From assembly GCA_015222165.1 (NCBI GenBank), contig JADFUS010000005.1:1-44460 (forward strand): a DNA stretch of 44,460 bases, in the 5' to 3' direction. Both the position numbers and the translations under genes were made by a program. This document shows positions 1-44,460 of this stretch, piece after piece (the first letter of the stretch is position 1; each line of letters starts with the position of its first letter). Origin of the DNA: Bacteroidota bacterium. Lineage in GTDB: Bacteria > Bacteroidota > Bacteroidia > Bacteroidales > Rikenellaceae. Below the pieces are notes generated by a model that had not been told where the DNA came from, did no database searches, and worked only from the letters and a program-made list of their open reading frames with translations.

Positions 1-708
1 CGTCAGGATAAGGGTGATACACCATATAATTTACGTAATTGTGCTTATTTGGCTGAGTTTGATAAAGAGAAAATTGTTTTTCAAGAAATAGTTCAAGAAT
101 CAACTTTTTATTATGATATTAAAAAGTTTATTTGTGCTGATACGGCAAGGATTATTACTGGAAATAATTTAAAATATTTAATTTCGATATTTAATTCAAA
201 ATTATTTTTTTATGGAATGAAAACTTATTATTGTGGAGGAAAATTAGGTGAAAAAGGAATAAGAATGAAACATACATTTATGCAGAATTTTCCTATCGTC
301 GAATTATCTGATAAAAATCAAAAAGTATATATTGATATAGTTAATGAAATTTCGGAACTTAGTGAAACTTTAAAAATAAATAGAGATAGATTATATAGAC
401 GCCTGACAGATAATTTTGATAACATTAAAATTTCAAAGAAATTAGAATTGTTTGAAAGATTAGATTTTAAATTATTTGTTAAAGAGCTTAATAAGCAAAA
501 AATAAAGTTGTCTCTTATTCAGCAAGATGAATGGGAAGAGTATTTTAAGATAAATAGAGATAAGTGTATTAATTTAAAAATAGAGATATCTAAGTTAGAT
601 AATATTATGGATAAAATGATATATAAGTTATATAAACTTACATATGATGAAGTATTAATAATTGATAATGATTTTTCATTTTCAAAAATAGAATATGATA
701 AAATATAG
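1..708 (+). CDS. C-terminal part of an Eco57I/TaqI-like DNA methylase (restriction-modification), 5' end outside window
   Basis: The reading frame is open from base 1, so the apparent TTG start at 49 is not the real start; about 235 C-terminal residues are present. The visible part resembles the target-recognition (TaqI-like C-terminal specificity) region of Eco57I-type N6-adenine methylases or fused type IIG enzymes. It has the pattern VFQEIV, then ICADTARIITG, a segment NLKYLISIFNSKLFFYG, and GIRMKHTFMQNFPIVEL, after which comes a long charged helical region. In that family this segment contacts the DNA target; the catalytic NPPY motif would lie upstream, outside the window. Base composition is noticeably AT-rich compared with the following genes, which fits an accessory or transferred gene. 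A stand-alone type I specificity subunit is a less likely alternative. Confidence 0.7.
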   Translation, partial: RQDKGDTPYNLRNCAYLAEFDKEKIVFQEIVQESTFYYDIKKFICADTARIITGNNLKYLISIFNSKLFFYGMKTYYCGGKLGEKGIRMKHTFMQNFPIVELSDKNQKVYIDIVNEISELSETLKINRDRLYRRLTDNFDNIKISKKLELFERLDFKLFVKELNKQKIKLSLIQQDEWEEYFKINRDKCINLKIEISKLDNIMDKMIYKLYKLTYDEVLIIDNDFSFSKIEYDKI

Positions 709-732
709 TTTATTTTGAATAGCTAAAATTTT

Positions 733-769
733 AAAAGAGTTGAAACTTATAGTTTTAACTCTTTTTTTT
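733..769 (+). terminator. Intrinsic terminator after the methylase
   Basis: A 9-bp stem (AAAAGAGTT with AACTCTTTT) extended by AAACT/AGTTT is followed by a run of seven T on the plus strand. It lies 25 nt after the methylase stop codon. Confidence 0.75.
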
Positions 770-866
770 ATTACTCAGGTAAAATTGTAAATATAGTCCT
801 TAAGTGAAATTTTTATTTAGTAGAGAGTGTTGTTGTTGATATATAGAAATGTGGGAAAATGAAAAT

Positions 867-898
867 AAGGGTGCCACCTATGATTAGGTCGCACCCTT
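867..898 (-). terminator. Intrinsic terminator of the tRNA-Glu/rpsT transcript
   Basis: Perfect 8-bp arms AAGGGTGC (867-874) and GCACCCTT (891-898), with a further ACCT/AGGT pair inside. On the minus strand the hairpin is followed by a T-rich stretch. It lies 27 nt downstream of the rpsT stop codon. The 709-925 stretch holds only the two terminators. Confidence 0.75.
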
Positions 899-925
899 CA
901 ACCGAAGTTGAATATATTTTTTATA

Positions 926-1177
926 TTAAAGCGTGTTAACGTGTAGAGACATTTTGCTCTTCAAGTTGTTTGCTTTATTTTTATGTATGACATTATGTTT
1001 AGCCAACTTATCAAGCATTGCAGATACACGTGGTAATAGTGCCACAGCTGCGTCTTTTTCAGTTGTATTTCTCATAGCTTTAACAGCATTACGAGTTGTC
1101 TTATGGTAGTATTTGTTACGTAGTCTTTTAGTTTCAGCTTGACGTACTCTTTTCTTAGAAGATTTGTTGTTTGCCAT
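926..1177 (-). CDS. rpsT: 30S ribosomal protein S20
   Basis: The product is 83 residues, the normal length for bacterial S20, which binds the 5' domain of 16S rRNA early in small-subunit assembly. It starts [15 protein letters not shown] and is rich in Lys/Arg. The S20 pattern is clear: a basic first helix ([19 protein letters not shown]), a middle with regular Ala/Leu spacing, and the final [12 protein letters not shown] segment, equivalent to the usual KNKAARKKSRL. It lies 91 bp downstream of tRNA-Glu on the same strand with no terminator between them, so the tRNA and rpsT probably share one transcript from the promoter at 1390-1420. Confidence 0.95.
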
Positions 1178-1268
1178 TATTATAAGAATAATTTGTCTGT
1201 AAAAAGGAAATTCCGAAAATCTATTTCGCTCTAGGCTTAATTTTCAGAACCTCTTTGATTTTATTGTG

Positions 1269-1340
1269 TAGTCCATACGAGAATCGAACTCGTGTTACAA
1301 GAATGAAAATCTTGCGTCCTAACCCCTAGACGAATGGACC
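1269..1340 (-). tRNA. tRNA-Glu (anticodon TTC)
   Basis: On the minus strand this 72-nt sequence folds as a cloverleaf. The acceptor arms are GGTCCAT and ATGGACT, with a terminal G-T pair and discriminator A. The D-arm region is TCGTCTAGGGGTTAGGACG. The anticodon stem CAAGA/TCTTG encloses loop TTTTCAT, giving anticodon TTC. The T arm is ACGAG-TTCGATT-CTCGT. The CCA end is not encoded. An ORF called across this locus is only a shadow. Confidence 0.96.
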
Positions 1341-1389
1341 ATTTTATGGTTTGTCTCAAAAGTGGTGTGTTTCTCTCTTTTTGACGTTG

Positions 1390-1420
1390 CAAAGATATAC
1401 AACATTTTTTATTATCCAAA
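1390..1420 (-). promoter_or_regulatory. Bacteroidetes-type promoter for tRNA-Glu/rpsT
   Basis: On the minus strand TTTG (1420-1417), a 19-nt gap and TATCTTTG (1397-1390) match the Bacteroidetes consensus exactly. The predicted transcription start is near 1384, about 44 nt before the tRNA. Confidence 0.8.
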
Positions 1421-1619
1421 ACTTTTCGACACTTTTTTTCAAAATAAATCAATTTTTTTTTCCAAAGCTGAAAATCCACTCCTTATTATAAAAAACATTA
1501 TTTTTAAAACTATTTGGTAATCAGTAAGATATAAAAAATATTTGCACTTAATATTTTTTTATATTTTTCAATTAAAAAAAACTTCGTAACTTGCGTGCTA
1601 TATATCACAAATAAGCAAA

Positions 1620-4079
1620 ATGAGAATTTCTTACAATTGGTTAAAAAAATATGTCGATACAGATATGTCGGCTGAAGAAATGGCGGTTGTCCTTACAGAT
1701 ATTGGTCTTGAGGTAGAAGCTGTCGAAATGGAAGAAACTATAAAAGGTGGTCTTGCAGGTGTCTTTGTTGGTCAAGTTATGACTTGCGTAAAACACCCAG
1801 ATGCCGATAAACTACATATTACAACTATAGAATGCGGAGGTGATCCTATTCAAATAGTCTGCGGTGCTCCAAACGTTAGAGAAGGTTTGAAGGTTATGGT
1901 CGCTACTGTTGGTTGTAAACTTTATCCAGAGCCTGAGAAGCCTTTTAAGATATCTAAAAGTAAAATCAGAGGGGTAGAGTCGTTTGGTATGTTATGTGCC
2001 GAAGATGAGCTTGGTTTCGGCGGATCGCATGAAGGAATTATGGAACTTCCTGAAAATGCTATAGTGGGAACTCCTGCTAAAGAGTTTTTAGGTGTTGAAG
2101 AGGAATATTTCTTTGAGATTGGTCTTACACCTAACCGTGTAGATGGTGCTTCTCATATGGGAGTAGCTCGTGACCTTGTTGCTTATCTTCGTTATAAAGG
2201 CAAAGATTGTTCTTTGAAACTTGCTGGAGTAACCGATTTTAAAGAGGGTGACGATACTAGAAAAACAGATGTTATAGTTGAAGCTACAGAGGCTTGTTCT
2301 CATTATATGGGTTTAACAATAACAGGTGCAGAGGTGAAACCTTCGGAAGAGTGGCTTAAAAAGGCCTTAATTTCTATAGGTATAAATCCTAAAAATAACG
2401 TTGTAGATATAACAAACTTTATACTTCATGAATTGGGACAACCTCTTCATGCATTTGATGCAGATGTAATCTCTGGAGGTAAAGTTGTTGTTAGAAAAGC
2501 TCTTGAAGGAGAGAAATTAACAACTCTTGACGATGTAGAAAGAAAACTTTGTACAGAAGATTTAGTAATTTGTGACGACCAAAAACCTATGTGCCTTGCA
2601 GGTGTTATGGGTGGTAAAAATAGTGGAGTAACAGAAAAAACAACTTCTATTTTTATTGAGAGTGCATATTTTAATTCTGTTTCTATTCGTAAGAGTGCTA
2701 AACGTCAAGGTTTAAATACCGATGCTTCGTTTAGATATGAAAGAGGTACAGATCCTAATATTCTTGATTATGCTTTGCGTCGTGCTTCGTTGCTTATATG
2801 TAAAATGACGGGTGGTAAAGTATCTTCAAAAATTATTGATATAGAAAATAGTAAAGTTTCTCCTTTTGCTGTAGAGCTATCTATAGAAAAAACGGAACGA
2901 TTGATAGGAAAAAATTTGGGCGTTGACACAATAAAATCTATTATAAAAGCATTAGACATAGAGATTATTGCTGAGAATGATGGAGTTTTAAGTCTTCTTG
3001 TTCCTCCATATAGAGTTGATGTTCAACGTGATGTTGATGTTATTGAGGATATTCTTCGTATATATGGTTATAATAACATAGAAGTTCCTGAATCCGTAAA
3101 ATCTACGCTTGCCTATGCTCCAAGTCCAGACAGAGATAATATCCAAAATACTTTGGCTAACTTTTTGTCTTCAAATGGGCTTAACGAGATAATGAGTAAC
3201 TCTTTAACTAAGGTTTCTTATTATGAAGGTCTTGAAGAGTTTCCAGAAGAGCGTTGTGTGAAGATTCTTAATCCTTTGAGTAATGACTTGAATGTTATGC
3301 GTCAAACGTTGATGTTTAATGCTCTTGAAGCTGTAATTTTAAATACCAATCGTAAGAATGGTGACCTTAAAATATATGAATTCGGAAATACATATAATGT
3401 AAATCCTAAATTGCGTGAAGAGGGTGCTGGAGCTAAGGCTTATTATGAAGTTGCTCATCTTTCTATCGCTGTTACGGGTGCTGAGAATAGTGGTTCTTGG
3501 AACGCTAAATATGCTGGAAGTTCTTTCTATACATTAAAAAATATATGCGACAAAATGTTGCGTCGTTTTGGTTTAAATATTAACGAGGCAATATATAGTA
3601 GTTGTGAAAGTGAGCTTTATAGCAGTGCTGTAACATTGAAATTAAGAGGTAAAAGTCTTATTACTTTGGGTGCTGTATCAAAAACCATTCGTAAAAAATT
3701 CGATATTAAAGCTGAGGTTTATTATGCTGATTTGAATTTCGATGTTTTTGTTGAGATGATAAAGAATAACGGTGTGACAGTTAAAGAAATTTCAAAATTC
3801 CCAGAAGTTAGTAGAGATCTTTCTCTATTGATAGATAAAAGTGTTACTTTCTCTCAATTAAGGAGTGTTGCTTTTAAAACGGAAAAGAAACTTTTGAAGA
3901 ATGTTACATTATTTGATGTTTACGAGGGTGATAAATTACCAGAGGGTAAGAAGTCTTATGCTTTGAATTTTATCCTTGAAGATGTAACAAAAACGCTTAC
4001 AGATAAAGTTATAGATGCAACTATGGGTAAGTTTATCCATCAGTTGGAAAAAAATGCTAATGCCGAAGTGCGAAAATAA
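1620..4079 (+). CDS. pheT: Phenylalanine--tRNA ligase beta subunit
   Basis: The beta chain of the alpha2-beta2 synthetase that charges tRNA-Phe in the cytoplasm; 819 residues, the usual long bacterial form. It begins MRISYNWLKKYVD, as is standard for PheT. An EMAP/Trbp111-like tRNA-binding domain follows (about residues 40-155, with CGAPNVREG and KSKIRGVESFGMLCAEDELG). Next come the B3/B4 editing region, the B5 domain (about 405-475, including IYGYNNIEV), a catalytic-like core (RFEYRG-type segment DASFRYERGTDP) and a C-terminal anticodon-binding FDX-ACB domain (about 725-818, FPEVSRDLSLLID). The alpha gene pheS is not nearby. The 1341-1619 gap upstream holds the tRNA-Glu promoter on the other strand; only a weak TTTG (1541) is seen for pheT itself. 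Confidence 0.97.
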   Translation: MRISYNWLKKYVDTDMSAEEMAVVLTDIGLEVEAVEMEETIKGGLAGVFVGQVMTCVKHPDADKLHITTIECGGDPIQIVCGAPNVREGLKVMVATVGCKLYPEPEKPFKISKSKIRGVESFGMLCAEDELGFGGSHEGIMELPENAIVGTPAKEFLGVEEEYFFEIGLTPNRVDGASHMGVARDLVAYLRYKGKDCSLKLAGVTDFKEGDDTRKTDVIVEATEACSHYMGLTITGAEVKPSEEWLKKALISIGINPKNNVVDITNFILHELGQPLHAFDADVISGGKVVVRKALEGEKLTTLDDVERKLCTEDLVICDDQKPMCLAGVMGGKNSGVTEKTTSIFIESAYFNSVSIRKSAKRQGLNTDASFRYERGTDPNILDYALRRASLLICKMTGGKVSSKIIDIENSKVSPFAVELSIEKTERLIGKNLGVDTIKSIIKALDIEIIAENDGVLSLLVPPYRVDVQRDVDVIEDILRIYGYNNIEVPESVKSTLAYAPSPDRDNIQNTLANFLSSNGLNEIMSNSLTKVSYYEGLEEFPEERCVKILNPLSNDLNVMRQTLMFNALEAVILNTNRKNGDLKIYEFGNTYNVNPKLREEGAGAKAYYEVAHLSIAVTGAENSGSWNAKYAGSSFYTLKNICDKMLRRFGLNINEAIYSSCESELYSSAVTLKLRGKSLITLGAVSKTIRKKFDIKAEVYYADLNFDVFVEMIKNNGVTVKEISKFPEVSRDLSLLIDKSVTFSQLRSVAFKTEKKLLKNVTLFDVYEGDKLPEGKKSYALNFILEDVTKTLTDKVIDATMGKFIHQLEKNANAEVRK

Positions 4080-4097
4080 GATAACATTTTAAAGTAG

Positions 4098-5405
4098 ATG
4101 AAAAAATTACTATACGTATTGTTGCTAAGTTTATTTATTTCTTCTTGTAAAAAAGACGAAGAGAAAAACTATTTTAGCATAGAAACAAATAAAGTGACTG
4201 TTGATGCTGATGATTTGACTCGTAAAATATGGGTTAAGAATAGTGAAAACTGGACTCTTGATGTTGATGATAGCGCTAAAGAGTGGTTGTCGTTTGAAAA
4301 AATTATGACTTCTGGTGTTGATACATTAGTGATGAAGTTTAAAAATAATGATGTTGTCAAAGACCGTAGTACAATGGCTATGTTAAGGGATACCGATAAT
4401 GATAAAGAGTTTGATATAGATGTTACTCAAAATGGATCTCCTAAGTTATTTTATATTTCTCCAGAGGATATTTTTTTAGAAGCTGGAAAAACGGAAGAGA
4501 AAGTTTTTCTTATGAATAATTCTGATGAGTATAAGGTTGATCATCTGCCTATTTGGGTGAAGAATTTTGAGGTTTCTGATGAAGCAGTAGATTTTAAATA
4601 TGATGTTACTTTGACTTTAGAGCCTAATACGTCATTAAATTTTAGAAAAGATTCGATAGTCTTAATTTCAAAATGGAATGTTCTTGATGCCGAAAATCGT
4701 TATAAATTAGATATAGTTCAGTTGGGTGTAGGTTCTTTAGAAGCTGAAAAAGAGACGCTGAAAACAATATATCAAAATCTTAATGGTGCTTCGTGGAAAG
4801 AGGAGTGTCGTTGGGATTTGACTAAAGATATTTCTACTTGGAAAGGCGTTAGTATAGAAAAGATTAGTAGTGGTGTAGGTGAAAGGGTTGTAGCTCTTCA
4901 ACTTACAGATGTTGGTATTGATGGTGAGTTTCCTTCGGAAATAATAAATTTACCTTATTTAAAATCGTTGTGGCTTGATAATAATAAGTCTATGACGGGA
5001 AGTATTACTACAGATATAGGTAAATTATCGCTTTTAGAAAGTGTTAGACTTGGCGATACATCTATTTCGGGAGCTATACCAGAGAGTATCTCATTATTAA
5101 CAAATATTACTCAATTTTCGCTTTGTAATACAGGGGAAAACGGTGTTTCGGGAAATATTATTGGTGGTATTGGAAATATGACTAATCTTGTATATCTTGA
5201 TTTATCGAATAATGCTTTTGGAGGGGAGCTTCCAGAGAGTATAGGTCTTTTGTCAAAGATATTAACTTTAAATGTTAGTAAGAATAAACTTACAGGAGAA
5301 ATTCCTGCTTCATATAAAGAAAATTATTCTTGGGGTTATTGGGAAATTGAAAAGAATGTGTGTCCTCAACGAGAGGGTTTCGGTTTCACTAATTGTACAA
5401 AATAA
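4098..5405 (+). CDS. Lipoprotein with BACON-like domains and leucine-rich repeats
   Basis: The 435-residue protein has a lipoprotein signal peptide with lipobox ISSC (Cys17) and KKDEE after it, compatible with surface export in Bacteroidetes. Residues about 25-112 and 115-210 look like two BACON/Ig-like beta domains; for example the first has NWTLDVDD, WLSFEKI, and the ending FDIDVTQNG. The last half, about 225-415, is plant-type leucine-rich repeats with IPESISLLTNITQFSL, LVYLDLSNNAFGGELPESIG and LTLNVSKNKLTGEIP. Such repeats usually bind proteins or glycans; the ligand cannot be inferred. It begins 18 bp after pheT with no promoter seen and ends in a strong terminator, so it probably rides on pheT transcription. 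Confidence 0.8.
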   Translation: MKKLLYVLLLSLFISSCKKDEEKNYFSIETNKVTVDADDLTRKIWVKNSENWTLDVDDSAKEWLSFEKIMTSGVDTLVMKFKNNDVVKDRSTMAMLRDTDNDKEFDIDVTQNGSPKLFYISPEDIFLEAGKTEEKVFLMNNSDEYKVDHLPIWVKNFEVSDEAVDFKYDVTLTLEPNTSLNFRKDSIVLISKWNVLDAENRYKLDIVQLGVGSLEAEKETLKTIYQNLNGASWKEECRWDLTKDISTWKGVSIEKISSGVGERVVALQLTDVGIDGEFPSEIINLPYLKSLWLDNNKSMTGSITTDIGKLSLLESVRLGDTSISGAIPESISLLTNITQFSLCNTGENGVSGNIIGGIGNMTNLVYLDLSNNAFGGELPESIGLLSKILTLNVSKNKLTGEIPASYKENYSWGYWEIEKNVCPQREGFGFTNCTK

Positions 5406-5426
5406 GAACTACTTTTTAAATAATAT

Positions 5427-5466
5427 AAAACTACTGTTAAAATAATATTTAACAGTAGTTTTTTTA
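5427..5466. terminator. Bidirectional terminator between LRR lipoprotein and asnA
   Basis: Perfect 15-bp arms, 5427-5441 and 5448-5462, with a 6-nt loop and T-runs readable from both strands. It serves two convergent genes. Confidence 0.85.
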
Positions 5467-5492
5467 TGAATAAGAGTCTGGTTTTTTAAGTG

Positions 5493-6533
5493 TTAGGCGA
5501 GTTCTATACCGTATCGCATACACTCTCTACGCATCTCAACTGGCCATACACAGCTTTGTATTTCGCCAATGTGAGCTTTGCGGAGTAATAGCATACATAA
5601 TCTAGATTGACCTATTCCTCCCCCTATTGTGAGCGGAAGTTTTCCTCTAAGAAGCATATCATGGAAATATAATTTTTCCTTATATTCTTCGTTTCTCTCC
5701 TTGAGTTGTCTTTTTAAAGAATTTTCATCAACACGTATTCCCATAGATGATATTTCAAAAGATTGTTTTAGAATAGGGTTCCATAACAATAAATCACCGT
5801 TAAGACCATTATATCCCTCTTCGTTTTTAGATATCCAATCGTCATAATCTGCCGAGCGGTTGTCGTGGATTTCTCCATTGCTTAGTTTTCCGCCTATGCC
5901 AATTATGAAAACTGCTTTTTTCTCTTTTGTTATAAGTTCTTCACGCTCTTTGGCTTTTTTATCAGGGTATAGTTGAAGAAGTTCCTCGGAGTGAATAAAG
6001 AAAATATCGTCTGGGAAAATAGGTTCTATTTTTGGAAATTCTATGTATAAACTATTTTCTGTGACTTTTATAGCTTCGTATATGCGTTTGACAATCTTTT
6101 TTAGGAAGCATACACTTCTTTGTTCTGGGTAGATAATTCTTTCCCAGTCCCATTGATCAACATATATAGAGTGTATATTATCCAACTCTTCGTCAGGTCT
6201 TAAAGCATTCATATCTGTATATATTCCTCTGCCGACCTTCTCCTTTAGCTCATAAAGTTTTAATCTTTTCCATTTTGCAAGAGAGTGAACAACTTCAGCG
6301 GTCATCTCATTCATATCCTTTATAGGAAATTTTACAGGACGTTCTGTGCCGTTTAAATCGTCATTAAGACCTGTGCCAGACATCACAACGATAGGTGCTG
6401 TGACACGTAAAAGAGATAGTTGTGCAGATAAGTTTGCTTGAAACATATCCTTAACTAGTTTTATGGCTTTTTCAGTATTTCCCTGAGTGCCTAAAACGTT
6501 GTGATAATCTTTGGGTTTGATTAGTTTTGCCAT
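5493..6533 (-). CDS. asnA: Aspartate--ammonia ligase (ammonia-dependent asparagine synthetase)
   Basis: AsnA makes asparagine from aspartate, ATP and ammonia in the cytoplasm. The 346 residues match the family length (about 330-345). Recognisable AsnA segments are QLSLLRVTAPIVVMSGTGLNDDLNGTERPV near the N-terminus (residues about 37-66), VHSLAKWKRLKL, IYVDQWDWERII, and near the end LPLTIGGGIGQSRLCMLLL, which is the class II synthetase-like ATP-site motif with its Gly run and Arg. The ATG start is supported by the conserved beginning MAKLIKPKDYH. It is preceded by an apparent transcription attenuator with an Asn-rich leader peptide (see 6565-6701), so expression probably rises when charged tRNA-Asn falls. 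Confidence 0.96.
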   Translation of the reverse strand: MAKLIKPKDYHNVLGTQGNTEKAIKLVKDMFQANLSAQLSLLRVTAPIVVMSGTGLNDDLNGTERPVKFPIKDMNEMTAEVVHSLAKWKRLKLYELKEKVGRGIYTDMNALRPDEELDNIHSIYVDQWDWERIIYPEQRSVCFLKKIVKRIYEAIKVTENSLYIEFPKIEPIFPDDIFFIHSEELLQLYPDKKAKEREELITKEKKAVFIIGIGGKLSNGEIHDNRSADYDDWISKNEEGYNGLNGDLLLWNPILKQSFEISSMGIRVDENSLKRQLKERNEEYKEKLYFHDMLLRGKLPLTIGGGIGQSRLCMLLLRKAHIGEIQSCVWPVEMRRECMRYGIELA

Positions 6534-6564
6534 GATCTTTAAAGTTTATGGATTTATAGAACAC

Positions 6565-6598
6565 AAAAAAAAGCCCACCTCATTGTTGAGGTGGGCTT
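6565..6598 (-). terminator. Attenuator (intrinsic terminator) in the asnA leader
   Basis: On the minus strand AAGCCCACCTCA, loop ACAA, then TGAGGTGGGCTT form a perfect 12-bp GC-rich stem followed by a T-run (eight T). It sits between the leader ORF stop (6615) and the asnA start (6533), so it ends transcription before asnA unless prevented from folding. Its position inside the 5' leader, not behind a gene, marks it as an attenuator. Confidence 0.85.
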
Positions 6599-6643
6599 CA
6601 CTGTATATATTATTTTATTTACAATCTAAGCACGCCTCAACAA
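6583..6643 (-). promoter_or_regulatory. Antiterminator pairing of the asnA attenuator
   Basis: The RNA of 6643-6628 (TTGTTGAGG, CGT, GCTT) can pair with 6598-6583 (AAGC, CCA, CCTCAACAA): 9 bp plus 4 bp across a 3x3 internal loop. The target includes the whole 5' arm and loop of the terminator, so the two folds exclude each other. The first strand lies inside the last third of the leader ORF. A ribosome reaching the stop codon would mask it; one stalled at the Asn codons would leave it free. Confidence 0.8.
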
Positions 6644-6701
6644 ACCCACAATTATTATTATGAGAATAATTAAAATTATTATTGTTAAGGACTAAAACCA
6701 T
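6615..6701 (-). CDS. Asn-rich leader peptide of the asnA attenuator
   Basis: A 28-codon ORF (ATG at 6701-6699, TAA at 6617-6615) encodes a peptide with 8 Asn. Four are consecutive at residues 6-9, one is at 11 and three are consecutive at 15-17; it ends CGFVEACLDCK. Such density of the amino acid made by the downstream gene is the hallmark of ribosome-mediated attenuation, as known for trp, his, thr and leu operons. The peptide itself is probably without function. No clear Shine-Dalgarno sequence is seen, as is usual in this phylum. The ORF is too short for standard gene calling. Function is inferred from codon content and RNA geometry. Confidence 0.8.
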   Translation of the reverse strand: MVLVLNNNNFNYSHNNNCGFVEACLDCK

Positions 6702-6728
6702 GTTGTAATTTTATTTTGCATAAAAAAT

Positions 6729-6822
6729 GGGTAAGCTACTCATATCGCACCGCTCAACCACTTACCCTTGCTATCTTCCGATCCTGGGGGTTCAGCAGGA
6801 GCTGGTCGTATAAGACTTACCC
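6729..6822 (-). ncRNA. ffs: Signal recognition particle RNA (4.5S-like, bacterial small SRP RNA)
   Basis: On the minus strand the RNA starts GGGTAAGTC and ends CTTACCC, closing a long hairpin. Its tip has the conserved SRP domain IV: CCAGG, ATC, GGAA tetraloop (6779-6776), GAT, AGCAAGG. This is the symmetric AGG/AGCA internal loop that binds Ffh, as in E. coli 4.5S RNA. The closing stem is followed by ATTTTTT, so the molecule ends in its own weak terminator. The RNA guides Ffh-bound ribosomes to the membrane. An exact Bacteroidetes promoter lies 5 nt upstream. The end points are inferred from pairing and may be off by a few nucleotides. Confidence 0.9.
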
Positions 6823-6826
6823 ACCA

Positions 6827-6857
6827 CAAAGATAGATAAAAAATTGAGTTATACAAA
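6827..6857 (-). promoter_or_regulatory. Promoter of the SRP RNA gene
   Basis: On the minus strand TTTG (6857-6854), 19-nt gap and TATCTTTG (6834-6827) match the Bacteroidetes consensus. The predicted start falls at about 6822, exactly at the first base of the SRP RNA stem. Confidence 0.85.
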
Positions 6858-6874
6858 AAAAAAGCATATATTTG
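6843..6874 (+). promoter_or_regulatory. Promoter of mltG, overlapping the SRP RNA promoter
   Basis: ATTG (6843-6846), a 20-nt gap and TATATTTG (6867-6874) on the plus strand. The -33 side interlocks with the divergent SRP RNA promoter. Predicted start near 6880. Confidence 0.65.
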
Positions 6875-6907
6875 CATTATAATTTTTACTCACTTAATAC
6901 TAAGACA

Positions 6908-7963
6908 TTGAAAATTAGTCAATTAATAAAGGACAGATTTAAAGTTTTAAGCATCGTTGGCATGATGTTATCAATCTTTTGTATCTTATTTGTGCTTGTT
7001 TCAGGAATATTTTACTTGGGATACGCTTATATAGATAAAGTAAATCCATCGACAATATATATTCCTACTGGTTCGAGTTGTTCGGAACAAGTAGATATTT
7101 TATATAAAAGTGGTGCGATTTCTGATACAACAGAATATATAAATTATCTTAAAAGAGCTAATGTCGAAAAAGCTAAGGCAGGAAAATACGTTATTAAAAG
7201 TAGAATCCCCTATAAAAAGTTTATAAATATCATTTCAATAGGTCGCCAAAAGCCTGTTCGTATGATATTTACAGCTTCACGAACACCAGAAATGTTAGCA
7301 AAAAAAATATCTAGAAACATAGAGTGTGATTCGGCAACAATTTATGATGCTATTACTAGTGATAGCGTTGCAAATTATTATGGTTTTGAAAAGAAAACTT
7401 TTATGACTATGTTTGTCCCTAATACTTATGAGGTTTATTGGAATGTTTCTCAAAAAACATTATTCGATAGATTAAAAAAAGAGTATGATGTTTTTTGGAG
7501 TAAAGATGATAGAGAAGCAAAACGTCAATCATTGGGAATGACACGTGAACAAGTTGTTACTTTGGCTTCTATAGTATACGAGGAGAGTAAGGTCTATCAA
7601 GATATGCGTAAAATAGCGGGAGTTTATATGAATAGATTAGATATGCATATGCCTTTGCAAGCTTGTCCTACAGCAAAATATGCTGCTGGAGATTGGACTT
7701 TAACAAGGGTGCTTAAAAAGCATACAGAAATAGACTCTCCTTATAATACATATAAAATTGCTGGATTACCTCCAGGCCCAATAGTTTATCCTTCATCGGT
7801 TGCTGTTGATGCTGTTTTGAATTATATTAAATCTAAAGATATATATTTCTGTGCTGCCCCAGAATTTAACGGTACACACAGATTTGCTCCAACTTATGCA
7901 AAGCATAAAAGAAATGCAAGAGCCTATTATATTGCGTATAAAAAAAGAAAAGCTAATAATTAA
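6908..7963 (+). CDS. mltG: Endolytic murein transglycosylase MltG (YceG-like)
   Basis: This inner-membrane enzyme cuts nascent peptidoglycan strands and is thought to set their length. A single N-terminal membrane segment (SIVGMMLSIFCILFVLVSGIF) is followed by a periplasmic YceG domain. Family motifs are FVPNTYEVYW, VTLASIVYEES (catalytic Glu about residue 226, aligned with E218 of E. coli MltG; the first Glu of the usual EKET is Tyr here), MPLQACPTAKYAAGDW, and SPYNTYKIAGLPPGPI. The frame is open from an upstream TTG at 6872, but that lies inside the -7 box. TTG 6908 is preferred because it keeps basic residues before the membrane segment; ATG 6962 is the alternative. The glycosyltransferase gene follows 4 bp after the stop. 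Confidence 0.9.
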   Translation: MKISQLIKDRFKVLSIVGMMLSIFCILFVLVSGIFYLGYAYIDKVNPSTIYIPTGSSCSEQVDILYKSGAISDTTEYINYLKRANVEKAKAGKYVIKSRIPYKKFINIISIGRQKPVRMIFTASRTPEMLAKKISRNIECDSATIYDAITSDSVANYYGFEKKTFMTMFVPNTYEVYWNVSQKTLFDRLKKEYDVFWSKDDREAKRQSLGMTREQVVTLASIVYEESKVYQDMRKIAGVYMNRLDMHMPLQACPTAKYAAGDWTLTRVLKKHTEIDSPYNTYKIAGLPPGPIVYPSSVAVDAVLNYIKSKDIYFCAAPEFNGTHRFAPTYAKHKRNARAYYIAYKKRKANN

Positions 7964-7967
7964 AGAG

Positions 7968-8963
7968 ATGTTTTATTCTATAGTAATTCCTGTATATAAT
8001 CGTAAAGATGAGCTTATAGCTATCTGTGATAGTCTATCTAAACAAACATTAAAGAGTTTTGAGATAATTGTTGTTGATGATGGTTCTATAGATAGTGCCG
8101 AGCCAGTATGCCTCGATTTTAAAGATAAATTAACAATAAAATATATTTACAAGTATAATAGTGGTCCTGGTCTTTCTCGTAATGTGGGAGCAGATCAAGC
8201 TAAGGGTGACTATATAATATTTCTAGATTCAGATTGTATCGTACCATCTCAATATCTTGAATCTTTAGATAAATTTCTTTTAGAGCATAAAAATATTGAT
8301 GCTTTTGGAGGTCCTGATGCTTGTGAAGACAGTGCTAATGATAAGCAAAAAGCTATAAACTATGCTATGACATCATTTTTTACGACTGGTGGAATAAGAG
8401 GAGGAGGAAAAAAACGTCTTGATTCTTTTATCCCACGAAGTTTTAATATGGGTGTTTCTAGAAAATTATGGTCTTTGACAAATGGTTTTAGTAGTATGCG
8501 TTTTGGCGAGGATATGGAGTTTAGCTATCGTATTATTGAGAGCGGATTTTCTACAGCCCTTATCCAAGATGCTTATGTATATCATATGCGTAGAACAGAT
8601 GTAAAGGCTTTTTTTAAACAAGTTTTTTTCTCTGGAATGGCACGTATAAATTTATATAAACGTTTTCCGAGAACTTTAAAATTAGTGCATATTCTTCCTG
8701 CTTTTTTTGCACTTTACATATTATTACTTTTCCCTTTGATTTTATTTTTTGGAAAAATTATTATGTTGCCAATATTTGCAGTGGTAATAATCTGGTTCTT
8801 AGATTCATTACGATTATATAGAAGTGTAAATATTTCTTTGATGAGTGTAGAATCTTCATTTATACAAATATTTGCTTATGGATTGGGTTTCCTTTATTGC
8901 TTTTGGCAAAGAATGATATGCCAAAAAGATGAAGATAGTAGCTATAATACTGATTTCTATTAA
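7968..8963 (+). CDS. Membrane-associated glycosyltransferase family 2
   Basis: GT2 enzymes transfer a sugar from a nucleotide-sugar to a growing glycan at the cytoplasmic face of the membrane. The GT-A fold starts immediately (YSIVIPVYNRKDEL), with the nucleotide-binding IIVVDDGSID, the metal-binding DXD as LDSDC, and later FGEDMEFSYRI, the usual ED-type catalytic region. The C-terminal third holds hydrophobic helices (about residues 245-300), anchoring it to the membrane. Length is 331 residues. The frame extends upstream inside mltG, but the ATG at 7968, 4 bp after the mltG stop, gives the canonical N-terminus. Substrate and product are not predictable; the mltG neighbour suggests an envelope polysaccharide. 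Confidence 0.88.
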   Translation: MFYSIVIPVYNRKDELIAICDSLSKQTLKSFEIIVVDDGSIDSAEPVCLDFKDKLTIKYIYKYNSGPGLSRNVGADQAKGDYIIFLDSDCIVPSQYLESLDKFLLEHKNIDAFGGPDACEDSANDKQKAINYAMTSFFTTGGIRGGGKKRLDSFIPRSFNMGVSRKLWSLTNGFSSMRFGEDMEFSYRIIESGFSTALIQDAYVYHMRRTDVKAFFKQVFFSGMARINLYKRFPRTLKLVHILPAFFALYILLLFPLILFFGKIIMLPIFAVVIIWFLDSLRLYRSVNISLMSVESSFIQIFAYGLGFLYCFWQRMICQKDEDSSYNTDFY

Positions 8964-8978
8964 TAAACCAATTATTTT

Positions 8979-9010
8979 TTTGCAAAATATAATAATTCTA
9001 ATTATCTTTG
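8979..9010 (+). promoter_or_regulatory. Promoter of rplY
   Basis: TTTG (8979-8982), 20-nt gap, TATCTTTG (9003-9010). Predicted start near 9016, leaving a leader of about 84 nt before rplY. Confidence 0.8.
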
Positions 9011-9022
9011 CCCTCCAATAAT

Positions 9023-9073
9023 GGTGTGATGGAAGCGGGGTATGTTAAGTCAAAATCCCCTTAGAGTAACACC
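9023..9073 (+). promoter_or_regulatory. Possible structured leader of rplY
   Basis: GGTGT (9023-9027) can pair with ACACC (9069-9073), and inside it GGGG (9037-9040) with CCCC (9057-9060). Such a leader could be the site of autoregulation by L25, but the helices are short and the fold is only a suggestion. Confidence 0.3.
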
Positions 9074-9099
9074 TAATAGAAATACATAAAAAAAATAAA

Positions 9100-9678
9100 A
9101 TGAAAACGATCGATTTTAAAGCTATCAACAGAACTGAAAGTGGTAAAAAAGCTGCTAAAGCTGCAAGAAGAAACAAACTTGTCCCTTGTGTAATTTATGG
9201 TGGTGGCGATAATGTACATTTTTCAGTATCTGAAAAAGAAATTAGAGCTATACTTTATACACCAAATTCATATATCATCAATTTTGATATTGAAGGTAAA
9301 AAAGAAACTGTTGTAATGCGTGAAGTTCAATATCACCCAGTTTTTGATCAAATTCTTCACATCGATTTCTATCGTGTTCAAGAAGGCAAACCAGTTATCG
9401 TAAATGTTCCTATCGAACTTACAGGTGTTTCTGCTGGTGTTAAAGAAGGTGGTAAAATATTCCTTTCTGCTCGTAAAGTTAAAATTTGTGGTCTTGTTGA
9501 AAAACTTCCAGATTCAGTTAAAGTTGACGTTACAGACGTTAAACTTGGTGGTTCTGTTTTTGTAGGACATTTATCTTCAGAAGATTATTCATTTGTTACT
9601 CCAGCTTCAACAGCTATTTGTTCAGTACAAATGACTCGTGCTGCTCGTGGTGATGCTGCTAAAGGCGACGCTGAATAA
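9100..9678 (+). CDS. rplY: 50S ribosomal protein L25 (Ctc/TL5 family, long form)
   Basis: L25 binds 5S rRNA in the central protuberance of the large subunit. The 192 residues match the two-domain Ctc/TL5 form. The N-terminal 5S-binding domain (about 1-92) has RTESGKKAAKAARRNKLVPCVIYGGG and VQYHPVFDQILHIDFYRV. The C-terminal beta domain (about 93-185) starts VIVNVPIELTG. The tail is Ala/Gly-rich (RAARGDAAKGDAE). It has its own promoter and a terminator behind it, but pth follows closely, as in many bacteria where L25 and peptidyl-tRNA hydrolase are paired. Confidence 0.95.
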   Translation: MKTIDFKAINRTESGKKAAKAARRNKLVPCVIYGGGDNVHFSVSEKEIRAILYTPNSYIINFDIEGKKETVVMREVQYHPVFDQILHIDFYRVQEGKPVIVNVPIELTGVSAGVKEGGKIFLSARKVKICGLVEKLPDSVKVDVTDVKLGGSVFVGHLSSEDYSFVTPASTAICSVQMTRAARGDAAKGDAE

Positions 9679-9727
9679 TTTTTATTCCATGATTTAATAT
9701 TGTGGAAATAAAGACTAAAATAATCAT

Positions 9728-9759
9728 ATGAGGGTGTCTTTTAGATACCCTCTTTTTTT
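9728..9759 (+). terminator. Terminator between rplY and pth
   Basis: GAGGGTGTCT (from 9730) pairs with AGATACCCTC (to 9752), one G-T wobble, followed by seven T. pth starts 11 nt later, so its transcription needs read-through or an unseen promoter. Confidence 0.75.
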
Positions 9760-9770
9760 ACTAAAAACTA

Positions 9771-10349
9771 ATGAAGTATCTTATTGTTGGACTTGGTAAT
9801 ATTGGAACTGAATATGCTGAGACACGTCATAATGCAGGATTTAAAGTCGTAGACTATTTGGCACAAGATGCTGGGGTATCTTTCAAAACTGAAAGATATG
9901 GAGATGTTGCAGAAATAAAAGTTAAAGGTCGTACGTTAATATTGTTGAAACCATCAACCTATATGAATTTGAGCGGTAAAGCTGTGAATTATTGGTTGCA
10001 AAAAGAAAAAATAAAAGTTGACCATCTATTTGTCGTTGTAGATGATATAGCAATACCTTTTGGTTCTATAAGAATCCGTAAAAAAGGTAGTGACGGTGGT
10101 CATAATGGTTTGAAGAATATTAATGCTTTAATAGAAACTTCTGAATATTCAAGATTACGTTTTGGAGTAGGTTCAGAATTTAACAAAGGTGGACAGATAG
10201 ATTATGTTTTAGGAGAGTGGTCTAAGGAAGATGAAATTGCCTTACCAAAGATTTTAAAACATTGTTGTGGAGCTATAAAATCATTACCAATGATTGGTGT
10301 TGATAGAGCGATGAATGAGTTTAATGCAACGGCATTACATCTAAAATAA
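9771..10349 (+). CDS. pth: Peptidyl-tRNA hydrolase
   Basis: Pth cleaves the ester of peptidyl-tRNA released from stalled ribosomes, recycling tRNA. The 192 residues fit the family. Motifs: N-terminal YLIVGLGNIGTEYAETRHNAGF with Asn10 and catalytic His20; KPSTYMNLSG; VVVDDIAIPFGSIRIRKKGSDGGHNGLKNI, with the conserved Asp (about residue 92) and the GGHNG signature; and RLRFGVG. It follows the rplY terminator and is joined closely to the Hsp15-like gene (6 bp gap), so pth, that gene, the DUF4924 gene and manA may form one transcript. Confidence 0.97.
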   Translation: MKYLIVGLGNIGTEYAETRHNAGFKVVDYLAQDAGVSFKTERYGDVAEIKVKGRTLILLKPSTYMNLSGKAVNYWLQKEKIKVDHLFVVVDDIAIPFGSIRIRKKGSDGGHNGLKNINALIETSEYSRLRFGVGSEFNKGGQIDYVLGEWSKEDEIALPKILKHCCGAIKSLPMIGVDRAMNEFNATALHLK

Positions 10350-10355
10350 TATATT

Positions 10356-10772
10356 ATGACAGATAGTGTTAGAGTTGATAAATGGTTGTGGGCTATAAGA
10401 CTATATAAAACTCGTACTATAGCGTCAGATGCTTGTAGAAATAATAGGGTTACTATAAACGGTATTGTAGCTAAGCCAAGTAAAGATGTTGTGGTAGGGG
10501 ATACTATAGTTGTAAAGAAGCCACCTATCGTTTTTACGCATAAAGTAAAGGAGCTTGTAAATAATAGACAGCCAGCAAAAATGGTTTCTAAATATATGCA
10601 AGATATAACTCCTACTGCAGAAATTGATAAAATGAAACAAAATATTACTATCTTTATGAGTCGAGACAGAGGAACAGGTCGTCCGACGAAGAAAGAACGT
10701 CGTGATATTGAAGATCTTATGGTCGATTTTGAAGACATTGATAGTTTCGATACACTAAATGATGAAGACTAA
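10356..10772 (+). CDS. hslR: RNA-binding S4 domain protein, Hsp15-like
   Basis: Hsp15 family proteins bind 50S subunits carrying stranded nascent chains; in E. coli Hsp15 helps rescue such subunits. The 138-residue protein begins with the S4 domain VRVDKWLWAIRLYKTRTIASDACRNNRVTINGIVAKPSKDVVVGD (residues 5-49), the classic Hsp15 start. It ends with a basic then acidic tail (GRPTKKERRDIEDLM). Its place directly behind pth supports a shared role in ribosome rescue. An antisense ORF over pth and this gene is a shadow. Confidence 0.88.
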   Translation: MTDSVRVDKWLWAIRLYKTRTIASDACRNNRVTINGIVAKPSKDVVVGDTIVVKKPPIVFTHKVKELVNNRQPAKMVSKYMQDITPTAEIDKMKQNITIFMSRDRGTGRPTKKERRDIEDLMVDFEDIDSFDTLNDED

Positions 10773-10787
10773 ATAATATATTTAAAG

Positions 10788-11357
10788 ATGTTTATTGCAA
10801 AAGGAAAAAGAAAAGAGAATATTGCTGAATATATTCTTTATATGTGGCAACTTGAAGATTTATTTAGGGCATTACAGTTTGATGAAAAACAAATTTATGC
10901 AACACTTGTAGAGCCTCAATCAACACTTACGCCAGAACAAAAGGAGCAAACCTATTTTTGGTATTTAGACCTTATCAATCTTATGAAGAGCGAGGGGAAG
11001 GTTGAAGTTGGTCATGTAGACTATTTTATGCATATTCTAGATGATTTAAATGACTTACACCTTAGATTACTTAAACTTCCTATAGGAGAGCAATATACGT
11101 CTCTTTATAGGACAGAAGTAGAATCTAATATAAATACTATTCGTGAGAAACTTAAGAAGCCTAAAATGAGTGATACGGAAGTTTGTTTTAGAGCATTATA
11201 TTCAGTAATGTTACTTCGTATTCAAGGTAAAGAAGAAGATGCTTCATATATAAAAGACGTTATGGAGATAATATCTCCTCATATAGCACGTTTAGCAAAA
11301 ATGTATCACGATGTTGAGAGAGGCAATGTCGACTTATTTAAATCTAAAGAAGAGTAG
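10788..11357 (+). CDS. DUF4924 family protein
   Basis: The 189-residue protein starts MFIAKGKRKENIAEYILYMWQLEDL, which I recognise as the start of a Bacteroidetes-restricted family of unknown function (DUF4924). It appears all-helical and cytoplasmic, without signal peptide, membrane segment or metal-binding cluster. A 15-bp gap to the S4 gene and 6 bp to manA suggest cotranscription. No function can be assigned. The family name is from memory and moderately certain. Confidence 0.7.
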   Translation: MFIAKGKRKENIAEYILYMWQLEDLFRALQFDEKQIYATLVEPQSTLTPEQKEQTYFWYLDLINLMKSEGKVEVGHVDYFMHILDDLNDLHLRLLKLPIGEQYTSLYRTEVESNINTIREKLKKPKMSDTEVCFRALYSVMLLRIQGKEEDASYIKDVMEIISPHIARLAKMYHDVERGNVDLFKSKEE

Positions 11358-11363
11358 TTTATT

Positions 11364-12329
11364 ATGCTATACCCAATAAAATTTAAACCAATTTTAAAGG
11401 AAAAAATCTGGGGAGGTTCATTCCTTTGCGAAAAAGAGGTTGAAGAATATCGTCTTAGAGATGGTATTGGCGAATCATGGGAAATTTCTGGTTTGGAAGA
11501 AAATTTATCAGTTGTTTCAAATGGAAAACTTATGGGAAACTCTATTCAAGAGCTTCTAGAGGTTTATATGGGAGATATTGTTGGCGATTCTATCTATCAG
11601 AAAAATGGAGTTGTATTTCCGTTTTTGTTAAAGATAATTGATACTACAGATATTCTTTCTGTTCAGGTTCACCCAAATGATATTCTTGCAAAAGAGCGTC
11701 ATGAAGCTTCAGGAAAAAATGAGTTTTCATACATTATGGACTGTTGTGAGGGAGCCTATATGTATATAGGATTGAAAAAAGGTATTACTCAAGAGGTCTA
11801 TTTAGAAGCGGTAAAAAATAATAAGGTAGAAGAGATTCTAAATAAAGTAGAAGTAAAAAAAGGAGATGCTTTTAATGTTCCTGCAGGAGTTGTTCATGCT
11901 ATTGGAGCAGGTATCTTGTTAGTTGAAGTTCAACAGCCTTCGGACTTAACTTACAGAATATTTGATTGGAATAGAAAAGATTCTAAAGATAAATTTAGAG
12001 AACTTCATACTCAATTGGCAGTAGATGCTATTGATTATGGCTATAATTTTGATAAATCAATCAGAGTAGAATCAAAAATAAACGAATATAAAGATATTTT
12101 TTCAAGTGAATATTTTAAAATAGGTCAAATAAACCTTGAAGGTGAATTTGAGCATATTCTTGAACCTAGAGACTCTTTCACTGCTTATATGTGTGTTGAT
12201 GGTGTTGCTTATGTCGAATCTTATGGAGTTATAGAAACTCTAGATTATGGGGAAGTAGTTTTAATTCCTAATGAGATAGATTCAGTAAAAATCTGTGGTA
12301 AAGGAAAAATTTTAGATTTTCATATGTAA
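11364..12329 (+). CDS. manA: Mannose-6-phosphate isomerase, class I (short type)
   Basis: A zinc enzyme interconverting mannose-6-phosphate and fructose-6-phosphate, feeding GDP-mannose and glycan synthesis. The 321 residues correspond to the short Bacillus-type form. The start YPIKFKPILKEKIWGG is typical. The cupin metal site is visible: SVQVHPND (Gln and His ligands, about residues 97-104), Glu in GKNEFSYIM (the usual form is GKTE), and His in VPAGVVHAIGAG, followed by VEVQQPSDLTYRIFDWNR with the substrate-binding Arg. The gene closes the rplY-manA plus-strand run and ends in a perfect bidirectional terminator. Confidence 0.94.
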   Translation: MLYPIKFKPILKEKIWGGSFLCEKEVEEYRLRDGIGESWEISGLEENLSVVSNGKLMGNSIQELLEVYMGDIVGDSIYQKNGVVFPFLLKIIDTTDILSVQVHPNDILAKERHEASGKNEFSYIMDCCEGAYMYIGLKKGITQEVYLEAVKNNKVEEILNKVEVKKGDAFNVPAGVVHAIGAGILLVEVQQPSDLTYRIFDWNRKDSKDKFRELHTQLAVDAIDYGYNFDKSIRVESKINEYKDIFSSEYFKIGQINLEGEFEHILEPRDSFTAYMCVDGVAYVESYGVIETLDYGEVVLIPNEIDSVKICGKGKILDFHM

Positions 12330-12346
12330 TTAGATATGTATAAAAC

Positions 12347-12380
12347 AATAGCCAGAGTAAATATTTACTCTGGCTATTTT
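12347..12380. terminator. Bidirectional terminator between manA and the GYF_2-CD225 gene
   Basis: A perfect 32-nt palindrome (12347-12378, 16-bp arms without a spacer) with T-runs on both sides, between convergent genes. Confidence 0.85.
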
Positions 12381-12384
12381 ATGT

Positions 12385-12927
12385 TTAAAGATTAAAATGA
12401 TAGCTTTCATTTATATAGTCAATTTCCATTAGTTCAGGTGTTACATACATTACAAATAATAGTGCTACTAATATCATAAGTAAAGTGAAGATAGACCATC
12501 TAATCCATATTCGAGCTTTATAAGTATTTTCTATAGCTTCTGCATATTTTTCATGCTTCCATAAAATACTTATTCTAGAAGAGTAAATTATAGCAACAAT
12601 ACCAAAAGGCATAAAACATAATAGAGTAACTAAAATAGATTCAAAAAGCCAACTTTTTGGTTTTAAACAGCTTTTAGATTTTCTTTTTGTAGGATATTCC
12701 AAATCCTTCTTCGTTAGTTTATTATTTTCAATTTTCGAAAATGATTCAGGTGTCATTGTAGATATAAAAGGAGTTAAAGAGGGAATTTCTCTTGCTTCAA
12801 TCCATTCAGGAAGTCCTTCGAACCATATCCAAGTTACAGGATTAACACCATTTAATTTAAAATATTCTTTGTCTACTGGCTCACTTTGTTTGCCATCGGG
12901 GTCGATAAAATAATAGGTTAACTTCAT
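12385..12927 (-). CDS. GYF_2 (DUF4339) and CD225/dispanin domain membrane protein
   Basis: The 180-residue protein has an N-terminal GYF_2-like domain (about residues 4-48: YYFIDPDGKQSEPV, WIWFEGLPEWIEAREI). Behind a linker is a CD225/dispanin-like domain (about 88-165: SWLFESILVTLLCFMPFGIVAIIYSSRISILWKHEKYAEA, then a second hydrophobic helix). In eukaryotes CD225 proteins reshape membranes; in bacteria the role is unknown and GYF_2 may bind a partner peptide. It is the last gene of the purN operon, 49 bp after the CNNM gene. Confidence 0.78.
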   Translation of the reverse strand: MKLTYYFIDPDGKQSEPVDKEYFKLNGVNPVTWIWFEGLPEWIEAREIPSLTPFISTMTPESFSKIENNKLTKKDLEYPTKRKSKSCLKPKSWLFESILVTLLCFMPFGIVAIIYSSRISILWKHEKYAEAIENTYKARIWIRWSIFTLLMILVALLFVMYVTPELMEIDYINESYHFNL

Positions 12928-12976
12928 AATATTAAATTTTTATTTAAGTTTAATGTACAAAAATTGTGCCTTTTTT

Positions 12977-14029
12977 TTATTTGTTATTTTCAATATCCGT
13001 TTGACGAATAGCCCAACGTTCCCTAGCCATTTCTTGCATATCTTTATTATTATCTCTTTCGTCAATAATTTCTCTACCTATCAATGATTCTATAATATCT
13101 TCCATTGTTATAATTCCGTCAACTCCTCCATATTGATCTGTTACAAGTGCTATATGTTCGTTTTTAAGTAGTAATTCCTCCCAAATATTAGATAGTGACA
13201 TATTATTGTATGCAACAATAAAATCACGACGAATCTCTTTTAATGTAGTTTCTCCTTTGCCCTCAATAATATATTCAAAAACTGTAGGTTTTAGTATATA
13301 ACCATTTATTTCGTCAATATTATTTTTGAAAATAGGTATACGAGTAAAAGATTTGAATTTTTTCTCGTGTATAAATTCATTTAAGCTCATATCTTCTTGT
13401 GCAGCAACAAGAACAGTACGTGGAGTCATCGCTTCTTCAATAGTTATCTCTTTAAGATTTATTATATTTTGAATTATGTCGTTCTCTTTTTGTTGTAAAA
13501 TGCCTTCTTGAGTTCCGATATCTGCCAAGGCTGAAATTTCTTCTCTTGAAGTTATAGTGTCTGCTTTACGTTTGAAAATTAACTTTGTCATTTTTTCAGA
13601 CAAAACAACTAATGGATAAGTCAAAATTACCATTCCATTGATAATTTTCGATGATGGTATAGCGAGTTTTTTCCAATATATTGCACCTATTGTTTTAGGT
13701 AGTATCTCAGATAAAATAAGTATAGCAAGAGTTAGAAGTGCCGAAATAAGTCCAAAATATTCATCTCCCCATATTATAACAGCTTGAGCTCCTACGCCCG
13801 AAGCACCTAAAGTATGGGCTATAGTGTTTAATATTAAAATTGCAGATATGGGTCTATCTATATTTGTTTTAAATTTTCTTAGAAATTTTGTGCTACCAGG
13901 TCTCTCTTTTTCAGTTTTTTCTATGAAAGGCATGGTCACAGTAAGTAACACCGATTCCATAATAGAACAGGTGAAAGAGACTGTTAATGCTAAAAGTAAA
14001 TATCCTATTAATACTATATATTCTGACAT
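12977..14029 (-). CDS. CNNM/CorB-like membrane protein with DUF21 and CBS pair
   Basis: A probable divalent-cation transporter or regulator of the CNNM/CorB (hemolysin-like) family, 350 residues. Residues 1-170 form the DUF21 transmembrane domain (LIGYLLLALTVSFTCSIMESVLL, with the serine-containing CSIMES that lines the ion site, then AILILNTIAHTLGASGVGA and ILILSEILPKTIGAIYW). A CBS pair follows (about 190-325: EAMTPRTVLVAA, GYILKPTVFEYI, VTDQYGGVDGIITMEDIIESLIGREI). The C-terminal CorC/HlyC transporter-associated domain is absent and the protein ends soon after the CBS pair. The start is 1 bp past the purN stop, so the two are translationally close. Confidence 0.88.
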   Translation of the reverse strand: MSEYIVLIGYLLLALTVSFTCSIMESVLLTVTMPFIEKTEKERPGSTKFLRKFKTNIDRPISAILILNTIAHTLGASGVGAQAVIIWGDEYFGLISALLTLAILILSEILPKTIGAIYWKKLAIPSSKIINGMVILTYPLVVLSEKMTKLIFKRKADTITSREEISALADIGTQEGILQQKENDIIQNIINLKEITIEEAMTPRTVLVAAQEDMSLNEFIHEKKFKSFTRIPIFKNNIDEINGYILKPTVFEYIIEGKGETTLKEIRRDFIVAYNNMSLSNIWEELLLKNEHIALVTDQYGGVDGIITMEDIIESLIGREIIDERDNNKDMQEMARERWAIRQTDIENNK

Positions 14030-14030
14030 A

Positions 14031-14594
14031 TTATAATGATATTGTTTTTGATATTATTTTCGGAAAATATTCATATTCTAATTCATGTACTTTTTTAGCT
14101 ATAGTGTCAGGTGTATCTTCTCTTGTTAATTTAGTTTCAGCTTGAAAAATGATATCTCCGTTATCAAAAAATTCGTTTACAAAATGTATTGTTATACCGC
14201 TTTTATCTTCTTTATTTTCGTACACAGATTTGTGGACTTTATCTCCATACATTCCTTTACCTCCGTAATTTGGAAGTAGGGCAGGGTGTATATTGATTAT
14301 TTTTTTGTCATAGTAAGATGTTATTTCTTTAGGTACAAGCCACAAAAAACCTGCTAATATTATATAATCAATGCTATTTTCTTTCAATATAGTAAAAATA
14401 TTGCCATCTTTCATATCTTTTTTATCAAAAATTTTGCATGGTGTATTTAGTCTTTTTGCTCGTTCAATAACAAACGCAGAAGGGTTGTTGCACAAAATAA
14501 GTTTGATATTTACTTCATTATTGTCTTTAAAAAAATTAATGATGTTTTCCGCATTGCTTCCAGAGCCTGATGCAAATATAGCTAAGTTTTTCAT
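14031..14594 (-). CDS. purN: Phosphoribosylglycinamide formyltransferase
   Basis: PurN uses 10-formyl-tetrahydrofolate to formylate GAR in purine synthesis. The 187-residue protein has NLAIFASGSGSNAENII (phosphate-binding start), ILAGFLWLVP, and the catalytic group IINIHPALLPNYGGKGMYG (Asn and His), followed by SGITIHFVNEFFDNGDIIFQ with the catalytic Asp. It is the first gene of a minus-strand operon with the CNNM and CD225 genes. Other pur genes are not in the window. A -7 box TAACTTTG (14661-14654, minus) overlaps the acpP promoter. Confidence 0.95.
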   Translation of the reverse strand: MKNLAIFASGSGSNAENIINFFKDNNEVNIKLILCNNPSAFVIERAKRLNTPCKIFDKKDMKDGNIFTILKENSIDYIILAGFLWLVPKEITSYYDKKIINIHPALLPNYGGKGMYGDKVHKSVYENKEDKSGITIHFVNEFFDNGDIIFQAETKLTREDTPDTIAKKVHELEYEYFPKIISKTISL

Positions 14595-14649
14595 TTTCAG
14601 TATGTTAAGTTTAAATTTTCCTTAAGATAGTTAAAATTACCTCAATTCA

Positions 14650-14682
14650 TTTGCAAAGTTAAAAATAATATTTGTATATTTG
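14650..14682 (+). promoter_or_regulatory. acpP promoter, overlapping the purN promoter
   Basis: Plus strand: TTTG (14650-14653), 21-nt gap, TATATTTG (14675-14682), start near 14688. On the minus strand TAACTTTG (14661-14654) is a -7 box for purN, abutting the acpP -33 element, so the two promoters probably exclude each other. Confidence 0.7.
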
Positions 14683-14760
14683 TGCCAAAATATTGTTTTT
14701 TGGAAGAGCGAGAAGCTCCCTAAATAAGCAAATAATTATTAACTTTTAAAATAGAAAATT

Positions 14761-14997
14761 ATGTCAGAGATTTCACAAAAAGTTGTTGACATCATCGTTG
14801 AGAAACTTAGCGTAGATGCTGCTGAAGCAGTTCCAACAGCAAGTTTTACAAATGATTTAGGTGCTGATTCATTAGATACAGTTGAGCTTATAATGGCTCT
14901 AGAAGAAGCTTTTGATCTTCAAATACCTGAAGAAGATGCTGAAAAAATCACAACAGTTGGTGACGCTATCAGTTATATCGAGAGCAAGAAAAACTAA
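14761..14997 (+). CDS. acpP: Acyl carrier protein
   Basis: The 78-residue acidic helical protein carries fatty-acid intermediates on a phosphopantetheine arm. The attachment site is Ser37 in [10 protein letters not shown]. The rest is standard: [38 protein letters not shown]. It heads the long acpP-lolA run, 60 bp before fabF. The leader of about 70 nt contains a small hairpin (GAGC/GCTC near 14706-14717). Confidence 0.97.
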
Positions 14998-15057
14998 TTA
15001 ATATTTACTATCGTTAAAGTTAAACTTATAATTTAAAATATAAAGGAGAATATCATC

Positions 15058-16311
15058 ATGGAATTGAAGAGAGTGGTTGTGACAGGTCTTGGCACAATAA
15101 ATCCAATAGGTAATAATGTAAAGGAATTTTTTAAATCTTTACAAGCAGGTATCAGTGGAGCTAGTCTAATAACTCGTTTTGATATTACTAATTTTAAATG
15201 TAAGGTTGCTTGCGAGGTGAAAAATTTCGTCGCTGAAGACTATCTTGATAGAAAGCAAGCTAAGAAAATGGACTTATTCGCTCAGTATGCTATTGCAGCA
15301 TCTGATGAAGCAGTCAAAGATTCTGGTCTTACTGAATCAAATACTAATCTTGAAAGAGTTGGTATAGTTTGGGCGTCAGGAATTGGTGGTTTAACATCAC
15401 TTCAAGAAGAGGTAAAAGGGTATACGAACGGTGGGTGTATCCCCCGTTTTAGCCCTTTCTTTATTCCAAAGATGATTATTGATATTGCAGCTGGTCATCT
15501 ATCAATGAGATATGGTTACAAAGGTCCTAATTTCTCAACAGTATCTGCTTGTGCTTCATCAAACAATGCTATTATTGATGCTCTAAATTTAATCCGTTTA
15601 GGAAAGGCTGATGCCATCTTAACAGGAGGTTCAGAAGCATCTGTAACAGAAGCAGGTATGGGAGGTTTTGCATCTATGCGAGCTATTTCATCACGTAATG
15701 ACGATCCTAAAACGGCTTCTCGTCCTTACGATGCTGACAGAGATGGATTTGTTCTTGCTGAAGGCTCTGGAGCTTTGATGTTTGAAGAACTTGAACATGC
15801 AAAGGCTCGTGGTGCTAAAATTTATGCTGAAGTGTTAGGTGGCGGTATGAGTGCCGATGCTTATCATTTGACTGCTCCTCACCCAGAAGGTGATGGTGCT
15901 CGTCGTTCTATGTCCGAAGCGCTTATTGATGCTAATATTACAACAAAGGATGTTGATTATATAAATACACATGGTACATCAACTCCTGTTGGTGATTTAT
16001 CAGAACTAAAAGGTGTTCAAGCTCTTTTCGGAGAGAATATATATGATTTAAACATTAGTTCAACAAAATCTATGCATGGTCACCTTCTAGGTGCTACAGG
16101 TGCTGTTGAAGCTATTGCTTGTATTATGGCAATTACAGAAAGTGTAGTTCCTCCAACAATAAACGTTCAAAATGTAGATCCAGCTTTAGATTCAAAAATC
16201 AATTTGACTCTTGATAAAGCTCAAAAAAGAGAAATTAATGTTGCTATGAGCAACACATTTGGATTTGGCGGTCATAACTCAACTGTCATTCTAAAAAAAT
16301 ATAATGAATAA
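15058..16311 (+). CDS. fabF: Beta-ketoacyl-ACP synthase II
   Basis: FabF condenses malonyl-ACP with acyl-ACP in fatty acid elongation. The 417 residues match the family. It starts LKRVVVTGLGTINPIGNNVKEFF. The catalytic triad is visible: Cys in VSACASSNNAIIDAL (about residue 165), His in NTHGTSTPVGD (about 305) and His in STKSMHGHLLGATGAVEAI (about 342). The end is MSNTFGFGGHNSTVILKKY. It is followed directly by rnc with no spacer, an acpP-fabF-rnc order common in bacteria. Confidence 0.97.
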   Translation: MELKRVVVTGLGTINPIGNNVKEFFKSLQAGISGASLITRFDITNFKCKVACEVKNFVAEDYLDRKQAKKMDLFAQYAIAASDEAVKDSGLTESNTNLERVGIVWASGIGGLTSLQEEVKGYTNGGCIPRFSPFFIPKMIIDIAAGHLSMRYGYKGPNFSTVSACASSNNAIIDALNLIRLGKADAILTGGSEASVTEAGMGGFASMRAISSRNDDPKTASRPYDADRDGFVLAEGSGALMFEELEHAKARGAKIYAEVLGGGMSADAYHLTAPHPEGDGARRSMSEALIDANITTKDVDYINTHGTSTPVGDLSELKGVQALFGENIYDLNISSTKSMHGHLLGATGAVEAIACIMAITESVVPPTINVQNVDPALDSKINLTLDKAQKREINVAMSNTFGFGGHNSTVILKKYNE

Positions 16312-17058
16312 GTGGTATACTTTTTTAAATATTTTATAAAGTCAAATTTTTCGAAAGATAAATTGCATTATAAAAATATAAAACGAATTTTTGGGATTTT
16401 CCCTAATAATATAGAACTATATAAGCTGGCGATGATTCATAAGTCAGCTTCTATTGTTTTAGAAGATGGTACTACAATGAATAATGAGCGTCTCGAATAT
16501 CTTGGTGACGCAATAATTGAAGGAATAGTATCAGATATGTTGTATGTAGAATTTCCATTTAAGGACGAGGGCTTTTTGACTAAATTGCGTTCTCGTTTGG
16601 TAAGTAGAAGGACTCTTAATCAACTCGCTGTCTCTATAGGTCTTGATGAGTGTGTCATAACTCAAAGCTCTTTTAATACCGCAGGAAAACATCTCTATGG
16701 AGATGCTTTTGAAGCGATGATGGGAGCAGTCTATCTTGATAAAGGTTTTGATTTTACAAATAGGCTTCTTATAAACAAGATTTTTGGTAAATACATTGAT
16801 TTAGAAAAAATCATGGAAACAGAAACCGATCATAAGAGCCGTTTGATAGAGTGGTGTCAAAAACGTCATAAGCGTTTGACTATCAATGCAACACTAAATG
16901 AAGAAGATAAAAAGCATTCAGATGATGATTCTCATCATTTCGTTGCTGTAGTAAATATTAATGGTAAGGATTGTGGATTTGGCGTAGGTGCTTCAAAAAA
17001 AGAAGCTGAACAACGTGCATCTCAAAATACTATAACTAAGTTAAAAATCGTTATATAG
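16312..17058 (+). CDS. rnc: Ribonuclease III
   Basis: RNase III cuts double-stranded RNA, processing rRNA precursors and regulatory duplexes. The GTG start is the base immediately after the fabF stop. The 248 residues contain the RNase III domain (about 30-165) with signature NERLEYLGDAIIEGIV (acidic metal ligands Glu and Asp) and the second ligand cluster GDAFEAMMGAVYLD. The C-terminal double-stranded-RNA-binding domain (about 178-246) ends GVGASKKEAEQRASQNTITKL. The N-terminal extension of about 30 basic residues before the domain is usual in this phylum. Confidence 0.95.
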   Translation: MVYFFKYFIKSNFSKDKLHYKNIKRIFGIFPNNIELYKLAMIHKSASIVLEDGTTMNNERLEYLGDAIIEGIVSDMLYVEFPFKDEGFLTKLRSRLVSRRTLNQLAVSIGLDECVITQSSFNTAGKHLYGDAFEAMMGAVYLDKGFDFTNRLLINKIFGKYIDLEKIMETETDHKSRLIEWCQKRHKRLTINATLNEEDKKHSDDDSHHFVAVVNINGKDCGFGVGASKKEAEQRASQNTITKLKIVI

Positions 17059-17062
17059 CATA

Positions 17063-17698
17063 ATGGGTTATGTAGAGATAATTATCAAAGGAATAATAAT
17101 AGGTCTTATGGCTTCAATGCCGTTAGGACCTATTGGTGTGATGTGCGTACAACGAACTTTAAACAATAAATTTCTTTCGGGATTTGTTTCTGGTTGTGGT
17201 GCTGCAACTGCCGATCTCCTTTTTGCTACTATAGCTCTTTTTTTCTTTTCTATAATTGACCCATACCTTTCAAAAAATATAGAACTTTTTAAATTTATTG
17301 GAGGGGCTATTATAGCCGTGGTTGGTGTAAGTATTTTATTAAAGAAAATAAAAAACTTACGTCAAAATAGAAATAGCAAAAGAGGTTTATTAAAAGATTA
17401 TTTCTCTATTTTTGGGCTTACAGTGACTAATCCAGCCTATATATTGGTTTTTTTAGGTCTTTTCTCTTATTTAAAAGTAGGAGAAATGCAATTTACACTG
17501 TTTACTCATATCCTTATGTTAACAGGAGTGCTTATAGGTGCTTTGTCGTGGTGGTTTTTCTTAACAAGTATGGTAAATTTGCTTAGAAAACGTTTTACAG
17601 CAAAACATATTTTTTATATTAATAAAACTGCTGGGGTAGTAATTCTTTCTTTGGGTCTTATTGCTATGATATCGAGTGTTGTAGATTATTTTATATAA
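17063..17698 (+). CDS. LysE/RhtB-family transporter
   Basis: A 211-residue inner-membrane protein with about six hydrophobic segments and the LysE signature near its start (GLMASMPLGPIGVMCVQRTL). Further family marks are FVSGCGAATADLLFATIAL and GLTVTNPAYILVFLGLFSYL (TNP motif). Such proteins export amino acids or related small molecules; the substrate cannot be told. It sits 4 bp after rnc and 7 bp before cmk, so it is in the acpP-lolA operon; no functional link is evident. Confidence 0.88.
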   Translation: MGYVEIIIKGIIIGLMASMPLGPIGVMCVQRTLNNKFLSGFVSGCGAATADLLFATIALFFFSIIDPYLSKNIELFKFIGGAIIAVVGVSILLKKIKNLRQNRNSKRGLLKDYFSIFGLTVTNPAYILVFLGLFSYLKVGEMQFTLFTHILMLTGVLIGALSWWFFLTSMVNLLRKRFTAKHIFYINKTAGVVILSLGLIAMISSVVDYFI

Positions 17699-17705
17699 TA
17701 AAAAC

Positions 17706-18389
17706 ATGAAAAATATTACTATCGCCATAGATGGTCACTCCTCTTGTGGTAAAAGTACCTTTGCTAAGATGTTAGCAAAAGAGTATGGTTATAAATACAT
17801 AGATACGGGTGCAATGTATAGAGCAGTCACTTTATATGCCATAGAAAATGGATATATAAATGATAAAAAGCTCGATGTAAATTCTTTGGTTTCAAATATT
17901 TCAAATATAAATATAGATTTTATTGTTGATGATAAAGGTCGTAATGACTTATTATTAAATGGTGAAATTGTAGAGTCTAAAATCCGTTCTATGGAGGTAA
18001 GTTCTCATGTTAGCATGGTAAGTGCCGTGTCCGAAGTTCGTAAGACTTTGGTTGCATTCCAGCAAAATATGGGTAAAGGAGGTTCTGTAGTTATGGACGG
18101 TAGAGATATTGGTACCGCAGTATTTCCAAAAGCGGAAGTTAAAATTTTTATGACTGCTTCGGTTGAGATACGTGCAAAAAGAAGATTTTTAGAATATCAA
18201 CAAAAAGGTGTAGAGGTAGATTTTCAAGAGATTTGCGATAATATTTCTGAAAGGGATAGATTAGACGAGGGACGAGAAATTTCTCCTTTGGTGCAAGCTG
18301 AAGATGCTCATTTGCTTGATAATAGCAATATGACACCTACTCAACAAATGGTGTGGGTAAAAGATATTATAAATAAAGCACAAAAATAA
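17706..18389 (+). CDS. cmk: Cytidylate kinase
   Basis: Cmk phosphorylates CMP and dCMP with ATP. The 227 residues start with the P-loop ITIAIDGHSSCGKSTFAKML, then YKYIDTGAMYRAVTLYA (substrate-binding). The central VVMDGRDIGTAVFPKAEVKIFMTAS is the standard Cmk signature, followed by the lid RAKRRFLEYQQKG and ISERDRLDEGREISPLV. It is 1 bp ahead of ispH; the cmk-ispH pair is a widespread neighbourhood. Confidence 0.96.
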   Translation: MKNITIAIDGHSSCGKSTFAKMLAKEYGYKYIDTGAMYRAVTLYAIENGYINDKKLDVNSLVSNISNINIDFIVDDKGRNDLLLNGEIVESKIRSMEVSSHVSMVSAVSEVRKTLVAFQQNMGKGGSVVMDGRDIGTAVFPKAEVKIFMTASVEIRAKRRFLEYQQKGVEVDFQEICDNISERDRLDEGREISPLVQAEDAHLLDNSNMTPTQQMVWVKDIINKAQK

Positions 18390-18390
18390 A

Positions 18391-19263
18391 ATGTTAGTAG
18401 AAATAGATGATAAATCTGGTTTTTGTTTTGGAGTTGTTAATGCTATAAATAAAGCCGAAGAGGAGATAAAAAATTCTGGTATACTTTACTCTTTAGGTGA
18501 TATAGTTCATAACGCTGTAGAGATGAAACGACTTTCAGAGTTGGGCTTATCTACTGTTAAACACGAAGATATACCAAAACTTCACGAAAAAGTTCTTTTT
18601 ATTAGAGCTCATGGTGAGCCTCCGACAACATATAAAAAAGCCGAAGAGTGTGGTGTAAAAGTTATTGATGCCACTTGTCCTGTTGTTGCAAAATTGCAGG
18701 GATCTGTAGTTGAAGCTTATAAGAAAATGGTTGAAATTGATGGTCAGGTAGTTATTTTCGGAAAACATGGTCATGCAGAGGTTGTCGGTTTAAATGGTCA
18801 GATTGGAAATAGAGCTTATATAATTGAAAATGAGCAAGAACTTAGAGCTAAAGTTGATTTTCAAAAACCTATTTATTTTTTATCACAAACAACTAAACCG
18901 TTACTTTCGTTTGAGAAATTATCTCAAATAATTCTTTCAGAAAGTAAGGCTTTGGGAAATGATAAAGTGATTATTAAAGATACTATTTGTAGAAATGTTT
19001 CAAATAGAGGTCCTCATTTACAAGAGTTTGCCAAGAAATATGACTTAGTGCTTTTTATAAGTGGTAAAGAGAGTTCAAATGGGCAAGTTTTGTTTCAACA
19101 AAGTAAATTATCAAATGATAGATGTTATAAAATTGAAGATGAGAGTGAGCTAGAGTCTTCTTGGTTTGTGGGGATTGACAGCGTAGGAATTTGCGGAGCA
19201 ACCTCTACACCACGATGGTTGATGAATAGAGTTAAAAATTATATAATAGAAAATTATGCGTAA
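18391..19263 (+). CDS. ispH: 4-hydroxy-3-methylbut-2-enyl diphosphate reductase
   Basis: IspH is the [4Fe-4S] enzyme that completes the MEP isoprenoid pathway, producing IPP and DMAPP. The 290 residues have the three cluster cysteines in GFCFGVVNAI, IDATCPVVAKL and KDTICRNVSNRG. They also have the substrate His in RAHGEPP and in GKHGHAEVVG, and Thr in LSQTTK. The serine/asparagine pair of the active site is in SNGQVLF. The end has GATSTPRWLM. The gene overlaps lolA by 8 bp, so their translation is probably coupled. Confidence 0.95.
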   Translation: MLVEIDDKSGFCFGVVNAINKAEEEIKNSGILYSLGDIVHNAVEMKRLSELGLSTVKHEDIPKLHEKVLFIRAHGEPPTTYKKAEECGVKVIDATCPVVAKLQGSVVEAYKKMVEIDGQVVIFGKHGHAEVVGLNGQIGNRAYIIENEQELRAKVDFQKPIYFLSQTTKPLLSFEKLSQIILSESKALGNDKVIIKDTICRNVSNRGPHLQEFAKKYDLVLFISGKESSNGQVLFQQSKLSNDRCYKIEDESELESSWFVGIDSVGICGATSTPRWLMNRVKNYIIENYA

Positions 19264-19888
19264 AATAGCTCTTCTAACACTCCTTTTATTGGGCTGTATA
19301 AATCTTAATGCTCAAGAGGCTACACTTAAAACTATAGGACATAAAGTTGCTTCATTGGGAACTTTTAGCTGTGATGTAGATTTTACTACCAAAATTATTG
19401 ATGGTGATGAAAACACTATTTCTGGAACTATGGTGGTTAGTGGTGATAAGTATGTTGTAAAGTTTAAGAATTTTGAAGTTTATTCAAATGGTGTTTCTTT
19501 ATGGACTTTTGTTCCTGAAAGAAAAGAAGTTACAATAGACAATGTCACAAAAGAAGATGCAGGACTTTTTACCAACCCTAAAGATTTTTTATCTCTTTCT
19601 TCAAAAGATTTCGAAGTTAAGGAAAGATTAGCAATAAGTAGTTTAGAAGGTGAAAATGAGAATGTTTTGGAGTTAAATCCGAAAAGTGAGCTTATGAAAG
19701 CTAGTGTTTCTAAGGTTTTCTTAAAATACAATAAATCGTCTCTTCCTGAGCGTGTGATAGTAGACTTATTAGATAATTCGATAGTCATGGTTGTCATATC
19801 TAATTTAGAAGGTCATAAAATAGTGACAAATCAAGAATTTATTTTCAATTTATCGAGAGCCAAAGAGGTAATAGATTTTAGAAAATAG
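19256..19888 (+). CDS. lolA: LolA-like outer-membrane lipoprotein carrier
   Basis: LolA shuttles lipoproteins through the periplasm to the outer membrane. The 210 residues have an N-terminal signal (MRKIALLTLLLLGCINLNAQ) and the LolA half-barrel pattern (GTFSCDVDFTTKI, ISGTMVVSGDKYVVKFKNFEVYSNGVSLWTFVPERKEVTIDNV, LLDNSIVMVVISN). The signal ends in NAQ, compatible with ordinary cleavage, but also contains LLGC, a possible lipobox. It ends the acpP operon with a strong terminator. Outer-membrane LolA-like paralogues also exist, so the exact role is less certain. Confidence 0.85.
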   Translation: MRKIALLTLLLLGCINLNAQEATLKTIGHKVASLGTFSCDVDFTTKIIDGDENTISGTMVVSGDKYVVKFKNFEVYSNGVSLWTFVPERKEVTIDNVTKEDAGLFTNPKDFLSLSSKDFEVKERLAISSLEGENENVLELNPKSELMKASVSKVFLKYNKSSLPERVIVDLLDNSIVMVVISNLEGHKIVTNQEFIFNLSRAKEVIDFRK

Positions 19889-19905
19889 TATAAATAATAA
19901 AGCAT

Positions 19906-19943
19906 AAAAAGAGCTGTCAGAATTTCTTCTGACAGCTCTTTTT
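19906..19943. terminator. Bidirectional terminator between lolA and the tail-fibre-like gene
   Basis: Perfect 17-bp arms (19906-19922 and 19927-19943) with a 4-nt loop, T-rich ends on both strands. Confidence 0.9.
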
Positions 19944-19949
19944 GATATG

Positions 19950-21182
19950 TTATTCGTAAACGCTGAATAATATTTCTCCATTATAATCTTTAGATATACC
20001 ATCTTTATCTTTTACATCAACAATTACCGTAAATCCTAATGATGATAATGATGTAACATATGTGGTTATGGTTTTATTAATGGTGTCAACATTACCGCAT
20101 AATGTTACATTTACAAAAGGTTTATTAAAAGATTCTCCAATAGTACGTACATTATATGTATTATCAATACTACTACCTATTGGACTAGATTCACATCTTT
20201 TTCCTTTATAATCATTATACATATATCCGTTGCAACCTATTTTACCAATACATGTTAATTTAGGGGAATTAGTATCAGTTTCTTCTTTACCAAGTTTTGC
20301 CCAATCACTATATGTTCCGTTTGATTCTTTAACTCTAAATTTTAAAGTAGGGTTTTCTCCTTCAACTTTACCTGCTATTTGTAAACCACTATTATCATCT
20401 GCAAAAGAAACTATTTTTTCGCTATCTGAATTTTCCCAAGTTCCCAAACTATCGCCATTTGTAGTTTCGCCATTTAATATTCTAAAAGTTCCGTTTTTAT
20501 CTGCTTTTTTTATTAGTTCAGTTTTTTTAGCGTAAGAAGTTAAATCTAAATTACCGCTATGATATAGTTCTACCCAATCATTATAACCTAATTTATTACT
20601 ACGTTTTATTCGTGCTTTTATAGATGTTTTATCACGCTGTCCTGGAATATACATATGTGAAGTTTCTGCTTCAAATTGTAAGCCTTTTTCTTTATTTGCA
20701 AAAGAAATTACTTTAGAGTCTTTACTGCCATTATATACGGTGTGAATAGAATTTGTTGAATCATATTTAGATTCCTTATCTGATGTGGTATTTGGTTGAT
20801 TTGCTAAAGGAGTATCTAAATTTCCTGAGTGATAGATTTTTTTAAAATCTCCCCATTTAGAATCGCTACGTGTTTTTTTGCGTAAGAAGAAATCTTCTGA
20901 ATTTGTGTCGGCAGAAGAAATTTGGAAACCTGAATTGCCTTTTGTAAAATTGGCATATTCTCCTTTATTTTCTGAATTAGTAGTATTATAAACTACTCCT
21001 GCACGATTACTTAATGCTTCCATTCCTCCTGAGTATGTACTCTCATTTGCGTCGTTATGGATTTTAAAATTTTGTTCGGTTGTATCTCCCGGAAGTCCAC
21101 CTTTACCTATATACATAGGTTCATTAGATGGTTTTGTATCAATAACTTTTTTTTCGATTTTTGTTTCTTTAATGTTTGTCAT
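19950..21182 (-). CDS. Solitary phage-tail-fibre-like repeat protein
   Basis: The 410-residue protein has no signal peptide or membrane segment. Three repeats of about 65 residues are visible (about 58-123, 146-213, 233-298). Each runs from a YN/LNG segment through GFQI/GLQF/GLQI and a basic strand to SKWGDFKKIYHSGNLD, YNDWVELYHSGNLD or YSDWAKLGKEE. The W..(I/L)YHSGNL pattern is familiar from tail fibres of phages, pyocins and related injection systems (pyocin-knob type). The last 100 residues are a separate Cys-containing beta domain. No other phage gene is near. A -7 box TAGCTTTG (21217-21210, minus) lies 28 nt upstream of the start. It could be a domesticated adhesin or a fibre for a system elsewhere. 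Confidence 0.65.
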   Translation of the reverse strand: MTNIKETKIEKKVIDTKPSNEPMYIGKGGLPGDTTEQNFKIHNDANESTYSGGMEALSNRAGVVYNTTNSENKGEYANFTKGNSGFQISSADTNSEDFFLRKKTRSDSKWGDFKKIYHSGNLDTPLANQPNTTSDKESKYDSTNSIHTVYNGSKDSKVISFANKEKGLQFEAETSHMYIPGQRDKTSIKARIKRSNKLGYNDWVELYHSGNLDLTSYAKKTELIKKADKNGTFRILNGETTNGDSLGTWENSDSEKIVSFADDNSGLQIAGKVEGENPTLKFRVKESNGTYSDWAKLGKEETDTNSPKLTCIGKIGCNGYMYNDYKGKRCESSPIGSSIDNTYNVRTIGESFNKPFVNVTLCGNVDTINKTITTYVTSLSSLGFTVIVDVKDKDGISKDYNGEILFSVYE

Positions 21183-21263
21183 AATATATTTTTTAATGAT
21201 TATTTATGGCAAAGCTATTATAAAGTGTCTCTTTTTTGTATTTATCATTATATAAAAAATTAC

Positions 21264-21299
21264 AAAAGCTCACAATATTTATTAAATATTGTGAGCTTT
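21264..21299 (-). terminator. Terminator of the lgt-SPOR-peptidase operon
   Basis: Perfect 16-bp arms (21265-21280 and 21284-21299) with a 3-nt loop, followed on the minus strand by T-rich sequence. It separates the C1 peptidase from the tail-fibre-like gene. Confidence 0.85.
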
Positions 21300-21319
21300 A
21301 TATTATGTTAGTAAGCTAA

Positions 21320-22471
21320 TTATTTAAGGTTTAGCTTTGTTTTTAAGTCTTGTGTTAGTGCGTTTTTATTTACGAAAATGCTTATTGTTTTGCATTGAAT
21401 AAATGGACGTGAAGCATATACATATCCTCCGTAAACGTTATCAGAATCCCATGAGTTTTTGACAATGTAGAAAGGATTACCTTCTTGGTCTTTTGCTGTA
21501 CCAACAAGAACCATAAGGTGATCGTCAGTTGTCATATAGTTGTCAAATGTTTTTTGACGAACATCAGCATTTATAGTCATCTCTTTAGGAAGTTTGTCGC
21601 CATTGTCACCAACGATAACTGGCATAAGTGCGATACCTTTACTATAACGGAAACCACTTTCGCTTACGTCTGCGTCCCAGCCAATAGCATATTTATTTGC
21701 GAATGCAGTATCAATAGCTTCTGTCATTTCGTCTAAAGTTACGTTATATGCTTTGTTCCAATTCCAGTTATCAGGAATTTCAACGATAAAATCAGAATAT
21801 AAATCGTGGTGAGTAAATGATGTTACTGTAATATAATCATCAATATTTAGACCAGTCATTGTTAAGAAAGTCATTGGAGTATACTCTTTACCTTCGAAAG
21901 TAAATTTCTCTGGACGAACACCAAAATAGGCATCAAGAATAGCATTGAAACCCTCTTTCCAAGCTGAGCTAAGTTTGCGATTTGGATTAGAAACGATAAC
22001 TTCTAAATAACCTGTTAGAGTTTTAGAAATTTCTGCGTGAGTATGTTTTTTTTCGCCATACATAATTCCTGGATATGCACTTTCTGGCATAAGACCGAAT
22101 TTTTGGATAGCTGTTTGTACATTTGCACATACACCACCTTCACTAAAATTACCTTCGCCATGCATACGAACATATTTCTCAGCTTTCATCATATACATAT
22201 TTCTTACTACCCACATTTCTGAAAGATCGTATACTTTACCTGTTTGTGTTAGTAGATCGTTTTCTATTGTTCCTACACCGCTGAATGCCCAGCAAGTACC
22301 ACTTCTGTGTTGGTCTTTTACGGGAGTAGTTTCAAGACGATCAACATCTGTAAATTTGTATAGTTCAGGTTTGATGTCTTTTGTAGTTTTTTCAGCCGAC
22401 TTTAATTCTATTTGAGCTTGAGCTCCAAGAGAAAGGCATGCCAAAGAAAGGCATAAAAATAATTTTTTCAT
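21320..22471 (-). CDS. Secreted C1-family cysteine peptidase (bleomycin hydrolase/PepC-like)
   Basis: A 383-residue papain-fold peptidase with a clear signal peptide (MKKLFLCLSLACLSLGAQAQ), so it acts in the periplasm or outside, unlike the usual cytoplasmic PepC. The active site is complete: Gln54 and Cys60 in KDQHRSGTCWAFSG, His318 in TTDDHLMVLVG, Asn339 in IVKNSWDSD. The PepC/bleomycin-hydrolase type is shown by the conserved DLSEMWVVRNMY and the long insert between Cys and His. Shorter than cytosolic PepC (about 440). It is the last gene of the lgt-HU/SPOR operon, 23 bp after the SPOR gene. Confidence 0.9.
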   Translation of the reverse strand: MKKLFLCLSLACLSLGAQAQIELKSAEKTTKDIKPELYKFTDVDRLETTPVKDQHRSGTCWAFSGVGTIENDLLTQTGKVYDLSEMWVVRNMYMMKAEKYVRMHGEGNFSEGGVCANVQTAIQKFGLMPESAYPGIMYGEKKHTHAEISKTLTGYLEVIVSNPNRKLSSAWKEGFNAILDAYFGVRPEKFTFEGKEYTPMTFLTMTGLNIDDYITVTSFTHHDLYSDFIVEIPDNWNWNKAYNVTLDEMTEAIDTAFANKYAIGWDADVSESGFRYSKGIALMPVIVGDNGDKLPKEMTINADVRQKTFDNYMTTDDHLMVLVGTAKDQEGNPFYIVKNSWDSDNVYGGYVYASRPFIQCKTISIFVNKNALTQDLKTKLNLK

Positions 22472-22494
22472 ATTGTTATTATGTATTTAGTTTT

Positions 22495-23364
22495 TTAATT
22501 TTTCTTATATATCGGTGAACCGTCTTTTATATGTAGCACCCAGCTATCAACAATTCCTATTTTACGTTGTTTCTTTATAGCTTCATCTTCCGTAAGAAAT
22601 GTTCCAACAGTAACATAATGTCTTTTTAACATTGAAAGAACATCTGCATTTGTATTGTTTGAAGTAAGCTTTTCTGCATAATTCAAAGCATTAGCTTGAA
22701 CGTTAAAAGATCCAACAACAACATGATATTGTTCGTTAGAAATAATTTCTGGGGTAATAGTCTCAACGATAGTCGTATCCATTGCTTTTTTCTCGACAAT
22801 AGGTTTTCTTTTCGTAATTTTTACCTTTGTGATTTTAGCTTTTTTTACAAATGCACCACTTTTCACTATTTCCATACCAACTATAACAAGTCCAAAAAAT
22901 ATAGCAGTTATTATTAATGCTTTTTTATTACTAGATTTTGATTTTTTTACAGAGACTTTAACTTTTTTATCTACTGAAGCAGAAAGAGGGTTTAGAGTTT
23001 TATTTAATTTTGATGATAGTGTTATTATGTTGTTTTCACAATTAAGAACGTTTTCAATATTAAAATTCTCTAGAGAATTTGTTATTTTACAAATAGTTTT
23101 CCACTCGTCGAAAAAGGTATCTACATTTTTTTTATCTATATTACTGATAGATAAAATATGTGATTTTAAATCTATTCCAAAACGTTTTTCTTTTACAATA
23201 ACGACTTTGTAAATAGGGTATAGTTGTGTTTTGTTATTTATATTTAGTGTCTCGTTATCTGATGAGAGAACAAGAGAACCAATATTTTCTATATATACAG
23301 AGCATCTACGAGCTAAAGTGTCGTAAATAATGTCATTTATCTGTTTTAAAACTATGTCTTGCAT
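22495..23364 (-). CDS. Membrane protein with HU/CCDC81-like N-terminus and SPOR domain
   Basis: The 289-residue protein starts with a bacterial CCDC81-type HU-like domain (about 3-70; DTLARRCSVYIENIGSLVL). A basic linker precedes one membrane segment (about 149-166, ALIITAIFFGLVIVGMEI). The periplasmic part ends in a SPOR domain (about 212-287, YHVVVGSFNVQANALNYAEKL and HYVTVGTFLTEDEAIKKQR). SPOR domains bind denuded septal peptidoglycan. This architecture is found in Bacteroidetes and probably links a cytoplasmic factor to the division site. It begins 1 bp after lgt ends, in the same operon. Confidence 0.82.
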   Translation of the reverse strand: MQDIVLKQINDIIYDTLARRCSVYIENIGSLVLSSDNETLNINNKTQLYPIYKVVIVKEKRFGIDLKSHILSISNIDKKNVDTFFDEWKTICKITNSLENFNIENVLNCENNIITLSSKLNKTLNPLSASVDKKVKVSVKKSKSSNKKALIITAIFFGLVIVGMEIVKSGAFVKKAKITKVKITKRKPIVEKKAMDTTIVETITPEIISNEQYHVVVGSFNVQANALNYAEKLTSNNTNADVLSMLKRHYVTVGTFLTEDEAIKKQRKIGIVDSWVLHIKDGSPIYKKN

Positions 23365-23365
23365 T

Positions 23366-24193
23366 TTATTTATTTTTTTTAGGAATAAAATATCCTCTCA
23401 TACCCATTATGAAAATCACTGTAAATATTAGAACTAAAGGTATACTTAATATTTGTCCCATATTTAGAGTTAATCCCTCTTCAAACGGTCCTTGAACATT
23501 TTTTATAGTTTCTATAAAAAAGCGTCCAATAAAAATAAGAGCTATAGATAGTCCCGAAATAGCACCTGGCTTTTTACGAGCAAGGTCTTTACCAAAATAT
23601 AAGTAACATACAAAAGCAAAAATAACAAAATATATTAGAGCTTCATATATTTGAGTTGGGTGGCAGGCGTCAGGAGCAAAATTCACTTGCCATTCTCTGG
23701 AGCGTAAAAATTTAAAGCCCCAAGATAAGTCTGTTGCTGTACCAAATATTTCTGAATTAAATAGATTTCCTATACGAATTATCCCTCCTGCCATTGGAGC
23801 GACTATAGCTATACGGTCGAGTGGCCAAAAGAAAGGAAGTTTGTTTTTTCTTGCAAAAAGCCATGCTCCGATTATTAAACCTAAAGTTCCTCCGTGACTT
23901 GCAAGACCTCCTGCTCTAAGGTTTAGAATTTGAATGGGGTGTGTAAAATAAAAGGCTGGATCATAAAAAAGGCAATGACCAAGTCTTGCACCTATAATAG
24001 TTCCTAAAAGAGAGTACATAAAAGCACTGTCAAGAAGTTTGTCATCTCCCCACTCCCTTTTCATCATTTTACTCATTATTAAAGCACAAAAAATGAACGC
24101 TATCATCCACATTAAACTATAATATCTTATCTCAAATCCGAAGATTGAAAAAAATACTGGATCTAGGTCCCACGTAACGAATAGGTTTATCAT
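23366..24193 (-). CDS. lgt: Prolipoprotein diacylglyceryl transferase
   Basis: Lgt attaches diacylglycerol to the lipobox cysteine of prolipoproteins in the inner membrane. The 275 residues form several membrane helices. Signature motifs: LASHGGTLGLIIGAWLF (HGG), GRIGNLFNSE in the form GIIRIGNLFNSEIFG with the essential Arg and Asn, and HPTQIYEALIYF. A final GRFFIETIKNVQGPF is also typical. It is the first gene of its operon; promoter ATTG-19-TAAATTTG at 24258-24228 on the minus strand. Confidence 0.95.
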   Translation of the reverse strand: MINLFVTWDLDPVFFSIFGFEIRYYSLMWMIAFIFCALIMSKMMKREWGDDKLLDSAFMYSLLGTIIGARLGHCLFYDPAFYFTHPIQILNLRAGGLASHGGTLGLIIGAWLFARKNKLPFFWPLDRIAIVAPMAGGIIRIGNLFNSEIFGTATDLSWGFKFLRSREWQVNFAPDACHPTQIYEALIYFVIFAFVCYLYFGKDLARKKPGAISGLSIALIFIGRFFIETIKNVQGPFEEGLTLNMGQILSIPLVLIFTVIFIMGMRGYFIPKKNK

Positions 24194-24227
24194 TTTTAAT
24201 TTTTTAGAGTTTAATTTCTTTAATATG

Positions 24228-24258
24228 CAAATTTACGAAAATTATTAGAATTTTCAAT
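24228..24258 (-). promoter_or_regulatory. Promoter of lgt operon
   Basis: Minus strand: ATTG (24258-24255), 19-nt gap, TAAATTTG (24235-24228). It is 35 bp ahead of the lgt start. Confidence 0.65.
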
Positions 24259-24297
24259 GTTCGATGCTTAACAAATATTAATTTTTTTTATAAAAAA

Positions 24298-24329
24298 TTT
24301 GTCTGCAAACATTTGTAGTAGTACCTTTA
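24298..24329 (+). promoter_or_regulatory. Promoter of the ITPase operon
   Basis: TTTG (24298-24301), 20-nt gap, TACCTTTA (24322-24329), start near 24335, about 16 nt before the ATG. Last base departs from consensus. Confidence 0.6.
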
Positions 24330-24350
24330 CATATTGATAATCATATTATA

Positions 24351-24932
24351 ATGGAAAGAAAACTTATTTTTGCCACAGGCAATCTAAATAAACTCAACGA
24401 AGTACAGCAAATAATTGCGGATAGCTATATTTTGAGCACCCCTGCTGATAACGGTATTAACGAAGATATACCAGAGACTTCACAAACAATTAAAGGCAAT
24501 GCTTTGCAAAAAGCACGTTATGTATTTAGTAAAACAGGTCTTAACTGTTTTGCCGATGATACTGGGCTTGAAATAGATTCCTTAGATGGAGAGCCAGGAG
24601 TTCGTTCGGCTCGTTATGCTGGTGAAAACAAATCGTCAGATGATAATATGGATTTGGTGCTTGATAAAATGGAAGCAGTAAAGAATAGAGATGCTCGTTT
24701 TCGTACAGTTATAGCTCTGATTCTTGATGGTGTAGAATATCTTTTTGAAGGAGTTGTAGAGGGCGAAATGCTTGAAGAACGTTGTGGAACAGAGGGGTTT
24801 GGCTATGATTCTATTTTTAGACCAAAAGGTTATGATAAAACTTTTGCACAGATGACAATGGCAGAAAAAAATCCTATTTCTCATAGAGGAATAGCCGTAG
24901 CTAAACTAGTAGATTTTTTGAAAGATGAGTAA
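24351..24932 (+). CDS. rdgB: Non-canonical purine NTP pyrophosphatase (ITPase)
   Basis: It hydrolyses ITP, dITP and XTP to monophosphates and keeps deaminated purines out of nucleic acids. The 193 residues start KLIFATGNLNKLNEVQQII (substrate-binding TGN.NK) and have the signature CFADDTGLEIDSLDGEPGVRSARYAG with the metal-binding Asp, then GFGYDSIFRPKGYDKTFAQMTMAEKNPISHRGIA at the end. The next gene starts inside it (8-bp overlap), forming an operon with the U32 and methyltransferase genes. Confidence 0.96.
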   Translation: MERKLIFATGNLNKLNEVQQIIADSYILSTPADNGINEDIPETSQTIKGNALQKARYVFSKTGLNCFADDTGLEIDSLDGEPGVRSARYAGENKSSDDNMDLVLDKMEAVKNRDARFRTVIALILDGVEYLFEGVVEGEMLEERCGTEGFGYDSIFRPKGYDKTFAQMTMAEKNPISHRGIAVAKLVDFLKDE

Positions 24933-26727
24933 AAAAGAGATAGAATTATTAGCTCCAGCGAAAAATTTGGAGCAAGGATTGGAGGCTATACGTTGTGGTG
25001 CTGATGCTGTTTATATTGGTGCTTCGATGTTTGGAGCTAGACAATCGGCAACGAACACACTTTCCGATATTAAAGAGCTTGTTGATGAAGCCCATCGTTT
25101 CGGTGTTAAGGTTTTTGTGACTTTAAACACAATACTTTTTGATGATGAATTAAAAAATGCGAAGAAACAAGCAGAGGAACTTATAGGTGTGGGCGTAGAT
25201 GCTCTTATAGTTCAAGATATGGCGTATGCCACATTTGGGCTTGATATTCCGCTTCATGCATCAACACAAATGGCAACTTTTAATTTAGAAAAAGCAAAAT
25301 CTCTGAATAGTTTAGGTTTTAGCCGTATAGTTGTTGAAAGAGCTTTGAATATAGATGAAATATCTTCAATATGTAAAGGTGTAGATGCCGATATAGAGGC
25401 TTTTGTACATGGTGCGATATGTGTATCTCAAAGTGGTCAATGTTATTTGGGTCATGCTCTTTCGGGAAGAAGTGGTAATAGAGGAGTTTGTTCTCAGCCT
25501 TGCCGTTCTCGTTATGATCTTGTAGATAATGCTGGAAATGTTGTTCTGAAAGATAAACATCTTCTATCTGTTCGTGATATGGATTTTAGTAATTCATTAG
25601 AAGAATTGATAAATGCTGGTGTCACTTCTTTAAAAATTGAAGGACGTTTGAAAGATAAAGATTATCTTAAAAATACGGTAATACATTATAATAAACTACT
25701 AAATGATATTGTCGATAATTCGTCAAATCTTAAAAGATCTTCTTTGGGTCGTAGTAAAGTAGATTTTAAAACTGTGCTTTCTAAATGTTTTTCTCGAGGT
25801 GCTGGAGACTATTTTCTTCATGGTGTTAAGCCTAATATTGCATCTTATGCCACAGGAAAAGCTATGGGAGAATTAATAGGTTCAGTTGAAAATGTTAAGA
25901 ACGATAGCTTCACTATTTTGAATGCTAAGGAGAAATTAAATAACGGAGACGGTATTTGTTTTTCTTCGGAAGGCGTTTTTAGAGGAACAAATATAAACAA
26001 TTCTGATGGTGTTTCTATAGAGCCAAATAAGTTAGACGGTATAAAAAGAGGAGTGAAAATATATAGAAATTATGACCATAAATATATTACTTCTTTGTTA
26101 AATTTGAAGGTTAATCGTACTATAGAAGCTGAAATGGCAATTAGTTTTAATGATGACTATATTTTACTCGTAGCTAGTTCTTTAGGGTTTATTGTTTCAC
26201 GTGAAACATCAACTTTCTATGAAAAAGCTAACAATTTAGAAGCTACAGTTGTTTCAATTCAGAAGCAGTTGAGCAAGAGTGGAGGTACAATGTTTTCGGT
26301 TGATTCGGTTCTTATTGATGGAGACCCTCTTTTTATTCCTGCAAAGGTTCTTAATGGTTGGAGAAGGGAGATGTTAGAAGAGTTGGCAATAAAAATTTCG
26401 AGCTCTTATGTTCGTAGTGAAAAAGATGTTATTCTTCCTACCGACTTAAATATTCCATCTTTAAATTATAAAGCTAATATAGTCAATCGTGCGTCACGAG
26501 ATTTTTATCGTAAATGTGGTGTTACAAAAATTGATGACGGTGTTGAGCTAAAAAGTTCATTGCTCGGAGTAGAACTTATGAGATGCCGTTACTGTATTCT
26601 TCGTGAAATTGGACGTTGTCGTTTGGGTAATAATCCATTGAAGCAAGAGTTGTTCTTATCGAATAATGGTGAGAAGTTGAAATTAGTTTTTGATTGTAAA
26701 AATTGTGAAATGATAATAATGAAATAA
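24925..26727 (+). CDS. U32-family protein, RlhA/YdcP-like
   Basis: The 600-residue protein belongs to the U32 family, once called collagenase-like peptidases but now known in E. coli to hydroxylate RNA (RlhA on 23S rRNA, TrhP on tRNA). The N-terminal barrel shows ELLAPAKNLEQGLEAIRCGADAVYIG, then VFVTLNTILFDDEL and LHASTQM. Four Cys likely bind a cluster: GAICVSQSGQC and GNRGVCSQPCRSRY. SLKIEGRLKDKDYL follows. The length and extra C-terminal part are closer to RlhA than TrhP. The extreme end holds more cysteines (CRYC, GRC, CKNC). The target RNA here is not known, so no symbol is given. Confidence 0.85.
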   Translation: MSKKEIELLAPAKNLEQGLEAIRCGADAVYIGASMFGARQSATNTLSDIKELVDEAHRFGVKVFVTLNTILFDDELKNAKKQAEELIGVGVDALIVQDMAYATFGLDIPLHASTQMATFNLEKAKSLNSLGFSRIVVERALNIDEISSICKGVDADIEAFVHGAICVSQSGQCYLGHALSGRSGNRGVCSQPCRSRYDLVDNAGNVVLKDKHLLSVRDMDFSNSLEELINAGVTSLKIEGRLKDKDYLKNTVIHYNKLLNDIVDNSSNLKRSSLGRSKVDFKTVLSKCFSRGAGDYFLHGVKPNIASYATGKAMGELIGSVENVKNDSFTILNAKEKLNNGDGICFSSEGVFRGTNINNSDGVSIEPNKLDGIKRGVKIYRNYDHKYITSLLNLKVNRTIEAEMAISFNDDYILLVASSLGFIVSRETSTFYEKANNLEATVVSIQKQLSKSGGTMFSVDSVLIDGDPLFIPAKVLNGWRREMLEELAIKISSSYVRSEKDVILPTDLNIPSLNYKANIVNRASRDFYRKCGVTKIDDGVELKSSLLGVELMRCRYCILREIGRCRLGNNPLKQELFLSNNGEKLKLVFDCKNCEMIIMK

Positions 26728-26728
26728 T

Positions 26729-27607
26729 ATGAATATTGAATACGTACAAACACAAGGGTGGAAAGATTATGAGCTTATAGATAGTGGAGATTTCTATAAA
26801 CTTGAACGTTTTGGTGATTATATTCTTGCTCGTCCAGAGCCTCAGGCTATATGGCGAAAAAGCTTGACAGATGCCGAGTGGGAAGAGATGGCAAATGCTG
26901 TTTTTGAAAAAGGGAAAGGTGACGGTGAACGTGGAGAATGGGTAGCACAAAAAGGTATGCCCGAGCAGTGGAGAGTGCGTTATGATTATAAAAATATGCA
27001 CATGGATATGCGTTTGGGACGTACATCTTTTAAACACGTAGGCATATTTCCTGAACAAGCATCAAATTGGTGTTTTATATATGATAAAATTTCTGAGTTA
27101 CGTTCAACAAATGAAGAGGTAAAAGTGTTAAACCTTTTCGCATATACTGGTGGAGCTTCGCTTTCAGCTTGTTCGGCTGGTGCAAAAGTTACTCATGTAG
27201 ACAGCGTTAAGCAAGTTGTTAATTGGTCTAAAGAGAATATGCTAAATTCAAATCTTGATGATATTCGTTGGATTGTTGAAGATGCAAGGAAATTTGTTGC
27301 TCGAGAGGTTAAACGTGGAAATAAATATCATGGTATAATATTAGATCCTCCAGCTTATGGACGTGGTGCAGATGGTGAAAAATGGGTTTTAGAGAATGAT
27401 ATTTTTGAACTTCTTGAAGATTGTTCAAAACTTCTTGAGGAAGATGGTTTTGTTGTTTTTAATCTTTATTCTATGGGGCTTTCGGCTCTTCTTGCTGAGG
27501 GTTTGTTAAGACAAGTTTTCGGAGAAAAAGAGATTACTTGTGGAGAGTTATATTTCGAAGATCGTTTCAAAAAACGTTTACCTTTTGGCATCTATGCTCG
27601 TTTCTAA
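26729..27607 (+). CDS. Class I SAM-dependent RNA methyltransferase (RlmI/RlmK-like)
   Basis: A 292-residue Rossmann methyltransferase. The SAM motif is VLNLFAYTGGASLSACSAGAKVTHVDSVKQVVNWSKEN (residues about 130-167) and motif IV is GIILDPPAYGRG, typical of the rRNA methylases RlmI and RlmK. The N-terminal 100 residues are a mixed beta region, probably substrate-binding. It starts 1 bp past the U32 gene, which, with that RNA-modifying gene, supports an RNA target. The exact position modified cannot be told. Confidence 0.85.
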   Translation: MNIEYVQTQGWKDYELIDSGDFYKLERFGDYILARPEPQAIWRKSLTDAEWEEMANAVFEKGKGDGERGEWVAQKGMPEQWRVRYDYKNMHMDMRLGRTSFKHVGIFPEQASNWCFIYDKISELRSTNEEVKVLNLFAYTGGASLSACSAGAKVTHVDSVKQVVNWSKENMLNSNLDDIRWIVEDARKFVAREVKRGNKYHGIILDPPAYGRGADGEKWVLENDIFELLEDCSKLLEEDGFVVFNLYSMGLSALLAEGLLRQVFGEKEITCGELYFEDRFKKRLPFGIYARF

Positions 27608-27623
27608 AAATATATAACGAAAA

Positions 27624-28916
27624 TTATCGGAGTAGTTTTTTGCCGATTGGGCATTGAGGACATCTGTTTTCAGCACAATATTTTTTCTCAATCTGAATTA
27701 TAGATTGAGAAATTAGTGCGTTGTCATTGCTTAATTTCTCATTGCCACACCATTTCCGTGTTATCTTATTATCTTCTCCAGATATGTTTTCTAGCATTTC
27801 GAGAAGTTTTTCGTTCTCTTCATACATAGAGTTGTTTTTGTAGTAGGCGAAAAGAAAAGGTATAAAACCATTTATAACCATACGCTCTTTTCGTGCTTGA
27901 GACATTATCCTATCGTTGTGGCATAGTGTTTTGTCGCCAGAAAGAGTGTCGTGAGTTAACCAATATTCTGATGTTCCTCTGTCTAAAATAGAGTATATCT
28001 CTTTTAGGTTTACTCCATTTTCTAATTCATAAGAGAATTTTCTGCTAAGGCTTAAAATAGTGGAAAGTTGAGCTATGGTTATCCAAAGATTATTTTCTTT
28101 GACCATAGACGAGTAATCCCACATCATGCCCTCCATCTCTTTTATGTTAAATCTTTTTTTTAGAATAAGATATTCGTCAAATAGTTTTTTTGTGTAGTCG
28201 TCGTGTCTGTGACAATATTTCAGAAGTCCTGAAGCTCCAAAAAGAAGTGCTTCAATAGAAGTTGCCGTTTCGAGTTGGTTTATAACAGTGTCATAACCAA
28301 TATTTAGAGCTAAAGTGTTGAAATTTTTTCTGTTGCGTTTTTTAGAAATGGCTACACAGTCAAAAAGTGATGAGGTGAAAGTTGAATTCCATATTTCTCC
28401 TAACTTATTATGCTTCTTCATTATAAGATCGTGCTTGGATTCCATTCTCTCAATAACAAACCTATTAAGAAGGTTTAGTAGTGTGAATTTTTCGACTTTT
28501 GAGAGATAGTCTATGCAAATTTTACTTTCGCTGACTAGTAAAGCTCCAGCTTTATCGATAAGTTGTTTAGAAATATTGCATTTTACTTCTATGACTGGAG
28601 TAGAAGTATATTTATTTATAGTGTCGTTGTCGTCAATAACAATTACTGCTCCAATGGTTTCAGAAAGGTTTTCGTTTTTCCTTTGCCACTCAAGCCATAT
28701 CTTGGTATCTTCGGCGATAAAAATATTTGTTTTTGTGCGAAGTCCATCAGAAATTATAATACTATTGAAATATATATTTTCGTTTTCTGATCTATTTTCA
28801 CCACAATCATCAATCTCAAAAATCTTCCCTAAAGAGGTCACAAAGCACTCTGAAAAACTTAAATGTTTTTCAAAAATATAGCACATTAATGAAAGTAGGA
28901 AAGTATTTTGTTGCAT
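27624..28916 (-). CDS. DUF2851 family protein
   Basis: The 430-residue protein most resembles the Bacteroidetes family DUF2851. Supporting traits are size, an apparent beta-rich first half with IEVKCNIS, then a helical second half, and the end YCAENRCPQCPIGKKLL, a CxxC-containing tail typical of that family. The N-terminal half here is unusually divergent (usually HPG.HN.NAGPDF motifs, not seen), so the assignment is moderate. No signal peptide or membrane helix. It is the last gene of the tsaD-bioD operon, starting 2 bp past bioD. No function is known. Confidence 0.6.
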   Translation of the reverse strand: MQQNTFLLSLMCYIFEKHLSFSECFVTSLGKIFEIDDCGENRSENENIYFNSIIISDGLRTKTNIFIAEDTKIWLEWQRKNENLSETIGAVIVIDDNDTINKYTSTPVIEVKCNISKQLIDKAGALLVSESKICIDYLSKVEKFTLLNLLNRFVIERMESKHDLIMKKHNKLGEIWNSTFTSSLFDCVAISKKRNRKNFNTLALNIGYDTVINQLETATSIEALLFGASGLLKYCHRHDDYTKKLFDEYLILKKRFNIKEMEGMMWDYSSMVKENNLWITIAQLSTILSLSRKFSYELENGVNLKEIYSILDRGTSEYWLTHDTLSGDKTLCHNDRIMSQARKERMVINGFIPFLFAYYKNNSMYEENEKLLEMLENISGEDNKITRKWCGNEKLSNDNALISQSIIQIEKKYCAENRCPQCPIGKKLLR

Positions 28917-28918
28917 GA

Positions 28919-29590
28919 TTATATTTCAACTTCTTTTATAGTTTCTATATCTATTATTTCACATGATGGAAAATTCGTTTGGATATACTCTTTGATATAT
29001 TCAAACGTGCTTTTGCTTATTATTCCGTCATTGTCAAAATGATGATTGTAAGCAACAGCAACAACATCTACACCTCTGCTTTTAGCAACTTCAAGGCTTA
29101 ATATTGTGTGATTTATACTCCCCAATCTTCCAGAAGTTACAAAAATTAAAGGCAACTTGTGGTCGCAAATATAATCGAGAGTGTTATATGTTTTTGTTAG
29201 TGGAACGACAAGTCCTCCAGCTCCTTCTGTAAGAACAATATCAAATTTATTTTTCAGTAAATTCAAACTTTTCTCTATGGCTGGGAAATCGATAACTCTA
29301 TTTTCCATTTCCGAAGCTAAGTGTGGCGAGGCAGGATATGCAAAAGTGCATGGCGACGTTGTTCCGTCAATATCTTCGTCATAATAGCCATTGCCCATGA
29401 TTTTTCGGTGTATGGCAATATCTATCGAACGGAAAGCTTTGAAATCATCGCACCCCGTTTGGATAAATTTATGAGTTATGACACTTTTACCCTCTTCCAT
29501 AAGGCGTTTAGCAATTATTCCTGTAACATAACTTTTGCCAGCGTCGGTGTCTATTCCTGATATAAAATATGTTCCTTTATTGATATTCAT
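28919..29590 (-). CDS. bioD: Dethiobiotin synthase
   Basis: BioD closes the ureido ring of dethiobiotin using ATP and CO2, the step before biotin synthase. The 223 residues start with a P-loop TYFISGIDTDAGKSYVTGIIAK and then have KFIQTGC, LTEGAGGLVVPL and PLIFVTSGRLGSINHTILSLE, all BioD motifs. It sits 2 bp after tsaD and 2 bp before the DUF2851 gene. The rest of the biotin pathway (bioA/F/B) is not in the window, so this is an isolated bio gene. Confidence 0.93.
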   Translation of the reverse strand: MNINKGTYFISGIDTDAGKSYVTGIIAKRLMEEGKSVITHKFIQTGCDDFKAFRSIDIAIHRKIMGNGYYDEDIDGTTSPCTFAYPASPHLASEMENRVIDFPAIEKSLNLLKNKFDIVLTEGAGGLVVPLTKTYNTLDYICDHKLPLIFVTSGRLGSINHTILSLEVAKSRGVDVVAVAYNHHFDNDGIISKSTFEYIKEYIQTNFPSCEIIDIETIKEVEI

Positions 29591-29592
29591 TA

Positions 29593-30615
29593 TTAAAGTT
29601 CTGATTGACGAGTTACGGGTGTAGCGTCCATTCCTATGAATTGATTTTGTTGATATTTGAAATATCCTACAGAAGCAATCATTGCGGCATTATCCATTGT
29701 GAATTTTAATTCTGGGATATATGTGTTCCACCCTCTTTTTTCTCCTGCGTTTATTATAGCATTTCTTAAACCACTATTTGCAGAAACTCCTCCAGCTACG
29801 GCAATCTCTTTTATGTTATACTCCTTAGTTGCTTTTATGAGCTTCTTCATAAGGATATCAATAATAGTTTTTTGAAGTGATGCACATAAGTCATTTTTAT
29901 TTTTTTCTATAAAGTCAGTGTCTTCTTCAATTTTGTCTTGTAGAAAATATAAAAATGAAGTTTTTAATCCACTAAAGCTATAATCGAAATTTTTCACAGA
30001 TGGTTTTGCAAATGTAAATGCGTTAGGGTCGCCTTTTTGAGCAAGTTTGTCAACTACAGGTCCTCCAGGATATGGAAGTCCCATGACTTTTGCACATTTG
30101 TCAAAAGCTTCTCCTGCGGCATCATCTATAGTTTTTCCGATAATCTCCATATCTAGATGAGATTTCATTAATACTATTTGTGAGTGTCCACCAGATACAA
30201 GAAGACATATAAATGGAAAATTTGGGTGCTTTATATCTTCGCCCTCTTTATCGACAAAATGTACTAATATATGCCCTAATAGGTGGTTTACATCAATTAA
30301 TTTTATATTTTTTGCAAGAGCAAGTCCTTTAGCAAAAGAGACTCCAACAAGTAGAGATCCCATAAGTCCAGGTCCACGAGTAAAAGCAATAGCATCTACG
30401 TCATCAATAGTCATATTAGCATCTGAAAGTGCTTTATGCACTACAGGCACGATATTCTGTTGATGAGCTCTTGAAGCAAGTTCTGGAATTACGCCTCCCC
30501 ACTCTTCGTGTACTTTCTGACTCGCAATGACATTTGATAGCAGAGTAGTATTGCGTAATACTGCTGCTGAAGTATCGTCACATGACGATTCTATTCCTAA
30601 AATGATAGTATCCAT
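29593..30615 (-). CDS. tsaD: tRNA threonylcarbamoyladenosine biosynthesis protein TsaD
   Basis: TsaD transfers the threonylcarbamoyl group to A37 of ANN-reading tRNAs, with TsaB and TsaE. The 340 residues start ILGIESSCDDTSAAVL. Iron ligands are the two His of DVNHLLGHILVHF, and the ATP site includes CLLVSGGHSQIVLM, DDAAGEAFDKCAKVMGLPYPGG and EIAVAGGVSANSGLR. The C-terminal FTMDNAAMIASVGY is standard. First gene of a minus operon with bioD and DUF2851. Confidence 0.97.
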   Translation of the reverse strand: MDTIILGIESSCDDTSAAVLRNTTLLSNVIASQKVHEEWGGVIPELASRAHQQNIVPVVHKALSDANMTIDDVDAIAFTRGPGLMGSLLVGVSFAKGLALAKNIKLIDVNHLLGHILVHFVDKEGEDIKHPNFPFICLLVSGGHSQIVLMKSHLDMEIIGKTIDDAAGEAFDKCAKVMGLPYPGGPVVDKLAQKGDPNAFTFAKPSVKNFDYSFSGLKTSFLYFLQDKIEEDTDFIEKNKNDLCASLQKTIIDILMKKLIKATKEYNIKEIAVAGGVSANSGLRNAIINAGEKRGWNTYIPELKFTMDNAAMIASVGYFKYQQNQFIGMDATPVTRQSEL

Positions 30616-30635
30616 TGAATAATATTGGTAAACAG

Positions 30636-30691
30636 TTTATAAAGATAAATTTTATAATTATCTTTGTAACCAAGGTGTAAATGCAAAGATA
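30636..30691. promoter_or_regulatory. Face-to-face promoters of tamB and tsaD
   Basis: Plus strand (tamB): TTTA (30636-30639), 19-nt gap, TATCTTTG (30659-30666). Minus strand (tsaD): TATCTTTG at 30691-30684, without a clear -33 box. The -7 boxes point at each other, making the inverted repeat TTATCTTTG, 17 nt, CAAAGATAA, with predicted starts only about 5 nt apart. Confidence 0.55.
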
Positions 30692-30808
30692 ATAATTTTT
30701 TTTCACCCATGCACTCTTACTTGTGAATTTGTACTTTTTAGATAATAATTTCTGAGAGAAAAAGAGTAGCAAGATTGTTGCCTCACAATATCTACAATAT
30801 AGCTTTTT

Positions 30809-33800
30809 ATGAGAAAAACACTAAGGATTATTTTTAAGATTTTTTCTGTTATGGTACTCTTCGTGATTACCTTTCCTTTGGTGTTGTCTATGGTTGTTAA
30901 GCTTGATTTTGTTCAAGATTGGTTAATTAGCAAGTGTACCGATTTTGCTTCAGAAAAGATAAATACAACTCTTACAATAGGTGAAATTTCTGTAGATTCA
31001 GGTTTGGGATTTAATATATCAGATTTTTATCTTAAAGATCCCGATAGACAAGATACTCTTCTTTATGTCGAAAATCTTTCGGCTAGGATAACTTCATTAC
31101 CAATTCATTCTAAAAAACTAGTGTTTGATGATGCTGTGCTTACCAATGCTAAATTGTTTTTGGAGAATGATTCAGACAGTATCTTAAATTTAAAACGTGT
31201 TATAGATAAATTAAAATCAAACAAAGAGAAGAGTAACGATCCTTTAACGATTTTAATAAATGATGTTAAGTTAAATGGAGTAGATTTCAGATTCAAACAA
31301 TATAAATATCGTTCTGTTGAAGCTGGTATCAACTATCAGAATATGCGTTTTAACGGAATAACTGGTAAAGTCTCAAAATTAAGCATTATTTCTGATAGCA
31401 TAACAATGAAAGTTAAAAATTTTGCTTTTGTTGAAACTTCAAATATAAGGGGTCATCATATAAATATCTCAAAAATGACTCTTACTCCTCGTGTGATGTC
31501 TTTTGAAAAAGGTAACGTAGGAGTAGATAGTTCTTTTTTAGATTTCAATATGGTAAAAATGAGTTACCACGATTGGGATATGAGCGATTATATTTATAAA
31601 GTCCCAATGTATATAGATATCAAAAAGAGTGATGTTTCTATGGCTACGGTAGCTAAATTTACTGGTAAGCCTCAGGAATGGACAATGGATATAAAATTTT
31701 CGGGGACTTATACTGGAACGGTTAATAATACTAAAGGTATTGTTAGATATGCAGAAGTTGGTGATACTTACATTAACAATGCTACCTACACAATGAAAGG
31801 GATACCCGATATTGATAATACTATTTTTGATATTAATGTTCCAGAATTGCAAACTTCCATAAAAGGAATCCAATATATTGTCAATGATTTTTCGCCTAAA
31901 GATATTCCGCTTATAGATTCTAGTGCTATAAAAATAAATAATCTTATTTATGGGAATGCCTCTTTTGTTGGTAAAATAAAAGATTTCAAGGCTAAAACAT
32001 CTCTTTCTCCAGATTTAGAAAAAACTATGGGAGAATTAAAAGTTGATGGTCATATGCAGATGATGAATGACTATTATTCTATTGAAGGCGATGTTGATAT
32101 GCAATCTTTATCATTACCCTATTTTATTAAAAATTCACAATTAGGGAATATAACTTCTAATTTTAAGATGTTTGGTGAGCTTCTCGAAAAACCTGCTTTT
32201 TTCGTTGGAGGAGAGATAGAAAAATTATATTTTAATAAATATAATTATAAAGATATAAAGGTAAGTATCGATTATGAAGAAGATAACCTTAATTGTTCGG
32301 CTTCTTCTGACGATGAGAATTTCGACTTGAGTTTTGTTGGCGATTGTAATTTTGCAAGCGATTTATTACGTTATAATGTAGATGTTGATATTAAGCATTT
32401 AGATCTTGTAAAATTAAATATCAATAAAAAAGATAGTGCGTCGGTGCTCCGAGGAACTGCAAATTTAAACCTTTCGGGTCTTGAACTATCAAAACTTGTC
32501 GGTGGAATAATAATCGATAGCGTAGAGTATATTGTAAATAGAGATACTCTTAAAACACTAAATATAATAAGAGCAAATTTCAATAATACTATAAAATCAA
32601 ACCATGTTTCTATAAAATCTGATTTTGCAGATATCGAGTTTAAAGGAGTTATGGGTTATGATAACCTTTATGGTTATTTAGTTGAAAGTTTAAGAAAATT
32701 CTTGCCCTCTTTCCAGAGTGAAAAAATAGAAGTTCTTAAAAAATCTAAAAGAAGAAAAGGCGAGAAACTTATAGATTATGACAATTTTTATATGATAAAA
32801 GTTGATATTAAAAAGAGTAATGTGCTTACTAGTGTTGTAGTGCCAGGTCTTGTCGTTGCCGATGGAACACAGCTCTCTTTAATATTTAACCCTTTTGATG
32901 ATATTCTCTCTATGCGGATAAATTCTGAGGGTATATCCTATAATGATATTTATGCCGAGGGTCTTATAATGGATTTCCATAATGATAATGGTGCGTTATC
33001 GTTGTTTGCTCGAGTAGATGCTTTTGAAGCAGGAGGTATATTTATTCCTAACGCAATGTTGGTTGGAGAAATTAAAGATGACGTAATAGATTTATCTGGT
33101 CGTTTCACTAATAAAGCCGATAGTTCGGAGGCTTTGATAAAAACAAGAAGTGTTTTAAGTAGAGTTGATGGTAAAGAGAATTTGAAAATAAATGTCAAGC
33201 CATCTTATCTTAAAATGAAAAATAAAACATGGAGTACAAACGATTCTTATATAAATATTAATAAAGATAAAATCAGTTTTGACCATATAAATATATTCAA
33301 CGAATCTCAACGTTTTAATATTAATGGCGTTATTTCGGAGAGTCTAGATGAGAGTTTAGATGTTGAATTTAATAATTTTAATGTTGAAACTGCGCGTTTT
33401 ATTTTTCAACATTTTGGATACGATATTTCTGGTTTTGTTACTGGTAAGGCCACTGGTTATGCTTTGAAGAGTAAAGAAAAAAGACGTTTTAATTCGCATA
33501 TTCAATTTGATGATTTCAATGTTAACGGTATTAGTTTGGCTTCTTCGGTTTTTGATAGTTGGTGGGAAGATGACAAAAAAAGTATAGTTTACACTTTAAA
33601 GAATAGTAAAAATTTATTCATAGATGGTTATGTTATTCCTCAGAAACAATATTACTATGCTAAAGTTGATATTCCAGATTTAGACGTTGCTTTAGCTTCG
33701 CCATTTATGAAAACTATAGTTGTCGATATAGATGGTAAGGCAGATGTAGATGTGACGTTATCAAATCCAAATGGTTATTTTGCTGTAGATGGTGAAGTGG

Positions 33801-35344
33801 ATGTAAAATCATTTTTGGCAACTGTGCTTTTTACAAATGCTAGATATGAAATTACGGGTAAAGCAATAATAAAAGATAATCAATATACTTTACAAGATGG
33901 TTTGGTTACAGATGAGTTTGGTGAAAAAGCTCCCGTTACTGCTTTTATGATCAATACAAAATATAAAAAGGTGAAGTATAATTTTGATATTCACCCAAAA
34001 GATTTGCTTGTCTTAAATCTTACAGAGCGTCAGAATGATATATTTTATGGTAAGGCATTTGCCACAGGTAGGGTAACAATAGATGGAGATAGAAATAATG
34101 TTCTTATGTCTATAGATGCAACAACGGCTAAGGAGTCAACATTTTTTTTACCTTTGAACAAAAAAGTTATGCTTTCAGATGCAAACTACATAACTTTTGC
34201 TGAAAAAGAAGATTCTGATTTCAAGAAGCGTTCATTTTTCAGAAAGAAAAAAGAAGAAACAGAATTGAATACCTCTTTTGCTATAGCTTTGAATTTAAAT
34301 GTTAAAAAGAATCTAGAGGCAGAAATAGTTGTAGATCCAATAACGGGGAGTTCTATAAAAACAAAAGGTGAAGGGAAGATTTTTATTTATGTTGTTCCTA
34401 AAGATGGCACATTTAGTATGAGTGGAGATTATGTTATAGATCAAGGAACATACCTATTTATATTACCGAATTTTAATTTAGTGAATAAATTCTTTTCTAT
34501 AAAAAGAGGAGGTTGGATAAAATGGTCTGGAGATCCGCTAGATGCCCGTATAGGTGTTGATGCCATATATAATCTAAAAGCATCTTTAGCTCCGCTTTTC
34601 CCAGGAGATAAAACTAATAAATATAATTCTAGAGTTGCTGTTGAGTGTGTTCTTTCGTTGAAAAATAAACTTTTAGAACCAGATATTAAGTTAGGAATAG
34701 AAGTTCCAGGGGCTAATCCAGAGACGCAAAGTAGGTTGAGAAGTATATTAAGTACCGAGGAAGATATTTCTACACAGCTATTCTTTTTATTGTTTTCAAA
34801 TACTTTTTATGCTACAGAAACCAATTCGGGAGTACTTTCTGACGTAGGGGTGGCGACAGGAATAGAATTTTTTACAAGTCAGATAAATGAATTGATCTCT
34901 TCAGAAAATTTTGATTTAGTTTTTAACTATAGACCCAGAGGCGACCAAACTTCAAATGAGGTGGAATTAAATATTTCGGCACCAATATTAAAAGATAAAC
35001 TGTTTATTGATGTTGAAGGTAGCTATAATTTTATGGACAATGAAGTGTCTAAAGCTTCTGAAAACATGACAAATTTATCTGGTGATTTTTATTTAACTTG
35101 GGTTTTGGATAGCACGGGAGATATTCAGCTTAAAGGATTTTCTAGAACAATAGATACTTTTGATGAGAATCAAGGTCTTCAAGAAAGTGGAGTCGGAGTC
35201 TATTATAAAGCTGAATTTAATAAATTCAGAGATTTAATTGCGAAATATAGAAAGTTTTGGATAGAACGTCCAGAGCGAAGACAAGATAGAAAAGATAAGC
35301 GAAAAAAGAAGAAACAGCAAAAAAAAGATAGTAAAAACAACTAA
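30809..35344 (+). CDS. tamB: TamB-like translocation/assembly module protein
   Basis: AsmA/TamB-type proteins form long beta-groove bridges between inner and outer membranes and are implicated in lipid transport and outer-membrane assembly. The 1511 residues are typical for Bacteroidetes. A single N-terminal membrane helix (about 8-30) is followed by a long beta-rich region with FDDAVLTNAKLFLEN and similar AsmA-like strands. The conserved TamB C-terminal domain (about 1090-1480) includes KNLEAEIVVDPITGSSIKTKGEG, MSGDYVIDQGTYLFILP and EVELNISAPILKDKLFIDVEG. The last 25 residues are strongly Lys/Arg-rich. No tamA or BamA gene is adjacent. It has its own promoter and a long leader (about 135 nt). 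Confidence 0.92.
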   Translation: MRKTLRIIFKIFSVMVLFVITFPLVLSMVVKLDFVQDWLISKCTDFASEKINTTLTIGEISVDSGLGFNISDFYLKDPDRQDTLLYVENLSARITSLPIHSKKLVFDDAVLTNAKLFLENDSDSILNLKRVIDKLKSNKEKSNDPLTILINDVKLNGVDFRFKQYKYRSVEAGINYQNMRFNGITGKVSKLSIISDSITMKVKNFAFVETSNIRGHHINISKMTLTPRVMSFEKGNVGVDSSFLDFNMVKMSYHDWDMSDYIYKVPMYIDIKKSDVSMATVAKFTGKPQEWTMDIKFSGTYTGTVNNTKGIVRYAEVGDTYINNATYTMKGIPDIDNTIFDINVPELQTSIKGIQYIVNDFSPKDIPLIDSSAIKINNLIYGNASFVGKIKDFKAKTSLSPDLEKTMGELKVDGHMQMMNDYYSIEGDVDMQSLSLPYFIKNSQLGNITSNFKMFGELLEKPAFFVGGEIEKLYFNKYNYKDIKVSIDYEEDNLNCSASSDDENFDLSFVGDCNFASDLLRYNVDVDIKHLDLVKLNINKKDSASVLRGTANLNLSGLELSKLVGGIIIDSVEYIVNRDTLKTLNIIRANFNNTIKSNHVSIKSDFADIEFKGVMGYDNLYGYLVESLRKFLPSFQSEKIEVLKKSKRRKGEKLIDYDNFYMIKVDIKKSNVLTSVVVPGLVVADGTQLSLIFNPFDDILSMRINSEGISYNDIYAEGLIMDFHNDNGALSLFARVDAFEAGGIFIPNAMLVGEIKDDVIDLSGRFTNKADSSEALIKTRSVLSRVDGKENLKINVKPSYLKMKNKTWSTNDSYININKDKISFDHINIFNESQRFNINGVISESLDESLDVEFNNFNVETARFIFQHFGYDISGFVTGKATGYALKSKEKRRFNSHIQFDDFNVNGISLASSVFDSWWEDDKKSIVYTLKNSKNLFIDGYVIPQKQYYYAKVDIPDLDVALASPFMKTIVVDIDGKADVDVTLSNPNGYFAVDGEVDVKSFLATVLFTNARYEITGKAIIKDNQYTLQDGLVTDEFGEKAPVTAFMINTKYKKVKYNFDIHPKDLLVLNLTERQNDIFYGKAFATGRVTIDGDRNNVLMSIDATTAKESTFFLPLNKKVMLSDANYITFAEKEDSDFKKRSFFRKKKEETELNTSFAIALNLNVKKNLEAEIVVDPITGSSIKTKGEGKIFIYVVPKDGTFSMSGDYVIDQGTYLFILPNFNLVNKFFSIKRGGWIKWSGDPLDARIGVDAIYNLKASLAPLFPGDKTNKYNSRVAVECVLSLKNKLLEPDIKLGIEVPGANPETQSRLRSILSTEEDISTQLFFLLFSNTFYATETNSGVLSDVGVATGIEFFTSQINELISSENFDLVFNYRPRGDQTSNEVELNISAPILKDKLFIDVEGSYNFMDNEVSKASENMTNLSGDFYLTWVLDSTGDIQLKGFSRTIDTFDENQGLQESGVGVYYKAEFNKFRDLIAKYRKFWIERPERRQDRKDKRKKKKQQKKDSKNN

Positions 35345-35391
35345 ATTGTAAGTAAAGATGCTCTTAATATTGAATAGTTGTTTATTGTCAA

Positions 35392-35423
35392 GTTGTTTTT
35401 CTACCTTACTTTGCATATCTTTG
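35392..35423 (+). promoter_or_regulatory. Promoter of gpsA-pgi
   Basis: GTTG (35392-35395), 20-nt gap, TATCTTTG (35416-35423). Predicted start near 35429, about 19 nt before the gpsA ATG. The 103-bp gap behind tamB holds no obvious terminator. Confidence 0.65.
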
Positions 35424-35447
35424 CATAATAAATAACATAGAATAATA

Positions 35448-36464
35448 ATGAACTATAATATAAAAGAAAATGCTACTTGTGCAGTTATTGGTTATGGCAG
35501 TTGGGGAACAGCTATAGCAAAGATACTTCTTGAAAATGAGAAGAGCATAGGTTGGCATATTATTAACCCAGAAGTTCAAGCGAGTCTAAAAAATGAAGGT
35601 ATAAATAATAAGTATCTTACAGATGTTCATTTTGATGATAGCCGATTAGATATCTCTGATGATATCAATTATATCGTTTCAAATTATGATATACTCGTTT
35701 TTGCTGTTCCTTCGGCATTTTTGCCAAAAGTTATTAGCAAATTAAATGTTTCCTTAGAGGATAAATTTGTTGTTTCTGCAATAAAAGGTATCGTTAATGA
35801 CGGTGTCAACTTAATAACAGTTGCCGAATATTTCAACCACTCTTTTGCAGTTCCATTTAAACAAATTGGTCTAATAACTGGTCCTTGCCATGCTGAGGAG
35901 GTTGCTCTTGAGCGTCTTTCTTATTTAAATGTTGTGTGTAAGGAGTTTGGCAATGGCGAAAAAATAGCGAAAAAATTTAGATGTCCTTATATAAGAGTAA
36001 GTGTCGTATCTGATATATATGGTATAGAATATTCTACAGTTCTAAAAAATATTTATGCTCTATCGGTTGGTATTTGTAGTGGTTTAGGCTATGGCGATAA
36101 TTTTATGGCAGTCCTTATTACAAATGCACAGCGAGAAGTGAAGAATTTTATAGATAGCACTTATGCTTGTGATACGAGAGATGTTAATACTTCTCCATAT
36201 TTAGGCGATTTGCTCGTAACATCTTATTCTAAATTCAGTAGAAACAGAACCTTTGGTGTGATGATAGGAAAGGGCTATTCTGTAGAAAATGTGAAGATAG
36301 AGATGAATATGGTTGCTGAGGGCTACTATGCTTCAAAATGTATACATGAAATAAATTCTACAAAAAATATAGAAATGCCGATTGCTAATGCAGTTTACAA
36401 TATTCTTTACTGCAATAAATCGGGAAAACGAGAGATAGAAAAACTTTCTAAGTTATTAAAATAA
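35448..36464 (+). CDS. gpsA: NAD(P)-dependent glycerol-3-phosphate dehydrogenase
   Basis: GpsA makes sn-glycerol-3-phosphate, the phospholipid backbone, from dihydroxyacetone phosphate. The 338 residues start with the Rossmann loop [17 protein letters not shown], then [17 protein letters not shown], and [14 protein letters not shown]. Catalytic Lys is in [24 protein letters not shown]. The usual NTRAL segment is [11 protein letters not shown]. Ending [14 protein letters not shown] with [13 protein letters not shown] is standard. It is 7 bp from pgi. Confidence 0.94.
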
Positions 36465-36471
36465 TCCGAAA

Positions 36472-37812
36472 ATGAAAATAAAATTAAATTTAGAAAACAT
36501 CCAGACAGGTATCCAATTGTCTGAGGTGAATGCACTAAAAGAGCAAATGGAAAAAAACAACTTGTTACTTCACTCAGGTGAAGGACGTGGTAGTGATTTT
36601 CTTGGTTGGGTGAATCTTCCTTCATCATTAACAGCAAACGATTTAAAAGAGATTCAAGATTCTGCAGATGATTTACGTAGTCGTTGCGATGTTGTTGTTG
36701 TTATCGGTATCGGTGGTTCTTATCTTGGAGCAAAAGCTGTACTTGATGCTCTTAATGATAGCTTTGAAATGTATAAAAAAGACAGTAAAAATCCAATTAT
36801 AATTTTTGCTGGTCATAATATAAGTGGAAATTACGCTGCGGAACTTCAACGTTTCTTAGGTGATAAAAATTTCGGTACTATTATTATTTCTAAATCTGGT
36901 ACTACAACCGAGCCTGCTATTGCTTTCCGTTATGTGAAAGAGATGATAGAAGATAAATTCGGTAAAGAGGAAGCTGTAAAACGTATTATTGCTGTTACTG
37001 ATGCAAAACGTGGTGCTCTTCGTGATCTTGCTACTGAAAAAGGTTACAAAACTTTTGTTATTCCAGATGATGTAGGAGGTCGTTTTTCTGTTCTTACTCC
37101 TGTTGGTCTTCTTCCATTAGCTGTTGCTGGAGTTGATATTAATTCTCTTGTTGACGGTGCTAAAGATATGGAAGCTCTTACAGGTGCAGATGTTCCTTAT
37201 GAGAAAAATATTTCTGCTCAATATGCTGCTGCTCGTGTTTCTCTTTATAATAAAGGTAAAAAAGTTGAGCTTCTAGCTTCTTTCGAACCTAAATTACAAT
37301 ATTTCAACGAATGGTGGAAACAACTTTTCGGTGAAAGTGAAGGTAAAGAAGGTAAAGGTCTTTTCCCAACAAGTGTTGTTCTTTCAACAGATCTTCACTC
37401 TATGGGTCAATATATTCAAGAAGGAGAACGTATCTTATTTGAAACTATGCTTCATGTAAATAAACCAGAAAGTGATTTTAAAATCAAGGAAGATAAAGCT
37501 AATCTTGATAAATTAAATTTCATTGCTGGCAAATATGTTAGTGAAGTGAATGAAATGGCAGAGGCAGGAACAATTCTTGCTCACGTTGATGGCGGAGTTC
37601 CAAATATAAAAATCACTCTTGATAGACTTGATGCAAAACACGTTGGTGGTTTGATATATTTCTTTGAAAAAGCGTGTGGTATTTCAGGTTATAGCATTGG
37701 AGTAAATCCATTTGACCAACCAGGTGTTGAAGCATATAAGAAAAATATGTTTGCTTTGCTAGGTAAACCAGGTTATGAAGAAGAAACTTTAAAATTAAAA
37801 GCAAGACTATAA
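36472..37812 (+). CDS. pgi: Glucose-6-phosphate isomerase
   Basis: Pgi interconverts glucose-6-phosphate and fructose-6-phosphate. The 446 residues match the short Gram-positive/Bacteroidetes type. Motifs: [60 protein letters not shown], the catalytic Glu region [15 protein letters not shown], and [17 protein letters not shown] at the end. Together with gpsA it forms a two-gene sugar-phosphate operon and ends in a strong terminator. Confidence 0.97.
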
Positions 37813-37833
37813 TTTTAAATTTATATATATAAT

Positions 37834-37869
37834 AAATACGGTGACTCTAGAAATAGAGTCACCGTATTT
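37834..37869. terminator. Bidirectional terminator between pgi and channel gene
   Basis: Perfect 16-bp arms (37834-37849 and 37854-37869) with a 4-nt loop and T-runs on both strands. Confidence 0.9.
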
Positions 37870-37888
37870 TATGTTTAAGAAAGTAGTG

Positions 37889-38725
37889 CTATTTTTCTGT
37901 GAATGTTTTCCCACAGTGAGGGCATTTGTGAATTACCCCTTCTTCCTTTTCTATTTTTTCTTTTAACTCTTTTTGTTCTTCCATCCTTCTTAGAAATGCT
38001 GAAGAGATTATACCTGTAGGTAGTGCTATTGTGCCGATTCCTATTAATGCTATTACAGAACCGATGACTTTTCCCATAGCTGTTATTGGATATATATCGC
38101 CATAACCAACCGTAGCAAACGTTATCACTGACCACCAAAATCCTTGACCTGCATTATAAAATACATCTGGCTGTGCAGGATATTCTACATAATACATTAC
38201 CATTCCTGAAAATAAAATTACTACCGCAGAAGTCGTAAGAACCATCAATAATTCATATCTTACGGATTGAATAATACTTATCATAAAGTTAAAAGATTTT
38301 GAATATCTTATAAGTTTAAAGACTAAAACTATTCTTCCAAATTCTACTAATGGAAAATAATATTCCCCTCCATTAAGAAATCGAGGAACGGTAAATGGCA
38401 AAATAGAGATTAAATCTACTATACCATAAAAAGATAATAGATAGGCAACTCTCGCCATTATTCTACTTTTATCTTTATATAGTTGTGGAGAGACTAAAAT
38501 TCTAAATATATATTCTAAAGTAAAGATAAAAGCTGAAAGATAAGATATACCTAAAAGTGTGCTATTTAAAAACGAAAGATTTTCAAATGACATTAGTATG
38601 ATAGTTATTAAATCTATGATAACTATTGTCGTTATGCTTATGCGGAATATTCTGTGAGATTTGTTCGCATATTTCTCAGCACCATTTATTATTTTATTTA
38701 TTCTTTCTTCAAATTTTCTTGTCAT
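37889..38725 (-). CDS. Six-helix ion channel, voltage-gated K+ type
   Basis: The 278-residue protein has six hydrophobic helices plus a pore loop. The selectivity filter TFATVGYGDIYP (TVGYGD at 205-210) indicates a potassium channel. The S4-like helix (GRIVLVFKLIRYSKSF) has four positive residues in a spaced row, suggesting weak voltage sensing. After S6 is a coiled-coil-like acidic/basic helix (RRMEEQKELKEKIEKEEG) and a short CPHCGK end (Cys268 and Cys271), half of a zinc ribbon; across a tetramer it might bind metal. It is separated from frr by a terminator, so it is a single gene. Confidence 0.87.
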   Translation of the reverse strand: MTRKFEERINKIINGAEKYANKSHRIFRISITTIVIIDLITIILMSFENLSFLNSTLLGISYLSAFIFTLEYIFRILVSPQLYKDKSRIMARVAYLLSFYGIVDLISILPFTVPRFLNGGEYYFPLVEFGRIVLVFKLIRYSKSFNFMISIIQSVRYELLMVLTTSAVVILFSGMVMYYVEYPAQPDVFYNAGQGFWWSVITFATVGYGDIYPITAMGKVIGSVIALIGIGTIALPTGIISSAFLRRMEEQKELKEKIEKEEGVIHKCPHCGKTFTEK

Positions 38726-38749
38726 ATAATAATTTGAGAGTTATAAAAA

Positions 38750-38799
38750 AGCGAACATACTTTTTAAAAAACTATATTTAGTTTATAAGTATGCTCGCT
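38750..38799 (-). terminator. Terminator of the pyrH-frr operon
   Basis: AGCGAACATACT (38750-38761) pairs with AGTATGCTCGCT (38788-38799), one mismatch, with a 26-nt AT-rich loop; T-run on the minus strand after the hairpin. Confidence 0.7.
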
Positions 38800-38845
38800 A
38801 TATTTTCATTATCTAGTATAAAAAAATGAAATAGTCTTAAAGAGA

Positions 38846-39406
38846 TTATACTGCCATAATTTCTTTTTCTTTTGCAGCGACCATTGCTTCGATTTTCTTA
38901 GTAAATTTATCGGTCATTTTTTGAATTTCGTTTTCGCCATCTTTAATAGCATCTTCAGCTAAGCCATCTTTTTTACCTTTTTTGATAGTTTCTATAGCGT
39001 CTCTTCTTGCATTACGAATGCTGATTTTTGTGCCTTCAGATTCAGTCTTAACTTGTTTAGCAAGTTCACGACGACGTTCTTCAGTTAGTGGAGGAAGGTT
39101 TATACGGATATTTTCACCATTATTTGAAGGTGTTACTCCGATATTTGCGTTTAAAATAGCTTTTTCTATAGCTGTTATAGCTTTTTTATCCCAAGGTTGG
39201 ATAACAATACTTTTGCTATCTGGAACTGTTATGCTTGCTATTTGGTCAATAGGCATCATAGATCCGTAGCTTTCAGCAGTGATGCCGTTTAACATTGTTA
39301 CACTCGCTTTTCCAGCTCTGATATTCAAAAGATTTGATTCAAAGTGATTTATAACTTTATTCATTTTCGTTTCTGCTTCTGCGAAAAGTGTTTTAAGTTC
39401 TATCAT
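38846..39406 (-). CDS. frr: Ribosome recycling factor
   Basis: RRF and EF-G split the ribosome after termination. The 186 residues match the family. Visible motifs are SNLLNIRAGKASVTMLNGI (usual R.GRA pattern), YGSMMPIDQIASITVPD, IRINLPPLTEERRRELAKQV and the final RNARRDAIETIKK. It is 22 bp after pyrH, the common pyrH-frr pairing in bacteria, and closes the operon. Confidence 0.97.
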   Translation of the reverse strand: MIELKTLFAEAETKMNKVINHFESNLLNIRAGKASVTMLNGITAESYGSMMPIDQIASITVPDSKSIVIQPWDKKAITAIEKAILNANIGVTPSNNGENIRINLPPLTEERRRELAKQVKTESEGTKISIRNARRDAIETIKKGKKDGLAEDAIKDGENEIQKMTDKFTKKIEAMVAAKEKEIMAV

Positions 39407-39428
39407 AATATTTTTTATTAGTTTTTTA

Positions 39429-40139
39429 TTAAAGTGTTACCGTTGTACCTATATTTTCTCCGTCTGCAACTTTTTCAAGATTACCATAAGTATCCATATC
39501 AAAAACTACTAGTGGAAGATTGTTCTCTTTACACATAGTAAAAGCAGTTAAATCCATTATTTTTAGCTCTCTTTTATAAACTTCATTAAAAGTTATAGTG
39601 TTGAACTTTTTAGCCTTAGGATTTTTTTCAGGGTCTGCATCATATATCCCATCTACACGTGTACCTTTTAACATAACTTCACATTCAAGTTCTATACCTC
39701 GAAGTGCAGAAGCTGTGTCTGTTGTGAAAAATGGATTTCCTGTGCCACCTGCAACAATAACTATATGACCTTCTTCAAGAAGTTCTACAGCTTTGTTTTT
39801 TGTATAATGTTCTCCAATTGGAGACATATCTATTGATGTAAGAACATTTGCTTTTGTATCTATGCTTTTTATTGCAGAACAAAGAGCAAGAGAGTTTACA
39901 ACGGTAGCTAACATTCCCATTTGGTCGCCACTAACACGGTCGAATCCTTTATTTGTTCCGCTAAGTCCTCTGAAAATGTTGCCACCTCCGATAACTATAG
40001 CTATTTGAATTCCTCTATCTTTTACTGCTTTTATTTGTTTAGCATATCCCATTAGGACTTCTTCATCTATGCCATAGCCTTTTGCTCCCATTAGCGATTC
40101 TCCGCTAAGTTTTAGCAATATTCTTTTATATTTAGTCAT
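39429..40139 (-). CDS. pyrH: Uridylate kinase
   Basis: PyrH phosphorylates UMP, the first step from UMP to UTP and CTP. From the ATG at 40139 (MTKYKRILLKLSGESL) it is 236 residues, normal for the family; a longer frame up to 40166 is an artefact. Motifs: KLSGESLMGAKGYGID, IAIVIGGGNIFRGL, DQMGMLATVVNSLAL, GHIVIVAGGTGNPFFTTDTASALR, and KGTRVDGIYDADPEKNP. The start overlaps the upstream lipoprotein gene as ATGACTAA, so translation is likely coupled to it. Confidence 0.96.
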   Translation of the reverse strand: MTKYKRILLKLSGESLMGAKGYGIDEEVLMGYAKQIKAVKDRGIQIAIVIGGGNIFRGLSGTNKGFDRVSGDQMGMLATVVNSLALCSAIKSIDTKANVLTSIDMSPIGEHYTKNKAVELLEEGHIVIVAGGTGNPFFTTDTASALRGIELECEVMLKGTRVDGIYDADPEKNPKAKKFNTITFNEVYKRELKIMDLTAFTMCKENNLPLVVFDMDTYGNLEKVADGENIGTTVTL

Positions 40140-41427
40140 AAATATTTTTATGTTTTTGTTCTCCAATTATTCTTTCAATATCTGGTTTTATAACGAATTC
40201 TAACCAATTTGTTTCGTCTTTTATGCTAGAAGATATATAGACTCTTTCTGCAATAATTTTATTTTTGTCAAGATCTTTGCCACAATCTTTTATTATTAGC
40301 GATGTAATAATATTTAATTTATCGCTTTTTGAAGAGTTGGGCAATTTTTCTATTCTTGCTATTAAAGAGTTTATTTTCTCTATTTTAAAAGTTTTTATCT
40401 CTTCAATAGAGTCAATCTTATTTTGTTGTATTTCTATTTTAATATCATTTTCAGAAATAGAAGTTCTATTTTTTAGCCTTTCATTTTCATTTTTTTCAAA
40501 AATAGAAGTTACTTCTTTTAGCTTATTATTTGCATTAATAATGGAAATACTATCTGCCGTGTAGCTCTGATATTCGGTCTCTATACGGTTATTCATTAGT
40601 TTACTGTGCTTTTCGGCTTCATTTTTTACAATAAGCAGAGAGTCTCCTTTTATATATAATTCATTATCAATAGATTGTAGCTCTGTTTTTTTATCTATAT
40701 ATCCTTTTACTATTAAATTTTCAATAGTTTTTTTCCCATTAAGTGTGTCTATAGAAGAATCTAAACTATAAATATTTTTCAGAATATTATTAATAACAGG
40801 TCTATTCATTTTGTTATATAGCTCTGTTGTAGTGATATTACTCGAAATATTGACGTTAAACATATTTCTATCTTTTATAATTCTGCAAATGGCATTTATA
40901 ATATATTTCCCATCTTTTGAAGGAGCTACAGAGTTTTCTGTAAACATATAGCTATTCTTAACACTTAATTTCACAGATAATTTTGTTTTATTAAGCTTTA
41001 TATCTTCTGGGTTAAGTTTATAAATCTTTGAACCTAGTTCTGAATATATTTTATCTAAGGAGTTATCTATCTCTCCTTGTGAAATAACAAAGTTAGATTT
41101 ATTATATCTTCTATCTTTTTCTTTCTTTTCTTTAATACGTCGCATGATATTTGTTATTTCATTAGAACCACTTTGAAGTAACATATCATATTGAGCTTGG
41201 AGCTTTTTATATTCTTGTTCTTTATGTATAGAATCTTGTTGTAATGATAGTGTTTTGATGATAAGGTTACCTTTCTCTTTTGTTATAGCCTTTAAAGAAT
41301 TAGATTGACGTAGTGAATCAGCCTTACATTTAATGTAAGAATCTGATACTTTTGTAAACTTTTTCCCCGACACACATCCACTAAGCAATAGTGAAATAAC
41401 AAATATAGATAGTTTTAAACTTTTCAT
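40132..41427 (-). CDS. Coiled-coil lipoprotein with a degenerate OmpA-like segment
   Basis: From the ATG at 41427 the 431-residue protein has a lipoprotein signal with lipobox LLSGC (Cys18). The frame continues to 41457, but that start would lie upstream of the predicted transcription start. After the lipid anchor comes a coiled-coil-like region (about 20-105). A segment about 140-235 (KLSVKLSVKNSYMFTENSVAPSKDGKYIINAICRIIKDR) resembles the beginning of an OmpA peptidoglycan-binding domain, but the second half is replaced by Ser/Asn-rich text. A long charged helical tail (about 260-400) follows. I do not recognise the family. It overlaps pyrH by 8 bp. Confidence 0.6.
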   Translation of the reverse strand: MKSLKLSIFVISLLLSGCVSGKKFTKVSDSYIKCKADSLRQSNSLKAITKEKGNLIIKTLSLQQDSIHKEQEYKKLQAQYDMLLQSGSNEITNIMRRIKEKKEKDRRYNKSNFVISQGEIDNSLDKIYSELGSKIYKLNPEDIKLNKTKLSVKLSVKNSYMFTENSVAPSKDGKYIINAICRIIKDRNMFNVNISSNITTTELYNKMNRPVINNILKNIYSLDSSIDTLNGKKTIENLIVKGYIDKKTELQSIDNELYIKGDSLLIVKNEAEKHSKLMNNRIETEYQSYTADSISIINANNKLKEVTSIFEKNENERLKNRTSISENDIKIEIQQNKIDSIEEIKTFKIEKINSLIARIEKLPNSSKSDKLNIITSLIIKDCGKDLDKNKIIAERVYISSSIKDETNWLEFVIKPDIERIIGEQKHKNIYD

Positions 41428-41458
41428 AACTCTTGCTTTTACAACACTTTTCATCATG

Positions 41459-41466
41459 CAAATATA
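41459..41466 (-). promoter_or_regulatory. -7 box for the lipoprotein-pyrH-frr operon
   Basis: TATATTTG on the minus strand, start near 41453; no clear -33 box. It implies that translation begins at the ATG at 41427. Confidence 0.45.
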
Positions 41467-41498
41467 CGAAAAAATAATTAAATTTTGTTTAATTAGTC

Positions 41499-41529
41499 AT
41501 TGTCTAAATCAATAATATTATTATATTTG
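41499..41529 (+). promoter_or_regulatory. Promoter of the coiled-coil membrane protein
   Basis: ATTG (41499-41502), 19-nt gap, TATATTTG (41522-41529), start near 41535, 40 nt before the ATG at 41575. Confidence 0.65.
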
Positions 41530-41574
41530 CATAATAGTAGTAGTAATTTATTATTAACTAAAAAAATCGCATAT

Positions 41575-42456
41575 ATGGAAGCATCAAACAACGAACCTGG
41601 AAAAGGTAAGGGATATAAATTAGGAGTGATAATATTATCTGTAGTGATAGCTGTTGTTACAGTCCTTTTTATTATGAATATTTCTTCGATGAAAGAGGAG
41701 CAAAAACAACTTACAGCTCAGAAAGAGATGATTCAAACTCAACTTAGTGAAACACTTGTTTCTTTGGGAGATTTGGAAACATCAAATATGGAGATATCGG
41801 ATAGTTTAAACATAGAGCGTCACCGTGCAGATTCTTTGATGTCAAGAATGAGAAAAGAGCGTAATTGGAATGCAAATACTGTCAGAAAATATAAAAAAGA
41901 ACTTGGAACACTTCGTTCTATAATGAAAAAATATGTTGAGCAGATTAAAGAGTTGAATGATAAAAACGTCGTTCTTTCGGAAGAAAATCTTCAATATCGT
42001 TCAGAAATAAAAGCTACACAACATAGAGCTGAGCTTGCAGAGGAAAAAACAAAAGAGCTTAACGCAAAAATTAAAGCTGGAGAGATGCTTTTTGTTACTA
42101 ACATAAGTGTTGAACCAATAAATTCTCGTGATAGAAAAGTTAGAATAAGAAGAGCAGACAAACTTCGTGTAGATTTCACTCTTTTAGCTAATTCAATTGC
42201 TCAACCAGGAGAACGCACAATTTATGCTAGAGTAATGGATCCATCAGGTTATGTTATTTCTGATTCTCAAAGTAAAGTTTTTGATTTTGAAGGAAATAAA
42301 CTTCCTTATTCAGAATCTCGTACTGTAGATTATGCTAATAAAGATATAAACGTAAGTATATATCACCCATGCGAAGGTCTTGAAAAAGGAGCTTATATTG
42401 TTGAGCTTTATGTAGATGGTTCTTTGGCTGGTAAAAATGAAATTGTATTGAAATAG
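41575..42456 (+). CDS. Membrane-anchored coiled-coil protein with C-terminal beta domain
   Basis: From the ATG at 41575 (MEASNNEPGKGKGYK) the protein has 293 residues; the longer frame would begin inside the promoter. One membrane helix (about 17-38, LGVIILSVVIAVVTVLFIM) is followed by a long coiled coil (about 40-165) and a beta-rich domain at the end (about 170-293, MLFVTNISVEPINSRDRKVRIRRADKLRVDF). Bacteroidetes genomes commonly have such a conserved hypothetical protein, sometimes mislabelled as SMC. The domain is probably periplasmic. Function unknown. It stands alone between a promoter and a terminator. Confidence 0.75.
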   Translation: MEASNNEPGKGKGYKLGVIILSVVIAVVTVLFIMNISSMKEEQKQLTAQKEMIQTQLSETLVSLGDLETSNMEISDSLNIERHRADSLMSRMRKERNWNANTVRKYKKELGTLRSIMKKYVEQIKELNDKNVVLSEENLQYRSEIKATQHRAELAEEKTKELNAKIKAGEMLFVTNISVEPINSRDRKVRIRRADKLRVDFTLLANSIAQPGERTIYARVMDPSGYVISDSQSKVFDFEGNKLPYSESRTVDYANKDINVSIYHPCEGLEKGAYIVELYVDGSLAGKNEIVLK

Positions 42457-42481
42457 TATATATAATATATTTAATTGTTTG

Positions 42482-42517
42482 TCGGAGTGCTTTTTATAAG
42501 TACTCCGATATTTTTTT
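42482..42517 (+). terminator. Terminator whose T-run overlaps the next promoter
   Basis: TCGGAGTGCTT (42482-42492) pairs with AAGTACTCCGA (42498-42508) with one G-T wobble, followed by seven T (42511-42517). Confidence 0.8.
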
Positions 42518-42545
42518 GATTTTTTTAAAAAAAAGAGTACCTTTA
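42515..42545 (+). promoter_or_regulatory. Promoter of TonB-like gene and recG
   Basis: TTTG (42515-42518), 19-nt gap, TACCTTTA (42538-42545). The TTTG uses the last T of the preceding terminator. Predicted start near 42551. Confidence 0.65.
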
Positions 42546-42567
42546 TGCCTCTATATTAATATACAAT

Positions 42568-43524
42568 ATGTCGCAAAAAAAAGAAAATACAATATCTTCA
42601 ATTAATAGTAATAAGAAAAGAGTTTCTGATAGATTTTCTACGAAAAGTGGAAAGTCTGTTAATGATTTCTATTCTAAAAATCGTATTAAAAAAGGTGTTA
42701 AGATAGACGAAAAACACCCATTACAAAATTTACTTCCTTTTGCTAAAGCACAAAAAAGCCTAGATGATTGGCTATATCGTAATCGTAAAGAGGTGGTTTT
42801 CGTATCTATAACATATCTTATTATTTTATTATCGATAATGTTTGTAAGATATGATATGGTGGACTATAACACTATAGGCAGTGTTTATATAGATGTGCCT
42901 ATAGAAGAAATAGAACAGCCAAAAATAGAGACTAAAAAGCAAAAAGAGGATAAGCGTTTTGTTGAGGAGATGAAGCGTATGGCAAGTGAGCCAGTGAAAA
43001 ATGTTGCCGTAGATGAAAATAATAACCTTGATACTGAGCTTAAAGATGAGAAAAACATCAATAGTGATGAGCTTTATGAGGAGGCAAAAAAAGTACAACA
43101 AGAGTTAGAGGCAAATAGAGCTAGTTATAAAAAAGGATTGCAAGATGTTAACAACGAAGAGTCTGCTATCCCTTCTGGAGATGATTCTCAAAAAGATATA
43201 GGTAATTCTAATGAAAATGTTATTGCAGGAAAAAGTGTTGTTAAGGGAAATGTTACAGTCTCTTTTAATCTTAAAGGGAGAAAAGTTATTTATCTTGAAA
43301 TTCCAGCATATCGTTGTCAAAGAGGAGGACGTGTTGTTGTGAATATTGTTGTTGAAGCCGATGGATATGTATCCTCGGCAGAAGCTGTTTCGGGAAGTGG
43401 ACTTTCAGATTCTTGTCTTAAAGAGATGTCGGAAGAGGCAGCTACGTTATCTCGTTTTACAATAGATAAAAATTCATCGGATAGTCAAAAAGGTCATATA
43501 ACATACTTATTTATAAGTCAGTAA
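42568..43524 (+). CDS. TonB-family protein
   Basis: The 318-residue protein has a long basic cytoplasmic N-terminus (1-74), one membrane helix (about 75-94, EVVFVSITYLIILLSIMFVR), a charged periplasmic linker (about 100-220) and a C-terminal domain (about 235-318, VYLEIPAYRCQRGGRVVVNIVVEADGYVSSAEAVSGSG) with the TonB-like GRVVV.I.V..DG pattern. Classical TonB transmits ExbBD energy to outer-membrane receptors, but no exbB or exbD is near. The linker lacks the Pro-rich repeats typical of TonB, and the long cytoplasmic start is unusual. A two-base gap separates it from recG. Confidence 0.75.
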   Translation: MSQKKENTISSINSNKKRVSDRFSTKSGKSVNDFYSKNRIKKGVKIDEKHPLQNLLPFAKAQKSLDDWLYRNRKEVVFVSITYLIILLSIMFVRYDMVDYNTIGSVYIDVPIEEIEQPKIETKKQKEDKRFVEEMKRMASEPVKNVAVDENNNLDTELKDEKNINSDELYEEAKKVQQELEANRASYKKGLQDVNNEESAIPSGDDSQKDIGNSNENVIAGKSVVKGNVTVSFNLKGRKVIYLEIPAYRCQRGGRVVVNIVVEADGYVSSAEAVSGSGLSDSCLKEMSEEAATLSRFTIDKNSSDSQKGHITYLFISQ

Positions 43525-43526
43525 AA

Positions 43527-44460
43527 ATGGAAGATAATTTATTTGATAAAGAAATTTCGGTGCTTAATGGAGTAAGTAAACGTCGAGCAACTCTTCTTCA
43601 AAGCGAGTTGTCTCTGGTTACTCTTGACGATTTATTACATTTATATCCCTATCGTTATATAGATAGAACACGTTTCTATAAGATAAACCAAATAAAAGAC
43701 GATAATCTTGCTTATATCCAAATAAAAGCACGAGTTAGAACTATTTCTGAACATGGCGTAGGAAGAGCGAAACGATTGAATGTTATTGTGGCAGACGATT
43801 CGGGCGTTGCTTCTATGGTTTGGTTTGGCGCTGTTGACTACATAAAAAGACGTTTGGAGATTGATAGAGAATATATATTTTTCGGAAAACCATCTTTTTA
43901 TAATGGAGTTTTGAATATTTCTCACCCTGAATTTGATATTCCTTATTTTGAAAATAATCTTAATAAGCCCAAAGTCTATGGTGTTTATTCTACCACAGAA
44001 AAACTAAATAAAGCAGGTTGTAATACCAAATTTATCGCTGGTTTAGTTCTTGGAATGTGGAAACTCGTATATAAAAATATCCAAGAATTTATACCCACAG
44101 AAATTTTAAAAAAATATCAGCTTATGTCTTTGGCAAAAGCTCTTTATAATATTCATTTTCCCCAAAGTGAACCTCTTTTACGTGAGGCACAGAGAAGGTT
44201 GAAATTTGAAGAATTCTTTATGGTTCAGCTCTCATTGCTTAATCAGAAAAATATACGTATAGCGAAAAATAAAGGTCTTGTTTTCCCAATTCTAGGAGAT
44301 AAATTTAATACTTTTTATGAGGAATGTCTCCCATTTGAGCTTACAAATGCTCAGAAAAAAGTTATTAAGGAGATAAGACGTGATACTCTTTCTGGAATAC
44401 AAATGAATAGATTATTGCAGGGAGATGTAGGAAGTGGAAAAACTATAGTTGCCCTAATCA
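43527..44460 (+). CDS. recG: ATP-dependent DNA helicase RecG, N-terminal part (cut by window end)
   Basis: RecG remodels stalled replication forks and branched DNA. The first 311 codons are present; the frame runs off the window. The N-terminal wedge/OB region has NGVSKRRATLLQSELSLVTLDDLLHLYPYRYIDRT, then RLNVIVADDSGVASMVWFG and the OB-fold ending YNGVLNISHPEFD. The helicase domain begins with FELTNAQKKVIKEIRRDT, QMNRLLQGDVGSGKT (Walker A, about residues 292-305), the RecG signature. Its ATG is 2 bp after the TonB-like stop, so the two are cotranscribed. Confidence 0.95.
   Translation, partial: MEDNLFDKEISVLNGVSKRRATLLQSELSLVTLDDLLHLYPYRYIDRTRFYKINQIKDDNLAYIQIKARVRTISEHGVGRAKRLNVIVADDSGVASMVWFGAVDYIKRRLEIDREYIFFGKPSFYNGVLNISHPEFDIPYFENNLNKPKVYGVYSTTEKLNKAGCNTKFIAGLVLGMWKLVYKNIQEFIPTEILKKYQLMSLAKALYNIHFPQSEPLLREAQRRLKFEEFFMVQLSLLNQKNIRIAKNKGLVFPILGDKFNTFYEECLPFELTNAQKKVIKEIRRDTLSGIQMNRLLQGDVGSGKTIVALI

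What the first reader, a model, noticed from the sequence alone, without database searches (positions are those of the whole stretch)
6565..6701. Asn-codon attenuator in front of asnA (leader peptide, antiterminator, terminator)
Seen directly: a 28-codon ORF with 8 Asn codons (four at residues 6-9, one at 11, three at 15-17), a 12-bp GC-rich terminator with eight T before asnA, and a segment in the leader ORF (6643-6628) complementary to the terminator 5' arm and loop (9 bp plus 4 bp). The geometry fits ribosome stalling: a ribosome waiting on Asn codons leaves 6643-6628 free to block the terminator, and one reaching the stop codon would mask it. Established: attenuators of this design are known for trp, his, thr and leu. 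Regulation of asnA is usually by AsnC or T-boxes in other phyla, so an Asn-sensing leader peptide in Bacteroidetes may be undescribed. The regulatory role is inference.
Basis: partly seen in the sequence, partly recalled or inferred. Interest (0 to 1): 0.9.

Follow-up and report, generated by a model that had tools for sequence, protein, structure and literature searches.

The report
Asparagine-sensing leader switch for asnA
In front of its asparagine-making gene this bacterium carries a tiny asparagine-rich reading frame and an RNA hairpin switch that should let the gene be copied only when asparagine runs short; the same kind of switch recurs at this gene in many other Bacteroidota species and I found no earlier description of it.

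Summary
A 28-codon ORF (6701-6615, minus strand) with 8 Asn codons and a 12-bp terminator with eight T sit about 31 nt before asnA (PF03590). The leader therefore has the full classical set: pre-emptor 1:2, antiterminator 2:3 (-22.9 kcal/mol) and terminator 3:4 (-22.7 kcal/mol). Chance is unlikely: none of 5000 dinucleotide shuffles had both pairings, and this is the only upstream short ORF with at least 8 Asn and an Asn triplet among 1063 in two thirds of the genome. No asnA examined from its own family or order (about 195 loci) has it. Outside the order, Asn-rich leaders with terminators precede asnA in another family (58 of 58 genomes of two genera; the antiterminator strand is kept although its reading frame shifts in 11), and singly or in tandem in a third. 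A covariance model built only from those leaders finds the window element full length as the best hit in its genome (E 0.001). This is a ribosome-mediated attenuator with Asn specificity: a new member of a known kind, absent from Rfam 15 and the papers searched. Regulation itself is untested.

The parts
6615..6701 (-). leader peptide ORF, 28 codons plus TAA, MVLVLNNNNFNYSHNNNCGFVEACLDCK, 8 Asn codons
   Evidence: sequence; translation; genome rank
6675..6686 (-). first Asn cluster, codons 6-9 (AAC AAT AAT AAT), the presumed stalling site; Asn11 lies at 6671-6669
   Evidence: sequence; ribosome-masking folds
6651..6659 (-). second Asn cluster, codons 15-17; stalling here would favour the terminator in the folding model
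6682..6690 (-). strand 1 (CCUUAACAA), pairs with strand 2 (1:2 pre-emptor hairpin, -13.6 kcal/mol), overlaps Asn codons 6-7
6635..6643 (-). strand 2 (UUGUUGAGG), pairs with strand 1 or strand 3; 6631-6628 adds 4 bp to the antiterminator
6583..6591 (-). strand 3 (CCUCAACAA), 5' arm and loop of the terminator; antiterminator partner of strand 2 (2:3 hairpin -22.9 kcal/mol)
6571..6598 (-). intrinsic terminator hairpin 3:4, 12 bp, loop ACAA, -22.7 kcal/mol
6565..6572 (-). run of eight T at the end of the terminator (its first two T belong to the stem)
   Evidence: sequence
5493..6533 (-). asnA, aspartate-ammonia ligase, 346 aa, the regulated gene
   Evidence: PF03590 340 bits, E 3.7e-102
6725..6829 (-). 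small SRP RNA gene directly upstream on the same strand
   Evidence: Rfam RF04183, 93.6 bits
6827..6856 (-). only Bacteroidota-type promoter found upstream (TTG-N19-TATCTTTG), probably that of the SRP RNA; the leader is probably read through from it
   Evidence: motif scan; inference

Best explanation
A ribosome-mediated transcription attenuator that senses charged tRNA-Asn and controls asnA. RNA polymerase transcribes the leader while a ribosome follows on the leader ORF. With asparagine plentiful, the ribosome runs through the Asn codons, strand 1 pairs with strand 2, strand 3 is left to pair with strand 4, and transcription stops about 31 nt before asnA. With asparagine short, the ribosome stalls at Asn codons 6-9 (or 11) and covers strand 1; strand 2 then pairs with strand 3 as it emerges, the terminator cannot form in time, and asnA is transcribed. 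Shown: the ORF, the three alternative helices and their energies, the terminator, the gene identity, and recurrence of the arrangement at asnA in other families. Inferred: translation of the leader, stalling, kinetic trapping of 2:3, and the Asn response.
For: Complete 1:2 / 2:3 / 3:4 anatomy with strand 1 inside the first Asn cluster. A transcript ending after strand 3 folds as 2:3. With a ribosome masked at codons 6-9 the antiterminator is 3.3-3.7 kcal/mol above the terminator state in most masks tested (6.4 with the widest footprint at codon 9), against 11.5 without a ribosome and 21 with one at the stop codon. 0 of 5000 dinucleotide shuffles and 0.24% of synonymous recodings have both pairings. 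Unique in the genome sample. Only about 31 nt separate the T run from asnA, with no good promoter match, so transcripts from upstream must pass the terminator. Recurrence: 58 of 58 asnA genomes of genera g219/g603 (family f129) have a leader with 5-9 Asn codons, an antiterminator strand in the leader and a terminator. In 11 of the 58 the reading frame over strand 2 is shifted while its RNA sequence stays, so the RNA and not the peptide tail is kept. All 58 fold with 2:3 closing the antiterminator. Five genomes of family f124 have Asn leaders, three of them in tandem. Covariance model R1, built without the window, finds 6563-6701 full length, 30.9 bits, E 0.001 in 785 kb, next hit 20.5 bits.
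Against: None of about 195 asnA upstream regions from the same family and order has an Asn-run leader, so there is no direct covariation test for the window's own helices. In the f129 alignment covariation of 2:3 is not above column shuffles because the pairs hardly vary (93.9% of cells paired). Once complete, the terminator is still the more stable fold even with a stalled ribosome, so the switch needs kinetic trapping. No independent promoter was found; transcription appears to depend on read-through of the SRP gene. Promoter use, translation and response are not measured. The genome is an incomplete assembly (58%).
Confidence: 0.87

Rival explanations
1. The Asn-rich ORF is an accident of AAT repeats in an AT-rich intergenic region, and the hairpin is an ordinary terminator (for the SRP RNA or the leader transcript) with no regulation.
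For: The genome sample is 31% GC and Asn makes up 6.4% of codons in its long ORFs. The family relatives lack the ORF. The SRP RNA lies immediately upstream.
Against: 0 of 5000 shuffles have both pairings; unique among 1063 upstream ORFs; cognate gene directly downstream; recurrent Asn leaders at asnA in other families; independent model hit. A constitutive terminator about 31 nt before asnA would shut the gene off.
Confidence: 0.07
2. The leader acts on translation or mRNA stability of asnA (stalled ribosome or reinitiation), the hairpin being a stabiliser rather than a terminator.
For: Leader ORFs have been proposed to aid translation of downstream genes by reinitiation (PMC4833913, listed).
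Against: Canonical hairpin with eight T; no helix found that would hide the asnA start; the alternative pairing targets the terminator's 5' arm.
Confidence: 0.04
3. A T-box or another metabolite-binding or tRNA-binding RNA controls asnA here.
For: asnA is T-box controlled in some Firmicutes (own knowledge); regulated termination is shared.
Against: Rfam finds only the SRP RNA and a tRNA in the window; at relaxed thresholds there is no T-box, and leader families stay far below cut-off (Thr_leader 26.4 of 55 bits). No T-box-like core upstream of the window asnA.
Confidence: 0.02

Closest known systems
Ribosome-mediated leader-peptide attenuators of amino acid operons (E. coli trp, his, thr, leu, phe; Rfam Trp_leader RF00513, Thr_leader RF00506, Phe_leader RF01859)
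   Same: Short leader ORF rich in codons of the pathway's amino acid; three mutually exclusive hairpins; intrinsic terminator before the cognate gene; strand 1 inside the regulatory codons.
   Different: Asn codons and asnA; no match to the Rfam leaders above gathering score; the leader lies behind an SRP RNA gene.
Bacteroid-trp RNA (Rfam RF01692, Weinberg et al. 2010, PMC2864571)
   Same: Structured RNA reported from Bacteroidetes; from my own knowledge it lies upstream of trp genes and is probably a leader attenuator.
   Different: Different amino acid and gene; no Rfam match in the window.
[quoted passage not shown]
   Same: Bacteroidota; short peptide plus structured 5' UTR before amino acid genes.
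   Different: Asparagine is not mentioned in the main text; supplements could not be read here.
asnA control by AsnC (E. coli) or T-boxes (Firmicutes) (own knowledge)
   Same: Same gene, same physiological signal.
   Different: Protein regulator or tRNA-binding RNA rather than a translated leader.

Membership tests
Ribosome-mediated leader-peptide transcription attenuator | short ORF with clustered codons for the amino acid made by the downstream gene | tested here: met
   8 of 28 codons Asn, asnA downstream
Ribosome-mediated leader-peptide transcription attenuator | intrinsic terminator between leader ORF and first structural gene | tested here: met
   12-bp stem, 8 T, 0.2 expected by chance in 600 nt
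Ribosome-mediated leader-peptide transcription attenuator | antiterminator that excludes the terminator | tested here: met
   2:3 9+4 bp, -22.9 kcal/mol against -22.7 for 3:4; 0.26% of shuffles reach 9 bp
Ribosome-mediated leader-peptide transcription attenuator | pre-emptor 1:2 whose strand 1 is covered by the stalled ribosome | tested here: met
   6690-6682 with 6643-6635, strand 1 overlaps Asn codons 6-7
Ribosome-mediated leader-peptide transcription attenuator | conservation in related genomes | tested here: inconclusive
   absent in own family and order; present at asnA in families f129 and f124; model R1 links them
Ribosome-mediated leader-peptide transcription attenuator | compensatory changes in the alternative helices | tested here: inconclusive
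   f129: 3 pairs changed on both sides but not above shuffles; strand 2 kept despite frame shifts
Ribosome-mediated leader-peptide transcription attenuator | read-through rises when the amino acid is scarce | not testable with these tools
   needs RNA or reporter measurements
T-box leader | match to the T-box model | tested here: not met
   no match at gathering or relaxed threshold
Rfam Thr_leader / Trp_leader / Phe_leader | score above the gathering threshold | tested here: not met
   26.4 of 55, 18.1 of 41, 25 of 55 bits

The most novel reading that the evidence does not exclude
Asn-specific leader attenuation is an old and widespread way of controlling asnA in Bacteroidota, belonging to one AsnA subclade (lost in most Bacteroidales, doubled in tandem in some genomes of family f124). 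It is built on an attenuator scaffold (GGAAGG / CCTTCC / GGAAGG) in which the sensed codons have been exchanged between amino acids (Asn at asnA, Phe at a pheA-like gene, perhaps Lys/Met at an asd-like gene).
Probability: 0.35. Interest if true: 0.75.

Novelty: new member of a known kind. Interest (0 to 1): 0.62.

Why it matters
Classical attenuation has been described for Trp, His, Thr, Leu/Ile/Val, Phe and Cys; an Asn-sensing version at asnA fills a gap and gives Bacteroidota a plausible way to tune asparagine synthesis without AsnC or a T-box. It is directly testable in relatives with complete genomes, some of which carry two Asn leaders in a row.

Tried and rejected
Conservation within the family and order: about 195 asnA upstream regions gave no second case. 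DNA search with the leader in 268 family genomes gave only short chance-like matches besides itself. SRP-asnA adjacency: not seen in any other locus. Other attenuators in two thirds of the own genome: none convincing. T-box and Rfam leaders: not met. Column covariation in f129 as proof of 2:3: not above shuffles, so not used as proof. A 1:2 helix in the f129 leaders: only about 5 bp, too short to judge. L297 as a further Asn leader (10 Asn, very divergent asnA): left open, not counted.

Full report
What is there.

What was missed. The minimum-energy fold shows that strand 2 (UUGUUGAGG, 6643-6635) has a second partner, CCUUAACAA at 6690-6682, inside codons 4-7. So strand 1, which contains the first Asn codon and part of the second, pairs with strand 2; strand 2 can alternatively pair with strand 3 (6591-6583); strand 3 is also part of the 5' arm and loop of the terminator. 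This is the full trp-type anatomy. Separate hairpin energies are -13.6 (1:2), -22.9 (2:3) and -22.7 (3:4) kcal/mol.

How it should work. Folding with a masked ribosome footprint: without a ribosome the terminator state is 11.5 kcal/mol better. With the A-site at Asn codons 6-9 the gap is 3.3-3.7 in most masks (6.4 with the widest footprint at codon 9). With the ribosome at the stop codon it is about 21. A transcript that has just completed strand 3 folds as 2:3. Stalling at the second Asn cluster (codons 15-17) would favour termination, so the first cluster should be the functional one. Footprint sizes are assumptions, and trapping of 2:3 before strand 4 emerges is inference from the classical systems.

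Chance. Dinucleotide shuffles of the ORF with the terminator held fixed reach 9 bp for 2:3 in 0.26% and both pairings in 0 of 5000; recoding the same peptide with the genome's codon usage gives both in 0.24%. In 785 kb of the same genome (about two thirds of the assembly) there are 153 terminators with 250 nearby short ORFs and 1063 short ORFs upstream of genes, of which only this one combines at least 8 Asn with an Asn triplet.

Relatives. The window's genus holds one genome. In its family, 109 of 268 genomes have asnA, the nearest 73% identical; in several of these asnA directly follows tyrS (tyrS-like C-terminus in 23 of 200 loci). None of about 195 asnA upstream regions, nearly all Bacteroidales, has an Asn-run leader, and none other lies behind an SRP RNA (motif search).

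Recurrence further out. A phylum-wide sample showed Asn-rich leaders with terminators at asnA outside the order. Follow-up: in family f129 all 58 asnA-bearing genomes of genera g219 and g603 have a leader such as MRHFRNNLQNNNSNNNLIRDWKAIAPLEK and a terminator AAGCCTTCC..GGAAGGCTT, with strand 2 (UGGAAGGCU) in the leader; the nine asnA genes of genera g601/g602, which belong to another AsnA branch, lack it. In family f124 five genomes have Asn leaders (MYFLNNNNNTNLTAFG, MILRSNNFSANNNLNNSIRSGRLLH and others), and in three of them two leader-terminator units stand in tandem. Within f129 the leaders hold 5-9 Asn codons (median 8) with AAT/AAC interchange. Strand 2 stays while its frame shifts in 11 of 58, and every sequence folds with 2:3 closing the antiterminator. 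Pair statistics: 2:3 is formed in 93.9% of cells against 31-63% when slid, but covariation is not above shuffles because the pairs hardly vary. Isolated double changes exist, for example AGAAAGGCU/AGCCUUUCG (L382) and AGGGAGGCU/AGCCCUCCU (L365), and GGAAGAUU/AGUCUUCC in L310 of f124.

Link to the window. Covariance model R1, built from the 58 f129 leaders only, finds window 6563-6701 over its whole length with 30.9 bits: E 0.001 in the genome sample, next hit 20.5 bits. Part of that score comes from the AAT runs and the terminator, so it supports sameness of arrangement more than descent. In the AsnA tree (158 rows) the window sits inside its own family's clade, which is neighbour to the clade holding nearly all leader-bearing f129/f124 sequences. 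One ancient origin with many losses and independent gain are both open (at least 4 changes forced by well-supported branches).

Known or new. Rfam 15 has no match to the leader, also not to the leaders of 13 other loci. Searches of the open-access library for asnA or asparagine with leader peptide or attenuation found no description. The library lacks most subscription papers, so this is not proof. In Bacteroidota, leader-peptide attenuation as such is known or suspected: Bacteroid-trp (PMC2864571), amino acid operons of Flavobacterium psychrophilum (PMC9723704), suspected leader ORFs in B. thetaiotaomicron (PMC7366714). I therefore file it as a new member, with new amino acid specificity and target, of a known kind.

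Open points. The only Bacteroidota-type promoter upstream is that of the SRP RNA (TTG-N19-TATCTTTG, 6856-6827), so the leader is probably reached by read-through of the SRP 3' end (CCCATTTTTTATG). That is unusual and unproven. No asnB was found in the recovered part of the genome (only an 18-bit hit below cut-off), which would make asnA important, but the assembly is 58% complete.

Noticed in passing
window 6725-6857 (minus strand): The small SRP RNA gene with a canonical Bacteroidota promoter lies directly upstream of the asnA leader; no other good promoter motif was found, so asnA may be expressed by read-through of the SRP RNA gene. This adjacency was not seen in any other asnA locus.
   Followed up: partly
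L309, L310, L312 (upstream of asnA): Two Asn-rich leader ORFs, each followed by its own terminator, stand in tandem before asnA (second leaders MTTTRKNNQNNNDPPPGG.., MPILNLNNNNNNYKSPPG, MKLLQNNNINNNSPPPGG..).
   Followed up: partly
L387:1500-1614: A Phe-rich leader (MQKQLNNYFFFFNAMR) with GGAAGG and terminator AAGCCTTCC..GGAAGGCTT precedes genes that look like prephenate dehydratase and a DAHP synthase; same scaffold as the asnA leaders with other codons.
   Followed up: partly
L388:1501-1626 (minus strand): A Lys/Met-rich leader (MKMICKNKKHNMKRFQQGKGQ) with terminator AAGCCTTTCC..GGAAAGGCTT precedes what looks like an aspartate-semialdehyde dehydrogenase gene.
   Followed up: no
L138:1437-1476: A strong terminator lies between tyrS and asnA in this family member although no Asn leader is present.
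   Followed up: no
L297 upstream of asnA: A 48-codon ORF with 10 Asn codons and a terminator precedes a very divergent asnA; possibly another independent case.
   Followed up: no
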